From assembly GCA_005843825.1 (NCBI GenBank), contig SZXX01000052.1, positions 1-46,882 on the forward strand: DNA of 46,882 bases. Reading direction: 5' to 3'. Of this stretch, positions 1 through 46,882 are shown piece after piece (within the stretch, counting starts at the first letter, position 1; the number at the start of each line of letters is the position of its first letter). The notes below the pieces were generated by a model. That model made no database searches, was not told the DNA's origin, and saw nothing but the letters and a program-made list of their open reading frames with translations. This DNA is from Chlorobium sp. (GTDB lineage Bacteria > Bacteroidota > Chlorobiia > Chlorobiales > Chlorobiaceae). The position numbers and the translations under genes are program-made.

Positions 1-1
1 C

Positions 2-250
2 AGAGTGGGGTCCACTTCAGCAATCTACAATGAAAGCAAAAACGAACTAGAAGTAACAAGACCTGGTCAAATCCAGAGATTTAAAATCAAGTGCACCAAC
101 CTCAACCCCAAACAGCTTAAAGTATACGGCGTAGAGATACACGGTGATGAAATCTGGGTACTCACCAGTCCGAAAACAAACAGTAGGCCAACCCGAAAGT
201 TCATCTACAAGTTTTCAAGTCTTAATGGTGGTTCGAGCGGGAGCTATTGA
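2..250 (+). CDS. partial hypothetical protein, 3' end only
   Basis: The reading frame is open from the left window edge to a TGA at 248-250, so only the C-terminal 80 or so residues are visible. A GTG at position 5 could be a start, but the frame is already open before it and no ribosome binding site can be seen, so a truncated gene is more likely. The visible part is polar, with alternating charged and hydrophobic residues suggesting beta strands (around KVYGVEIHGDEIWVL), and ends in a short Gly/Ser-rich tail. I do not recognise the family. The next gene starts 100 bases downstream on the same strand. Confidence 0.5.
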   Translation, partial: RVGSTSAIYNESKNELEVTRPGQIQRFKIKCTNLNPKQLKVYGVEIHGDEIWVLTSPKTNSRPTRKFIYKFSSLNGGSSGSY

Positions 251-349
251 TCAAATACCTTACACTTTTTATTTGAGTTCCCCATCATGGAGTATTATGT
301 AAGAAATATCTGAATTATCATAAATCGTTTAACACTAAAAAGGATTTTT

Positions 350-1759
350 ATGACTACTGATAAAGAACAAGGATTCAAAGATTCATTGGATGACATAAAA
401 AGGATTGTACAATCAAAATTTGATGAATCCCGGGAGTTCATAAAAACACTAGAATTTAATCAAATAAATAGTGGCGAATGGTTTACTCAATTATTAGGAA
501 AAGTAATTCAAACAAGTGAAAGAAATGCTAGGGCTGCGTATTTTATAGAAAAATACCCTGGCTTAGCTCCTGATGAAATTACTGATATCCTTACAAAAAC
601 TGTCGAGAAATATGCGGCCGTTGCAGGAGCAATTGCAGGCGCAGGCGCAACCGCAGGCGAAATAAGTGCACTAGCATCATATGGTTTGTCAAGCGCTCTA
701 CTTCCCACTGTCATTTTGGCAGAGATGGTATATGTATCTCGCATTCAGTTGAGACTTATTTATGACCTTTCTGTGGTCTATAATTTACCGCTTGATTTAG
801 AGGATCCAGAAGATATTTTTTTGATATTTGGATATGCACTAGGAATAGCTCCAGCAGATTTAGTTGGTAAAGGTTTGCAAATCGCAACAAAGAGTCTGAC
901 TAAGCGTGGAGTTAAGCAGGTATTTACAAAAGGGACTCTTAAAGCTACTCAAAACATTGCAGCTAAAATTGGTGTAAAAGTATTACAAAAAACAATTTTA
1001 AAGTACGCGATACCAATTACATCGATTGGTATTGGCGGCCTCTACAACTTTACAACAACAAAATCATTAGGGTCAATTGCTAAATCGCATTTCAAAGAGA
1101 GAGGAAAGTTAACTGATGAATTGCAGGCTTTAATTTCAAACCAATATAAATACGACATTGTTTTCCCTGCAGCTATTATGTATATGGCTAAGGTCGATGG
1201 AGTATTAAAGGATAAAGAAAACGATCTATACAAGGCATTACTATTAAGGATATCAGTTAATGAACACGAAAAGGAAGATTTCCAAAAACTGATTTCAGAT
1301 GAAAGCAATCTTTTAGATGCGATATCAAAAATTGAAAATCATGATATTCAGAAAGCATTACTCGAAACATTAATTTTAATGGCAGTTATTGATGGGGAAT
1401 TAGTAGATCAAGAAAGGGCTTTTTTGAGATCAGTATCTAATCGATTCAATATCCCATTGGACCTTCAAAACATCGAGAGCAGAGCTAAAGAATACCAAAA
1501 CATTATTCCACCAACTTTCTTTGCTGCCACAGCAGAAATAGCTGGCGAATATACCGCAAAAACAGTAGCCTTCACAGGTAGTGCTGCACATAACGTAAAA
1601 GACGCCGCAAGCAAAACCTATAAAAGTGGCTTAAGATTATTTGATAAGACATTTAATCGTAACGCTGAAAATGAAATTAAGCCTGAAACTGTTGAACAAC
1701 CGCCCATCGAAAAACCTAACTCCGGTCCTATCAAGTGGCCGTTCCAAAAAGCCAAATAA
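350..1759 (+). CDS. EcsC-like / TerB-like domain protein
   Basis: This 469-residue protein starts at an ATG preceded by AAAAAGGA. Residues about 88-150 are rich in Ala and Gly (AGAIAGAGATAGEI) and run into hydrophobic helices, the pattern of the EcsC family. From about residue 265 to 375 it has two helical blocks each holding an acidic pair (MAKVDGVLKDKE and MAVIDGELVDQE), which is the TerB/tellurite-resistance-like fold with candidate metal-binding acids. The C terminus is a low-complexity, Pro- and charge-rich tail. Lysine-rich, AT-rich codon use differs from the housekeeping genes further on, consistent with transfer. EcsC and TerB domains occur in stress and phage-response contexts, but no function can be given from sequence alone. 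Domain assignment is by eye. Confidence 0.7.
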   Translation: MTTDKEQGFKDSLDDIKRIVQSKFDESREFIKTLEFNQINSGEWFTQLLGKVIQTSERNARAAYFIEKYPGLAPDEITDILTKTVEKYAAVAGAIAGAGATAGEISALASYGLSSALLPTVILAEMVYVSRIQLRLIYDLSVVYNLPLDLEDPEDIFLIFGYALGIAPADLVGKGLQIATKSLTKRGVKQVFTKGTLKATQNIAAKIGVKVLQKTILKYAIPITSIGIGGLYNFTTTKSLGSIAKSHFKERGKLTDELQALISNQYKYDIVFPAAIMYMAKVDGVLKDKENDLYKALLLRISVNEHEKEDFQKLISDESNLLDAISKIENHDIQKALLETLILMAVIDGELVDQERAFLRSVSNRFNIPLDLQNIESRAKEYQNIIPPTFFAATAEIAGEYTAKTVAFTGSAAHNVKDAASKTYKSGLRLFDKTFNRNAENEIKPETVEQPPIEKPNSGPIKWPFQKAK

Positions 1760-1778
1760 AACTTACCCAGAGAGCGAT

Positions 1779-2153
1779 ATGGTGATTTATGAACTTGCTT
1801 GTAATGTATGCGACTACCGGGCAGGGAGCTTTACCAGGCAAGGTGGCATGTATGTCTCTGATGACGACGGCAAGCGGATAATATGTCAGCACCCTCTTGA
1901 GAGCTGGACTGTCGACGAAGTGTTGGGCATAGATGCCACTCAAGAATCCAGAGCATCCCGTATCGGGCATTTTCATTATTGGCTCTGTCTTGGTTGCCAG
2001 CAGGAGAGCATTGTGGATCAAGAACATGACACCCTCAATTGCACTCATTGCGGCTCTCTGCATGGCGGGTTTTTTCGTGACCTCGGCGGTCATCCTTGCC
2101 CCAACTGTACTTCAGGCCAAATTGTAATCATTGATTCAGGTCTCGTTATCTGA
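1779..2153 (+). CDS. cysteine-rich small protein with several Zn-ribbon knuckles
   Basis: The frame is open further upstream inside the previous gene, but the ATG at 1779 lies just after that gene's stop (1759) and gives a sensible 124-residue protein. Cysteine pairs are at residues 8/11, 70/73, 88/91 and 107/110, with an extra Cys at 36. The pairs CxxC at 70, 88 and 107 with Gly neighbours look like zinc knuckles or rubredoxin-like ribbons. There is no signal peptide or membrane segment, so it should be cytoplasmic. I do not recognise a named family. Close spacing (19 bases) to the EcsC/TerB-like gene suggests cotranscription. Confidence 0.6.
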   Translation: MVIYELACNVCDYRAGSFTRQGGMYVSDDDGKRIICQHPLESWTVDEVLGIDATQESRASRIGHFHYWLCLGCQQESIVDQEHDTLNCTHCGSLHGGFFRDLGGHPCPNCTSGQIVIIDSGLVI

Positions 2154-2345
2154 GCAAAAAGTTTTTCATTTCCCCTTTCATTTATTTCCCCTTTTTTCTC
2201 CCTCTATGACGGCGGATGTCCTACCTCTGGTTGTATGTTGATACAGTTCGGTTATGGTTATTCAAGAATCTCACAAGATTTAAATCCTGCACCAGAACAA
2301 TCCCCCCGAACAGCAATCCAATACAATCAACAAAAGGAGAACCCT

Positions 2346-2636
2346 ATGAGCGGTAAATTTGATGCTGTTCCGGTAGAGTCCGATACGGTAATAATCGTGA
2401 GTTTGGAGGTGAAACTTGATGAATATGATCTCCTCTATCAGAAGTGGTATTGGGAGAATATCTATGCTGAAAGCTTCATTTTTTCAACGGCTGATGTTGC
2501 CATAATGAGTGATGAGGAGCTTGAGACCTTTGCCCGTTCTTCACCCATGATCAAGCTGGAGAGCAGTGTAACCTCGACAAGGGGCGAGCAATTCACCTTT
2601 ATAAATTTTAATTTTGTCAATTCGGAGGACGAATAA
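2346..2636 (+). CDS. small hypothetical acidic protein
   Basis: The open frame begins upstream at 2235, but an AAAGGAG sequence at 2334-2340 sits five bases before the ATG at 2346, so this start is preferred. The 96-residue product is acidic, without Cys-rich, signal or membrane segments, and ends in SEDE. The middle is aromatic (KWYWENIYAESF). I do not recognise it. It follows the cysteine-rich gene after 190 bases, in the same direction. Confidence 0.5.
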   Translation: MSGKFDAVPVESDTVIIVSLEVKLDEYDLLYQKWYWENIYAESFIFSTADVAIMSDEELETFARSSPMIKLESSVTSTRGEQFTFINFNFVNSEDE

Positions 2637-2716
2637 GGCATGCGATATGCTTGGTGTCCTTGTGAATCGAATTGGAAGGGAGTCATGATTTACTCAAATA
2701 GCAAAGCACATTGACT

Positions 2717-3211
2717 ATGAATTGCAATACAAGCAGCAACAACGAAAGATGGATTGGCTGTGCCAAGTTAATACAGGCAGTAACCAGGCATTTTGGTCCT
2801 CATGCCAAGAAATCCATACACGGCGTTCAGCACTGGCGGAACGTGGAAAATCATGGGATGACTATTGCCAGAGAAAATGGAGCTGATATGCTGGTGGTAG
2901 AGCTCTTTGCCTGGTTTCATGATTCGTGCTTGGTCAATGAGCATATTGATGACGGCCATGGCTACCGTGCGGCTAAGTTTGCTGAAGCGCAACGAGGGAA
3001 GCTCTATAATCTGCCAGACCAATCTTTAGATTTATTGATGCGCGCCTGCGATGGCCACACGTGCGGCCTAGCAACCACAGATATAACAATCGGAACCTGC
3101 TGGGATGCTGACCGGCTTGACCTGCCAAGAGTAGGTACTCAGCCACTGGAAGCGTTTATGAGTACAGGAACAGGCCGAAGGTTGGCTGACCAAATGCGCC
3201 TACAGTGTTAA
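2717..3211 (+). CDS. HD-domain metal-dependent phosphohydrolase-like protein
   Basis: This 164-residue protein carries the conserved pattern of the HD superfamily: a His in HGVQHW (residues 35-40), the HD pair at 68-69 (WFHDSC), a later His in CDGHT (residue 114) and an Asp in CWDADRLD (residue 130). In this family these residues bind one or two divalent metals and hydrolyse phosphomonoesters or phosphodiesters. The substrate cannot be read from the sequence; small single-domain HD proteins act on nucleotides or are uncharacterised. A TTG at 2711 is a possible alternative start; neither start has a strong ribosome binding site. The C terminus is short after the last Asp. Confidence 0.65.
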   Translation: MNCNTSSNNERWIGCAKLIQAVTRHFGPHAKKSIHGVQHWRNVENHGMTIARENGADMLVVELFAWFHDSCLVNEHIDDGHGYRAAKFAEAQRGKLYNLPDQSLDLLMRACDGHTCGLATTDITIGTCWDADRLDLPRVGTQPLEAFMSTGTGRRLADQMRLQC

Positions 3212-3366
3212 AAGTTGGCTATTTTCAAACAGATGTACGTCTACCATTAAGTCACTTCCTGAAGGTACCTCAAAAAATATCAGCCCGTCCCTGAAATCTT
3301 TAGGGGTATGACGCCTATTGTCCTATGCATGGTGTTACTATGAAAGAAAAAATGGGAGGAATGTTT

Positions 3367-4521
3367 ATGAAAGAAAAAAAAGTGATGAGTACAATTCAAC
3401 GCCGGTTATTGCAGCCAGCTACCGGGTATTCGGCTGATGCCCGTATTGATGCCATTCGTGAAGCTCTTGATGAGTGGAAAAAGGCACCCGAAAGGATTGC
3501 CCTTTTCAAGCAGCTGGCTCAGGATGAGAGGAACGTCATGGTTCGGCTTGAGGCTCTTGACAGCCTCTATCTGGAGCGGAAACATGATCTGACTATTATG
3601 CCGTTTATCAGGCAGCGGTTTCTTGATGAGCGAAGCCCTGCTATCAAGCTCTCGATTATAAACCGTCAGGACCGCTCGGATGAAATACGGGCGATGATAT
3701 GGATCATAGCTGATGATGAGCAGAAGAGTGATGAAGCGATAGCTGAAATCCTTGAAAGAAGAGAGTGTCCCGATATCTTCAAGTCATGGCGGGATGGCGA
3801 GTACCAGCTTGAAACAGAAACGTCAGTGCCTTATAAGCACAGGGTGGAATATATTCTGAGGGTGGCCCGCGAACGAAGGCAGGAACCTGATACCTTGGGC
3901 TGGCTCAAGGAACGGGCCGAACATGCCGAGTGCACGATGGTGCGGCAAACCGCCATAGAGGAGATTGCAAGAGAGTGGGCCAGAGAGCCCGGTACTCTCG
4001 AGTGGCTTAAAGAGCGCGGCGTGCAGGACGAGAGTGATGAAGTCCGTGGCTCAGCCTATCAGGAGATTGCACGTCGTTACAGCGCTGAGCCTTGGACGCT
4101 CGAATGGCTCCAGAAAATAGCGGAGCATTTTGACAACGGCTGCATTGTTCGCCACCATCTCCTGCTTGAGATTGCACGCAACTGGATTGATGACCCTGCG
4201 GTGTTGCCATGGTTGAAATCTCGTATAGAGCATGACAGCGATTCAACGGTACGCAATGAACTCTTGATTGAGTTTGCCGGCAACTGGACCGTAGATTCCG
4301 AAACCTTTGCATGGCTTAAAGAGCGGGCGGAGCATGATGAAGCGCTTTGGGTAAGAAAGAATGCGATTGATATCGTGGCAGAGGAGTTCGGTGATAACCC
4401 TGGTACTCTGGAGTGGCTGAGGGAACGGGCCGTAAAAGATGCAGAACCCAAAGTTCGTAAAGCTGCACGGGCACAAATCTATAACCTGACCGATGAGGCG
4501 GATAACAGTTATGCCTGGTAA
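3367..4521 (+). CDS. HEAT-like repeat protein with six WLKERA-type repeats
   Basis: The start at 3367 is set by GGGAGGA at 3354-3360, six bases upstream; the frame also has ATGs at 3325 and 3361. The product has 384 residues. From about residue 175 to the end it contains six units of about 34 residues of the form (E/D)PxTLxWLKERAEHDxxxxVRxxAxxEIAxxW, which fold as paired helices of the HEAT/ARM type. The first half also shows weaker VRLEALDSL-like helices. Such repeats bind proteins. In the literature known to me, very similar repeats occur at the C termini of large STAND/NACHT-type NTPases, here seen without an NTPase. No signal peptide. Function unknown; probably a scaffold. Confidence 0.65.
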   Translation: MKEKKVMSTIQRRLLQPATGYSADARIDAIREALDEWKKAPERIALFKQLAQDERNVMVRLEALDSLYLERKHDLTIMPFIRQRFLDERSPAIKLSIINRQDRSDEIRAMIWIIADDEQKSDEAIAEILERRECPDIFKSWRDGEYQLETETSVPYKHRVEYILRVARERRQEPDTLGWLKERAEHAECTMVRQTAIEEIAREWAREPGTLEWLKERGVQDESDEVRGSAYQEIARRYSAEPWTLEWLQKIAEHFDNGCIVRHHLLLEIARNWIDDPAVLPWLKSRIEHDSDSTVRNELLIEFAGNWTVDSETFAWLKERAEHDEALWVRKNAIDIVAEEFGDNPGTLEWLRERAVKDAEPKVRKAARAQIYNLTDEADNSYAW

Positions 4522-4613
4522 AATCGAAATACCCTCAAGCTCTATATCGATGCATGCACCCATCAGAGCAGATATCGAAAAAAGCACGACTATCGAAAGC
4601 AACAGGAGGAGTG

Positions 4614-5144
4614 ATGAGACGTGAGCTCCTCAAAAATCCTGTAAAAAGCAGACTCATAAAAAAAGCAAAAACGTTATTTCTTGCAGCAGAACAAGGTGAA
4701 GACGGAGCCCAGTCAGCTCTTGCTATGCTGCTTTTTGACTATTCAGAAATTCTTCATGAAGAGTCTACCTGTATGAGCATCATAGCCAGTCTTAAAGAAC
4801 CGATGTTTGCATCAGCACAGTTTTCCTTCGGACGGTTGTTTTACTGCGCCGATGGGGAAGAACGGAATTTTACCACCGCAAGACAATGGTTTGAGCTTGG
4901 AGCTGAACACGGTGATTCATTTGCCATCTATGCACTCGGAATGATCTATTTCGAAGGTCACGGCGTAGAACGTGACCTGTCAGAAACAATGAAGTGGTTT
5001 AAAATGCTGCAAGCAAAAGGCTCAGTGAGAGGCGATAGGGTCTGCCGAAGTATTGAAAATAACAATCTCTTGCCTCATGATCTCCGGCAAGAGTGGCTTG
5101 TCATAAACCGATTCATAGTCAATGAAGGAGGTGCTCCGTTTTGA
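4614..5144 (+). CDS. Sel1-repeat protein (short)
   Basis: The ATG at 4614 follows AGGAGG at 4604-4609, which decides this start over an upstream in-frame ATG at 4554. The 176-residue protein contains Sel1-type (TPR-like) repeats: an early degenerate unit (AEQGEDGAQSALAMLLF), then FASAQFSFGRLFY and a good unit HGDSFAIYALGMIYFEGHGV followed by ERDLSETMKWFK. These helical repeats mediate protein contacts. It has no signal peptide. It follows the HEAT-like repeat gene by 92 bases, so two helical-repeat proteins may be made together. Partner unknown. Confidence 0.65.
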   Translation: MRRELLKNPVKSRLIKKAKTLFLAAEQGEDGAQSALAMLLFDYSEILHEESTCMSIIASLKEPMFASAQFSFGRLFYCADGEERNFTTARQWFELGAEHGDSFAIYALGMIYFEGHGVERDLSETMKWFKMLQAKGSVRGDRVCRSIENNNLLPHDLRQEWLVINRFIVNEGGAPF

Positions 5145-5245
5145 TTTATTACAGTTTTAAATACGTAACAAAGCTGTAAAGATTATTACTTTAAAAATTA
5201 CAGGAACAGCTTTTTCTGAAAAGTCTCATTACACCCCCCTGCTCC

Positions 5246-7237
5246 ATGCCTAAACCGAGATACCTCACAAAGTCACGTTTCAAGCTTGGTATGGAGTGCC
5301 CCACAAAGCTCTATTATACCGGTAATCCGCTCTACCCCGATAAATCCATTGATGATCCGTTTCTTATTGCTCTGGCTGATGGCGGCTATCAGGTAGGGGA
5401 GCTTGCGAAGCAATACATTCCCGGCGGTCATGAAATAACGTCAACAATTCATGCAGATGCTGAGCGCGAGACCATGGCGCTCTTGCAGCAGGAGAACGTC
5501 ATCATTTATGAGGCTGCCATAAGGTTCGAGTCGCTCTTCATACGCATTGATATTCTTAAAAAAGAGGGGAATCGCCTTAACCTTATTGAGGTGAAGTCAA
5601 AGTCGTTTGACTCTGCTGATGAGGATCTCCCTTTTTTAAATACCAAAGGAGCGCTTGCATCATCGTGGAAGCCCTACCTCTATGATATTGCTTATCAGGC
5701 TCATGTGCTGAAGAGTGCGATGCCTGGTCATATAATATCTTCTTACCTCATGATTGCCGACAAGGCGGCTAAATGCCCGACTGATGGCCTGAACCAGAAG
5801 TTCAGAATCAGAAGAGATCATCGTAACCGAAAAATGGTAACAGTTGATACTGCTCTTTCGGCTGCAGACCTCTCTGTGCCCCTTTTAGCTGTTCTCCCTG
5901 TTGATGAGTATGTCGGGATGATATGGAACGGAGCAGGCACAGATGATTTTATCGAGAGAGGGTTTGAGGCTACCATTGCATGGCTTGCTGAAGCCTATGC
6001 TAAGAATGAAAAGATAGCCCCTTCTCCTGGCGGCAAGTGCCGCGATTGCTCATTTACCTGCAATGATGAGGAGCTTCAAAAAGGTCTTAAAAGCGGATTC
6101 AGGGAGTGTTGGAGAGAGACTTTCAATTGGACAGATCGTGATTTTAAAGAGGAGAGTGTTCTTGCCCTTTGGGACTTCAGGAAAAAGGATGAGGCGATAG
6201 CATCTGGGAAACGTAAACTTGCCGATATCTCGGAAGATGACCTTGGTTTGAAAGGGGATGAGAAGCCAGGCTTATCAAGATCACAGCGCCAGCTCTTGCA
6301 GATAAAGAAAAGCAGGAGTGGCAATACTGAGCCATATTTTGACAGGGAGAATCTTGCTGCAGAGATGGAGCAGTGGACCTATCCCTTGCACTTCATAGAC
6401 TTTGAGACCACCATTAACCCGATACCCTTTACCAAAGGTGTAGCTCCCTATGAAATGATAGGATTTCAATACTCTCACCACTTTGTAGAGCGTGATGGAA
6501 GCGTTCGTCATGCAGGTGAGTATCTTTGTGCTGAGCCTGGGGTATTTCCAAACTTCAGCTTTGTACGGGCCCTGAAAAAAGAACTCGAAGTTGACAAGGG
6601 AACCATATTCCGATACAGCAATCATGAGAATACTGTTCTCCTTGCCATCTACCGGCAGCTGGCTGCATCCGAGAACCCTCCTAAAGACATTGCTGATCTT
6701 CAGAAATTCATTGTTTCGATTACCCATGCAGATGATAACAAAGGGCTCTTCTGGGAAAGTCCCCGAAACATGGTCGATCTCTGGTATCTGGTAAAGCGAT
6801 ATTACTACGATCCCTATACGAAGGGGTCGAATTCCATCAAATATGTTTTACCGGCAGTGCTCAACAGTTCAGATTTTCTGAAACAGAAATACAGTAAGCC
6901 GGTTTATGGAGCATCATCAGGCATCCCAAGCCTGAATTTCAGAGACTGGAAATGGATAGAGACTGATGATAGTGGTATAGTTAAAGACCCTTATTCACTG
7001 TTGCCGAAGCTGTTCAACGATATCGATGAAAAGAATCAAGCGCTCCTGCTCAGCAGCGATGAAGATAATCTCATTAAGAATGGAGGCGCAGCTATGACGG
7101 CTTTTGCCAGACTTCAGTTTGAAGAAATGTCAGACTATGAACGGCCGGAGATTAAAGTAGGCTTGAAAAAATATTGTGAGCTTGATACAATGGCGATGGT
7201 TATGATTTATGAGGCATGGAGGGAGTGGATTTATTAA
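5246..7237 (+). CDS. DUF2779 protein: Cas4-like Fe-S nuclease fold fused to an RNase H-like fold
   Basis: The 663-residue protein matches the DUF2779 family by overall pattern. The N-terminal third has the PD-(D/E)XK core: Asp102 in RIDIL and Glu115-Val-Lys117 in LIEVKSKS, as in Cas4/RecB-type nucleases. Cys18 together with Cys265, Cys268 and Cys272 (CRDCSFTC) forms the four-cysteine set that holds a 4Fe-4S cluster in Cas4 and AddB. The C-terminal half starts with HFIDFETT (Asp385, Glu387) and ends with YCELDTMAM (Asp647), which resembles a DEDD-type exonuclease core. It is therefore likely a two-nuclease DNA or RNA processing enzyme. Its substrate is unknown. The start lacks a clear ribosome binding site. 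A small nuclease-like gene follows 18 bases later. Confidence 0.75.
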   Translation: MPKPRYLTKSRFKLGMECPTKLYYTGNPLYPDKSIDDPFLIALADGGYQVGELAKQYIPGGHEITSTIHADAERETMALLQQENVIIYEAAIRFESLFIRIDILKKEGNRLNLIEVKSKSFDSADEDLPFLNTKGALASSWKPYLYDIAYQAHVLKSAMPGHIISSYLMIADKAAKCPTDGLNQKFRIRRDHRNRKMVTVDTALSAADLSVPLLAVLPVDEYVGMIWNGAGTDDFIERGFEATIAWLAEAYAKNEKIAPSPGGKCRDCSFTCNDEELQKGLKSGFRECWRETFNWTDRDFKEESVLALWDFRKKDEAIASGKRKLADISEDDLGLKGDEKPGLSRSQRQLLQIKKSRSGNTEPYFDRENLAAEMEQWTYPLHFIDFETTINPIPFTKGVAPYEMIGFQYSHHFVERDGSVRHAGEYLCAEPGVFPNFSFVRALKKELEVDKGTIFRYSNHENTVLLAIYRQLAASENPPKDIADLQKFIVSITHADDNKGLFWESPRNMVDLWYLVKRYYYDPYTKGSNSIKYVLPAVLNSSDFLKQKYSKPVYGASSGIPSLNFRDWKWIETDDSGIVKDPYSLLPKLFNDIDEKNQALLLSSDEDNLIKNGGAAMTAFARLQFEEMSDYERPEIKVGLKKYCELDTMAMVMIYEAWREWIY

Positions 7238-7255
7238 TAAATAAATAATATTACC

Positions 7256-7894
7256 ATGCGACCTTTATTTACTGTACATGCTGGGGAATTTATTGTTGGC
7301 GAATTCATTGAACAAACTTTTCGAAATTTAAATGTATGGCTTCCGTCAAAGGATACGGGTATTGATTTTCTTGTGACCGATAAGAAGAATAAGTCTACTG
7401 TATCTTTGCAAGTTAAATTATCAAGAGACTATAGACAACCTGAAGCTGTCGATGACTTTCAGCAGGGGCTTGTTGCTGCTGGTTGGTTGACATTATCCCA
7501 TGAAAAAATTGAGAAGTCTCAGGCTAATTATTGGGTGTTTGTGCTTGTGTCAAATGAAAGAAAATGGACCCCACATTTTATTGTTATCAAACCTGTTGAC
7601 TTGCTGGCGCGATTAAGAAGAATTCATGGTAATAAAAGGAGTTACCATTTTTATCCTTGGATTATAAATACAAATGATAATTCTAGGATTGCATTGCAAG
7701 GAAGAGGGCTGAACGCTAACGAAAGGTTGTCTCTTATGAGAGATGGTATTAAGGACGAAGATCGTAATTTTACTACATTTTTAGAGAATTGGAGCGCTCT
7801 TGAAAAGTTAAACAAAATAATTTTGGGATTGCAATCATATAAAGTTGCAGTGCTTTGCCGGAGTGAGACCAGACTTTTGCACCTGTTATTTTGA
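7256..7894 (+). CDS. PD-(D/E)XK-like protein of unknown family
   Basis: The 212-residue protein contains DTGIDFLV (Asp37) and then SLQVKLS (Gln52-Val-Lys54), the D...(D/E/Q)xK signature of restriction-endonuclease-like folds. Glu16 or Glu19 could complete the site. I recall homologous uncharacterised proteins sharing the VWLPSKDTGID and VSLQVK blocks and ending around FLENWSALEKLN, so the core appears full length. The last twenty residues look unrelated and may come from readthrough into degraded DNA. It starts 18 bases after the DUF2779 gene, suggesting the two are cotranscribed. AT-rich codon use (for example many TTA and AAT codons) suggests transfer. Confidence 0.6.
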   Translation: MRPLFTVHAGEFIVGEFIEQTFRNLNVWLPSKDTGIDFLVTDKKNKSTVSLQVKLSRDYRQPEAVDDFQQGLVAAGWLTLSHEKIEKSQANYWVFVLVSNERKWTPHFIVIKPVDLLARLRRIHGNKRSYHFYPWIINTNDNSRIALQGRGLNANERLSLMRDGIKDEDRNFTTFLENWSALEKLNKIILGLQSYKVAVLCRSETRLLHLLF

Positions 7895-7936
7895 ATCTTC
7901 TGCACTTCGCAGTAGGAGCAAAAAGTGCCATACATG

Positions 7937-7966
7937 CCGCTCACTGATGTTCACCGCGTGCACGGC
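7937..7966 (+). repeat. 30-bp direct repeat, copy 1
   Basis: This segment (starting CCGCTCACTGATG, ending GTGCACGGC) matches 9841-9870 at 27 of 30 positions in the same orientation. The two copies bracket the remnants and dinD. It may be the boundary of an inserted segment or a member of a dispersed repeat family. Confidence 0.6.
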
Positions 7967-8019
7967 ACTCTGAGCCCAAGAGCTATTTTCTGATGTTTTG
8001 CGATTGGTGCCTGGCGGTT

Positions 8020-8275
8020 TTATACCAGCGGTATTGGAGCTTTCGGTTTCACATCAGCCCCCTTCGCCCTGCTCAGCTCCTTATCAATCTTCTTAATCAG
8101 ATCATCATCCGGCAATGCAATGCTCGCCAGCTGCTTGTTCAGTTCTGTCTGCAGCGTCGCTGAGTTGACGAGCGCAGCCGCTTCCCGTGCCGCCTTGATG
8201 AAGTTCACGCTCAGCCAGCTTGCCGCGCAGGACAAAATCGTACGTTAAGAGATTCAGTGTGATCGTATCATGCTT
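8020..8275 (-). pseudogene. frameshifted remnant of an unrecognised gene
   Basis: On the minus strand one frame reads HDTITLNLLTYDFVLRGKLAE and then, after a one-frame shift near 8222-8232, another frame continues SVNFIKAAREAAALVNSAT and on to IALPDDDLIKKIDKELSRA, with a stop just before 8020. The two parts join into a coherent amphipathic helical protein, and the first part has no start codon. This looks like a decayed gene or its C-terminal fragment rather than a short intact gene. I do not recognise the family. Confidence 0.4.
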
Positions 8276-8440
8276 TAATATTATACGTTATATTTATAGT
8301 GGCTTTGACCGAAAACATCAGCCACCTCTTCTCAGATTTTAAGGTACTGCTCCCTTCGATCAGATTAAAGCAGAAATCGAAACCTACCAAGTTGCAGCAG
8401 TCATTTTCAAACAGCCAAATGCACAATAAGAATAAGCATT

Positions 8441-9304
8441 ATGAGCAGAAAATTCAGAAATACGGACAATGAACATACCTCTCCATTCGAGCAGATCAAG
8501 AGGACAAATGATGCTGGTCAGGAATTTTGGTCAAGCCGTGAGTTTGCAGAAGTGTTGGGTTACGGTGACTACCGTAATTTTGAGTCCGTCGTTGAAAAAG
8601 CCAAGATAGCCTGCTTCAACAGTGCCCATCCTATTGAGGATCATTTCGTTGATGTCACCGAAATGATCGAAATCGGCAAAGGCGGGCAACGCGCTGTCAA
8701 AACGATGTTTATGTCGCGGTATGCCTGCTATCTTGCAATACAGAATGCTGATCCAAAAAAAGAGCAGGTAGCGCAGGGGCAGACATATTTTGCGGTACAA
8801 ACACGACGGCAGGAATTAACAGACGAAAATATTGAGGAAGAAAGGCGAGTTCTCTTGCGTAACGAGATCCGTCTGCATAATGTACAACTGGCAGATGCAG
8901 CAAAGAATGCAGGAGTCGTAGAGCCCCTGGATTATGCCATTTTTCAGAATCATGGCTATATGGGCTTGTACGGAGGATTAAGGCAAGATGATATCCACAG
9001 ATTAAAAGGATTGAAAAAGAGCCAGAAAATTCTGGATCACATGGGAAGTACGGAATTGGCAGCCAACCTGTTTCGAGCTACACAAGCAGAAGAAAAACTT
9101 CGCAGAGACAAGGTCAAAGGCAAAAAAGCAGCAAATCAGACACACCAGGAAGTCGGCGCAAAAGTCAGAAAAACCATTCAAGAATTGGGTGGTACAATGC
9201 CAGAGAAGTTGCCAGCAGTTGAAAGTATAAAGAAAATCGAAACCAAACAGCGAAAGAAACTTGGTGGTTCAACTCATTCGCCAAAAGAAATAACAGAAGA
9301 CTGA
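8441..9304 (+). CDS. dinD: DNA damage-inducible protein D (DinD)
   Basis: The 287-residue product is close in length to E. coli DinD (about 274). Hallmarks are the N-terminal BRO-N-like start SPFEQIKRTND followed by FWSSREFAEVLGYGDYRNFE, the central SRYACYLAIQNADPKKEQVAQGQ, YFAVQTRRQE, and the C-terminal block NHGYMGLYGGL with DHMGSTELAANLFRATQ. E. coli DinD is an SOS-induced protein that binds RecA filaments and inhibits strand exchange. I could not find a convincing LexA operator directly upstream, so SOS control here is unproven. DinD homologues are common passengers of defence islands, which fits the neighbouring nuclease genes and DarG remnant. Confidence 0.88.
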   Translation: MSRKFRNTDNEHTSPFEQIKRTNDAGQEFWSSREFAEVLGYGDYRNFESVVEKAKIACFNSAHPIEDHFVDVTEMIEIGKGGQRAVKTMFMSRYACYLAIQNADPKKEQVAQGQTYFAVQTRRQELTDENIEEERRVLLRNEIRLHNVQLADAAKNAGVVEPLDYAIFQNHGYMGLYGGLRQDDIHRLKGLKKSQKILDHMGSTELAANLFRATQAEEKLRRDKVKGKKAANQTHQEVGAKVRKTIQELGGTMPEKLPAVESIKKIETKQRKKLGGSTHSPKEITED

Positions 9305-9371
9305 TATTTCGCAACACTATCAATCCTGTTCTTTTTTACACTATTTTCATCAACAAATAAAAGGAGTATTT

Positions 9372-9691
9372 ATGCAACAAAAAAAAGAGCATGCGTTATT
9401 TGTTTCTCAAGGAAAAGGATACCACAAACACTCAGAAGCACTTTGACAGGGTATGCGATCTTGTTGAGGGCTTCGAATCTCCCTTCGGACTGGAATTGTT
9501 AGCCTCTGTGCACTGGGTTGTTGAGAATGAACAAGTTCAGACTATTGATGATGTTAATTACATCTGTTGATGCATGGAATGAGAAAAAGAAACAGTTTTC
9601 AAAACGACAGATTACGCTTGCTCTTGACGGCCTGTCAAAAAAGGGTTGGATAAGCCATTTCGCACTAACTCAATACTGCTCCCTCTGTTAA
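9372..9691 (+). pseudogene. darG: broken C-terminal part of DarG antitoxin (DNA ADP-ribosyl glycohydrolase)
   Basis: Frame 9391-9570 reads FDRVCDLVEGFESPFGLELL then ASVHWVVENEQVQTIDDV and stops; the next frame from 9563 continues SVDAWNEKKKQFSKRQITLA then LDGLSKKGWI and stops at 9691. Joined, these match the end of DarG, whose M. tuberculosis homologue I recall as having IEGFEGPYGVELLASTHWV and then WTKRKGR. The N-terminal macro domain and the darT toxin gene are absent. An AAGGAG and ATG at 9361-9374 precede the fragment in yet another frame, as if a start had been fused to the tail by deletion. DarT ADP-ribosylates thymidine in single-stranded DNA and DarG reverses it. Confidence 0.75.
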
Positions 9692-9840
9692 AACTTGCGG
9701 ACTAACAACGCAGTTCCATATGCACCTGTGACGGGAAAGAATTGGTGCCTATGACTCCTGTGTAATTACTTGAAGCTCATTTTTGCTGAAGGCGCTCCGG
9801 ACTGGTCACTCATGCCTGCATTGATCGGTTGTGATGCACA

Positions 9841-9870
9841 CCGCTAACTGAGGTTCACCGCTTGCACGGC
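9841..9870 (+). repeat. 30-bp direct repeat, copy 2
   Basis: Matches 7937-7966 at 27 of 30 positions in the same orientation. The distance between copies is about 1.9 kb and spans the minus-strand remnant, dinD and the darG remnant. Confidence 0.6.
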
Positions 9871-9936
9871 CCCGCTACCAATGCCCAGCTGCCCGCCTGC
9901 CGAAGTAGTGCGGGAGCCTGGAGGCTTGCCTGTACG

Positions 9937-10012
9937 AAGGGGGGAATAATTTATTTCAGGGGGTACCCGTTTTTTTTAAAGTGTCGGACACCTTATGTCC
10001 TACTACCCTTTC
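9937..10012 (+). repeat. left arm of a ~75-bp inverted repeat around a Sel1 gene
   Basis: The arm begins AAGGGGGGAATAATTTATT, contains the internal palindrome GTGTCGGACAC (9981-9991) and a TGTCCTAC box. Its reverse complement aligns along its length with 10958-11030, with a few mismatches and small gaps. The arrangement resembles the ends of a transposable or REP/MITE-like element. Confidence 0.65.
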
Positions 10013-10073
10013 TATACTGACAGTAAGAAGATGAAATCATTTCCAATCATACTGATTAAAAGAAGGGGGATGT

Positions 10074-10889
10074 ATGCTGCTTGAATTTGATACCACCGAG
10101 GTGCTGTGCGACAGAGCATTACAATATTTTGAAGGTGACGGCGTTTCCGTGGATTTAACAGAGGGATTGAGGCTTTTCTTGCTGGCGGCTGAACGCGGGA
10201 ATCCTCATGCCCAGCTTTTTCTCGGGATCATGAGCGAATACGGCAAAGGAATGGCGCAGGATTTTGCCCAGGCCGCAAGATGGTATCGCATGGCCGCAGA
10301 GCAGGGTGATGAATTTGCGCAATACTGCCTTGGATTGCTTTACAAAAACGGCACAGGGGTGGAGCGGAACGAGACGGAAGCAGCACATTGGTTCCGTTTA
10401 TCTGCCCTGCAGGGTTATGCTGATGCCCAATGCAATCTTGGAGGGATGTACAAAAATGGCAGCGGCGTAAGGCAGGATGAGGCTGAAGCCGTCAAATGGT
10501 ACCGGTTGGCAGCTGAACAGAACAATGCTGTAGCCCAACGCTTTCTTGGGCTGGCTTACAGGATTGGCAAATGCGTCAAAATGGACGCTGCTCGGGCTGT
10601 GACATGGTTCCGGTTAGCGGCCGGGCAAGGTGATGCATACGCTCAGTTTTACCTTGGTTTAATGTATGAGGAGGGTGACTCTGTCAGGCAGGACAAAACG
10701 GAAGCAGCGTATTGGTACCAGCTGGCCGCTGACCAGGGAAATTCTCACGCGCAATACAGCCTTGGATTGCTCTACAAAAACGGCACAGGGGTGGAAGAGG
10801 ATGAGGCTGAAGCAGTCAAATATTTCTGGCTCTCTGCCGATCAAGGCAATGAAGGGGCTCAGTATGTTCTGGACTCGATGGAGATATAA
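10074..10889 (+). CDS. Sel1-repeat protein
   Basis: The ATG follows GAAGGGGG at 10062-10069. The 271-residue protein is made almost entirely of about seven Sel1 repeats of 36 residues, with units such as GDEFAQYCLGLLYKNGTGVE followed by TEAAHWFRLSA. The repeats pack as a superhelix of paired helices used for protein binding. No signal peptide is present, so it should be cytoplasmic, unlike the many periplasmic Sel1 proteins. Two units (around 10330 and 10750) are nearly identical in DNA, with the shared string TACAAAAACGGCACAGGGGT, suggesting recent repeat duplication. The gene stands alone between the two arms of a long inverted repeat, so it may be cargo of a mobile element. Confidence 0.85.
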   Translation: MLLEFDTTEVLCDRALQYFEGDGVSVDLTEGLRLFLLAAERGNPHAQLFLGIMSEYGKGMAQDFAQAARWYRMAAEQGDEFAQYCLGLLYKNGTGVERNETEAAHWFRLSALQGYADAQCNLGGMYKNGSGVRQDEAEAVKWYRLAAEQNNAVAQRFLGLAYRIGKCVKMDAARAVTWFRLAAGQGDAYAQFYLGLMYEEGDSVRQDKTEAAYWYQLAADQGNSHAQYSLGLLYKNGTGVEEDEAEAVKYFWLSADQGNEGAQYVLDSMEI

Positions 10890-10930
10890 AACAGTGCTGA
10901 GACGTGAGTGCTGAGTGCCGAGGGAAGAAA

Positions 10931-10954
10931 GTTGGCAGTTGGCAGTTGGCAGTT
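10931..10954 (+). repeat. tandem GTTGGCA repeat
   Basis: Three consecutive GTTGGCA units followed by GTTAA lie just after the Sel1 gene and just inside the right inverted-repeat arm. A two-unit version, then GTTGGCGG, is at 31710-31724, so this is a dispersed short repeat of the genome rather than a local feature. Confidence 0.7.
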
Positions 10955-10957
10955 AAG

Positions 10958-11030
10958 AAAAAAGGTAGGACATCTGGTGTCCGATACTATCAAAAAGGGT
11001 CACCTGCTGGAATTAATTATTCCCCCCTTT
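10958..11030 (-). repeat. right arm of a ~75-bp inverted repeat around a Sel1 gene
   Basis: Read on the plus strand it has GGTAGGACAT, GGTGTCCGATAC, AAAAAGGGT and then AATTAATTATTCCCCCCTT, the inverted counterpart of 9937-10012. The two arms enclose about 0.95 kb with a single gene. Confidence 0.65.
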
Positions 11031-11116
11031 TTTATAGGTGTCCAGTTTGTCCAGTTTTGACGGATTTAGTGCGTGTTATCCGATTTTCTGAAGCTTTCAG
11101 CTGTTGGTTTTAACGG

Positions 11117-12130
11117 TTAAAACAGGGAGAGGCTTTCTACTTTCTGGACCCTGACATCTTCGTACAGCTTTGCTGTTGTGAGCAGTTCGTATTTTATCAT
11201 TTCACGGAGTTCCTGGGGCTCCAGGACTTCGGCTTCACTTCCGTAGCGCATGACCCAGCGTTTGACGGCGTCGAGGGCTCCGACCTGCATTTTCAGGATG
11301 AGTGAGCCATCTTTCAGCTCTTCAATCTCCTGGCTAGGGTGCCACTGGTGCTCCCTGATCCACTGTGACTGGAAAGGAGAAAACCGGATTGCAACACTGC
11401 TTGTCTGATTATCGTGGATCTGGTCGAATGCCTGAGCTATGTAGGTCTCAAATGAAAAGGTCTTCTGAGCGGTGAAGTGCTTTTTGGAGAGTGAGACGGT
11501 TCGGATACGATTGATGGCAAAGGTCCGGAAATCGCCCCGCAGCTCGCAATAGCCGATTATATACCAGGTATCGCTCTGCTGAGAGTAGTGAAACATGTAG
11601 GGATGCACGGTCCTCTCCGTTACCTCCTGATTCCAGGCAGCCCGGTAGGTTATGGTAATCTTGAGCCTGCTCCGTATGGCATCTTCAATGGCGGCAAAAA
11701 AGCGGGGATCAAAAGCCGGCGGTGAGGGTTTTTCAAATGAGTAGATGTTGAGAAACTCATTGGAGGCGGATGCTTCGGGAAGGTACTGCCGCATTTTGTC
11801 GAGTGCCCGGCTGATTTCATCGAATAATGGTGAGCCTTCACACTGTGCAAGCACCTTTTTTGTAGCAATAAGGGCGGCAGCCTCCCCTCGCTCAAGAAGA
11901 GTTGAGGGCAGAAAATCCCAGCCGGGCTTTTCGTAATAGTAGCCTCTCTTCTTCTGGTCGTATTCAATAGGCGCATGAAGCAGGTCGCGCATATAGTCGA
12001 CATCGCGCTGGATGCTTTTTGTTGAGACCTCAAAATACTCTGCAACCGTTGCGCAGTTGGGATAATGGTTGCTCTGCAGCTGCTGGTGCATATACTGCAT
12101 ACGGACAAGCGGTGGCCGGGATTGCCTCAT
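11117..12130 (-). CDS. HTH and WYL-domain transcriptional regulator
   Basis: The 337-residue protein begins with a winged helix-turn-helix (about residues 8-60; CATVAEYFEVSTKSIQRDVD is the recognition region) followed by a WYL domain with TWYIIGYCELRGDFRTFAINR (about residues 190-215) and a C-terminal WCX-like extension (residues about 240-325). WYL domains sense ligands, in several cases nucleic acid or nucleotide, and these regulators often control phage-defence and DNA-repair genes. Its position at the edge of a nuclease and dinD island fits such a role, though the gene points toward, and ends convergent with, that island. A perfect 10-bp inverted repeat lies 44 bases upstream of the start (12174-12194) but belongs to a dispersed repeat family. 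Confidence 0.85.
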   Translation of the reverse strand: MRQSRPPLVRMQYMHQQLQSNHYPNCATVAEYFEVSTKSIQRDVDYMRDLLHAPIEYDQKKRGYYYEKPGWDFLPSTLLERGEAAALIATKKVLAQCEGSPLFDEISRALDKMRQYLPEASASNEFLNIYSFEKPSPPAFDPRFFAAIEDAIRSRLKITITYRAAWNQEVTERTVHPYMFHYSQQSDTWYIIGYCELRGDFRTFAINRIRTVSLSKKHFTAQKTFSFETYIAQAFDQIHDNQTSSVAIRFSPFQSQWIREHQWHPSQEIEELKDGSLILKMQVGALDAVKRWVMRYGSEAEVLEPQELREMIKYELLTTAKLYEDVRVQKVESLSLF

Positions 12131-12171
12131 GAATTCAGCGGTTCAGATTGGATGAGAGTGAAGAAAGAAAT

Positions 12172-12202
12172 AGGTCTTATAGGACCTATAAGACTTATAA
12201 AA
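12172..12202. repeat. CTTATAGG-type palindromic repeat, locus A
   Basis: GTCTTATAGG and CCTATAAGAC form a perfect 10-bp inverted repeat with one base between them (12174-12194), followed by TTATAAAA. Similar strings recur at 31741-31786 and 40462-40497, each between genes. Confidence 0.7.
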
Positions 12203-12261
12203 GCCAGCGTTTTTGATGCTGCAGATTGCCATGTGGCGCCCCGAAGGGCGCTGAGGGGACG

Positions 12262-13314
12262 TCAGGAATTTTTGAGTTCTTTCAGTTCGGCTTCGAGCAG
12301 ATTGAGTTTGTCTCTCATGGCGCCGAGGTTGCGCAGCATTGCTTCGTGCTTGAGCTGTTCGCGCATCGGCTGCGCCGGGTATCCTCGAAGGGCGATGCCG
12401 GGCTCGAGGAAGGACTTTGAAATGCCGGCCTGGGCTGCGACGTGTATCCGGTCGGCAAGCTCAAGGTGGCCTGCAAAACCGGCTTGGCCTCCTACCATAC
12501 ACTGACGGCCTAAGGTTACGCTTCCTGAAATTCCCGCCTGTGCAGCGATGACGGTATCTTCACCGATCCGGCAGTTGTGGGCGATCTGAACCAGGTTATC
12601 GATTTTAGCACCCCGGCCGATAACGGTACTACCCATGGTGGCTCTGTCTATAGTGGCATTTGCTCCGATTTCGACATCATCGCCAATTTCAACAATGCCC
12701 ATCTGGGGAATCTTTACATACGATCCATCGCTCTGCGGAGCAAAACCGAACCCATCTGCTCCGATAACGGTTCCTGAATGAACAACAACTCTTTTGCCTA
12801 TCAGGGAGCCATCGTAAATGGTCACATTCGGGAATAAAACTGAATTATCGCCCAGAGAGATATCTTGAAACAGAACGGTATTAGGACCGATAACGACGTT
12901 GCTGCCAATCGTACATCGGTCGCCAATGACAGCATATTCTCCGATTGAGGCACCTTCACCAAGAGTAACACCTTCGCCGATAACTGCTGAGATTGCAATG
13001 CCCTTATGGGCTATTGTCCGTGGGGTTGCAAATTTCTGGAGAAGAAAAACGAAGGCAGTATAGGGGTCGCCTACTTTAAGAAAAGAGGTGCGATGGCTGA
13101 ACTCATCAACACTCAGCGATTTGTGTACAATAACCAGCGATGCTTCGGTAGTGGCAAGATATCTTGCATACTTGTCGTTGGCTATAAAGCTGACCTGACC
13201 AATTTGCGCGGATTCGATTTTGGCCGGGCCGGAAATCAACTCATCTACTTTACCAACCAGCTCAACGGCACCGACAAACCGGGCGAGATAGTCCCTGATC
13301 TCCTGAATAGTCAT
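12262..13314 (-). CDS. lpxD: UDP-3-O-acylglucosamine N-acyltransferase LpxD
   Basis: The third enzyme of lipid A synthesis: it transfers a 3-hydroxyacyl chain from acyl carrier protein to the 2-amino group of UDP-3-O-acylglucosamine in the cytoplasm. The 350-residue product has the N-terminal uridine-binding domain (residues 1-100), then a long left-handed beta helix of hexapeptide repeats such as [20 protein letters not shown], the conserved [19 protein letters not shown] block with the catalytic His (residue about 242), and a C-terminal helix ([12 protein letters not shown]) used in trimer packing. Length is typical. It stands alone here, divergent from prs across 180 bases. Confidence 0.95.
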
Positions 13315-13493
13315 ATTTATTTTATAAATAACAGTGCTTTAGAAAGAGGAAAAAAATAGTTAATTTTTCGGCCTTTTTAATTATATTTGAGTTCTCGTGA
13401 TTATTCAATCCATGTATGGGAAAACGGTTACGGATGCTCTGGAGAGTAAATCGATTGCCATAATATAACCCCTTTCATCTGAATGTGCAGGAC

Positions 13494-14468
13494 ATGATGG
13501 AAAAACCCATTAAAATTTTCGCTGGACGCAGCAACCCGGCCCTCGCTGAGAAGATTGCTGAGTACCTCGAAATGTCACTTGGCAATGCAAAGATTGAAAA
13601 CTTTTCTGACGGAGAGATTTCGGTCAATTATTTTGAATCGATCCGTGGTTCGGATCTCTTCATTATACAGTCCACCAATCCTCCCGGAGATAATCTTTTA
13701 GAGCTGCTGATCATGATTGATGCAGCAAGAAGGTCTTCAGCAGCAAGAATTACCGCTGTCATTCCCTATTACGGCTATGCCCGTCAGGACAGGAAGGACA
13801 GGCCTCGCGTCGCCATTACAGCAAAGCTGGTTGCCAACCTGCTTACGGAGGCGGGAGCAAACCGCATTTTAACCATGGATCTGCATGCGCCTCAGATTCA
13901 GGGATTTTTTGATATTCCGTTTGATCACCTCTATTCAAGCGTGATACTTATTGACCATATCCGTCATAGAGAGTTTCGCGAAAACCTGGTTGTGGCCTCT
14001 CCTGATGTCGGCGGCGTAAAGCTGGCAAGAAAATTTGCCGAAGAACTGGGTACTGATCTGGTCATTGTCGACAAACGCCGACCAGCAGCCAACGTTGCGG
14101 AAGTCATGAATATTATCGGTGATGTCAGCGGCAAAAATGTGCTTCTTGTTGATGACATGATTGATACTGCAGGAACCCTGGTCAACGCTGCGAAAGCTAT
14201 CCGTGATGCAGGCGGCCTTAAAATCTATGCGGCAGCAACCCATCCGATTCTTTCAGGACCGGCTATCAAAAGAATTGATGCGTCAATACTTGAAAAAGTA
14301 ATTGTTACCGATTCAGTTATTACGAGCCACGAATATTCACCGAAAATTGAAACAGTAACTGTCAGTAACCTTTTCGGTGAGGCTATCAAGCGTATATATG
14401 AAGATGATTCTGTCAGCTGCCTTTTTGACAGCAAGAATATCATTGAAAAACTTACGAACCTTCACTAA
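13494..14468 (+). CDS. prs: ribose-phosphate pyrophosphokinase
   Basis: Makes PRPP from ribose 5-phosphate and ATP, the precursor of purines, pyrimidines, NAD, His and Trp. The 324-residue protein shows the family motifs in order: KIFAGRSNPALA at the start, FSDGEISVNYFESIRG, YYGYARQDRKDRPR (ATP-binding flexible region), MDLHAPQIQGFFDIPFDHLY, and the PRPP loop NVLLVDDMIDTAGTL. A second ATG three bases downstream (13497) or a GTG at 13485 are alternative starts. rplY follows after 21 bases, so they form an operon, a pairing also known in other bacteria (prs with ctc). Confidence 0.95.
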   Translation: MMEKPIKIFAGRSNPALAEKIAEYLEMSLGNAKIENFSDGEISVNYFESIRGSDLFIIQSTNPPGDNLLELLIMIDAARRSSAARITAVIPYYGYARQDRKDRPRVAITAKLVANLLTEAGANRILTMDLHAPQIQGFFDIPFDHLYSSVILIDHIRHREFRENLVVASPDVGGVKLARKFAEELGTDLVIVDKRRPAANVAEVMNIIGDVSGKNVLLVDDMIDTAGTLVNAAKAIRDAGGLKIYAAATHPILSGPAIKRIDASILEKVIVTDSVITSHEYSPKIETVTVSNLFGEAIKRIYEDDSVSCLFDSKNIIEKLTNLH

Positions 14469-14489
14469 ACACAAGCGATAAAAGAGATA

Positions 14490-15092
14490 ATGGAAACTAT
14501 TGTATTGGGGGTTGAACCTCGCGTTATTAAAAAGAATGCAGCTGATAAACTGCGCAAGACAGGCGTTGTGCCAGCAGTTATCTACCATAAAGGCGAAGAA
14601 ACAGTTGCGGTAGGCGTCAATGAACTTGCATTGAGGAAGCTGGTACACTCAGCTGAGTCGCATATTATTGATTTACAGTTCCCGGATGGAAAGATTAAAC
14701 GTTCTTTTATAAAGGACGTTCAGTTTCACCCGGTAACCGACAGAATTATTCATACCGACTTTCAGCTTTTCTCTGCTGATGAGATCATTGAGCTAGAAGT
14801 ACCTGTTGCTGTTACAGGTGAGAGTGCCGGTGTGGAGAAAGGCGGCAAACTGCAGATTATCAAACATGCGCTTACAATCAAGGGGATGCCGGAACATATG
14901 CCTGATCACTTCGTCATCGATGTTACCGCACTTGAAATCGGACACTCCATTCATGTAAAGGAGCTGCCAATGGATGCCTATACTGACCTCGTCATTATGG
15001 ATGATCCAGATACTCCTGTTATTACAGTACTTGCCTCGAAAAAAGAAGCGGAAGCCACTGCAGAAGCTCCTGCTGCAACTCCAGCAAGCTGA
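14490..15092 (+). CDS. rplY: 50S ribosomal protein L25 (general stress protein Ctc type)
   Basis: The 200-residue protein is of the long, two-domain Ctc/TL5 type. The N-terminal part (VEPRVIKKNAADKLRKTGVV then PAVIYHKGEE) binds 5S rRNA; the C-terminal beta domain runs from about residue 95 (DEIIELEVPV, LQIIKHALTIKGMPEHMPDH) to 185. It ends with an Ala/Thr/Pro-rich tail (residues 186-200). It lies 21 bases after prs and is followed by a strong terminator, so prs-rplY is a two-gene unit. Confidence 0.95.
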   Translation: METIVLGVEPRVIKKNAADKLRKTGVVPAVIYHKGEETVAVGVNELALRKLVHSAESHIIDLQFPDGKIKRSFIKDVQFHPVTDRIIHTDFQLFSADEIIELEVPVAVTGESAGVEKGGKLQIIKHALTIKGMPEHMPDHFVIDVTALEIGHSIHVKELPMDAYTDLVIMDDPDTPVITVLASKKEAEATAEAPAATPAS

Positions 15093-15133
15093 ACACTGTT
15101 CACTTTGTTTTCCAAAGAGGCTATTTACAATTC

Positions 15134-15170
15134 AAAGCTGCTTTTCTTCAGGGAAAAGCAGCTTTTTTTT
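15134..15170 (+). terminator. rho-independent terminator after rplY
   Basis: AAAGCTGCTTTTC and GAAAAGCAGCTTT form a 13-bp stem with a six-base loop, followed by a run of T. It closes the prs-rplY unit. Confidence 0.9.
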
Positions 15171-15227
15171 ATAGGTTATCCTTAATTTCCAAAGCCTGAC
15201 TTACCATTCACCGAAAGCCACACAAGC

Positions 15228-16721
15228 TTGAAAACAGAGAGCGGCCCATCATCACCCCTGCACAAAACGGCTACCAATGCAGGACCTATCCGATTACAGA
15301 ATAAAGGATCGATTATTTTTCTTGCAGTCTCATTCATTACCTTTCTCCTTATTCTTTTCGCAAAGGCTGACCTGGTACTGATCAGTTTCCACTCCTTGTA
15401 CACTGCGGCAAGGCTTTTTATCAGCGCACCAGAATCTTTACAGGCAATTTTTACCTCCGAGATCCTTGAATTCTGGATAGGAGCCATCTACCTCTGTGCA
15501 CTACCGTTAACTCTTATACTTGTTACGAGAAAGAAGTTTCGGAAACGTTCTGTAGAAAAGAACAGACCTGAACAAACGGAACTAAGCCTTGGTAAAATAA
15601 GCTTCAGGGCTTTCATGCGCCAGTCAATAGCCCTGTATGCGTCAGCTGTAATTTTTATCCTTTATTCTCTGGCGTTCCTTGCGCCGTTCATAGTACCATT
15701 CAGTCCTTATGATCAACAGGATTTTCTGGTTACCGCTTATCAGCCGCCATTCTCCCGGCTGCAGGCATTGGTTCTCAAACAGCCTAAGACTCTGGCAATC
15801 CCGATACAGACAGGGAGCGGAACAACAGTTGAGCTTGCAAACAGCCTGATCAGTGATTTCCAGAAGCTGAAAACCCGCAATGAGCCAAATACTGTCAGGT
15901 TTATCAATGAGTACCGGATTGATAAAGATCAGGTTATTTACCGTCAGGGCATACGTACCAAGAGTATCGGTATTACAGAACTTGCCGGAACCGGTAAAAC
16001 ACTTGCACTGGCAGGCGGAGAGAAACAACCTGATTTTGTGATTTCGCGTATTTTTATGTTTGGTACTGACCAATATGGACGAGACATTCTCAGCCGTGTC
16101 ATCTACGGATCAAAAATATCGCTTTCCATTGGCTTTCTTGTTGTGTTGATCTCAGTCAGCCTCGGCACGATTATCGGGGTATCTTCTGGTTATTTCGGAG
16201 GCTGGGTGGATGCCACCATGATGAGGATTGTCGATATCCTGATAGCATTCCCTGCCCTTTTTCTCATTCTCATTATCATTGCAACTTTCGGAAACTCGAT
16301 ATACCTGATTGTGATCACGCTCTCCTTTACAGGATGGATGGGAGTGGCAAGAATTGTGAGAAGCCAGGTGCTTTCGCTTAAAGAGCAGGAGTTCATTCTT
16401 GCTGCACAATCACTCGGGCTTTCGAATATGAGAATTATATTCAGGCACCTTGCACCGAATACCCTGACTCCGGTTATTATTGCCGCAACACTGAGGATCG
16501 GCAGCATTATTTTGACTGAAGCGGGGCTCTCCTTTCTTGGTCTTGGAGTTCAGCCGCCCACACCGAGCTGGGGAAACATTATCAATGAAGGGCGTGACAG
16601 TCTTTTGAACTACTGGTGGATTTCAACATTCCCCGGTATTGCCATCCTGACTACTGTAGTGTGCTTCAACCTTATCGGCGACGGTGTCCGTGATGCCCTC
16701 GACCCAAGAATGAGAGGCTGA
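15228..16721 (+). CDS. ABC transporter inner-membrane permease, DppC/OppC type
   Basis: Permease of a peptide or nickel-type ABC importer or related transporter. The start is a TTG at 15228; no better start lies upstream. The 497-residue protein is longer than the usual 300. It has two N-terminal hydrophobic segments (residues about 27-50 and 85-103), a DppC N-terminal block (ALYASAVIFILYSLAFLAPF), an inserted soluble region (about 165-285), then the core with FGTDQYGRDILSRVIYGSKI and the EAA loop EFILAAQSLGLSNMRIIFRH (about 388-407), and the family ending GDGVRDALDPRMRG. The extra N-terminal domain and periplasmic insert seem a lineage feature. ATPase and binding-protein genes are not adjacent. 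A Nudix gene begins two bases after its stop. Confidence 0.85.
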   Translation: MKTESGPSSPLHKTATNAGPIRLQNKGSIIFLAVSFITFLLILFAKADLVLISFHSLYTAARLFISAPESLQAIFTSEILEFWIGAIYLCALPLTLILVTRKKFRKRSVEKNRPEQTELSLGKISFRAFMRQSIALYASAVIFILYSLAFLAPFIVPFSPYDQQDFLVTAYQPPFSRLQALVLKQPKTLAIPIQTGSGTTVELANSLISDFQKLKTRNEPNTVRFINEYRIDKDQVIYRQGIRTKSIGITELAGTGKTLALAGGEKQPDFVISRIFMFGTDQYGRDILSRVIYGSKISLSIGFLVVLISVSLGTIIGVSSGYFGGWVDATMMRIVDILIAFPALFLILIIIATFGNSIYLIVITLSFTGWMGVARIVRSQVLSLKEQEFILAAQSLGLSNMRIIFRHLAPNTLTPVIIAATLRIGSIILTEAGLSFLGLGVQPPTPSWGNIINEGRDSLLNYWWISTFPGIAILTTVVCFNLIGDGVRDALDPRMRG

Positions 16722-16723
16722 CC

Positions 16724-17284
16724 ATGGCGATAGATCACGACCCGGGGTGCTGGACTACCCTCGACACGACATACCTTTATAACAAGCCCTGGCTCACCAT
16801 GCGTCAGGACAGCGTTCAGCTTCCGAACGGCAGAGTCATCGACGATTATTACATCTGGGAGTTTCCACCCTGGTGCAATGTACTGGCTATTACAAAAAGC
16901 CAGGAATTCGTGCTTATTCGGCAATACAGGCATGGAATAGGCAAGGTTTATTATGAGCTTCCGGCAGGAGTTCATGACAAAGCTGGAGAATCAGTGCTTG
17001 AGTCGGCACAACGGGAACTACTCGAAGAGACAGGCTTTGGCGGGGGATCATGGAGTGCGTTGATGGAACTTAGCGCCAACCCTGCCTTGCAGAATAATAT
17101 TACCTACAGCTTTCTGGCTGTTGGGGTTGAAGAGATCGGCAAACAGGAGCTTGACGCCACTGAAGAGATCAGTGTGCACCTCGTCACTCTTGATGAACTC
17201 CGCTCCATTGTGCTTGACGGCCGGATGATGCAGTCACTGCATGCTGCGCCTATACTGAAATACCTTTTGACACAAGCCATCTGA
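16724..17284 (+). CDS. Nudix hydrolase, ADP-ribose pyrophosphatase-like
   Basis: The 186-residue protein has an N-terminal beta domain typical of ADP-sugar pyrophosphatases and the Nudix box (residues about 80-103): G in PAGVHDKAGES, then the metal-binding helix RELLEETGFGG. Such enzymes split ADP-ribose or other nucleoside diphosphate-X compounds, cleaning up toxic intermediates. LIRQYRHGIGKVYYELPAG is characteristic of this subfamily. Substrate cannot be fixed. It starts two bases after the ABC permease stop, so they are cotranscribed, and a small conserved gene follows 22 bases later. Confidence 0.88.
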   Translation: MAIDHDPGCWTTLDTTYLYNKPWLTMRQDSVQLPNGRVIDDYYIWEFPPWCNVLAITKSQEFVLIRQYRHGIGKVYYELPAGVHDKAGESVLESAQRELLEETGFGGGSWSALMELSANPALQNNITYSFLAVGVEEIGKQELDATEEISVHLVTLDELRSIVLDGRMMQSLHAAPILKYLLTQAI

Positions 17285-17306
17285 GCACTCTATCAAAGAT
17301 AGGTTC

Positions 17307-17582
17307 ATGAAAAAAACTGCACAGTTGTCACTGCTTGAACGCACGATAAAAGAGATCGGGTTCACGTTGCGCTATGAAAAAGGTAATTTTTTAGGCGGAG
17401 ATTGCCGTTTGAGGGAGGATAATGTTGTCGTGGTCAACAAATTTCTGCCCCTTGAAGGCAAAATCTACACCCTGGCTCAAGTGATCAGCAAAATCAACCC
17501 CCCAGGGTTATCGCCTGAGACTGCTAAAATTGTTGACGGGCTTGTCGACACCAGCCTGTTCAGTAGAGAGAACCTTGAATAA
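17307..17582 (+). CDS. small conserved hypothetical protein
   Basis: A 91-residue protein beginning MKKTAQLSLLERTIKEIG, preceded by AGG eight bases before the ATG. The region RYEKGNFLGGDCRLREDNVVVVNKF looks like a small beta sheet. There is no signal peptide, metal-binding cluster or membrane helix. I believe related short proteins exist in this bacterial group, but I cannot name a family. It is the last gene of the ABC permease-Nudix run and ends 36 bases before the convergent comEC-like gene. Confidence 0.7.
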   Translation: MKKTAQLSLLERTIKEIGFTLRYEKGNFLGGDCRLREDNVVVVNKFLPLEGKIYTLAQVISKINPPGLSPETAKIVDGLVDTSLFSRENLE

Positions 17583-17618
17583 AATTCAGGAACGATAAGG
17601 ACTTCAGGAAGAAGAGGG

Positions 17619-19862
17619 TTAGCGGATGACAACTTGTTTTGTTTTACTACGAATTTCGAGGATCGGATGCAGGGCGGCAAAGTGCTGCATAGTGGAGAGA
17701 TCGGTGCGGGAGAGAAATGAGCCTGGGATGAGAATGCAACGATTCGGGTGGGCGTAGTTGAGCCATGAAAGGAGCTGTTGCTGTTGTTTGTATCCAAAAC
17801 GGTAGATCCAGAGGAAGGCTATATCGGCTTTGTAGAGTTCCTCCTTTTTCAGGCGGGTCGTGCCTGATGCCATTAGGAGCGAGTGTTTGCGGCTCCAGAG
17901 CTTGAGCACCTTTTCCTGCGGACGAACTATGACCACTGATGAGAGCGAAAGTTTTGTGCTGTCACGGAGCAGGTGACGAAGGGCTGGCACTTTTGTGATA
18001 AGAGAGTCGGGGGTATAAAACTGGACGACGGCTTTTGGTGCGCCCATGCCGTACTCGTCGAACTGCCCTGCAATGCGCTTCTGATCGCGCAATGACCTTC
18101 CCGCATCAATCAGAACCGTTTCACTGCCTGAAGAGAAAAGGGCCGCAACGTTCTTGCCGAGATTGACGGTAAGTATGTCGGGAGCAACTTTATCCTGGAA
18201 AATAACAAAGGAGTACCAGAACAGGATATTCACTCCGAGAAGAAGTGATACGGTCAGCTTTCCCCAGGCTTTGCGATAACTGAACAAGAGCAGGGATGCA
18301 AGTAGCGTATAGTAGAGCAAAAGCTGGATAGCATCCGGCTTGAAGTTTATGGAGGCAAAGGGAATAGTGCTGAAAAAAAGTGCTGACTTGAGGGTAAGCT
18401 CTGCAAAGAAAAAAGAACTTGCCGCAAAGAATGATGCTGCATAGCTTGAAACAAGGTTGATGAGCAGCATAGGAACAAGATCGTACATCAGCAGATTGGA
18501 AAAGAGCACAACTGGAATATTGGCAAGTAAGCTGACAAGTGAGAATGTGCCGAAATAATAGGCAATGACCGGTGACACGCCGATAATAGCGGAAAGCGTT
18601 ACCATAATACTGCTGAACAGGGCATGGCCTGCACTCTTGAGAAGCCCAGTCCGCTTTTGCCGTGGCCCGATGAAGCGGGGATAGATCAAAAGGATTGCCA
18701 ATACTGCTGCATTGGTCATTAAAAACCCGGGATTCAGGAGGTCAAGGGGATCGAAGAGAAGAATAAGAAGATCAGCAAACGCAAGTGAGTTGACGGGATA
18801 AGTTTTTATACCAAAGGCCTCTCCGCCAATAAGCACCATGGACATGAATGCGGCACGCTTAACGGAGGGAGAGTTGCCTGTTAACGAGCTATAAACGAGC
18901 AGCATCAGAAAAAATAGTGCCAGGGCAATCCATCGGCCTGCCGAGGTAACTTTCAGGCGCTGCAGGCAGATGTGAATGGCAAGGGCGAGCAGCCCGACAT
19001 TGAGCCCGGAAACCGCAAGAATATGCGCTGTACCGGTCAGCTTGAATGATTCGAACACACCCTCCGACATTGACTCCTTTTCGCCGATCAGCACTCCTGC
19101 TGCAAGCTTTTGCTCCTCGCCGTCAGGGATGAGTTGTTTGATGCTCTGAGTCATATAGTTGTAGACTGGAATCACAAGAAAATGCTCAAAAGGGTTCATC
19201 TGCGATGTCCCTTCATGCTGCAGCTGCCAGGTACCGGCTGAGAAGAGCTGAACCGCAACCTGTTTGAGTCGGCCAGATTTGCGGGGATTGTACTCTCCGC
19301 GGTTAGCGGCCTCAGGAATAAGATCGAGCTTGCCTTTTACCCGCACCATATCACCATAGTGCAGATCAATACCCCGAGATACTGCTGTACGCATAATCAC
19401 CTTTGCCCGGTCGTGGAGAATGACCTTCCGGCCATTATCAAACACCTCTTCAACGTCCATAAACCAGCTTGCGCCCTTTTCAGAGAGATCAGGCCGACCA
19501 TCAACTCTGCCATAGAGCAAAACGGTTTTGCCGCTGAATTGCAGGATGCTATTGGAGGGAAGGTAGTTCAAGCGGAAGCTGCCGTAGGCGGCAAAACAGA
19601 AGAGCACAAAAAGCGAATAGAAGATCGAGCGGAAGAAGATCGAAAACGATGCTTCATATCTGATTTTTTCGTAGAGAAGAGTTCCTAGCAGAATGGTAAT
19701 GGCAAGCACACTGCAGAGCATCCATACCTCAAGGGGGGCTGAAATGCCAGTTCCGGAAAGAATTCCAAAAATGACTACAGAGAGCAGCCGCACTGACGGG
19801 TAAGGTGCGCTTGAGAACGGCAGGGATTGCCGCAGGGCCTTTATACTTTTCAGGTCAGACAC
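17619..19862 (-). CDS. comEC: ComEC/Rec2-family DNA uptake channel protein
   Basis: Inner-membrane channel for single-stranded DNA in natural transformation. The 747-residue protein starts at a GTG. It has an N-terminal membrane segment and OB-like region (residues 1-200, DUF4131 type), then the Competence domain (about 230-500) with GVLIGEKESMSEGVFESFKL, TGTAHILAVSGLNVGLLAL and many membrane helices. The C-terminal part (about 560-747) corresponds to the metallo-beta-lactamase-like domain, but the HxHxDH metal motif is missing, so this part is probably inactive as a nuclease. A single gene on its own strand; no other competence genes are nearby. Confidence 0.88.
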   Translation of the reverse strand: MSDLKSIKALRQSLPFSSAPYPSVRLLSVVIFGILSGTGISAPLEVWMLCSVLAITILLGTLLYEKIRYEASFSIFFRSIFYSLFVLFCFAAYGSFRLNYLPSNSILQFSGKTVLLYGRVDGRPDLSEKGASWFMDVEEVFDNGRKVILHDRAKVIMRTAVSRGIDLHYGDMVRVKGKLDLIPEAANRGEYNPRKSGRLKQVAVQLFSAGTWQLQHEGTSQMNPFEHFLVIPVYNYMTQSIKQLIPDGEEQKLAAGVLIGEKESMSEGVFESFKLTGTAHILAVSGLNVGLLALAIHICLQRLKVTSAGRWIALALFFLMLLVYSSLTGNSPSVKRAAFMSMVLIGGEAFGIKTYPVNSLAFADLLILLFDPLDLLNPGFLMTNAAVLAILLIYPRFIGPRQKRTGLLKSAGHALFSSIMVTLSAIIGVSPVIAYYFGTFSLVSLLANIPVVLFSNLLMYDLVPMLLINLVSSYAASFFAASSFFFAELTLKSALFFSTIPFASINFKPDAIQLLLYYTLLASLLLFSYRKAWGKLTVSLLLGVNILFWYSFVIFQDKVAPDILTVNLGKNVAALFSSGSETVLIDAGRSLRDQKRIAGQFDEYGMGAPKAVVQFYTPDSLITKVPALRHLLRDSTKLSLSSVVIVRPQEKVLKLWSRKHSLLMASGTTRLKKEELYKADIAFLWIYRFGYKQQQQLLSWLNYAHPNRCILIPGSFLSRTDLSTMQHFAALHPILEIRSKTKQVVIR

Positions 19863-19986
19863 ATCATTGATCGCACTTCTTAGCTGTTCAACAAGGATAC
19901 TCCTAAAGGAATATTAACGTATTTTTTCTTACAAAAAAAACGCCATCAAAACCTGATCGGCGATGCATGTAAGTATGCCATTCATA

Positions 19987-20010
19987 GGACTATTCACAGA
20001 AATCGATAAC
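19987..20010 (+). repeat. 24-bp direct repeat flanking the PEP-CTERM gene, left copy
   Basis: GGACTATTCACAGAAATCG and the following ATAAC match 21038-21061 at 21 of 24 positions in the same orientation, either side of the PEP-CTERM gene. Confidence 0.6.
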
Positions 20011-20124
20011 CGATACACCTGTATCATAACAAAGCAGCCAAAATACAGTGCATATATACGGCAACGGGCAATCTATTCTATAGGATATTTAAAAACAGGA
20101 GGTTAGTAAACTCAGGAGAATGCG

Positions 20125-20140
20125 TGGCATGGTTATTGCT
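20125..20140 (+). promoter_or_regulatory. sigma-54 (-24/-12) promoter
   Basis: TGGCATGGTTATTGCT has the GG and GC doublets exactly ten bases apart, as the RpoN consensus TGGCACG-N4-TTGCW requires, with one substitution. A start of transcription about twelve bases further on (near 20151) would leave a leader of about 55 bases before the ATG at 20207. PEP-CTERM genes in other bacteria are known to be driven by RpoN with the PrsK/PrsR system, so the site fits its gene. Confidence 0.75.
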
Positions 20141-20206
20141 GTTAAGGGTAAAAGGTTTAATGTTTTTGCATTTTTTACGCAATAAACAACAATCAAGGAG
20201 TATGAG

Positions 20207-20930
20207 ATGAAAAAAAAAGGTGGTAGCATTACTGGTTGCTGCAATGTTGACTTTTGCGACGAGCGCAATGGCTGCTAATGATCTTATCCTGGGTGAAAAC
20301 ATCAACTGGATTCAGCTACTTAAGAGCACTGACGGTGGAGTAAATTTCTCTTCAATAACAGATGGTGGCGGTTCTCTTAACGCTACTCTTAACGGAAAGC
20401 AGCTCGACTATCTCTACTGTGCAGATATTGAAACTGTAGTTTATGCGCCTGGGGATTATAATAATACCAGCGTAAGCAACAACGCCACAATCCATAGTAA
20501 TACTGCTCCGTTAACGGTATATAATGCAGGTAAGGTTGCTTATCTGTTAGAAAAATATGGCGTTAATGGAGTGGGAGACCAAACAAAACAGGCCGCTCTT
20601 CAGGCCGCTATCTGGACAGAAATTTATAGCAATCCTTCAGGTTCAAACCGGTATAAGTTAGATATAAATACTGACACACACACTGGGGGTTACGCATCCA
20701 ATTCCACCATAGCAACTTTGTACACTTCCTACCTCGCTGACGCAACTACGCATACCGGCGATGTATCTAAATTGCTCTGGCTCTCTCCCGCTATATCACA
20801 AGATCCGCGAGCCTTCCAAGGCCTAGTTACCAGCGCCCCGGCTCCCGAACCAAGCACCATAGTACTTCTTGTCACCGGCATGCTTGGGATGGCAGTGTTC
20901 GGCAAGCGTCGCATGATCAAAACAGCATAA
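20207..20930 (+). CDS. PEP-CTERM sorting-domain protein, start out of frame at an A9 tract
   Basis: A well-placed AAGGAG and ATG (20207) lead into nine A residues; read as written this frame stops after about 23 codons. Removing one A (or adding two) gives MKKKVVALLVAAMLT and then FATSAMAA, a textbook signal peptide, continuous with the 236-codon frame 20220-20930. The mature protein is Asn/Ser/Thr-rich with Cys67-like single cysteine in LYCADIE, and LQAAIWTEIYS. It ends PAPEPSTIVLLVTGMLGMAV then FGKRR: the PEP motif, membrane helix and basic tail recognised by exosortase, which anchors or releases proteins at the outer surface. No exosortase is in the window. The shift is a sequencing error, phase variation or transcript slippage; the frame itself is well supported. 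Confidence 0.8.
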
Positions 20931-20963
20931 TAATTACGCTTCAGTACAATAACGCTTATCAAC

Positions 20964-21003
20964 AAAGAGAAAAGGCACTGGACTCCAGTGCCTTTTCTCT
21001 TTG
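20964..21003. terminator. strong bidirectional terminator after the PEP-CTERM gene
   Basis: AAAGAGAAAAGGCACTG and CAGTGCCTTTTCTCTTT form a perfect 17-bp stem around GACTC. The T-rich 3' arm serves as the release tract on the plus strand. Confidence 0.85.
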
Positions 21004-21037
21004 CTGGAAAACTTTACAATCCTTCAAGCTGATCATC

Positions 21038-21061
21038 GGACTATTCACAGAAGCCAATAAC
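21038..21061 (+). repeat. 24-bp direct repeat flanking the PEP-CTERM gene, right copy
   Basis: Matches 19987-20010 at 21 of 24 positions, same orientation, 35 bases after the PEP-CTERM terminator. Confidence 0.6.
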
Positions 21062-21209
21062 TATCTACTATCTGAGAGGATATCGGAGCTATAAAAGATG
21101 AGAAATAAACCAAAGCATTGAAGAATGCTGCAAAACGCATTAAAACGATATCTTAAAGAACTGTATATTGTTTTTTTTAAAATGAGCTTCTAACTTTTTT
21201 ATTTCTGAC

Positions 21210-22079
21210 ATGCTTGTCAAAGATATACTGAACGCCGCCGTTAAACCTGTATTCAGCTTTGAGTTTTTTCCCCCTAAGAGAGATGAGGATTGGGAAACGC
21301 TGTTTGAAACCATTGCGGCTCTCTCGCCTCTCAATCCTTCGTATGTGAGCGTTACCTATGGCGCCGGCGGATCAACACGATCAAGAACCCATGATCTGGT
21401 TACACGGATTCAGCAAGAGACCGGGCTGACTGTAGTATCTCATCTGACCTGCATTTGTTCTGACGGAGATGAGACTGGTACGATTCTCGAAAACTACCAG
21501 AATAACGGCATCGTCAACGTCCTTGCCCTGAGAGGTGACAAACCTGCAGGAGTGGCTTCAATTGATGAAGCCATCAAGGATTTCCCTCATGCCATAGATC
21601 TTGTCAGGTTCATTAAAACCAACTATCCTGCGATTGGTGTCGGGGTAGCGGGCTTTCCGGAAGGACACCCGGAAACGCCTAACAGAATGAAAGAAATTGA
21701 GTATCTGAAAGAGAAAATTGATGCGGGTGCCGACTATATTGTGACCCAGCTCTTTTTTGACAACCGGGACTATTTTGACTTTGCAGAACGTTGTGCCATC
21801 GCCGGCATTACCGTTCCCATTATTCCGGGCATCATGCCGATCACAACGAAAAAAGGCATGATCAGAATGTCGGAACTGGCACTCGGTGCGAGAATCCCCG
21901 CTCCCCTGTTATCTAAAGTCCTGAATGCCGCAAACGATACAGAGGTGGCTTCAATAGGTATTGAGTGGGCTACCAGTCAGGTTCAGGAGCTGATCGACCA
22001 TCAGATCAAGGGTATCCATTTCTACACCTTGAACATGGCCGATGCCACCCTTCGAATTTTTAATAACATCCATCAGTAA
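21210..22079 (+). CDS. metF: 5,10-methylenetetrahydrofolate reductase
   Basis: Reduces 5,10-methylene-THF to 5-methyl-THF using FAD and NAD(P)H, supplying methyl groups for methionine. The 289-residue protein has the eight-stranded barrel signature: FSFEFFPPKRDEDWE with the catalytic Glu, SVTYGAGGSTRSRTHDL, VSHLTCICSD, NGIVNVLALRGDKP, DAGADYIVTQLFFDN, PIIPGIMPITT and a final GIHFYTLNMADAT. Length is typical for bacterial MetF. Preceded by an AT-rich leader without a recognisable riboswitch; ends convergent with lysA. Confidence 0.95.
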   Translation: MLVKDILNAAVKPVFSFEFFPPKRDEDWETLFETIAALSPLNPSYVSVTYGAGGSTRSRTHDLVTRIQQETGLTVVSHLTCICSDGDETGTILENYQNNGIVNVLALRGDKPAGVASIDEAIKDFPHAIDLVRFIKTNYPAIGVGVAGFPEGHPETPNRMKEIEYLKEKIDAGADYIVTQLFFDNRDYFDFAERCAIAGITVPIIPGIMPITTKKGMIRMSELALGARIPAPLLSKVLNAANDTEVASIGIEWATSQVQELIDHQIKGIHFYTLNMADATLRIFNNIHQ

Positions 22080-22228
22080 ACGGGCAAAAAAGAGCCGTCC
22101 TCTCATCGGGTTTTGTTTTGTTGGGGTTCAGGAATCACCCCAACCTACATGGGTAATCAACAATTTCGAAAGGTTATCTCTTCACGTACCAATCACCCCA
22201 CAACCGTACATAGAGAAACAGTGAACGT

Positions 22229-23482
22229 TTAGAAACGTTCGTTCTGAACAAGCTGCTCATAGGTTTCACGTTTGCGAACAAGCGTTACCTCGCTTCCATC
22301 CACCAAAACTTCCGCAGGACGCAAGCGACCATTGTAGTTGCTACCCATTACTGCAGCATAAGCCCCTGAGGACATGACCGCAAGCAACTCCCCTTCTTCG
22401 GCATCCGGAATTGCCCTGTGTCGGGCAAAGAAATCACTTGACTCGCAAACAGGGCCAACCACGTCAGCAATAATGGTGCTCTCGTGACGGGTGACCGACT
22501 GAATTTCGTGGTGCGACTGGTAGAGTGCGGGACGAATCAGTTCAGTCATTCCTGCGTCAACGACAAAAAACTCTTTGCCGGTGTGATTGCGCTTTCTATA
22601 GAGAATTCTGGTCAAGAGGACTGAGGCATTGGCAACAAGGTAACGTCCGGGTTCGAAAATCACTTTGATGCCGGTAGGGAGAAGCATTGGAATCAGCTTT
22701 TCGGCAAACTGCTCAATCGGTGTGGCTGGTTTAAGCGGATCGTAGGTTACGGGAAATCCGCCGCCGATATCAAGAAATTCGATAGTAAAGCCGTGGGCTT
22801 TCGCTGCATTCAAAATAGTAAGCAGCTTTGTGGTTGCCGCAACATAATATTCGGTGTCGAAAATCTGCGAACCGATATGCATATCGAGTCCTACAAGCTT
22901 GACGTTCTGCAAGTTGCCTAGAAAGTCAAATACCTCCGGCAGCTCAGCTTCATCAATGCCAAACTTTTCTTTACTGTCGCCAGTGGTGATATAGGGATGG
23001 GTTTCGGCCGTTACGTTTGGATTGATTCGTATAGCGACGGAAGCTTTTTTACCCTGCCCGCCGGCAATACGGTCAATGGCCTTGAGCTCAGAGAATGATT
23101 CAGCCTTCAGCATGAGTACTCCTCTTTCGAGTGCATAGGCAATCTCTTCGGGTTTTTTACCTACACCGGCAAAAATAATCCGGTCCGGGGATACGCCTGC
23201 CTGGAGTGCACGATAGAGCTCTCCCCCGGAGTTGACATCACAACCACACCCGAGTTCGCTGAATGTTTTGATAACACTGAGATTAAAGTTGGCCTTAACC
23301 GAGTAACAGCTGAAATGTGGTAAAGCTTCGAAAGCACGCTCGAATGCCATGTAGCTCTCTACAAGACTTTTTCGGGAAGTGACAAAAAGAGGGGTTCCGA
23401 AAGTATCGGCAAGACGATCAAGATGGACGTTATCACAGCTTAGCGTCGTACCGGTATATTGAAATATTTTACTGTCAAGCAC
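22229..23482 (-). CDS. lysA: diaminopimelate decarboxylase
   Basis: PLP enzyme that makes L-lysine from meso-diaminopimelate, the last step of lysine synthesis. The 417-residue protein has the alanine-racemase-like barrel: SCYSVKANFNLSVIKTF with the PLP lysine (about residue 64), GCDVNSGGELYRAL, AVRINPNVTAETHPYITTG-like substrate loop, LDMHIGSQI, LDIGGGFPV, EPGRYLVANA, and the C-terminal GPVCESSDFF with the catalytic Cys, then GAYAAVMGSNYNGR. All key residues seen are present. It is transcribed alone, divergent from rpmG. Confidence 0.95.
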   Translation of the reverse strand: MLDSKIFQYTGTTLSCDNVHLDRLADTFGTPLFVTSRKSLVESYMAFERAFEALPHFSCYSVKANFNLSVIKTFSELGCGCDVNSGGELYRALQAGVSPDRIIFAGVGKKPEEIAYALERGVLMLKAESFSELKAIDRIAGGQGKKASVAIRINPNVTAETHPYITTGDSKEKFGIDEAELPEVFDFLGNLQNVKLVGLDMHIGSQIFDTEYYVAATTKLLTILNAAKAHGFTIEFLDIGGGFPVTYDPLKPATPIEQFAEKLIPMLLPTGIKVIFEPGRYLVANASVLLTRILYRKRNHTGKEFFVVDAGMTELIRPALYQSHHEIQSVTRHESTIIADVVGPVCESSDFFARHRAIPDAEEGELLAVMSSGAYAAVMGSNYNGRLRPAEVLVDGSEVTLVRKRETYEQLVQNERF

Positions 23483-23563
23483 GGGTTCGTTACCTTTTAA
23501 AGTGTTATAGAGAAGTCAAAAATAACTTTTCTCCTGTTATCACGGAAAGAAAAAACCCATAAC

Positions 23564-23592
23564 TTGCAAAATCAGCTGACAGGGCTTATATT
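23564..23592 (+). promoter_or_regulatory. sigma-70 type promoter for rpmG
   Basis: TTGCAA (23564-23569) and TATATT (23587-23592) are separated by 17 bases. Transcription would start about 30 bases before the rpmG ATG at 23631. Placement and spacing are good, sequence match is by eye. Confidence 0.55.
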
Positions 23593-23630
23593 CTCAACTC
23601 TTATACAACTCATACCTGATTGGTGTTACC

Positions 23631-23813
23631 ATGGCAAAAGGAAAAGAAAACAGAATCGTTATCACACTTGAATGCACTGAAGCCAAAAAAGAAGGGCAGA
23701 CGGTTTCAAGATATACGACCACAAAAAACAAGAAAAATACCACTGAACGTCTTATCTTGAAGAAGTACAATCCGAATATGCAGAAACACACCTTGCATAA
23801 GGAGATTAAGTAA
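23631..23813 (+). CDS. rpmG: 50S ribosomal protein L33
   Basis: A 60-residue, Lys-rich protein with the L33 pattern: [41 protein letters not shown] and a terminal HTLHKEIK. The usual zinc-binding cysteine pairs are absent, apart from one Cys in LECTE, so this is the zinc-free form. It belongs to the large ribosomal subunit near the E site. tRNA-Leu lies 63 bases downstream. Confidence 0.95.
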
Positions 23814-23876
23814 GCTGATCTTTGCTCGTACAGCAAAAAGAAGGTGCTTAGTGTTCCGGTCTGAGCATAACGCAAT

Positions 23877-23958
23877 GCCCGAATGGCGGAATTGGTAGAC
23901 GCACGCGTTTCAGGGACGCGCGCCGCAAGGTGTAGGAGTTCGAGTCTCCTTTCGGGCA
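23877..23958 (+). tRNA. tRNA-Leu (anticodon CAG)
   Basis: GCCCGAA at 23877-23883 pairs with TTCGGGC at 23951-23957, followed by discriminator A. The anticodon arm CGCGT-TTCAGGG-ACGCG gives anticodon CAG, reading CUG. The variable arm GCGCCGCAAGGTGT is long, as in class II leucine tRNAs, and the T arm AGGAGTTCGAGTCTCCT is standard. CCA is not encoded. Confidence 0.95.
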
Positions 23959-24059
23959 CAAACAATCTTCCTCGCGATATGCATGTATGTACACTCGGCA
24001 ATATGACAACAGTCTATTCGATTCAGTCTGACTTTTACACACACACAACACACAGGCAT

Positions 24060-24088
24060 GCACCTTTTCCTGAGAAGGTGCTTTTTTT
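24060..24088 (+). terminator. terminator downstream of tRNA-Leu
   Basis: GCACCTT and AAGGTGC form a stem around TTCCTGAG and are followed by seven T residues. It closes the rpmG-tRNA unit. Confidence 0.8.
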
Positions 24089-24118
24089 ATGCTTTAATAA
24101 TCCAAAACATCAGCAGTA

Positions 24119-24919
24119 GTGGATCATACCAAAATAAACCTACTTGTCAAGCTTCAGCACCTTGACAATCAAATAGAAAGCATAGTCAGCTTGCAGAAAG
24201 GGCTTCCTGAGGAAATTACCGCCCTGGATGAAGACCTGAGATTCACTAATCGCCAGATCGAATCACGAAAAAAAATAGCTGACGATCGCACAAAACTGCG
24301 GCAACAGCTGCACGACAGCATCCATGAGTGCAAAAACAAAATCCTGAACTTTAAGGAAAAGCAGACTCTGGCCCGTAATAACAAGGAGTATGATGCTCTC
24401 TCCAAGCAGATAGAATATGAAGAAAAGGAGATAGCCCAGGCAGAGATTCAACTTCAGGATATTGTTCATGCTGAACAGCGGGCACTGGACATCCAGAAAA
24501 AAGGGCGCCAGATGATTACTGAAAACCGCTATGATGAAATTACTGAAGAGATGATGCCTGACGATGTTCTGCTTCAGCAACTTGAAGACTTGACTAAACA
24601 ACTTGCTGTTAAAAAAGAGGAACTGGACAGCATTGTTATTGAAACTGCAGAGGACGTTGATTCACTGAAAAAAAAGGTCAAGGAACAACGAAAGATTATT
24701 CAGACTGAAGCAGTAAGATTGCTCGACAAGTATGATCACCTTAGAAGCGGCACGTTGCAGAATGCGGTTGTAAGACTGAATCGCAATGCCTGTTCGGGCT
24801 GTAACACCCGGGTCCCTACCAATCGTCATACCATGATTGTTCAAGGCGGGTTCTATCTTTGTGAGTCATGCGGTAGAATTGTGGTTCATGAAAGACTTTT
24901 TGATGAAGCTGAAGGTTGA
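24119..24919 (+). CDS. coiled-coil zinc-ribbon protein (DUF164 / C4-type zinc ribbon)
   Basis: Begins at a GTG. The 266-residue protein has a long N-terminal antiparallel coiled coil (residues about 5-200, rich in Glu, Lys, Gln) and a C-terminal four-cysteine ribbon: ACSGCNTRVP and FYLCESCGRIV (about 225-255). This is the DUF164/zf-RING_7 family, known in many bacteria, with roles proposed in nucleic acid or ribosome-related binding; the Chlamydia homologue has been linked to type III secretion and flagellar control. The function here is open. rnpB starts 28 bases after its stop. Confidence 0.85.
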   Translation: MDHTKINLLVKLQHLDNQIESIVSLQKGLPEEITALDEDLRFTNRQIESRKKIADDRTKLRQQLHDSIHECKNKILNFKEKQTLARNNKEYDALSKQIEYEEKEIAQAEIQLQDIVHAEQRALDIQKKGRQMITENRYDEITEEMMPDDVLLQQLEDLTKQLAVKKEELDSIVIETAEDVDSLKKKVKEQRKIIQTEAVRLLDKYDHLRSGTLQNAVVRLNRNACSGCNTRVPTNRHTMIVQGGFYLCESCGRIVVHERLFDEAEG

Positions 24920-24946
24920 AGCTTTCGGCAGGTGTGGTTCTTTGAA

Positions 24947-25360
24947 AAGCTGAAACCAGAAGTGTGCAGTCGCCGTGTAGCATCAGGCTACGGCGGAGGA
25001 AAGTCCGAACTTCACAGGGCAGGGTGCCGGTCGAGAGTCTAAGACTCAAGCCTGGGGATGACGGCGCAAGCCGGTTATCACAGATAGTGCAACAGAAAAC
25101 AAACCGCTCCGGGCAACCGGAGTAAGGGTGAAATGGCGGTGTAAGAGACCACCAGACATTACAGCAATGTAATGTGCTTGGCAAACCTCCCCGAAGCAAG
25201 GCTAAATAGGAAAACTTTCTCCTCTCGGGGGGATAAGAGTGGCCCGCTCAAATCCGAAAGGAGAGTTTTCGGGTAAGCCGCATTAGATAAATGGCTGCAG
25301 TTTTAACCGGCTTCGGCCGGTTAATCCACAGAATTCGGCTTATAGCTTCGGTTTCAGCTT
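24947..25360 (+). ncRNA. rnpB: RNase P RNA, class A
   Basis: The catalytic RNA of RNase P, which trims tRNA 5' leaders. AAGCTGAAACC (24947-24957) pairs with GGTTTCAGCTT (25350-25360) as helix P1. The conserved core is plain: GAGGAAAGTCCGAACTTCAC, CAGGGTGCCGG, AAGGGTGAAATGGCGGTGTA then AGAGACCACCA, and near the 3' end ACAGAATTCGGCTTATAG. Length of 414 bases is usual for class A. P1 is followed by a run of T (25359-25366), which doubles as terminator. Confidence 0.95.
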
Positions 25361-25412
25361 TTTTTTATCTTCCGCTCAATACTACTGTCGTCTCAGCCGC
25401 GCAGTGCTCCCT

Positions 25413-26636
25413 CTAGTACCCCAGGTTGCGCTTGTTTCGGGAAAAATTCATTGCCAGTCCTACCATAATCATATTTCCAATCAAGGAAGATCCTCCATAC
25501 GAAACAAATGGCAGAGGAACGCCAATGACAGGAATAAGACCAATGGTCATCCCTGTATTGATAACAATATGAATAAATAACAGCGATACATATCCGGTCA
25601 GGGTTAATTCAACAAACCTGTTTTTAATAGCGAATATTGCCCAGATCAACCTGAGAATCAGCGTCAGATAGAGTGACAGCAAGAGTGCCGCTCCTATAAA
25701 ACCAAGCTCTTCGCCAATAACACAAAAAATAAAATCGGTCCATTGTGCGGGAATAAATCGCAGTTGTGTCTGTGTTCCATGAAGAAATCCTTTCCCTAAA
25801 AACCCTCCTGAACTTATTGCAATTTTGGCCTGAAGAACATTATATCCCGCTCCCTGAGGATCGTTCATTGGATCAAGAAATGTCTGAATTCTATCGATTT
25901 GATGCGGCTTGAGTATGCTGTTGGCAAACTTGTGAGTAACAAGGCTGGTCGCAAGACCTGTGCAGATGACAAGTAACTGATGAAGCTGAAATTTCTTGCG
26001 ATGCAGAATCAATATGATAAACAGCAACAGGGCAAACCCGATAATAAAATAAATATTGAAAAACCCGCTGATCATAAGAATCAGGGGAAAAGCAACCAGC
26101 ATGAGGATGTAGATATCGAACCCAGAAACAATAAGCATGGGGGCAATAAATGACATACAGGTAATTGTTGTTCCCATATCAAGCTGAAGTATGATCAGCA
26201 GGGCCGGAAAAAAAGCAATTCCTAGAGCAATGAAAAAATGGGGTAATGAGCGGATATCTGTTTCGTCATCAGAGAGAAATCTTGCAAGAGCAAGAATAGT
26301 GGACATTTTAGCTATTTCGGAGGGCTGAAAACTGAAAAAGCCAATTTTTATCCAGCTTGAGTGACCGCCAACTTTTTTACCAAACAGCAGTACTGCTACC
26401 AGGAGCAAAATCCCTATCGCATAAAAGATATAGGCGTTATCACGGATAACACGGACATCATGGGAGTAGACAAACGACATAACAACGAGACCTATCACGC
26501 CCCAGGAAAACTGACGATAAAACAAGGTTGCATCACCAGTTCCGTGGGTTGCGCTATAGACCGCCATCAATCCGATAACTATAATACCCAGCATCGGAAC
26601 CAGAAACCATAAATCGAGTTTGCTTTGTTTTTCCAT
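25413..26636 (-). CDS. rodA: rod shape-determining protein RodA (SEDS peptidoglycan polymerase)
   Basis: Polytopic membrane protein of the SEDS family that polymerises lipid II glycan strands during cell elongation, with a class B penicillin-binding protein partner. The 407-residue sequence has about ten membrane helices and family motifs: [20 protein letters not shown] (the catalytic-site region with the conserved PSE), [40 protein letters not shown] and near the end [17 protein letters not shown]-like ([20 protein letters not shown]). It overlaps no neighbour. The typical partners mreC and pbp2 are not in view. The gene ends opposite rnpB. Confidence 0.93.
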
Positions 26637-26679
26637 CTTGCTATTGAAATTCGCGGCTAATTAACTCTGAGGGGTTTCG

Positions 26680-27255
26680 TCACAGGATGGCCAGCATATC
26701 CATGGTCTTGCGCACCCTGCCAATCCTTGGAAATATAGTTTCTACGCTATGCTGGTGTTCCGAAGCGCTCCGACTACTCATCGCATCCTCAACAAAGAAT
26801 TGCTGATAGCCATATTCATAGGCAAAGCGAGCAGTGCTTTCGACGCCGATATTGGTTGAAATACCGCATAAAACGATAGTATCAATTTTCCTGCGGCGCA
26901 ATTGCAAATCCAGATCCGTACCATAAAAAGCTCCCCACTGCTTTTTAGTGATACGCTGATCATTTTCCTGCGGGTTAAGCTCCGGTACAAGATCACTCCA
27001 ATCAGCACTCTGTTGTGCTTTTGACAAGGGTGTTATGCTATCCGTAACAGGCACAAGACGGTCTTTGCCGTCAGGTGAGGCAGAGACATTAACTAAAAAA
27101 ACCGGCATATGATTGTTACGGAATGCTTCTGCCAATTTTGCAGCATTAAGAATAACCGTATGAGCGTCATAAGGCTTTGTCGGCAGTGCGGTTATACCCT
27201 TCTGCAGATCTATGATTACTAAAGCTGTTGAAAATTTATCAATCGAAGTGTCCAT
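26680..27255 (-). CDS. isochorismatase-family cysteine hydrolase
   Basis: The 191-residue protein has the triad of the family: Asp16 in VIIDLQKG, Lys104 or Lys105 in RITKKQWGAF, and Cys130 in IVLCGISTNIGVESTAR, plus the usual SRSASEHQHSVE segment. These enzymes hydrolyse isochorismate, nicotinamide, ureidoacrylate or carbamates; the exact substrate is not readable. It has no signal peptide, so cytoplasmic. It lies upstream of rodA on the same strand with a 43-base gap, but no shared function is evident. Confidence 0.88.
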   Translation of the reverse strand: MDTSIDKFSTALVIIDLQKGITALPTKPYDAHTVILNAAKLAEAFRNNHMPVFLVNVSASPDGKDRLVPVTDSITPLSKAQQSADWSDLVPELNPQENDQRITKKQWGAFYGTDLDLQLRRRKIDTIVLCGISTNIGVESTARFAYEYGYQQFFVEDAMSSRSASEHQHSVETIFPRIGRVRKTMDMLAIL

Positions 27256-27470
27256 GAATGTGAGAAGGGGAAAGATAGTTTAACCTTGAAATCATAATAA
27301 CGTTTTATACGATAATACACTGAAAAACATGCGCGGGGCAAGCAAAAAAATAGCGAGCACAAGCTTTTTGAAAAATTACCGTCAAAACCAATGTATCAAT
27401 ACAGAATAGAAAAGAGTCATGTTGGATGATGGAATGCCAGATCTTTTATAACAATAACCTGAGAAAAACG

Positions 27471-28064
27471 ATGAAAAAGACAATGATGATGGTGCTGACG
27501 GCCACAATGCTTGGTATTGGAAGTATTGCTTCAGCTGCAACGGATTACAGCCGCTATTCAGATACACAACTGGGTGGGCTTCGGGCCAAAATACAGAAGG
27601 CCTCAAGCGAAGAGCAAATCGCCTATCGGCATGAGTGGCATAAACGACTGGCCGAACTCGGGCCTGATAAAGGTGAGTACTCTTTTAGATCGTCAGAGGG
27701 AGATAGGAAGGGACGCCACGGCGGGATAAACAGATGGAAGGAAAAACTTGGATTAAACGAGAGCCAAAGTGCCAAACTCAAGGAGCTCCGTGAGAAGCAG
27801 TTCAGTCTTGTTGTTGCTGAACGAAAAGAGCTGGTATCATTAAACCGCCAGCTTCACGATGAGTCATTCAAAGAAAGCCCTGACAAGAATAAAATTGATG
27901 AGCTTTCAGAGAAAATCGGCAAAAAACATGCAGCGCTTGCCCGCCTGAAAAGCAGTCATCTGTCAGAACTTGCATCAATACTGACACCGGCACAGCGCGA
28001 TAAAATGCAGACAATAAGAGATGCACGAGAGCTACGGGGGCATTATGGCAGAAGGTTAGAATAA
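27471..28064 (+). CDS. Spy/CpxP-like periplasmic LTxxQ-motif protein
   Basis: The frame opens at 27426, but the ATG at 27471 begins a good signal peptide (MKKTMMMVLTATMLGIGSIA, cut after ASA), so this start is chosen. The mature part (to residue 197) is highly charged and helical, with KLGLNESQSAKLKELREKQF and a final SILTPAQRDKMQTIRDAREL, the LTxxQ pattern of Spy/CpxP chaperones and metal sensors. These bind unfolded periplasmic proteins or damp envelope stress signalling. A strong terminator follows. A short copy of its 3' end is found at 31835-31904. Confidence 0.75.
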   Translation: MKKTMMMVLTATMLGIGSIASAATDYSRYSDTQLGGLRAKIQKASSEEQIAYRHEWHKRLAELGPDKGEYSFRSSEGDRKGRHGGINRWKEKLGLNESQSAKLKELREKQFSLVVAERKELVSLNRQLHDESFKESPDKNKIDELSEKIGKKHAALARLKSSHLSELASILTPAQRDKMQTIRDARELRGHYGRRLE

Positions 28065-28087
28065 TTAAAACCTTATATCAGCATCAA

Positions 28088-28128
28088 AAAGCAGGCCGGA
28101 CAGCAATGACGGCCTGCTTTATTTTTTG
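28088..28128 (+). terminator. terminator after the Spy-like gene
   Basis: AAAGCAGGCCG and CGGCCTGCTTT form an 11-bp stem, followed by ATTTTTTG. Confidence 0.85.
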
Positions 28129-28345
28129 TTAAAAAAACAGTTATTATCGACCTGTGCCGGTATAGTTTTTCGATATGACCAAAAAAGGGTACATTTTCGA
28201 AAGACGGTCTGTAGTTGAAGCTAACTCGGCTTCGAACTCGCATTGAACAAACATTGATTCATTACTGTTCTTTCACAATAGGTACTATTAATTCGCCAAG
28301 ATCACCAGTACCCACCCTTTCTCATTCAAGACAGTTTCTATCGCT

Positions 28346-29662
28346 ATGAAATTTACCAGGCATACCGTTTCGGGCATTGTTATTGTTTTATGTGCCCTTT
28401 TTATTACTCCCCTGTACCTTGGTGCTGCTGAGGCTGGAGAATATATAGCTATCCGAAAGGAAGGATCGGGCAAAATTGCTCTGGTACTCGGGAAATCCGA
28501 TGCAGAGGGAAAAAGGGATAGTGATTGGGCTCAGAATCTCGATGCTGTTATACGTGACGGTCTGGATTTTACAAAGCTTTTCACGTTGATCTCTCCCCCG
28601 CTCAACATAAAGGAGACGGGCGACAAAAAGAACGTGACGATTAATTTTGGTGCTCTTAATTCTGTAGGCGGAGAAGTTTATGCAGGGGGCAGTGTTTCAA
28701 AAAAATCAGGCAACATCAATTTTGAAGTCGAAGTTTACGAAACTGCAAGCGCAAGGCCTCTATTGAAAAAAACCTATACTGGCAAAGAGGAGCAGCTTCG
28801 TTCTATCGGCCATGCATTCTGTGAGGATCTTGTTGAACTTCTTACCGGTAAAAAGTCGGTTTTCGGCAGCAGGATTGTTTTTGTATCAAATAAAACAAGC
28901 TGTAAGGAGATCTATGAATGTGATTTTGATGGCCAGGGTTTAGAACAACTGACCAATTCCCGCTCGATCTCTCTGACACCGGCGCTCTCTCCTGATGGCA
29001 GGTATCTTGCCTACACTGATTTTTCTTCAGGCAGACCGGCTCTCAGTATAAAGAACCTTGAAGAGAAAAAAACGACTGTCGCGAGCAAAAGCGGCGTAAG
29101 CATTGCCCCCAGCTGGAGAAATAATAACGAAGTTGCGACAACCCTCTCTTTTGAAGGTGATCAGAATATCTATCTTGTAAACCCTAACGGCTCTGTTTCC
29201 CGAAGAGTTACCAACAGCAGGAGTATAGATGTTTCACCAACATTTTCTTCCGATGGAAGTAGAATGGCATTTGTCTCTTCGCGAAACGGAGCACCTCAAA
29301 TCTTTATCCAGGATATCCAGTCTGGAGCGGTTAAGAGACTGACCTTCAATGGAAAATATAATACGCAGCCAGCATGGTCGCCTGCAGGTAATAGAATTGC
29401 ATACTCAACAATGCAGAGTAAAGGTGAAACCGATTTATTTGTTATCAATGCTGATGGAACCGGGCTGCAGCAGTTGACAAGAAAATCAGGAGAAAACGAA
29501 CACCCATCATGGTCGCCTGACGGGGGAATGATTGTATTTTCCTCCAGCCGTCAGGGCAAGAAAAAATTATTTGTCATGGATTCGACAGGAGAGAATCAGA
29601 GACGTTTATTGCAGGGTGAGGGAGAAGAGATGCAGCCATCCTGGTCGTTGTTCAGGAAGTAA
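28346..29662 (+). CDS. tolB: Tol-Pal system beta-propeller protein TolB
   Basis: Periplasmic partner of Pal in the Tol-Pal complex, which keeps the outer membrane tied during division. The 438-residue protein has a signal peptide (residues 1-30, cut near AAEAGE), an N-terminal domain with Tol-like DWAQNLDAVIRDGLDFTKLF, and six blades with the repeats LSPDGRYLAYTDFSSGRPAL, FSSDGSRMAFVSSRNGAPQI, WSPAGNRIAYSTM and WSPDGGMIVFSSSRQGKK. No pal, tolA, tolQ or tolR is nearby, unlike in Proteobacteria. tatA follows after 92 bases on the same strand. Confidence 0.93.
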   Translation: MKFTRHTVSGIVIVLCALFITPLYLGAAEAGEYIAIRKEGSGKIALVLGKSDAEGKRDSDWAQNLDAVIRDGLDFTKLFTLISPPLNIKETGDKKNVTINFGALNSVGGEVYAGGSVSKKSGNINFEVEVYETASARPLLKKTYTGKEEQLRSIGHAFCEDLVELLTGKKSVFGSRIVFVSNKTSCKEIYECDFDGQGLEQLTNSRSISLTPALSPDGRYLAYTDFSSGRPALSIKNLEEKKTTVASKSGVSIAPSWRNNNEVATTLSFEGDQNIYLVNPNGSVSRRVTNSRSIDVSPTFSSDGSRMAFVSSRNGAPQIFIQDIQSGAVKRLTFNGKYNTQPAWSPAGNRIAYSTMQSKGETDLFVINADGTGLQQLTRKSGENEHPSWSPDGGMIVFSSSRQGKKKLFVMDSTGENQRRLLQGEGEEMQPSWSLFRK

Positions 29663-29754
29663 AAAATAAATACTCTTTTAAAACGCTTGCGTCAAGAGTA
29701 AATTTACTTTCAGATATCAGATTATAATTTAAATATAACCAACGCGGAGCAGCT

Positions 29755-29994
29755 ATGTTTGGAGAGATGGATTTAGTACTTATAGGCGGTGTCGTCCTGT
29801 TGCTTTTTGGCCCATCAAAACTGCCTGAGCTTATGAAGGGTATGGGAAAGGGTATACGGGAGTTTAAAAAAGCACAGGCCGATATTGAAACAGAAATTAA
29901 CAGGGTTGTGCATGCTCCTTCGGAGTTAGATAAACCCGCCAAGAGTGCTGCATCTATAGCTGAGACAGAAGTATCAGGCGTAACTAAATCTTAA
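29755..29994 (+). CDS. tatA: Sec-independent protein translocase subunit TatA
   Basis: The 79-residue protein has one N-terminal membrane helix ([13 protein letters not shown], residues about 7-20), the FGPSKLPEL hinge, an amphipathic helix ([19 protein letters not shown]) and a soluble tail. TatA forms the pore that exports folded proteins with twin-arginine signals, in concert with TatC. It follows tolB. TatC is not in the window. A terminator follows. Confidence 0.93.
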
Positions 29995-30032
29995 GCTGTC
30001 ACTCAGGTGTAGCGCGTCATAAGAAATTGCTC

Positions 30033-30083
30033 AACCATTGAACCGGAAAGTCTGCGATAAGTATTCCGGCTCAATGGTTTTTC
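30033..30083 (+). terminator. terminator after tatA
   Basis: AACCATTGAACCGGAA and TTCCGGCTCAATGGTT form a 16-bp stem with one mismatch around a 16-base loop, followed by TTTTT. It also separates tatA from the convergent barrel-protein gene. Confidence 0.8.
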
Positions 30084-30090
30084 GTTTGTT

Positions 30091-30813
30091 TCAGATACCA
30101 ATCTGCAGACCAAGCAGCACGCTGTTGCTAGATAATCTATTGTTTTCAAAGAGGGTGTCGACGATTACGTTTGTTGCAAAGTAGCGGTAGCGGGCATCCA
30201 GTTTTATAGTACTGCTGAGCGGGATTGTAACGCCTACGCCGACCTGATATGCGAATGAGGATTCATTGATGGATGGCAAGTTTGCAAATCCACTGGGCAG
30301 GGTCAAGCTTTTGGCATTGACATTTGCTACGCCTAACCCAGCTGTGAGATATGGCTGGGCAACACCGAAAGCAGGAATATCATAGTAGCCGTTGGCCAGA
30401 AAAGAGAGTACGGAGATATCCCTGTTGACATTTACCCCGTAATAATTATTATTGTTGTTTGTCTGATAACCAACTTCCCCCTCAAGCCGGCAGTTGTTTT
30501 TAAAACCATAGCCGACAGCGCCAAGAAGAGTTACGCCTGAATTATAGTTATAGTAGTTGCTGAAATCACCATTCCTCATTTCTACTCCACCAATATCGGC
30601 ACTGACGTATGCGCCTGAGGGTAATGAAACCGGTACAATCCACCTGCCAGGACGAGTATAGACAACTGAGGGTGAGGGTGACCACCTGCCATTACCAATT
30701 TCTACAGCCGAATCCGGTATTGCCTTTCGGGGATACCCTCCATCTTCGGCGAAAGCTGGTAATGCCCCGATACAAAGGCCAGCTACCAATAATGTCATCA
30801 CTCTCTTTTTCAT
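30091..30813 (-). CDS. outer-membrane beta-barrel protein (OmpA/OMP_b-brl type)
   Basis: The 240-residue protein has a signal peptide (MKKRVMTLLVAGLCIGALPA, cut after AFA) and a small beta barrel of about eight strands, shown by alternating polar and hydrophobic stretches such as GVTLLGAVGYGFKNNCRLEG then EVGYQ, ISVLSFLANGYYDI, QPYLTAGLGVANV, AYQVGVGVTIP, LDARYRYFA, and the terminal SVLLGLQIGI, ending in a hydrophobic residue as barrels do. It resembles the porin-like opacity family. It is probably a structural or adhesive outer-membrane protein. The next gene (30890) lies 76 bases upstream on the same strand. Confidence 0.8.
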   Translation of the reverse strand: MKKRVMTLLVAGLCIGALPAFAEDGGYPRKAIPDSAVEIGNGRWSPSPSVVYTRPGRWIVPVSLPSGAYVSADIGGVEMRNGDFSNYYNYNSGVTLLGAVGYGFKNNCRLEGEVGYQTNNNNNYYGVNVNRDISVLSFLANGYYDIPAFGVAQPYLTAGLGVANVNAKSLTLPSGFANLPSINESSFAYQVGVGVTIPLSSTIKLDARYRYFATNVIVDTLFENNRLSSNSVLLGLQIGI

Positions 30814-30889
30814 TGTTTTAAATGTTTATTGATTAAAATCAGGGGATGTCAGATAACCCTTGACCAACTTCAATACCAATTACTACAAC

Positions 30890-31441
30890 TCATTTGTTAT
30901 CGCTGTCAGTTGAAGGAGTGCCACGAGGCGAATCGTTAAGATTTTTGCTGTCATTGATATCGCCATGATGCCCCTGTTTGTCTTGAACAGCATTATTTGG
31001 CGAATCATTATCACGGGCTTTGCGGATATCATCAATGCTGTGTTTTTTTATAATATCCGGAAGATCGTTTTCATGAATAACAACCCATGGACCACGGTAA
31101 GCTGTTGAAGAATACCAGCTATTGTTATTATAGGTATAGTAGAGGTTATCGTAATAGATCATGTCAACAGGAGTTCCAACGGAAACGGAAAAACCGTAAC
31201 CCGGTAAAACGATGAAACTTGGGCGTGTATCAATAACCAGATACCCTCCATTCCAACCCCAATAGGGAACGCCCCATCCCCAATATGGTCGGGCCCACCC
31301 AAAATACGGACCTCTGAAACCCCAATGTGGCCCTCCTCCCCATCCATGATAACGCAGTCTTCCTTCCGCGTGAGCGCCAGTGGGAGCCGAAGCAAGAAGT
31401 ATTCCTGCAATCCCAGCCACTAAACAGATATTTTTTTTCAT
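30890..31441 (-). CDS. secreted Gly/Trp/Tyr-rich protein
   Basis: The 183-residue protein has a signal peptide (MKKNICLVAGIAGILLASAP, cut near AHA), then a repeat-rich segment of Gly, Trp, Tyr and Pro (PHWGFRGPYFGWARPYWGWG), then a conserved-looking part with YYDNLYYTYNNNSWYSSTAY and GPWVVIHENDLPDIIKKHSI. The Asp/Asn/Ser-rich C terminus (residues 150-183) is probably disordered. Similar secreted proteins with YYDNxYYxxxxxxWYxxxxYxGPWV occur in other bacteria; function unknown. It lies upstream of the barrel-protein gene in the same direction, so the two may share a transcript. Confidence 0.75.
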   Translation of the reverse strand: MKKNICLVAGIAGILLASAPTGAHAEGRLRYHGWGGGPHWGFRGPYFGWARPYWGWGVPYWGWNGGYLVIDTRPSFIVLPGYGFSVSVGTPVDMIYYDNLYYTYNNNSWYSSTAYRGPWVVIHENDLPDIIKKHSIDDIRKARDNDSPNNAVQDKQGHHGDINDSKNLNDSPRGTPSTDSDNK

Positions 31442-31740
31442 CTTTTTTCTCCTGTTAAAGAAACATGGCTGACATGACCCGCTGTTTCTGTTCTCTTGAA
31501 TCGATATGTATTCATCATCATTCTTTTTCTTTTATAGAATTTGACGATCATTTTTTTCATTTCCTGTGCATGAATTCTATTTTTTAAAACTCATTTAACT
31601 AAGTAAACATTTCAGTGAAGAGCTTTGTCATATTTTTTTCCCACATGGTTTTGAAAAATCTATCGTCAAAAGGAAAATGTGCAAAGGTTAGAGAGAGAAG
31701 AGAAAAGACAGTTGGCAGTTGGCGGTAGAAGAGTTGGGGA

Positions 31741-31786
31741 ATAGGGCCTATAGGACTTATGGGACTTATAGGGCTTATACTTATAC
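31741..31786. repeat. CTTATAGG-type palindromic repeat, locus B
   Basis: Reads as near-tandem 9-10 base units (CCTATAGGAC, TTATGGGAC, TTATAGGGC, TTATAC), close to loci 12172-12202 and 40462-40497. A GTTGGCA repeat sits just before it. Confidence 0.7.
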
Positions 31787-31834
31787 AGGGAGATTTCTCA
31801 CTGACGTTCGAAATGACAGTTGGGAGGAACGTTA

Positions 31835-31904
31835 GAAAATGCAGACAATAAGCGATGCCATCCAGCTTCGGGGGCATTGTAACCTATCCTTTCAATAATT
31901 AAAC
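31835..31904 (+). pseudogene. remnant of a Spy-like gene 3' end
   Basis: Codons here read KMQTISDAIQLRGHCNLSFQ and stop, against KMQTIRDARELRGHYGRRLE at the end of the Spy-like gene (27471-28064). The DNA keeps AATGCAGACAATAAG and GGGGGCATT, and the post-stop AATAATTAAA is also shared. It is the leftover of a duplicated or second gene copy. Confidence 0.6.
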
Positions 31905-31917
31905 CAGGGGGCTTATT

Positions 31918-32280
31918 ATGAAAAAAATTTTACTGGTCGTTACGCTCTGTCTTCTTTCGTTCCAGACAGCTCAGGCGGAATTTAAAACAGGAAATGGATT
32001 GGTTGCCACGTGGCGGGAATACCAGAAGTCATGCACCGGAAAAACTTATAATCCCAATGATGATGGATTTTACACTGGCTATATAGCTGCTGTGTGCGAC
32101 TCTTCCACGCATATTCTTTTCAGCATACCTGAGGGCGCAACACTTGGACAAGCCTGTGATGTGGTCGGCAAGTGGCTCGATGGGCATCCTGAAGAGTGGA
32201 ACAAACCGGCTCAGCAACTGGTCGTTAAGGCTCTGAAAGAAGCGTTTCCGCTGGGGAAAAAATCAGCAAAAAGGAAATGA
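31918..32280 (+). CDS. Rap1a/Tai-family secreted protein
   Basis: A 120-residue protein with signal peptide (MKKILLVVTLCLLSFQTAQA). The mature part shows the Rap1a/Tai pattern: an early FKTGNGLVATWREYQKSC, the middle GFYTGYIAAVCDS, then IPEGATLGQACDVVGKWLDG and HPEEWNKPAQQLVVKALKEA followed by FP. Cysteines at about residues 40, 60 and 82 could form disulfides. In Serratia, Rap proteins are immunity proteins against T6SS peptidoglycan hydrolase effectors. Here the gene is alone, with no effector or T6SS gene in view, so it may be an orphan immunity gene or serve another role. Good start with GGGGGC upstream. Confidence 0.75.
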   Translation: MKKILLVVTLCLLSFQTAQAEFKTGNGLVATWREYQKSCTGKTYNPNDDGFYTGYIAAVCDSSTHILFSIPEGATLGQACDVVGKWLDGHPEEWNKPAQQLVVKALKEAFPLGKKSAKRK

Positions 32281-32477
32281 CGAAGATTATAGTGCACCTG
32301 AATTCCGGATCAAATCTTAAGAAATAACTAATACAGAGTGCAGGCACAAGGAATCTTTTTGCATATTGGAATATTTTATTTTGAGAGTTCAGCCTTCAAT
32401 GGCTTTAAACTGTAAAAGGTTGGCCGAACGGGATTGAGTCCTTATCAAAAGCAAAACAATCAGGTGGAGAAATAAAG

Positions 32478-32717
32478 ATGGACCGAGGTATAATCAAAAC
32501 ATCATTGTACGCTTTGCTGTTGATGAGCATGCTTGGCTTATCAGGCTGTACGCTGGGCACTGCTGTTCAGCCCTGGGAAAAAGAGACGCTTGCGAGACCT
32601 GAAATGACCTTTGAGGGTGACAAACTTGACAAGGCTTATACTGAACATATCTACAGCAGCAAAGAGGGGGCTTCCGGTGGAGCAGGTGTTGGCGGCGGCG
32701 GTTGCGGTTGTAATTGA
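32478..32717 (+). CDS. DUF4266 lipoprotein
   Basis: A 79-residue protein with a lipoprotein signal ending LGLSGC (lipidated Cys24), then VQPWEKETLARPEMTF and KLDKAYTEHIYSSKEGASGG, ending GGGGCGCN. The pattern PWE...LARPEM...EHIY(S)SKE...GGGCGCN is diagnostic of DUF4266. The strong Gly/Cys tail suggests metal or cofactor binding. GGTGGAG lies eight bases upstream of the ATG. It is followed after 24 bases by a DUF3570 gene, the partner with which it usually occurs. Confidence 0.88.
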   Translation: MDRGIIKTSLYALLLMSMLGLSGCTLGTAVQPWEKETLARPEMTFEGDKLDKAYTEHIYSSKEGASGGAGVGGGGCGCN

Positions 32718-32741
32718 TATAAACTTCAAAACAGATTTCCT

Positions 32742-33923
32742 ATGGGATCGATTTCATCGACGACATCGACAGTTGTTCGCACTGCTTTAGCAACAGCAGC
32801 GTTGGCTTTGCCGTCACTTCAATTTGCCAATGCTGAAGCTCCACCGGAAAACGGAGTTGTCAGTTTTAAATACCTTCATTATCAAGACAGTCAGATAGGT
32901 GACGGGGTAACTGTAATAAGCGGGGCATCGTCAGCAGGGTCTTCAAGCCGTATGGGAGTCAATGCATACTCGATGACAGCATTAGTACCCGTTGCCGGTG
33001 AATGGTCTATAGGAACAACCTACACTTCCGATTCAGTTTCCGGCGCATCACCCATGTATCATTCATCGGGATTGACCAAAATGACTGATTTGCGTCGGGC
33101 AGTCGATGTAGAGCTTACACGATACTTTTCCAGAGGAACCTTGAGCATAGGAACAAGCTACTCCAAAGAGAGCGATTACCTTTCAAGAGGCTATTCGGTT
33201 CAGGGAAGCCTTTCAACGGAGGATAAAAACACCACGTTCACCCTGGGTGGGAGCATGAACAGTGATGATATCAATCCGGTTATTCCGCCATATGGCGACT
33301 ATAAAAAAAAGGTCTATTCCGGAATTTTCGGCATTACTAGAATTGTAACAAAGAGGGATATTGTACAGCTCAACATTGGGTATTCTAACGGGAACGGAGA
33401 TTTTTCTGATCCCTATAAAGTAAATGATAACAGGCCAACCCTGAAAAACAATGCCACGGTTTTAACTCGCTGGAACCATCATTTTGACTGGACTGATGGC
33501 ACGGCTAAGCTTTCGTACCGGTATTATACTGACACTTTCGGTGTCAGGGCACATACACTTGAGGGTGAATATGTTCAGCCACTGCGCAATGGCTGGACAT
33601 TGACACCCTTACTTCGCCTCTACAGTCAAAGCGAAGCGAATTTTTATGTTGCAGTTGGTGCTGCTGAAAAAGCTGATCCGACCACACCTACTCAGCCGCC
33701 AGCAAATGCGATCTATTATTCCGAAGATCAGCGCTTATCTGCTTTTGGTGCAATAACCCTTGGGTTAAAGGTCAGCAAACAGTTGAATCAGGATTGGCTG
33801 GTCGATGTTAAATACGAGGAATATGAACAGCGTAGCAGCTGGAGCGTGAATGGCAACGGTGATCCAGGGTTAGCTCCGTTTGGCGCAAGAAGCATTCAGG
33901 TTGGGTTATCGAGAAAATTTTAA
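32742..33923 (+). CDS. DUF3570 beta-rich outer-membrane protein
   Basis: The 393-residue protein has a signal peptide (residues 1-31, cut near ANA) and a long series of amphipathic beta strands: FKYLHYQDSQIGDGVTVISG, VELTRYFSRGTLSIGTSYSK, ILGIT-like repeats, LTRWNHHFDWTDGTAKLSYR, ending ARSIQVGLSRKF with a terminal Phe, as in outer-membrane barrels. This matches DUF3570, almost always found with DUF4266. In other bacteria the pair often accompanies thioredoxin-like and ApbE flavin-transferase genes, here absent. Probable role in surface redox or cofactor export, unproven. Confidence 0.85.
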   Translation: MGSISSTTSTVVRTALATAALALPSLQFANAEAPPENGVVSFKYLHYQDSQIGDGVTVISGASSAGSSSRMGVNAYSMTALVPVAGEWSIGTTYTSDSVSGASPMYHSSGLTKMTDLRRAVDVELTRYFSRGTLSIGTSYSKESDYLSRGYSVQGSLSTEDKNTTFTLGGSMNSDDINPVIPPYGDYKKKVYSGIFGITRIVTKRDIVQLNIGYSNGNGDFSDPYKVNDNRPTLKNNATVLTRWNHHFDWTDGTAKLSYRYYTDTFGVRAHTLEGEYVQPLRNGWTLTPLLRLYSQSEANFYVAVGAAEKADPTTPTQPPANAIYYSEDQRLSAFGAITLGLKVSKQLNQDWLVDVKYEEYEQRSSWSVNGNGDPGLAPFGARSIQVGLSRKF

Positions 33924-34043
33924 CCGCGAAACAAAGGCTTGTTGAGGTCTATCAGTAATCCACTTTAGAATAGCGACGCTCAAGGGGCTTTTTTCGCCAG
34001 TATGAATGCAAAATTTTATTCGTGTCTGGTTACTCAGGGAAGA

Positions 34044-34229
34044 CTAATCAATTAAAATCTCAACCGATGAAACACCATTGTCAGAGATGGTGACGACGAT
34101 GGTAACGGGCTTGTCACAAACCGGACACTCTTCCATGATCTCCTGATTTCCTTCCTCACAATCGACCTGCAGTTCCATTACTTCACCGCATGATGGACAT
34201 TGTACTGAGATGGTTTCAAGAATATTCAC
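34044..34229 (-). CDS. CPXCG-motif cysteine-rich protein
   Basis: A 61-residue protein with CPSCG at residues 11-15, Cys24, and CPVC at 35-38, the small zinc-ribbon family with a CPXCG motif. It is acidic and cytoplasmic. Function unknown. It is the last gene of the minus-strand run that begins with hflX, 51 bases after the small membrane protein. Confidence 0.85.
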   Translation of the reverse strand: MNILETISVQCPSCGEVMELQVDCEEGNQEIMEECPVCDKPVTIVVTISDNGVSSVEILID

Positions 34230-34280
34230 AGCTTCGTCTGTTTTCGGTTCAACAACAACTCAATAGTCATAAAATCCTGG

Positions 34281-34505
34281 TTAAAATGAGGGGCCACCCT
34301 GATGAAACATTCCATGAAACCCCCACATCGCCCCAAACAGCATCGTTATAACTGCCATGATAAGGCTTATAATCGTTGAAAAAATGACCAGTGCCGGAAT
34401 ACTTGCAAAGACCAACTTTACCATAAACATAACCATTGACCAGAAGGGCATGCGGATATCGGTAACCACAACTTTCTCTGCATCCTGATATTTTTTTTCG
34501 TCCAT
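34281..34505 (-). CDS. small membrane protein
   Basis: A 74-residue protein with a charged N terminus (MDEKKYQDAEKVVVTDI) and one or two membrane helices (about residues 20-60: MVKLVFASIPALVIFSTIIS then LIMAVITMLFGAMWGF), ending in a His/Gly/Met tail. I believe similar short proteins exist in other bacteria but know no function. It lies between the DUF4412 lipoprotein and CPXCG genes, on the same strand. Confidence 0.7.
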   Translation of the reverse strand: MDEKKYQDAEKVVVTDIRMPFWSMVMFMVKLVFASIPALVIFSTIISLIMAVITMLFGAMWGFHGMFHQGGPSF

Positions 34506-34561
34506 TCAGCACCTTGTTTGTATTGCAAATGCTCCTTTGAAACAGGGGCATCGGCAAAATC

Positions 34562-35389
34562 TTATTTCTTCTGATTTTTCATCTCTTCCTGCATTTTCTT
34601 CACCATGGCTTCAAGATCTTTCTTGTTACTGGAAGCTGTACCACTGTGCATTGCAGGAAATTCATTTTTTGTAAACCCGGCCGGAACCTTGAAGAGAGAG
34701 GCATCAAGCCCGTGCTTTTCCACTTTGGTCAGTTCAGTAATAATGTTGGCCTGACGGTGCCATATTTTGACGGGAAAACCATCAAGACCGGCAGCCTTCA
34801 TTCTACGTGCTAATTCAGGCATGTTACTCCCACTTGCGCTCTGCATCCGGGCGTAGGTAAAATAATCGAGAATCTCTTTTGATACCCACATCTCCATCAC
34901 CGACTCGCCATGAGTGATTCGAACATGTGTACAGTTGTAGCCGTTAACGGGTTCCTTTCCGAGATTTTCAATTTTTGCGTTGTTATAACTATCAGACTTT
35001 TCAGTTGCGGCCATATCCTTTTTCATGGCATCGGTATTGATAACCGACCAGGATTTTTGTGCTGTATTGATCAGATAGACAAGATTCGGGGTGTCGGAAG
35101 GAGAAATAATAACCATCTTTATATCAGAAGGCATATTTTTCATGTGTGACGTGCTTTCGGTCCGAACCCCCTCTTTGGCAATAAAAAGCCTGGTTTCGGT
35201 TGATCCAGCCTCAGGAATAGTGGTCTGCATGGTAAGAATACCTTCAAATGGCTTGACAGCCGGCAGGATTGAGCCTCCGGAGCTACCAGCAGCTGGAGAG
35301 GAACCTGTTTCAGTCTTTTTGCCGCTACAAGCACCAAGGGCGAGCAAACCAATGAGAACGAGCAGAAGCGGAGAAACGACTTTTCGCAT
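34562..35389 (-). CDS. DUF4412-like lipoprotein
   Basis: The 275-residue protein has a lipoprotein signal with LGAC (lipidated Cys21). The mature part resembles DUF4412: FEGILTMQTTIPEAGSTETR with KEGVRTE, LVYLINTAQKSWSVIN, VNGYNCTHVRITHGESVMEM then WVSKEILDYF, and DASLFKVPAGF. The C terminus (about 250-275) is Lys/Glu/Met-rich and helical. Such domains occur in lipocalin- or LolA-like folds and may carry lipids or ligands in the periplasm; no ligand is proven. It is part of the hflX minus-strand run. Confidence 0.75.
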   Translation of the reverse strand: MRKVVSPLLLVLIGLLALGACSGKKTETGSSPAAGSSGGSILPAVKPFEGILTMQTTIPEAGSTETRLFIAKEGVRTESTSHMKNMPSDIKMVIISPSDTPNLVYLINTAQKSWSVINTDAMKKDMAATEKSDSYNNAKIENLGKEPVNGYNCTHVRITHGESVMEMWVSKEILDYFTYARMQSASGSNMPELARRMKAAGLDGFPVKIWHRQANIITELTKVEKHGLDASLFKVPAGFTKNEFPAMHSGTASSNKKDLEAMVKKMQEEMKNQKK

Positions 35390-35440
35390 AATGGTACCTG
35401 TTTTATGGTTAACTGGAAGTTTTCTTTAACTGATAAAATT

Positions 35441-35983
35441 TCAAGGAAGTATCAGTTCCTGATAACTGCATACTAAAGCAATAGTTCCAATCTTCTCATT
35501 CAGGCCCATAACAGGAACCATAAACATGCTTTTGCCCTGTTGCACAGGATAGAAAACAAGTTCGGATGAACCAAGGTTCATTCCGGGATAAGAGCGGGAG
35601 AAGGGAGTCCCCTGCAGCTTGCGATCAGTAGATACCTTGATGGTACCGGATGGGTCAACAAGCATGATCACGCCGAACCCTTTCCTTTTGATCAGTTCAA
35701 TAAAATACTCATCGATCTGGTCATAATTGAACCGCATCAGCTCTTTACGCACTGACCAGGCAAGCGGCAGCGCAAAAAGCTTGAGTTCCTGACGCTGAAT
35801 TTCAATATAACGAATCTCCGCACGCTTTGTGAGCAGCTGTTGTTTCTGCTCTCCCTGGTAGCGGGTCCAGAAAATTCCTCCAGCAAGCGAGGCTATAACA
35901 AGGAAATTAATGATCAAAAGAAAACGCGTCCAGAATGACGGCTTTCTGTGTGGAGCTTCCTGAACATCATTGCTGCTTTGCAT
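35441..35983 (-). CDS. membrane-anchored periplasmic sensor-like protein
   Basis: The 180-residue protein has one membrane anchor (FLLIINFLVIASLAGGIFW, about residues 20-38) and an extracytoplasmic domain. GFGVIMLVDPSGTIKVSTDR and GTPFSRSYPG look like the strand-loop of PAS/Cache-type sensor domains, ending LNEKIGTIALVCSY. No cytoplasmic output domain follows. I do not recognise a named family. It lies 13 bases after ybeY on the same strand. Confidence 0.65.
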   Translation of the reverse strand: MQSSNDVQEAPHRKPSFWTRFLLIINFLVIASLAGGIFWTRYQGEQKQQLLTKRAEIRYIEIQRQELKLFALPLAWSVRKELMRFNYDQIDEYFIELIKRKGFGVIMLVDPSGTIKVSTDRKLQGTPFSRSYPGMNLGSSELVFYPVQQGKSMFMVPVMGLNEKIGTIALVCSYQELILP

Positions 35984-35996
35984 GGCATCAAAAAAA

Positions 35997-36419
35997 TTAT
36001 GAGGTTTCGGCAGTGAACTCGCTGAGATAGAACAATTCTTTTTCCTGCATCAGTGCTCGATCAAGAGGAGACTGATCGTCAAAACCGATGAGATGAAGTG
36101 CTGAATGAAATGTAACTCGCAAAAGCTCCTGCTGAAAATCTGTCGAAAATCTGGCAGCATTTTCCTTGACAACATCAAGCGAGATATAAAACTCACCATC
36201 CACTTCACTTCCCTTGTTGTAACGGAACGTAATTGTATCGGTAGGATAATCATGCTGCAAAAACTCACGGTTTATGCGTTGCATCATTTTGTTGCCGCAA
36301 TAGACCCCGACAATGGACTCCACCGTACAACCTTCATTCTTCAGCACTAACAGAACTGCTTTTTCAAGGAGCTGTTCCGGGAGCTCCCTTTTTGTAGTGT
36401 TATAAATCTGCAGGGTCAT
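35997..36419 (-). CDS. ybeY: endoribonuclease YbeY
   Basis: Rare ribosome-maturation and quality-control RNase acting on 16S rRNA 3' ends. The 140-residue protein has the usual order: VESIVGVYCGNKMMQRINREF, LQHDYPTDTITFRY, GEFYISLDVVKENA and the metal-binding region FHSALHLIGFDD. In the canonical motif HGxLHLxGxDH the last ligand is His; here residue 115 is Asp, with His105 and His109 kept. Its start overlaps the hflX stop by four bases (ATGA), so they are translationally coupled. Confidence 0.9.
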   Translation of the reverse strand: MTLQIYNTTKRELPEQLLEKAVLLVLKNEGCTVESIVGVYCGNKMMQRINREFLQHDYPTDTITFRYNKGSEVDGEFYISLDVVKENAARFSTDFQQELLRVTFHSALHLIGFDDQSPLDRALMQEKELFYLSEFTAETS

Positions 36420-37705
36420 GTTGTGAGCTTTTGTGAGGATGCGATGAGAGCATCGATGTGTTTGAGCTGGTGTTTGTGTACCCTGAAGGTCAGCTCAACC
36501 TCTTCATCGATACAGCGCTCATCAATAACTTCTGTGTGCTCGTAGAGATAGCTGATGAGTTTATAGTTGGAAACATGAATGCTTATGTGGCGCTCCTGGT
36601 AGTCGCGGGCTACATGCTGGCTGATTATCTCTTTGAGGAGTGAGATATTGAGACCACGAACAGCTGATATAAAGACAGCATCAGGATATTTTTCACTGAA
36701 CTCCCTAAGCAGTGAAGGATCTTCGATGGCATCAATCTTGTTGAATACATCGATGATATGATCATGCATAACCCCGATATCCTTGAGCGTATCGCGCACA
36801 ACCTGCATCTGATCCTCAAAGCCAGGATGACTTATATCGATGATATGAAGCAGAAAATCGGCCTGCAGCACCTCATCAAGGGTAGACTTAAAACTTTCGA
36901 CCAGCGTGTGCGGCAGCTTGCGGATAAAACCGACCGTATCGGACAGAAGAACAAGCTTGTTGATGTTCAGTTCCAGACGGCGGGTTTTGGTATCCAGCGT
37001 GGCAAAGAGCCTGTTTTCGGCAAAAGCCTGAGCCTCCGGACAGAGAGCGTTCATCAGGGTGGACTTACCGGCATTGGTATAGCCGACAAGAGAGACTCTC
37101 GGGACTGTCTGTCGACCCTGGGTCTGGGTATCATGCTGCAGAGAAACCTCTTTAAGCTTCTTTTTCAAGAGGGATATCCGGTTGCGAACCAGACGGCGAT
37201 CGGTCTCAATCTGGGTTTCACCAGGACCTTTGTTGCCAATACCTCCCTTCTGTTTTGACAAGTGAGTCCACTGTCCGGAAAGTCGAGGAAGCATGTATTC
37301 AAGCTGGGCAAGTTCAACCTGCATTTTTGCCTGAGCTGATTGTGCTCTTATGGCAAAAATCTGCAAAATCAGGGCTGTGCGATCGATAACCTTGCACAGG
37401 AGAGTCTTTTCAAGATTCCTGGCCTGGGCAGGAGAGAGATCGTCATCGAAAATTACCAGATCAATTTCCTTCTCCTTCACAAACAAAACCAGTTCTTCAA
37501 GCTTGCCTTTTCCTATACCATAAGCAGGGTCGCGCAGTTTTTTATCCTGTATGAATGTATCGACGACATCGGCCCCTGCAGTATCGGCGAGAAAAGCAAG
37601 CTCATCCAGATATTCCTCAACAAGGGAGCGGGGTGTTTCGGGGGGGGAACAGAGACCTATAAGAATGGCCTTTTCCCTTTTATTTTCAGATTCGACAATA
37701 TTCAA
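36416..37705 (-). CDS. hflX: ribosome-associated GTPase HflX
   Basis: Stress-linked GTPase that splits stalled ribosomes. The 429-residue protein has the N-terminal HflX domain (residues about 15-180, with KLRDPAYGIGKGKLEELVLF and FDDDLSPAQARNLE), the linker MQVELAQLEYMLPRL, the GTPase domain with G1 GYTNAGKST (about residue 206-214), G3 SDTVGFI, G4 FNKIDA and G5 ISAVRG, and a short C-terminal part. The four-base overlap with ybeY, also a ribosome factor, supports a shared role. Four further genes follow on the same strand, so hflX is probably the first gene of a six-gene operon. Confidence 0.95.
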   Translation of the reverse strand: MNIVESENKREKAILIGLCSPPETPRSLVEEYLDELAFLADTAGADVVDTFIQDKKLRDPAYGIGKGKLEELVLFVKEKEIDLVIFDDDLSPAQARNLEKTLLCKVIDRTALILQIFAIRAQSAQAKMQVELAQLEYMLPRLSGQWTHLSKQKGGIGNKGPGETQIETDRRLVRNRISLLKKKLKEVSLQHDTQTQGRQTVPRVSLVGYTNAGKSTLMNALCPEAQAFAENRLFATLDTKTRRLELNINKLVLLSDTVGFIRKLPHTLVESFKSTLDEVLQADFLLHIIDISHPGFEDQMQVVRDTLKDIGVMHDHIIDVFNKIDAIEDPSLLREFSEKYPDAVFISAVRGLNISLLKEIISQHVARDYQERHISIHVSNYKLISYLYEHTEVIDERCIDEEVELTFRVHKHQLKHIDALIASSQKLTT

Positions 37706-37918
37706 CAGGGCAATAATTGATTAGGTAAGCATTTTGTTGCATAATGAACGGTAACATGTGTTGTTGCTATATTACAACCATTGTTTTATCTTGACAAACT
37801 CTTTTTGTTAACGTCGTCACGACCTAAAAAGTTACATATTTTTACTTTCACGGCATTCATTAAAGAGGATAACTGAGCTGTGGTGACCGGAACAGGCTAA
37901 TATAAGCGCGTATGTCAG
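37706..37918. other. divergent intergenic region between hflX and crtB
   Basis: This 213-base region must hold promoters for both directions. A TTGACA hexamer lies at about 37793-37798 on the plus strand, but the matching -10 is poor, so I do not call a promoter. No RNA gene or coding signal is seen. Confidence 0.4.
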
Positions 37919-38851
37919 ATGAATTACAGCTATAATGAAAAAACTGCCGGGGAAGAAATAAATAAGCTGATAACGCTAGAAGAAGCTTATAGTTACTGCA
38001 GAAATATCTCCAGACATCACGCTAAAACATTTTACCTCGCAAGCCTGTTTCTCCCTAAAAAGCAGCAGAACCCGATTTTTGCCATCTATGCCCTGCTGAG
38101 AACCGTTGATGATGTCGTCGATATGGCTGAGGACAAGCTTAAAGATGGCCTGATTACCAGCGATGAGATCAGCATGATGCTTGAAAGCTGGAAATCGCGG
38201 CTTAAAGCGTGCTATGCCGGTAACGTCGATAATGACCCGATCATGATGGCATGGCAGGATACCCTGAAAAGCTATGCAATCCCTATTGAGCTTCCGCTTG
38301 ATCTTATGGATGGTGTTGCCATGGATATTGAGTTTAAACCCTTTGAGACCTTTGAGGAGCTTTACGTTTACTGTTACAAGGTCGCTGCAGTGGTCGGGCT
38401 GATGACTTCAGAAATTTTCGGATACAGCGACAAACAAGCTTTGGAGCACGCCATTGAGCTTGGAATAGCCATGCAGTTGACCAACATCTTGCGTGATATA
38501 GGTGAAGATGTGGACCGCGGAAGGATATACCTTCCACTTGAGGATCTACGCCGTTTCAACTATTCGCAAGAAGAGTTCATGCAAAAGAGAATAAATAATA
38601 ACTTCATCAACCTTATGAAGTTTCAGATAGAAAGAGCCCGGGGCTACTACCGCTCTTCAGAAAAAGGAATACCGATGCTTGAAAAGCAAAGCCGGTTCGG
38701 GGTCTCGATCAGCAGCATAAATTACGGCAATATTTTAAGCGCGATCGAGAAAAACAATTATGATGTTTTTTCAAAAAGGGCTTATCGCTCATTTTATCAG
38801 AAAATCAGCACCATTCCATACGTCTGGTATAAGACCCGTATGAGTGCCTGA
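37919..38851 (+). CDS. crtB: phytoene synthase CrtB
   Basis: Condenses two geranylgeranyl diphosphates to phytoene, the first committed step of carotenoid synthesis. The 310-residue protein has two aspartate-rich metal sites, DDVVDMAED (about residues 65-73) and the second region MQLTNILRDIGEDVDRGRIY then LPLEDL (about 184-210), with the family start SRHHAKTFYLASLFLP. The length is typical of bacterial CrtB. A related squalene-type synthase (HpnC/HpnD) is an alternative, but the motif set and lineage favour CrtB. lysS follows after 64 bases. Confidence 0.85.
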   Translation: MNYSYNEKTAGEEINKLITLEEAYSYCRNISRHHAKTFYLASLFLPKKQQNPIFAIYALLRTVDDVVDMAEDKLKDGLITSDEISMMLESWKSRLKACYAGNVDNDPIMMAWQDTLKSYAIPIELPLDLMDGVAMDIEFKPFETFEELYVYCYKVAAVVGLMTSEIFGYSDKQALEHAIELGIAMQLTNILRDIGEDVDRGRIYLPLEDLRRFNYSQEEFMQKRINNNFINLMKFQIERARGYYRSSEKGIPMLEKQSRFGVSISSINYGNILSAIEKNNYDVFSKRAYRSFYQKISTIPYVWYKTRMSA

Positions 38852-38915
38852 TAAACTGGATAGCCAGGGCTGATCATATTTTTTTCACATACAGAATTTA
38901 CAGGTATACGACATC

Positions 38916-40451
38916 ATGCATAAAGAGAACGAAGAGAGCCAGAACAACCAGGAACAACAGCCTCAGCCCTCCCTGAATGACCAGATGCTGCGCCGACTTG
39001 AAGAAAGGCAACACCTCATTAATGCCGGTGTTAATCCTTACCCATGCAAGTTCGAAGTAAGCCGGTCTTCACATGATATTCTCCTCAATTTTCAGGATGA
39101 TATTCAGGAACCAGTGTCGGTTGCGGGAAGAATCATGACCATTAGAAAGATGGGAAAAGCATCGTTTTTCCATCTTCAGGACTCCAGAGGCAGAATCCAG
39201 ATTTACCTTAAAAAAGATGATGTAGGTGAAGCTTCCTATGACACCTTTAAATTACTTGATATCGGCGATATCGTCGGGGTGAAGGGGTATACGTTCAAAA
39301 CCAGAACCGGTGAAATATCAGTACATGCTGAACAGCTGGAGTTGCTTACTAAATCTCTGAGACCGATACCAGTTGCCAAGGAAAAAGAGGTCGACGGTGA
39401 AAAAGTGATTTTTGACGCTTTCAGCGACAAGGAACTACGCTACCGCCAGCGATATGTTGATCTGATTGTCAATCCGGAGGTAAAAGAGACTTTTATAAAG
39501 CGCTCTGCAGTCGTCTCGTTCATGAGGCAATTTTTTACCAACCGAGGGTGGCTTGAAGTTGAAACCCCTATACTGCAACCGATATACGGTGGTGCGGCCG
39601 CACGCCCGTTCACAACGCATCACAACGCTCTCGACATGCAGCTCTATTTGCGTATTGCCAATGAGCTTTACCTCAAACGACTTATTGTAGGCGGATTTGA
39701 CGGGGTATTCGAATTTGGAAAGGATTTCAGAAATGAGGGAATCGACCGCTTCCATAATCCTGAATTCACTCAGGTTGAGCTTTATGTCGCCTACAAGGAT
39801 TACAACTGGATGATGACGCTGGTTGAGGAGCTTTTTTACCAGACAGCTCTCGAAGTCAACCAGAGCGATGTTACCACGTTTCTCGGAAACGAGATCAATC
39901 TGAAACCTCCCTTCAAGCGCCTGAGCATTATCGATGCTATCACGGAATACACCGGCAAGGATATTCAGGGGAAATCGGAAGAGGAGCTTCGCAATACGGC
40001 AAAAGATCTTGGACTGTCACTCGATCCAAAAATCAGCAGCGGCAAAATTATCGATGAAATTTTCGGGGAATTTGTTGAGCCAAAGCTTATTCAGCCAACA
40101 TTTATTACCGATTACCCTACTGAAATGTCACCCCTGGCAAAGGAACATGCTTCACAGCCTGGAATCGTTGAGCGCTTTGAGCTTATTGTCGGCGGCAAAG
40201 AGGTGTGCAACTCTTTTTCAGAACTGAACGATCCGGTCATACAGCGCGAAAGGCTTGAGTCTCAGGCTCGATTAAGGCAGAGAGGCGATGAGGAGGCCAT
40301 GATTGTTGATGAAGACTTCCTTCGGGCAATAGAGTATGGCATGCCTCCATGCGCGGGACTTGGCATCGGGATTGACCGTCTGGTGATGCTTATTACCGGA
40401 CAGGATTCGATCAGGGATGTGATCTTCTTTCCGCATTTGAAACCGGAATAG
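38916..40451 (+). CDS. lysS: lysyl-tRNA synthetase, class II
   Basis: Charges tRNA-Lys. The 511-residue protein has the N-terminal OB-fold anticodon domain (about 55-165, [20 protein letters not shown]), class II motif 1 around [15 protein letters not shown]-like residues, motif 2 [20 protein letters not shown] (about 270-290) and motif 3 [12 protein letters not shown] (about 490-501). A 25-residue Gln/Glu/Asn-rich N-terminal extension precedes the core. The RqcH-like gene follows after 57 bases, with a palindromic repeat between. Confidence 0.95.
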
Positions 40452-40461
40452 GAGAGAAGAT

Positions 40462-40497
40462 ATAAGTCTTATAGTACCTATAGGACCTATAAAAACC
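40462..40497. repeat. CTTATAGG-type palindromic repeat, locus C
   Basis: ATAAGTCTTATAGTACC followed by TATAGGACCTATAAAAACC, of the same family as 12172-12202 and 31741-31786. It sits in the 57-base gap between lysS and the NFACT gene. Confidence 0.7.
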
Positions 40498-40508
40498 TTC
40501 CGAAGATT

Positions 40509-42152
40509 ATGATACGTAACTACTTTACTCTCTACCATGCGGCAATGGAGCTTCATGAACGGCTTCGGGGGGGGGATGTGGCGGAGATATATTCACAGGA
40601 TAAAAATGAATTGAGACTCAGTTTCATTGACGTTGAAGGCCGGCAGCTTCAGATTGTCGTTGTTACGCATACTCCCCTGCTCTCTTTTTCAATACGAGAG
40701 GGTGTCAGCAAAAAAGCCCGCGATTCAGCAAGTCTGATGACGCAGGTCTATGACAAAAAGGTTTCAGGTGTTGAGATCTCTCCTCATGACAGGGAGATAC
40801 GCATTGCTCTTGCTGATGATGTGACAATTGTGATGCAGATGTTCAGTTCAAAGACAAACGTTTTTCTTGTTAGAAAAAACCTCATTATCGATGCGTTCAA
40901 GCAGAAACACTCCCTCATAGGCCAACCATATAAGTGCGGGAGTGATGCTCCGGGAGTTTTGAGTGAACTTGAAAAGCTGGCGATGAACCAAACCCTTTTT
41001 CTGGAACAATTCAACAGCAGGGATAAAGGAAGCATTGCTGAAAAAATTCAGGCCATGCTTCCTTTTTTTGATCGATCGATAGTAAAGGAGATGCTCACTA
41101 TGCCGACTGACGAGAAAAGCCCCGAAGCTCTCTTTATCGCGTTCCAGTCTGTTTTTTATGAACTGATAGACCCGAAAGGGGGCGTAAGGGAAAAAGAGAG
41201 TGGTGAACCTGTATTTTCACTTCTGCACAGCGCCCGGAAAGAAACACGTTTTTTTGATTCTGTTCTTGACGGCCTTTCGTATTACAGCATAAAAATGTGG
41301 CAGTTTGTTGAGACACAAGAAGAGCTGAAAACAGTTCAAAAAAAACTGAAGCGGGAACTCGAGAAGAAACAAAAAGGAGTTGATGGCTTCAAGCCTGAAA
41401 TGCTCGAAGGGTTTGCCAGAAACTATGAAACCTCGGGGCACCTGCTTATGGCTTCCCTTTACCAGCCAAGAACGGAAAGAGCGAGCATTACTGTACAGAA
41501 TATTTTCGAACCCGGAGTGCCGGATACAACCATCCGCCTGAAAGAGGCGCTGACGTTGCAGAAAAATGCTGAAGAGTATTTTTCAAAAGCCTCGAAAACC
41601 AGAGGAAAACTCAAAGTAATGCAGGAAAGGCTTACTGGACTTAAGCAGGATAAAAAAGCACTTGAAGAACTTCTTGCTGCAACAGAAACAATTACAACTC
41701 TAAAAGAGGCTCGCAGATTTATTGAAGAGCATTCTGATCTGTTGGGAAAGACGGGTGCTCTCGGGCTGAAAAACAACCGATCTCCATTACCGTTCAGAAT
41801 TGTGCAACTTTCCCGGAGTGCCTCTCTACTCGTCGGCAAAAATGCAGCTAACAATGATTTGCTGACCTTTACTCATGCCCGCCCCAATGATATATGGCTC
41901 CATGCCCGTGGTTCCGCCGGCTCTCACTGTGTGCTGAAAGGCGCAACATTACAAGATTTGAATAAAATCAAAAAAGCCGCAGAAATTGCAGCATGGTACT
42001 CTGCCGCAAAACATTCTGAACTCGTACCCGTACTGTATACCCTGAAAAAATATGTGAGGCGTGGGAAAAACCTGCCTGCAGGTCAGGTAATTGTTGAGCG
42101 CGAAGAGGTAGTGATTGTGAGGCCGTCAAAAACCGGCTCACCTGATGCATAG
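40509..42152 (+). CDS. rqcH: NFACT-family protein, RqcH-like ribosome quality control factor
   Basis: Bacterial RqcH binds stalled 50S peptidyl-tRNA and adds alanine tails to mark the chain for degradation. The 547-residue protein has the NFACT-N domain from its start (MIRNYFTLYHAAMELHERLR, with the DREIRIALADD segment), a long central coiled coil (about 260-430) and the NFACT-R domain (about 435-540) with the typical ARPNDIWLHARGSAGSHCVL and KKYVRRGKNLPAGQV. The length is in the family range. It lies after lysS on the same strand; translation-related context fits. The paralogue FbpA (fibronectin-binding) is the same family. Confidence 0.88.
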   Translation: MIRNYFTLYHAAMELHERLRGGDVAEIYSQDKNELRLSFIDVEGRQLQIVVVTHTPLLSFSIREGVSKKARDSASLMTQVYDKKVSGVEISPHDREIRIALADDVTIVMQMFSSKTNVFLVRKNLIIDAFKQKHSLIGQPYKCGSDAPGVLSELEKLAMNQTLFLEQFNSRDKGSIAEKIQAMLPFFDRSIVKEMLTMPTDEKSPEALFIAFQSVFYELIDPKGGVREKESGEPVFSLLHSARKETRFFDSVLDGLSYYSIKMWQFVETQEELKTVQKKLKRELEKKQKGVDGFKPEMLEGFARNYETSGHLLMASLYQPRTERASITVQNIFEPGVPDTTIRLKEALTLQKNAEEYFSKASKTRGKLKVMQERLTGLKQDKKALEELLAATETITTLKEARRFIEEHSDLLGKTGALGLKNNRSPLPFRIVQLSRSASLLVGKNAANNDLLTFTHARPNDIWLHARGSAGSHCVLKGATLQDLNKIKKAAEIAAWYSAAKHSELVPVLYTLKKYVRRGKNLPAGQVIVEREEVVIVRPSKTGSPDA

Positions 42153-42228
42153 GCAATAACACATCTCATCGCTATGCAGAGGGGTTACTATAGTATTGTT
42201 TGTTTCGACGTGATTGAAAAAGAGGAAA

Positions 42229-42909
42229 TTAACGATTGGTTTTGCATAAGGATTCACCAAAAACATCGGTTAATTGTTTAGTATCGGGAAGGACATAAAC
42301 CATGCCTCCCTTACCGATATAATAAGGGCTGATGGTATTGTTGTAAAATGGAGCAGGAACATTAACGCATCCGAATGAAATTCGATGATCTTTAGGGTTT
42401 GGAGATTGCAAGCGCTCAAGGCGACGATCTTTGACAGTACCCTTAACGACGATATGAATAGCAATTGCCATATCAAAATCTACCCATAAGACCTCCTCAC
42501 CGTGCGAATTATATCCCAAAAGTGCATGAAAACGACCTGCCGGAGTTGTTCGTTCTTCAACTTTAATCTCTGACATTTGTTTTTGTCCAGTACCGGGATA
42601 GTAATAATCGCCAATTGCGATACCAAGAAGCGCTGGAGCCTCACCAAGAAGTTGGCCGTCCTTTTGAAAAGAATAAATTTTTGCCAGCTTCTTATCTAGA
42701 ATGATAAATGGCATATTTTTATTATCTCCAGTACTCACGATATCCTGAAAAATCAGCTGAACTTCCTGAGACGCCTGGGGTGGGGCTAGAGGAGCTGTGC
42801 TCACGTTTGTCTCCCCGGCAAGAGCTGACCGGGAGAACATCGCTAAAAGTGCGAGGATGAAGAGCCCGGTGAAAGTCCATGCCGGACATGCACGCTTACT
42901 ATTGCTCAT
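42229..42909 (-). CDS. L,D-transpeptidase-like (YkuD) protein, paralogue 1
   Basis: The 226-residue protein has an N-terminal membrane or signal segment (WTFTGLFILALLAMFSRSAL then AGE) and a YkuD-type catalytic domain: the active site reads HRISFGCVNVP with the Cys, preceded by a His in FDMAIAIHIV. The substrate-binding start is KNMPFIILDKKLAKIYSFQK then GQLLGEAP. L,D-transpeptidases form 3-3 crosslinks in peptidoglycan or tether proteins to it. The usual S/T-HGC-x-N motif is here SFGCVN, a small variation. A close paralogue lies upstream at 43209-44009 on the same strand. Confidence 0.8.
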   Translation of the reverse strand: MSNSKRACPAWTFTGLFILALLAMFSRSALAGETNVSTAPLAPPQASQEVQLIFQDIVSTGDNKNMPFIILDKKLAKIYSFQKDGQLLGEAPALLGIAIGDYYYPGTGQKQMSEIKVEERTTPAGRFHALLGYNSHGEEVLWVDFDMAIAIHIVVKGTVKDRRLERLQSPNPKDHRISFGCVNVPAPFYNNTISPYYIGKGGMVYVLPDTKQLTDVFGESLCKTNR

Positions 42910-43208
42910 CTTGTATCACAATGAAACGGATGAATACCCAAGTTTGGAGTTTTAACAGAAAAAAAGTTCTAATCCAACGCAAGTATGGAAGACTTTTTTA
43001 ATCCACGGAACTGATAAGAGGGATTTTACTGTTGCGCATATCCCTAAAGTCTAAAGATGATTGGCGTTGTCAATGGCTGGTATTGAACATATCAGCTGTT
43101 GAGAAAGAACCTTTAACATATCGGTATTACCTGCATCCTATAGGCGAAACATATAAAAAAATTAACCTTCTTCAAAAAAAATGCCACAGAACGATATGCT
43201 TTATTTAC

Positions 43209-44009
43209 TTACAGATCAAAAATGCTATCACATTGCGAGGTCTCCGGAAAAACATAAACCATGCCGCACTCCTTTGAAAACAATGGACTGATTAATCTTG
43301 TGTAAAATTCTTTAGGAACATTAACACACCCTAATGAAACCCGGTGCTCTTTGGAGGATTCAGAAAAAAGAGACAACAATCTCCGCTCTTTGGATCTACC
43401 ATCAAGAACAGGATGAATGGCTAAAGCCATGTCAAAGTCTATCCACAAAACCTCCTTACCATTAGAATTATTACCCAGGCGAGCATAAAATCTTCCAGCA
43501 GGAGTGATACGTTCTTCAGGAAGAATCTTGGAGAGTTCTTTGCTGCCAGTACCAGGGATGGAAACGTCACCTATTGCTGAGCCAAGGAGCACTGGAGATG
43601 AACCAAGAATTGCTCCATCCTTGCTATATGCAAAAATCAGGGTTCGTTTTTTATCAACAACCAAAAACGGCAGTTTTTGATTATTTCCCGAAGTGACTAT
43701 CCAGTCTACCTGCCCCCGAACCTCGTCTGAAGCTTCTTCTAATGCGAAGCACTCCCTGACTACGGGTTCGACGTTATCCTGATTTTTAGGGAACAGTATC
43801 AAGACGCTGCAGGTGCCTCCATCAGCAAAGGAAGGTGGGGAGTAAACAAAAAAAAGTGCAAGAAAAAAAATGGCTCTATAAACCCATGAATGACTGCAAA
43901 GAAAAACAGCGCGGAGGGGTGGTAAAAACCGTAAATCGACCTGTTTTTTAAATTGTCTGGTTATTTCATTCTTTGATGAGGTTGTAATGGGGGACTTTAC
44001 AAACTTCAC
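43209..44009 (-). CDS. L,D-transpeptidase-like (YkuD) protein, paralogue 2
   Basis: The 266-residue protein shares with paralogue 1 the blocks LPFLVVDKKRTLIFAYSKDG, SPVLLGSAIGDVSIPGTGSK, ERITPAGRFYARLGNNSNGK, and the active site HRVSLGCVNVP with His in FDMALAIHPV. It has a hydrophobic segment (AIFFLALFFVYSPPSFA, about residues 46-62) after an unusually long charged start, so the annotated ATG may be early. The two genes are separated by 299 bases without a clear signal. They probably arose by duplication; each may serve a different envelope site. Confidence 0.78.
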   Translation of the reverse strand: MKFVKSPITTSSKNEITRQFKKQVDLRFLPPLRAVFLCSHSWVYRAIFFLALFFVYSPPSFADGGTCSVLILFPKNQDNVEPVVRECFALEEASDEVRGQVDWIVTSGNNQKLPFLVVDKKRTLIFAYSKDGAILGSSPVLLGSAIGDVSIPGTGSKELSKILPEERITPAGRFYARLGNNSNGKEVLWIDFDMALAIHPVLDGRSKERRLLSLFSESSKEHRVSLGCVNVPKEFYTRLISPLFSKECGMVYVFPETSQCDSIFDL

Positions 44010-44353
44010 TCCGAACCAGACGACAACACTGACTTCGAACGCCCCTTAATAGAAACAACAGTTAGAAAGCTTTACTCGCTAACTGTTAACACAGGTTCTT
44101 GCATACCAAATAGAAAACTCTCTAACTGCAAATAATCATATCCATTATAACCCTGCAAACAAGCAGATAAACTGTCAGATTAAAGAGCTTTATTCAGTAA
44201 GAAACGGCTATGGGGAGCGTTCATTTTAGTTTAAGAATATTTTTTTAATCTTAAAAGAGATGGGCCAGATATTCTTTATTATTTCAAGAAAAGTGTCATT
44301 TTCTTAACAATCAGCCAAGATATTTTAACAACTCTATTCTATTCGCACTCACT
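44010..44353. other. AT-rich divergent intergenic region
   Basis: This 344-base region lies between the divergent L,D-transpeptidase and thioesterase genes. It contains an inverted repeat AACAGTTAG/CTAACTGTT (44057-44087) and several AT-rich stretches (44230-44330). I see no gene or riboswitch. Confidence 0.5.
44057..44087. promoter_or_regulatory. inverted repeat, possible operator
   Basis: AACAGTTAG and CTAACTGTT form a perfect 9-bp inverted repeat with a 13-base spacer, about 48 bases upstream of the minus-strand L,D-transpeptidase start. A binding site or hairpin is possible; no regulator is known. Confidence 0.35.
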
Positions 44354-44746
44354 ATGGAAACCTATAAACTTGTGTTACCTGAACACCTTAACCATTACGG
44401 CTTTCTGTTTGGCGGCAACCTTTTGAAATGGATCGACGAGGTGAGCTACATTACCGTGTCGCTGGATTATCCCGGTTGCAACTTTGTCACGGTAGCGATG
44501 GATAAGGTGGAGTTCAAAAAAAGCATACAGGGAGGCTCTATTCTTTGTTTTGTGACGGAAAAAACCAGAATGGGGAAGACTTCAGTGGAGTACACCGTCC
44601 ATGTCTATAAAAAGAGTATCGAAACTGGTGAACGGATTCTTGCGTTCAGCACGCATATCACGTTTGTATGCCTGGATGAGAATGGTGTTAAAAAGGAACT
44701 TTGCTGCGGATATAAAACATCAGGTTCAGATAAAAACTGCCTTTGA
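44354..44746 (+). CDS. acyl-CoA thioesterase, hotdog fold
   Basis: The 130-residue protein has the hotdog-fold pattern of the BACH/YciA type: [20 protein letters not shown] with the catalytic-region Asn, Gly and Asp, then [20 protein letters not shown] and [16 protein letters not shown]. It hydrolyses acyl-CoA to free fatty acid and CoA, with substrate chain length unknown. It is cytoplasmic and single-domain. The gene ends near the convergent LptF/LptG permease gene. Confidence 0.88.
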
Positions 44747-44765
44747 AGGTATTTTTGGAGTTCTG

Positions 44766-46097
44766 TTACCGCGAAGTATTAAGCACTGAACCGCTCAGAC
44801 GGACGACAAGCGCAATGCCGATACTGGCCATAACGATATTGGCCAGCCACATGGAGAGAAAAGGGTCGATGATACCCCGTTCGGCAATTTTTTCACCTGA
44901 AATCATGAGCATCCAATAGAGCACAAAAAAGAGCAGCGACATTGCCGCCCCAACTCCAAATCCGCCTCGCCTTGCCAAGACACCAAGGGGGGCTCCGACA
45001 AGAATAAATATAAAGCAGGCAAGTGAGAGTGAGTATTTTTTGTGATAAGCCGCCATATACTTGTTGTACATCTCCCTGTTTGCATTAATGCTTGTGCGTT
45101 CTCCGTCAAGAGTATCAATCTGGCGGTCAACATAGGCGGCTGCTGCATTTTTCCCTGGCAGGTTCATTTGCGCTCTGGACTGAGTCAGTCGATGTGGAGA
45201 GGGATCAACATTTGTTTGCGTAATGCTGCGTTGCAGGTTTTCAAGCGGCAGTTGTATGTGCTTTTCAGATACCGCTATCCTTTTACTGAATTCATCGACG
45301 ATGAGAAGGAGCTCCTTTGCAGAGAGCTCTGTATCTCCGGAGCGCACCCGGTCTGCGGTGTTTCGTGAAAAACCAAACCCGGTTGATTCAAATATGAAAC
45401 GATGCTTTTTAAAGCTCATGTTTCGGTATGACTTGTGATCATGCTGACTGATCTGATGAATTTCACCGTTGTTAAGCGTCATGACCAGATACTGAAAATC
45501 AGGAGTAAAATCTATGCTCCCCTTTTCAGCGCTGACCATAGTGGTGTAATCGGGCCGTGTAGTATCATACATGACAATCCCCATGATCTCTTTGGAGCGG
45601 TCATCAGATTTACGGACATAGATTGAATAACCATCAATAAGGTTAGAGAAGGCATTTTCTTTCAATCCAAAGGCAGGTTTTGCCCTTGTAATATCAATCA
45701 TCAGGGATTTGGCGTAAAAGTTAGCCTCGGGCATGATGACATTATTAAAGCGCTCAACAAGTGCTGAGAGAAAAAGGCCTGCAATGAGTACAGGAATCAT
45801 GACACGGTAAAGAGAGATGCCTGATGCCTTCAGTACGGTCATCTCAGATGTAGTGGTCAGAGAGCCGAAGACCATCACAACCGCAATGAGCACCGCCATA
45901 GGCGCCGCCAGCCCAACCATCCACGCAGACTGCAGTACAATGAGCTCGACAATAGCAGAAAATGCAATGCCCTTGCCGATAAAACGATCGGCGAATGTGG
46001 CAAAAAACTGCAGAATCAGAACAAACAGAATAGTAATAAAAGCAAACAGGAATGGACCGAGATGCGATTTCAGAATATAGCGGTCGATAATCTTCAT
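44766..46097 (-). CDS. LptF/LptG-type LPS export permease (YjgP/YjgQ family)
   Basis: Inner-membrane permease of the LptB2FGC exporter that lifts lipopolysaccharide from the membrane toward the outer membrane. The 443-residue protein starts MKIIDRYILKSHLGPFLFAF, the family opening, with three N-terminal membrane helices, a large periplasmic beta-jellyroll (about 125-330) and three C-terminal helices after KYSLSLACFIFILVGAPLGV. I cannot tell LptF from LptG by eye. The periplasmic part has a charged insert (about 230-310) with coiled-coil character. No lptB or partner is adjacent. Confidence 0.9.
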   Translation of the reverse strand: MKIIDRYILKSHLGPFLFAFITILFVLILQFFATFADRFIGKGIAFSAIVELIVLQSAWMVGLAAPMAVLIAVVMVFGSLTTTSEMTVLKASGISLYRVMIPVLIAGLFLSALVERFNNVIMPEANFYAKSLMIDITRAKPAFGLKENAFSNLIDGYSIYVRKSDDRSKEIMGIVMYDTTRPDYTTMVSAEKGSIDFTPDFQYLVMTLNNGEIHQISQHDHKSYRNMSFKKHRFIFESTGFGFSRNTADRVRSGDTELSAKELLLIVDEFSKRIAVSEKHIQLPLENLQRSITQTNVDPSPHRLTQSRAQMNLPGKNAAAAYVDRQIDTLDGERTSINANREMYNKYMAAYHKKYSLSLACFIFILVGAPLGVLARRGGFGVGAAMSLLFFVLYWMLMISGEKIAERGIIDPFLSMWLANIVMASIGIALVVRLSGSVLNTSR

Positions 46098-46411
46098 AAA
46101 AATCTCTTGTTCACTCTCCCTCGTTGCAAGAACACTCTTGCGGTAGCAATAGAGTGTAATAGTCTTTCAGCTGAAAATATATAATAAAATACGAATGATA
46201 AGGAGGGAGGTGAGATCTAAGTACCCTAAAAACAAAAAATTCAGCATCACAACTCAACAGCCGTTACTGGTTTAGTTGGTGCGAAAGGGAATAGAACGTT
46301 TGAAGGGGTCCGTCAAGGTGGACGAAGGAGAGCTTTACTGAATGCGGGGAGAGAGGCAACCTCGAAGCCCCCTATATGGAGCTTCGAGGTTGCCTTGGTA
46401 GAAGAAAGAGT
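46098..46411. other. intergenic region with a perfect hairpin
   Basis: This 314-base gap separates the LptF/LptG gene from the PEP-CTERM gene, both minus strand. It holds an inverted repeat at 46355-46394 and otherwise no signal I can support. Confidence 0.5.
46355..46394. terminator. hairpin downstream of the second PEP-CTERM gene
   Basis: GGCAACCTCGAAGC and GCTTCGAGGTTGCC form a perfect 14-bp stem with a 12-base loop, just after the PEP-CTERM stop (read on the minus strand). A strong T run is lacking (the bases after the stem are CTCTCTCCCC), so it may be a weak terminator or RNA stabiliser. Confidence 0.5.
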
Positions 46412-46882
46412 TTATACAGAAAGGGCTGTCCCAATACCGGACTTTTTCAGACGAAGCGCTACCAAAAGTCCACCGATTCCCATAAGTGCCCAAGTACTTG
46501 GTTCAGGAGCCTCTGCCACTATAACGTTGATGTTGCCCGGAATACTTTCAGTGAATTGTACATCATACCATAGAGAGTGATTGTCAGGGTCGTACTCTTG
46601 CATCCTAACACCAGTTTCAATTTTCCATATTCCAGGCTTATCAGTGTATGGCGGACCATCGTTTACTGTTGCAGCGTAAATGTGATAGGTGTAAGTTTGA
46701 GAATTTGGTCCAAGGTCACTTCCTACTGTCCAAGAAGTAGGCGTAACGGTAAGTGGTCGAACTATCGCATCTGTTTTGTCGCCAGACATATAGAGCGCCG
46801 ATGCGTAAATACTCTGAATCTGAAATTCTCCTGGAAAATCTAGTACCCGGTTAAAGGTTATATCCAAATTAATCGGGTTACC
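46412..46882 (-). CDS. partial PEP-CTERM sorting-domain protein, 3' end only
   Basis: The frame runs from the right window edge (46882) to a stop at 46412, so only about 156 C-terminal residues are seen; a TTG at 46867 is not a convincing start because the frame is open before it. The visible part is beta-rich, and ends VAEAPEPSTWALMGIGGLLV then ALRLKKSG, the PEP-CTERM tripartite signal: PEP motif, membrane helix and basic tail. The body contains SWTVGSDLGPNSQTYTYHIY and similar strands, consistent with a surface adhesive or structural protein. Anchoring would need an exosortase encoded elsewhere. Confidence 0.85.
   Translation of the reverse strand, partial: GNPINLDITFNRVLDFPGEFQIQSIYASALYMSGDKTDAIVRPLTVTPTSWTVGSDLGPNSQTYTYHIYAATVNDGPPYTDKPGIWKIETGVRMQEYDPDNHSLWYDVQFTESIPGNINVIVAEAPEPSTWALMGIGGLLVALRLKKSGIGTALSV

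Follow-up and report, generated by a model that had tools for sequence, protein, structure and literature searches.

The locus analysed here raises the question of whether two adjacent genes for nuclease-like proteins constitute a functional pair. They lie on a stretch of 46,882 nucleotides (the window) from a Chlorobium source genome of 2.55 Mb in 57 contigs. ORF1 (5246..7237, forward strand) encodes a DUF2779 protein of 663 aa, and ORF2 (7256..7894, forward strand) encodes a protein of 212 aa that is unrelated to ORF1. Both are real ORFs, read in the same direction and spaced by 18 nt, as the initial annotation had described. That annotation took them for a candidate pair of nuclease-fold proteins in defence or repair and for the window's best candidate for a little-studied nucleic-acid-processing system. 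Conservation and structure prediction bore out the two nuclease folds, and "little-studied" proved apt for DUF2779, which the literature searched names only as a prediction.

The identity of ORF1 as DUF2779 (PF11074) was confirmed by the Pfam profile search, with a score of 71.7 bits (cut-off 23.3). PF11074 was the sole family reported at E up to 1, and the Cas4 profile (Cas_Cas4) gave no match. PADLOC, searched at E up to 1, likewise had nothing, and ORF1 was not found in PHROGs or the phage collection. The general Pfam profile scan showed no cas genes among the ORF1 neighbours scanned; a separate Cas4 match is located on another contig of the source genome. DUF2779 is RNHL family F.17 of the 3'-5' exonuclease clade, with a DUF83 (PD-(D/E)XK) domain (Majorek 2014, PMC3985635). 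ORF1 is a member with the same combination of an RNase H-like exonuclease and DUF83, and this dual architecture is not new, having been described in 2014. Within F.17, ORF1 is distinguished as the longer form (about 630-660 aa) in which both active sites are kept. The literature searched held no assay of any DUF2779 protein, only its designation as a predicted 3'-5' exonuclease and PD-(D/E)XK protein.

The conservation of ORF1 was determined by aligning 21 homologues and by a residue census covering 36 long homologues and another 16 short ones (19 rows in the short column, since three sequences were counted twice). The N-terminal part (residues 1-264; 5246..6037, forward strand) is a predicted Cas4/RecB-like PD-(D/E)XK domain carrying C18, D102, E115, K117 and Q151. 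The Cas4-like site D102, E115 and K117 (RecB motifs II and III) was kept in 23 of the 36 long homologues and was conserved in the mobile group, of which ORF1 is a member. The 13 long homologues that had lost the site all belong to one vertically inherited chromosomal group, and a few short forms are also variable at E115 or K117. In the QhxxY motif, Q151 is present and the Tyr position is Leu155. C18 and the segment C265-x2-C268-x19-C288 (6038..6109, forward strand) provide four cysteines that were invariant in 36/36 long and all short homologues, and these are probable Fe-S ligands as judged by conservation. The Cas4-like set of the initial annotation stood for D102, E115, K117, C18, C265 and C268; its C272 was not conserved among the homologues of the census, and the fourth invariant cysteine is C288. 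Cas4 itself has four cysteines, one N-terminal and three C-terminal (PMC4176176, PMC5704561). ORF1 is like Cas4 in fold, in the RecB motif II/III residues and in this arrangement of cysteines, but it is missed by the Cas_Cas4 profile, is fused to a DEDDy domain, has a spacing of 19 before the last cysteine and has Leu at the QhxxY Tyr.

The C-terminal part of ORF1 (residues 378-663; 6377..7234, forward strand) resembles a DEDDy 3'-5' exonuclease domain of the family-B-polymerase type, with D385-x-E387, E461, D511 and Y643-x3-D647. D385, E387, E461 and D511 were invariant in both the alignment and the census, and Y643 and D647 were present in every homologue extending that far. The family B DNA polymerase DEDDy exonuclease, RNase T and ExoI share with ORF1 the fold (Z up to 12.4), the D-x-E of motif I and the Y-x3-D of motif III. 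ORF1 differs from them in motif II, whose acid is usually Asp in these enzymes and which we take, by motif, to be the invariant Glu461, and it has no polymerase. The dN/dS of ORF1 against a same-genus orthologue was about 0.05-0.07, indicating strong purifying selection.

The AlphaFold2 model of ORF1 was modest, with a pLDDT of 65.4 and values below 50 in the Cys region 258-360, in which the C265-C288 segment lies. By VIA-align, residues 2-264 matched Cas4 7mi5 (Z 10.8, rmsd 4.7, 169 aligned), and residues 378-663 matched the PolB exonuclease region of 5mdn_A (Z 12.4, rmsd 3.4, 175 aligned). The latter match and the invariant residues agree with the DEDD-like C-terminal half assigned initially. 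The ORF2 model had a pLDDT of 88.6, and its best structural match by VIA-align was I-Ssp6803I (2ost; Z 11.3, rmsd 4.0, 132/148 residues), followed by Hjc (Z 8.4) and the SPARDA DREN nuclease (Z 7.2). Foldseek returned no match at E 0.001 with either model, and the fold statements on ORF1 and ORF2 rest on VIA-align.

In ORF2, the D37 and Q52-x-K54 already pointed out in the initial annotation were invariant in 37/37 relatives, along with E11. The search pattern contained FT[IV]HAGE, so that the count for E11 is selection-biased and the counts for D37, Q52 and K54 are unbiased. By its predicted core fold and its acidic/Lys catalytic set, ORF2 is a stand-alone nuclease of the PD-(D/E)XK superfamily with an I-Ssp6803I-like fold. 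Most of its homologues stop at 178-195 aa. In the window protein, 25 further residues form a C-terminal tail (residues 188-212; 7817..7891, forward strand), which is absent from homologues, is modelled with low confidence and is probably read-through after a junction.

Two readings of ORF2 were weighed. It is quite possible, if somewhat short of an even chance, that ORF2 is an Mrr-like restriction endonuclease encoded by a solitary gene, and that it may depend on modification. A weak similarity to Mrr_cat_2 was seen in 31/37 family members, and the nuclease segment KDTG(I/V)D...Q-x-K of LlaBIII, a type ISP restriction enzyme (4xqk), resembles the active-site segment of ORF2. ORF2 is without the helicase, methyltransferase or target-reading domain of LlaBIII. 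Against this reading, no DNA-reading domain or methyltransferase recurred beside ORF2, and every Pfam match of the window protein was below the cut-off (Mrr_cat 16.2 of 21, Mrr_cat_2 15.1 of 22 and DUF4365 14.3 of 24.3 bits). PADLOC gave no meaningful score, with E 0.033 only.

The other reading, a free-standing homing endonuclease spread through cleavage of intergenic sites, is conceivable but on balance doubtful. I-Ssp6803I was the top structural match (Z 11.3 vs 8.4 for the next), and relatives of ORF2 occur sporadically, at 68 genome loci across many phyla and on one viral contig, without conserved neighbours. The nearest relatives (57-61%) are mostly Proteobacteria, not Chlorobi, and the same-order copy is only 38-39% identical; ORF2 therefore apparently moves horizontally alone. 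Against homing, no group I intron was found with Rfam at the ORF2 loci of 8 sources including the window, and the scanned loci showed no close tRNA pattern, so that an intron-borne or tRNA-inserted homing gene was rejected. Moreover, the active-site segment is also similar to the LlaBIII nuclease domain and the SPARDA DREN nuclease; for DREN, a resemblance to I-Ssp6803I and the use of D41, Q60 and K62 have been reported. With I-Ssp6803I and DREN, ORF2 shares the fold, and its D...Q-x-K set is that reported for DREN; it differs from them as a stand-alone gene with no intron found and no Argonaute or APAZ part. In the collections searched, the nearest named relatives were Chlorobi: Candidatus Chlorobium antarcticum was among the ORF2 matches, and Prosthecochloris aestuarii was the nearest named relative for ORF1. 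In Candidatus Chlorobium antarcticum (L056, 4634-8561), the ORF2 homologue lies directly behind a gene that, by eye, encodes an AddA/UvrD-like helicase-nuclease, unlike the partner in the window.

The surroundings of the two genes in the window were compared with other genomes. Window 9937-17278 is colinear with genome G157 (90%), and the sequence before ~9.9 kb is not colinear. Because this colinearity holds only from ~9.9 kb on, ORF1, ORF2 and dinD are placed in a variable island, whose border with the core is at ~9930. The same-genus genome G356 has apparent prophage structural genes (by eye only) at the same border, which, given these genes, may be an integration hotspot. As for the neighbours listed in the initial annotation, dinD was confirmed downstream of ORF2 (8441-9304; NF008573, 395.5 bits; PADLOC candidate PDC-S13). 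G356 is without the dinD segment, which would fall between blocks matching window 8058-8219 and 9907 onward; the former block, short and 89% identical to part of G356 contig 31, holds no gene that could be recognised in the window. No darG remnant could be detected: ORF 8020-8235, the only ORF tested nearby, had no convincing Pfam, PADLOC or PDB match. The WYL gene is present but is a chromosomal paralogue. Its orthologue, at 85-95% identity, is a chromosomal gene of G157, G356 and G083, and no DUF2779 was present on the stretches fetched around that orthologue, so that the WYL gene of the window was rejected as a partner of ORF1. In G356, a second WYL gene, 61% identical to that of the window, adjoins the DUF2779 gene. 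The count of promoters and terminators around ORF1-ORF2 was not above that in shuffles. The RNase P RNA (24953-25358) and the tRNA-Leu gene (23877-23959) of the window are ordinary. The genes around ORF1 and ORF2 in the window make up no recognisable defence system; the defence or repair context suggested initially was found around DUF2779 relatives elsewhere.

That context was determined at about 24 long-form DUF2779 loci that do not belong to the vertical clade. At 7 of these mobile-group loci, WYL was within 2 kb of DUF2779; it was immediately upstream in L051 (64 nt) and L160 (about 80 nt), and downstream and overlapping in L130. This proximity is far above chance, assuming 1.1-2 WYL genes per 3.8 Mb genome, and is to be read as association only because islands concentrate WYL and restriction genes. 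Neighbour scans of DUF2779 members also revealed type I restriction subunits in 4 (type I R) and BrxL in 2. In L156 PglZ adjoins BrxL, and L157 has an SbcCD operon. Plasmids carry the gene as well: a conjugative Prosthecochloris plasmid has a copy of ORF1 with 62% identity, a Comamonas plasmid has a DUF2779 copy with type I restriction genes nearby, and in an Aliarcobacter plasmid DUF2779 lies in a run with SbcCD-like genes. The recurrent location of long-form DUF2779 genes beside WYL, type I restriction, BREX and SbcCD genes is new here. A BREX survey of 2026 mentions neither Cas4, RecB nor exonuclease, and a Cas4 survey describes a different fusion, UvrD-Cas4, that is also beside restriction and WYL genes (PMC4176176, PMC5704561). 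Two distant genomes, G291 and G142, encode close to WYL and DUF2779 a member of a family of ~200 aa (L036, 2299-2934; L044, 12236-12826) that had no Pfam or NCBIfam match. For the G291 member, assignment as a SLOG protein was a motif impression only and was dropped when Pfam, NCBIfam and PDB gave no support.

The vertical clade (13 genomes; L052, L125-L129 and L131-L137) showed a different pattern. Its DUF2779 gene is flanked by a murB-like gene and a gene for an M48-type peptidase-like protein, with ssb in the neighbourhood. As read from the conserved residues, these proteins have lost the Cas4-like active site and kept the four cysteines and the DEDDy exonuclease residues, which is also new here.

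These contexts bear on the role of ORF1, which we propose to be a DNA-end-processing enzyme with an Fe-S-stapled Cas4/RecB-like nuclease domain and a DEDDy 3'-5' exonuclease domain. With both domains in one chain, the enzyme could trim the two strands of free or damaged DNA. ORF1 would be an accessory nuclease that moves with plasmids and islands in the vicinity of restriction, BREX and SbcCD genes, frequently with a WYL regulator next to it. We infer DNA as the substrate, the polarity, the presence of an Fe-S cluster and a role in defence. Several points weigh against this account: the overall model is weak (pLDDT 65, Cys region under 50), islands gather WYL and restriction genes in any case, and the neighbours in the window form no recognisable defence system. 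The main rival is that ORF1 is a housekeeping exonuclease in RNA turnover or DNA repair, with its island occurrence incidental. Outside the mobile group, DUF2779 is vertically inherited in the conserved murB-like/ssb neighbourhood, and this clade kept the DEDDy set though the Cas4-like residues were lost. DUF2779 is also present in Mycoplasma, and a transposon mutant of the Mycoplasma bovis DUF2779 gene showed deficient growth when cultured together with host cells, which fits housekeeping better than defence. On the other hand, the mobile group of ORF1 keeps both active sites, is sporadic in the genus (7/65 genomes, several broken), and adjoins WYL, restriction, BREX or SbcCD genes or rides plasmids. 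We regard the housekeeping role as less likely for ORF1 than DNA-end processing.

A more specific and still less likely proposal is that the long-form DUF2779 gene with both sites and an adjacent WYL repressor, sometimes with the ~200 aa protein (G291, G142), forms a mobile defence cassette that has so far escaped recognition, or supplies BREX or type I restriction with an additional nuclease, and would degrade invading DNA from both ends. Of this cassette, only the nuclease gene would be present in the window.

Finally, the pairing of ORF1 and ORF2 was assessed in other genomes. DUF2779 was near ORF2 relatives at 0/68 genome loci (fetched flanks up to 8 kb; some loci shortened by contig ends), and no conserved ORF2 neighbour was found, with no family recurring in >5 of the 68. 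DUF2779 was present anywhere in 8/50 ORF2-bearing genomes, compared with a background of 42/296. Among these 296 genomes of the phylum, 42 had DUF2779 and 3 had ORF2, and both were present only in this genome (Fisher p 0.37). The same-genus survey of 65 genomes yielded DUF2779 in 7, several of them broken. There were full-length copies in G356 (91% identity), G291 (87%) and G352 (82%), a broken copy in G213, and C-terminal remnants in G044 and G098. The decaying same-genus copies (L037, 4677-6253; L038, 4013-4288; L039, near 8739-8806) comprise one central deletion and two C-terminal remnants.

The junction itself (7229..7255, unstranded) points in the same direction. The alignable homology of the window to G356, G352, G213 and G044 stops at 7228, just before the ORF1 stop codon. 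Downstream of DUF2779, the sequence is unrelated, differs in each aligned genome and has no ORF2, and same-genus DUF2779 copies at 79-91% identity are without ORF2; the G291 contig stops 132 bases past the match, so its downstream gene is not visible. A conserved ORF1-ORF2 pair, whose absence elsewhere the initial annotation had itself named as refuting its proposal, was rejected, since adjacency was found at 0/68 loci, co-occurrence was at background and same-genus DUF2779 occurred without ORF2. A functional two-nuclease operon for defence or repair is very improbable, because the same strand, the 18-nt spacing and the intact nuclease residues of both proteins are outweighed by an arrangement seen in no other genome searched, downstream sequence that differs at every compared DUF2779 copy and an ORF2 C-terminus that resembles a junction product.

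We favour ordinary juxtaposition of two independent nucleases. A genome rearrangement in a strain-variable island would have placed ORF1, an accessory enzyme of DNA-end processing, beside ORF2, a sequence-specific or weakly specific endonuclease moving on its own; we assign this reading a probability of roughly 0.6. Showing that ORF2 is unrelated spares the chase after a false two-gene system. DUF2779 is a sizeable family in which two nuclease sites are predicted and for which the literature searched gave no assay. The residue census indicates that the cysteine set and the DEDDy exonuclease are its indispensable part and that the Cas4-like site is optional, and the DUF2779 neighbourhoods point to members suited for phage assays. 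The DUF2779 family deserves a biochemical test.
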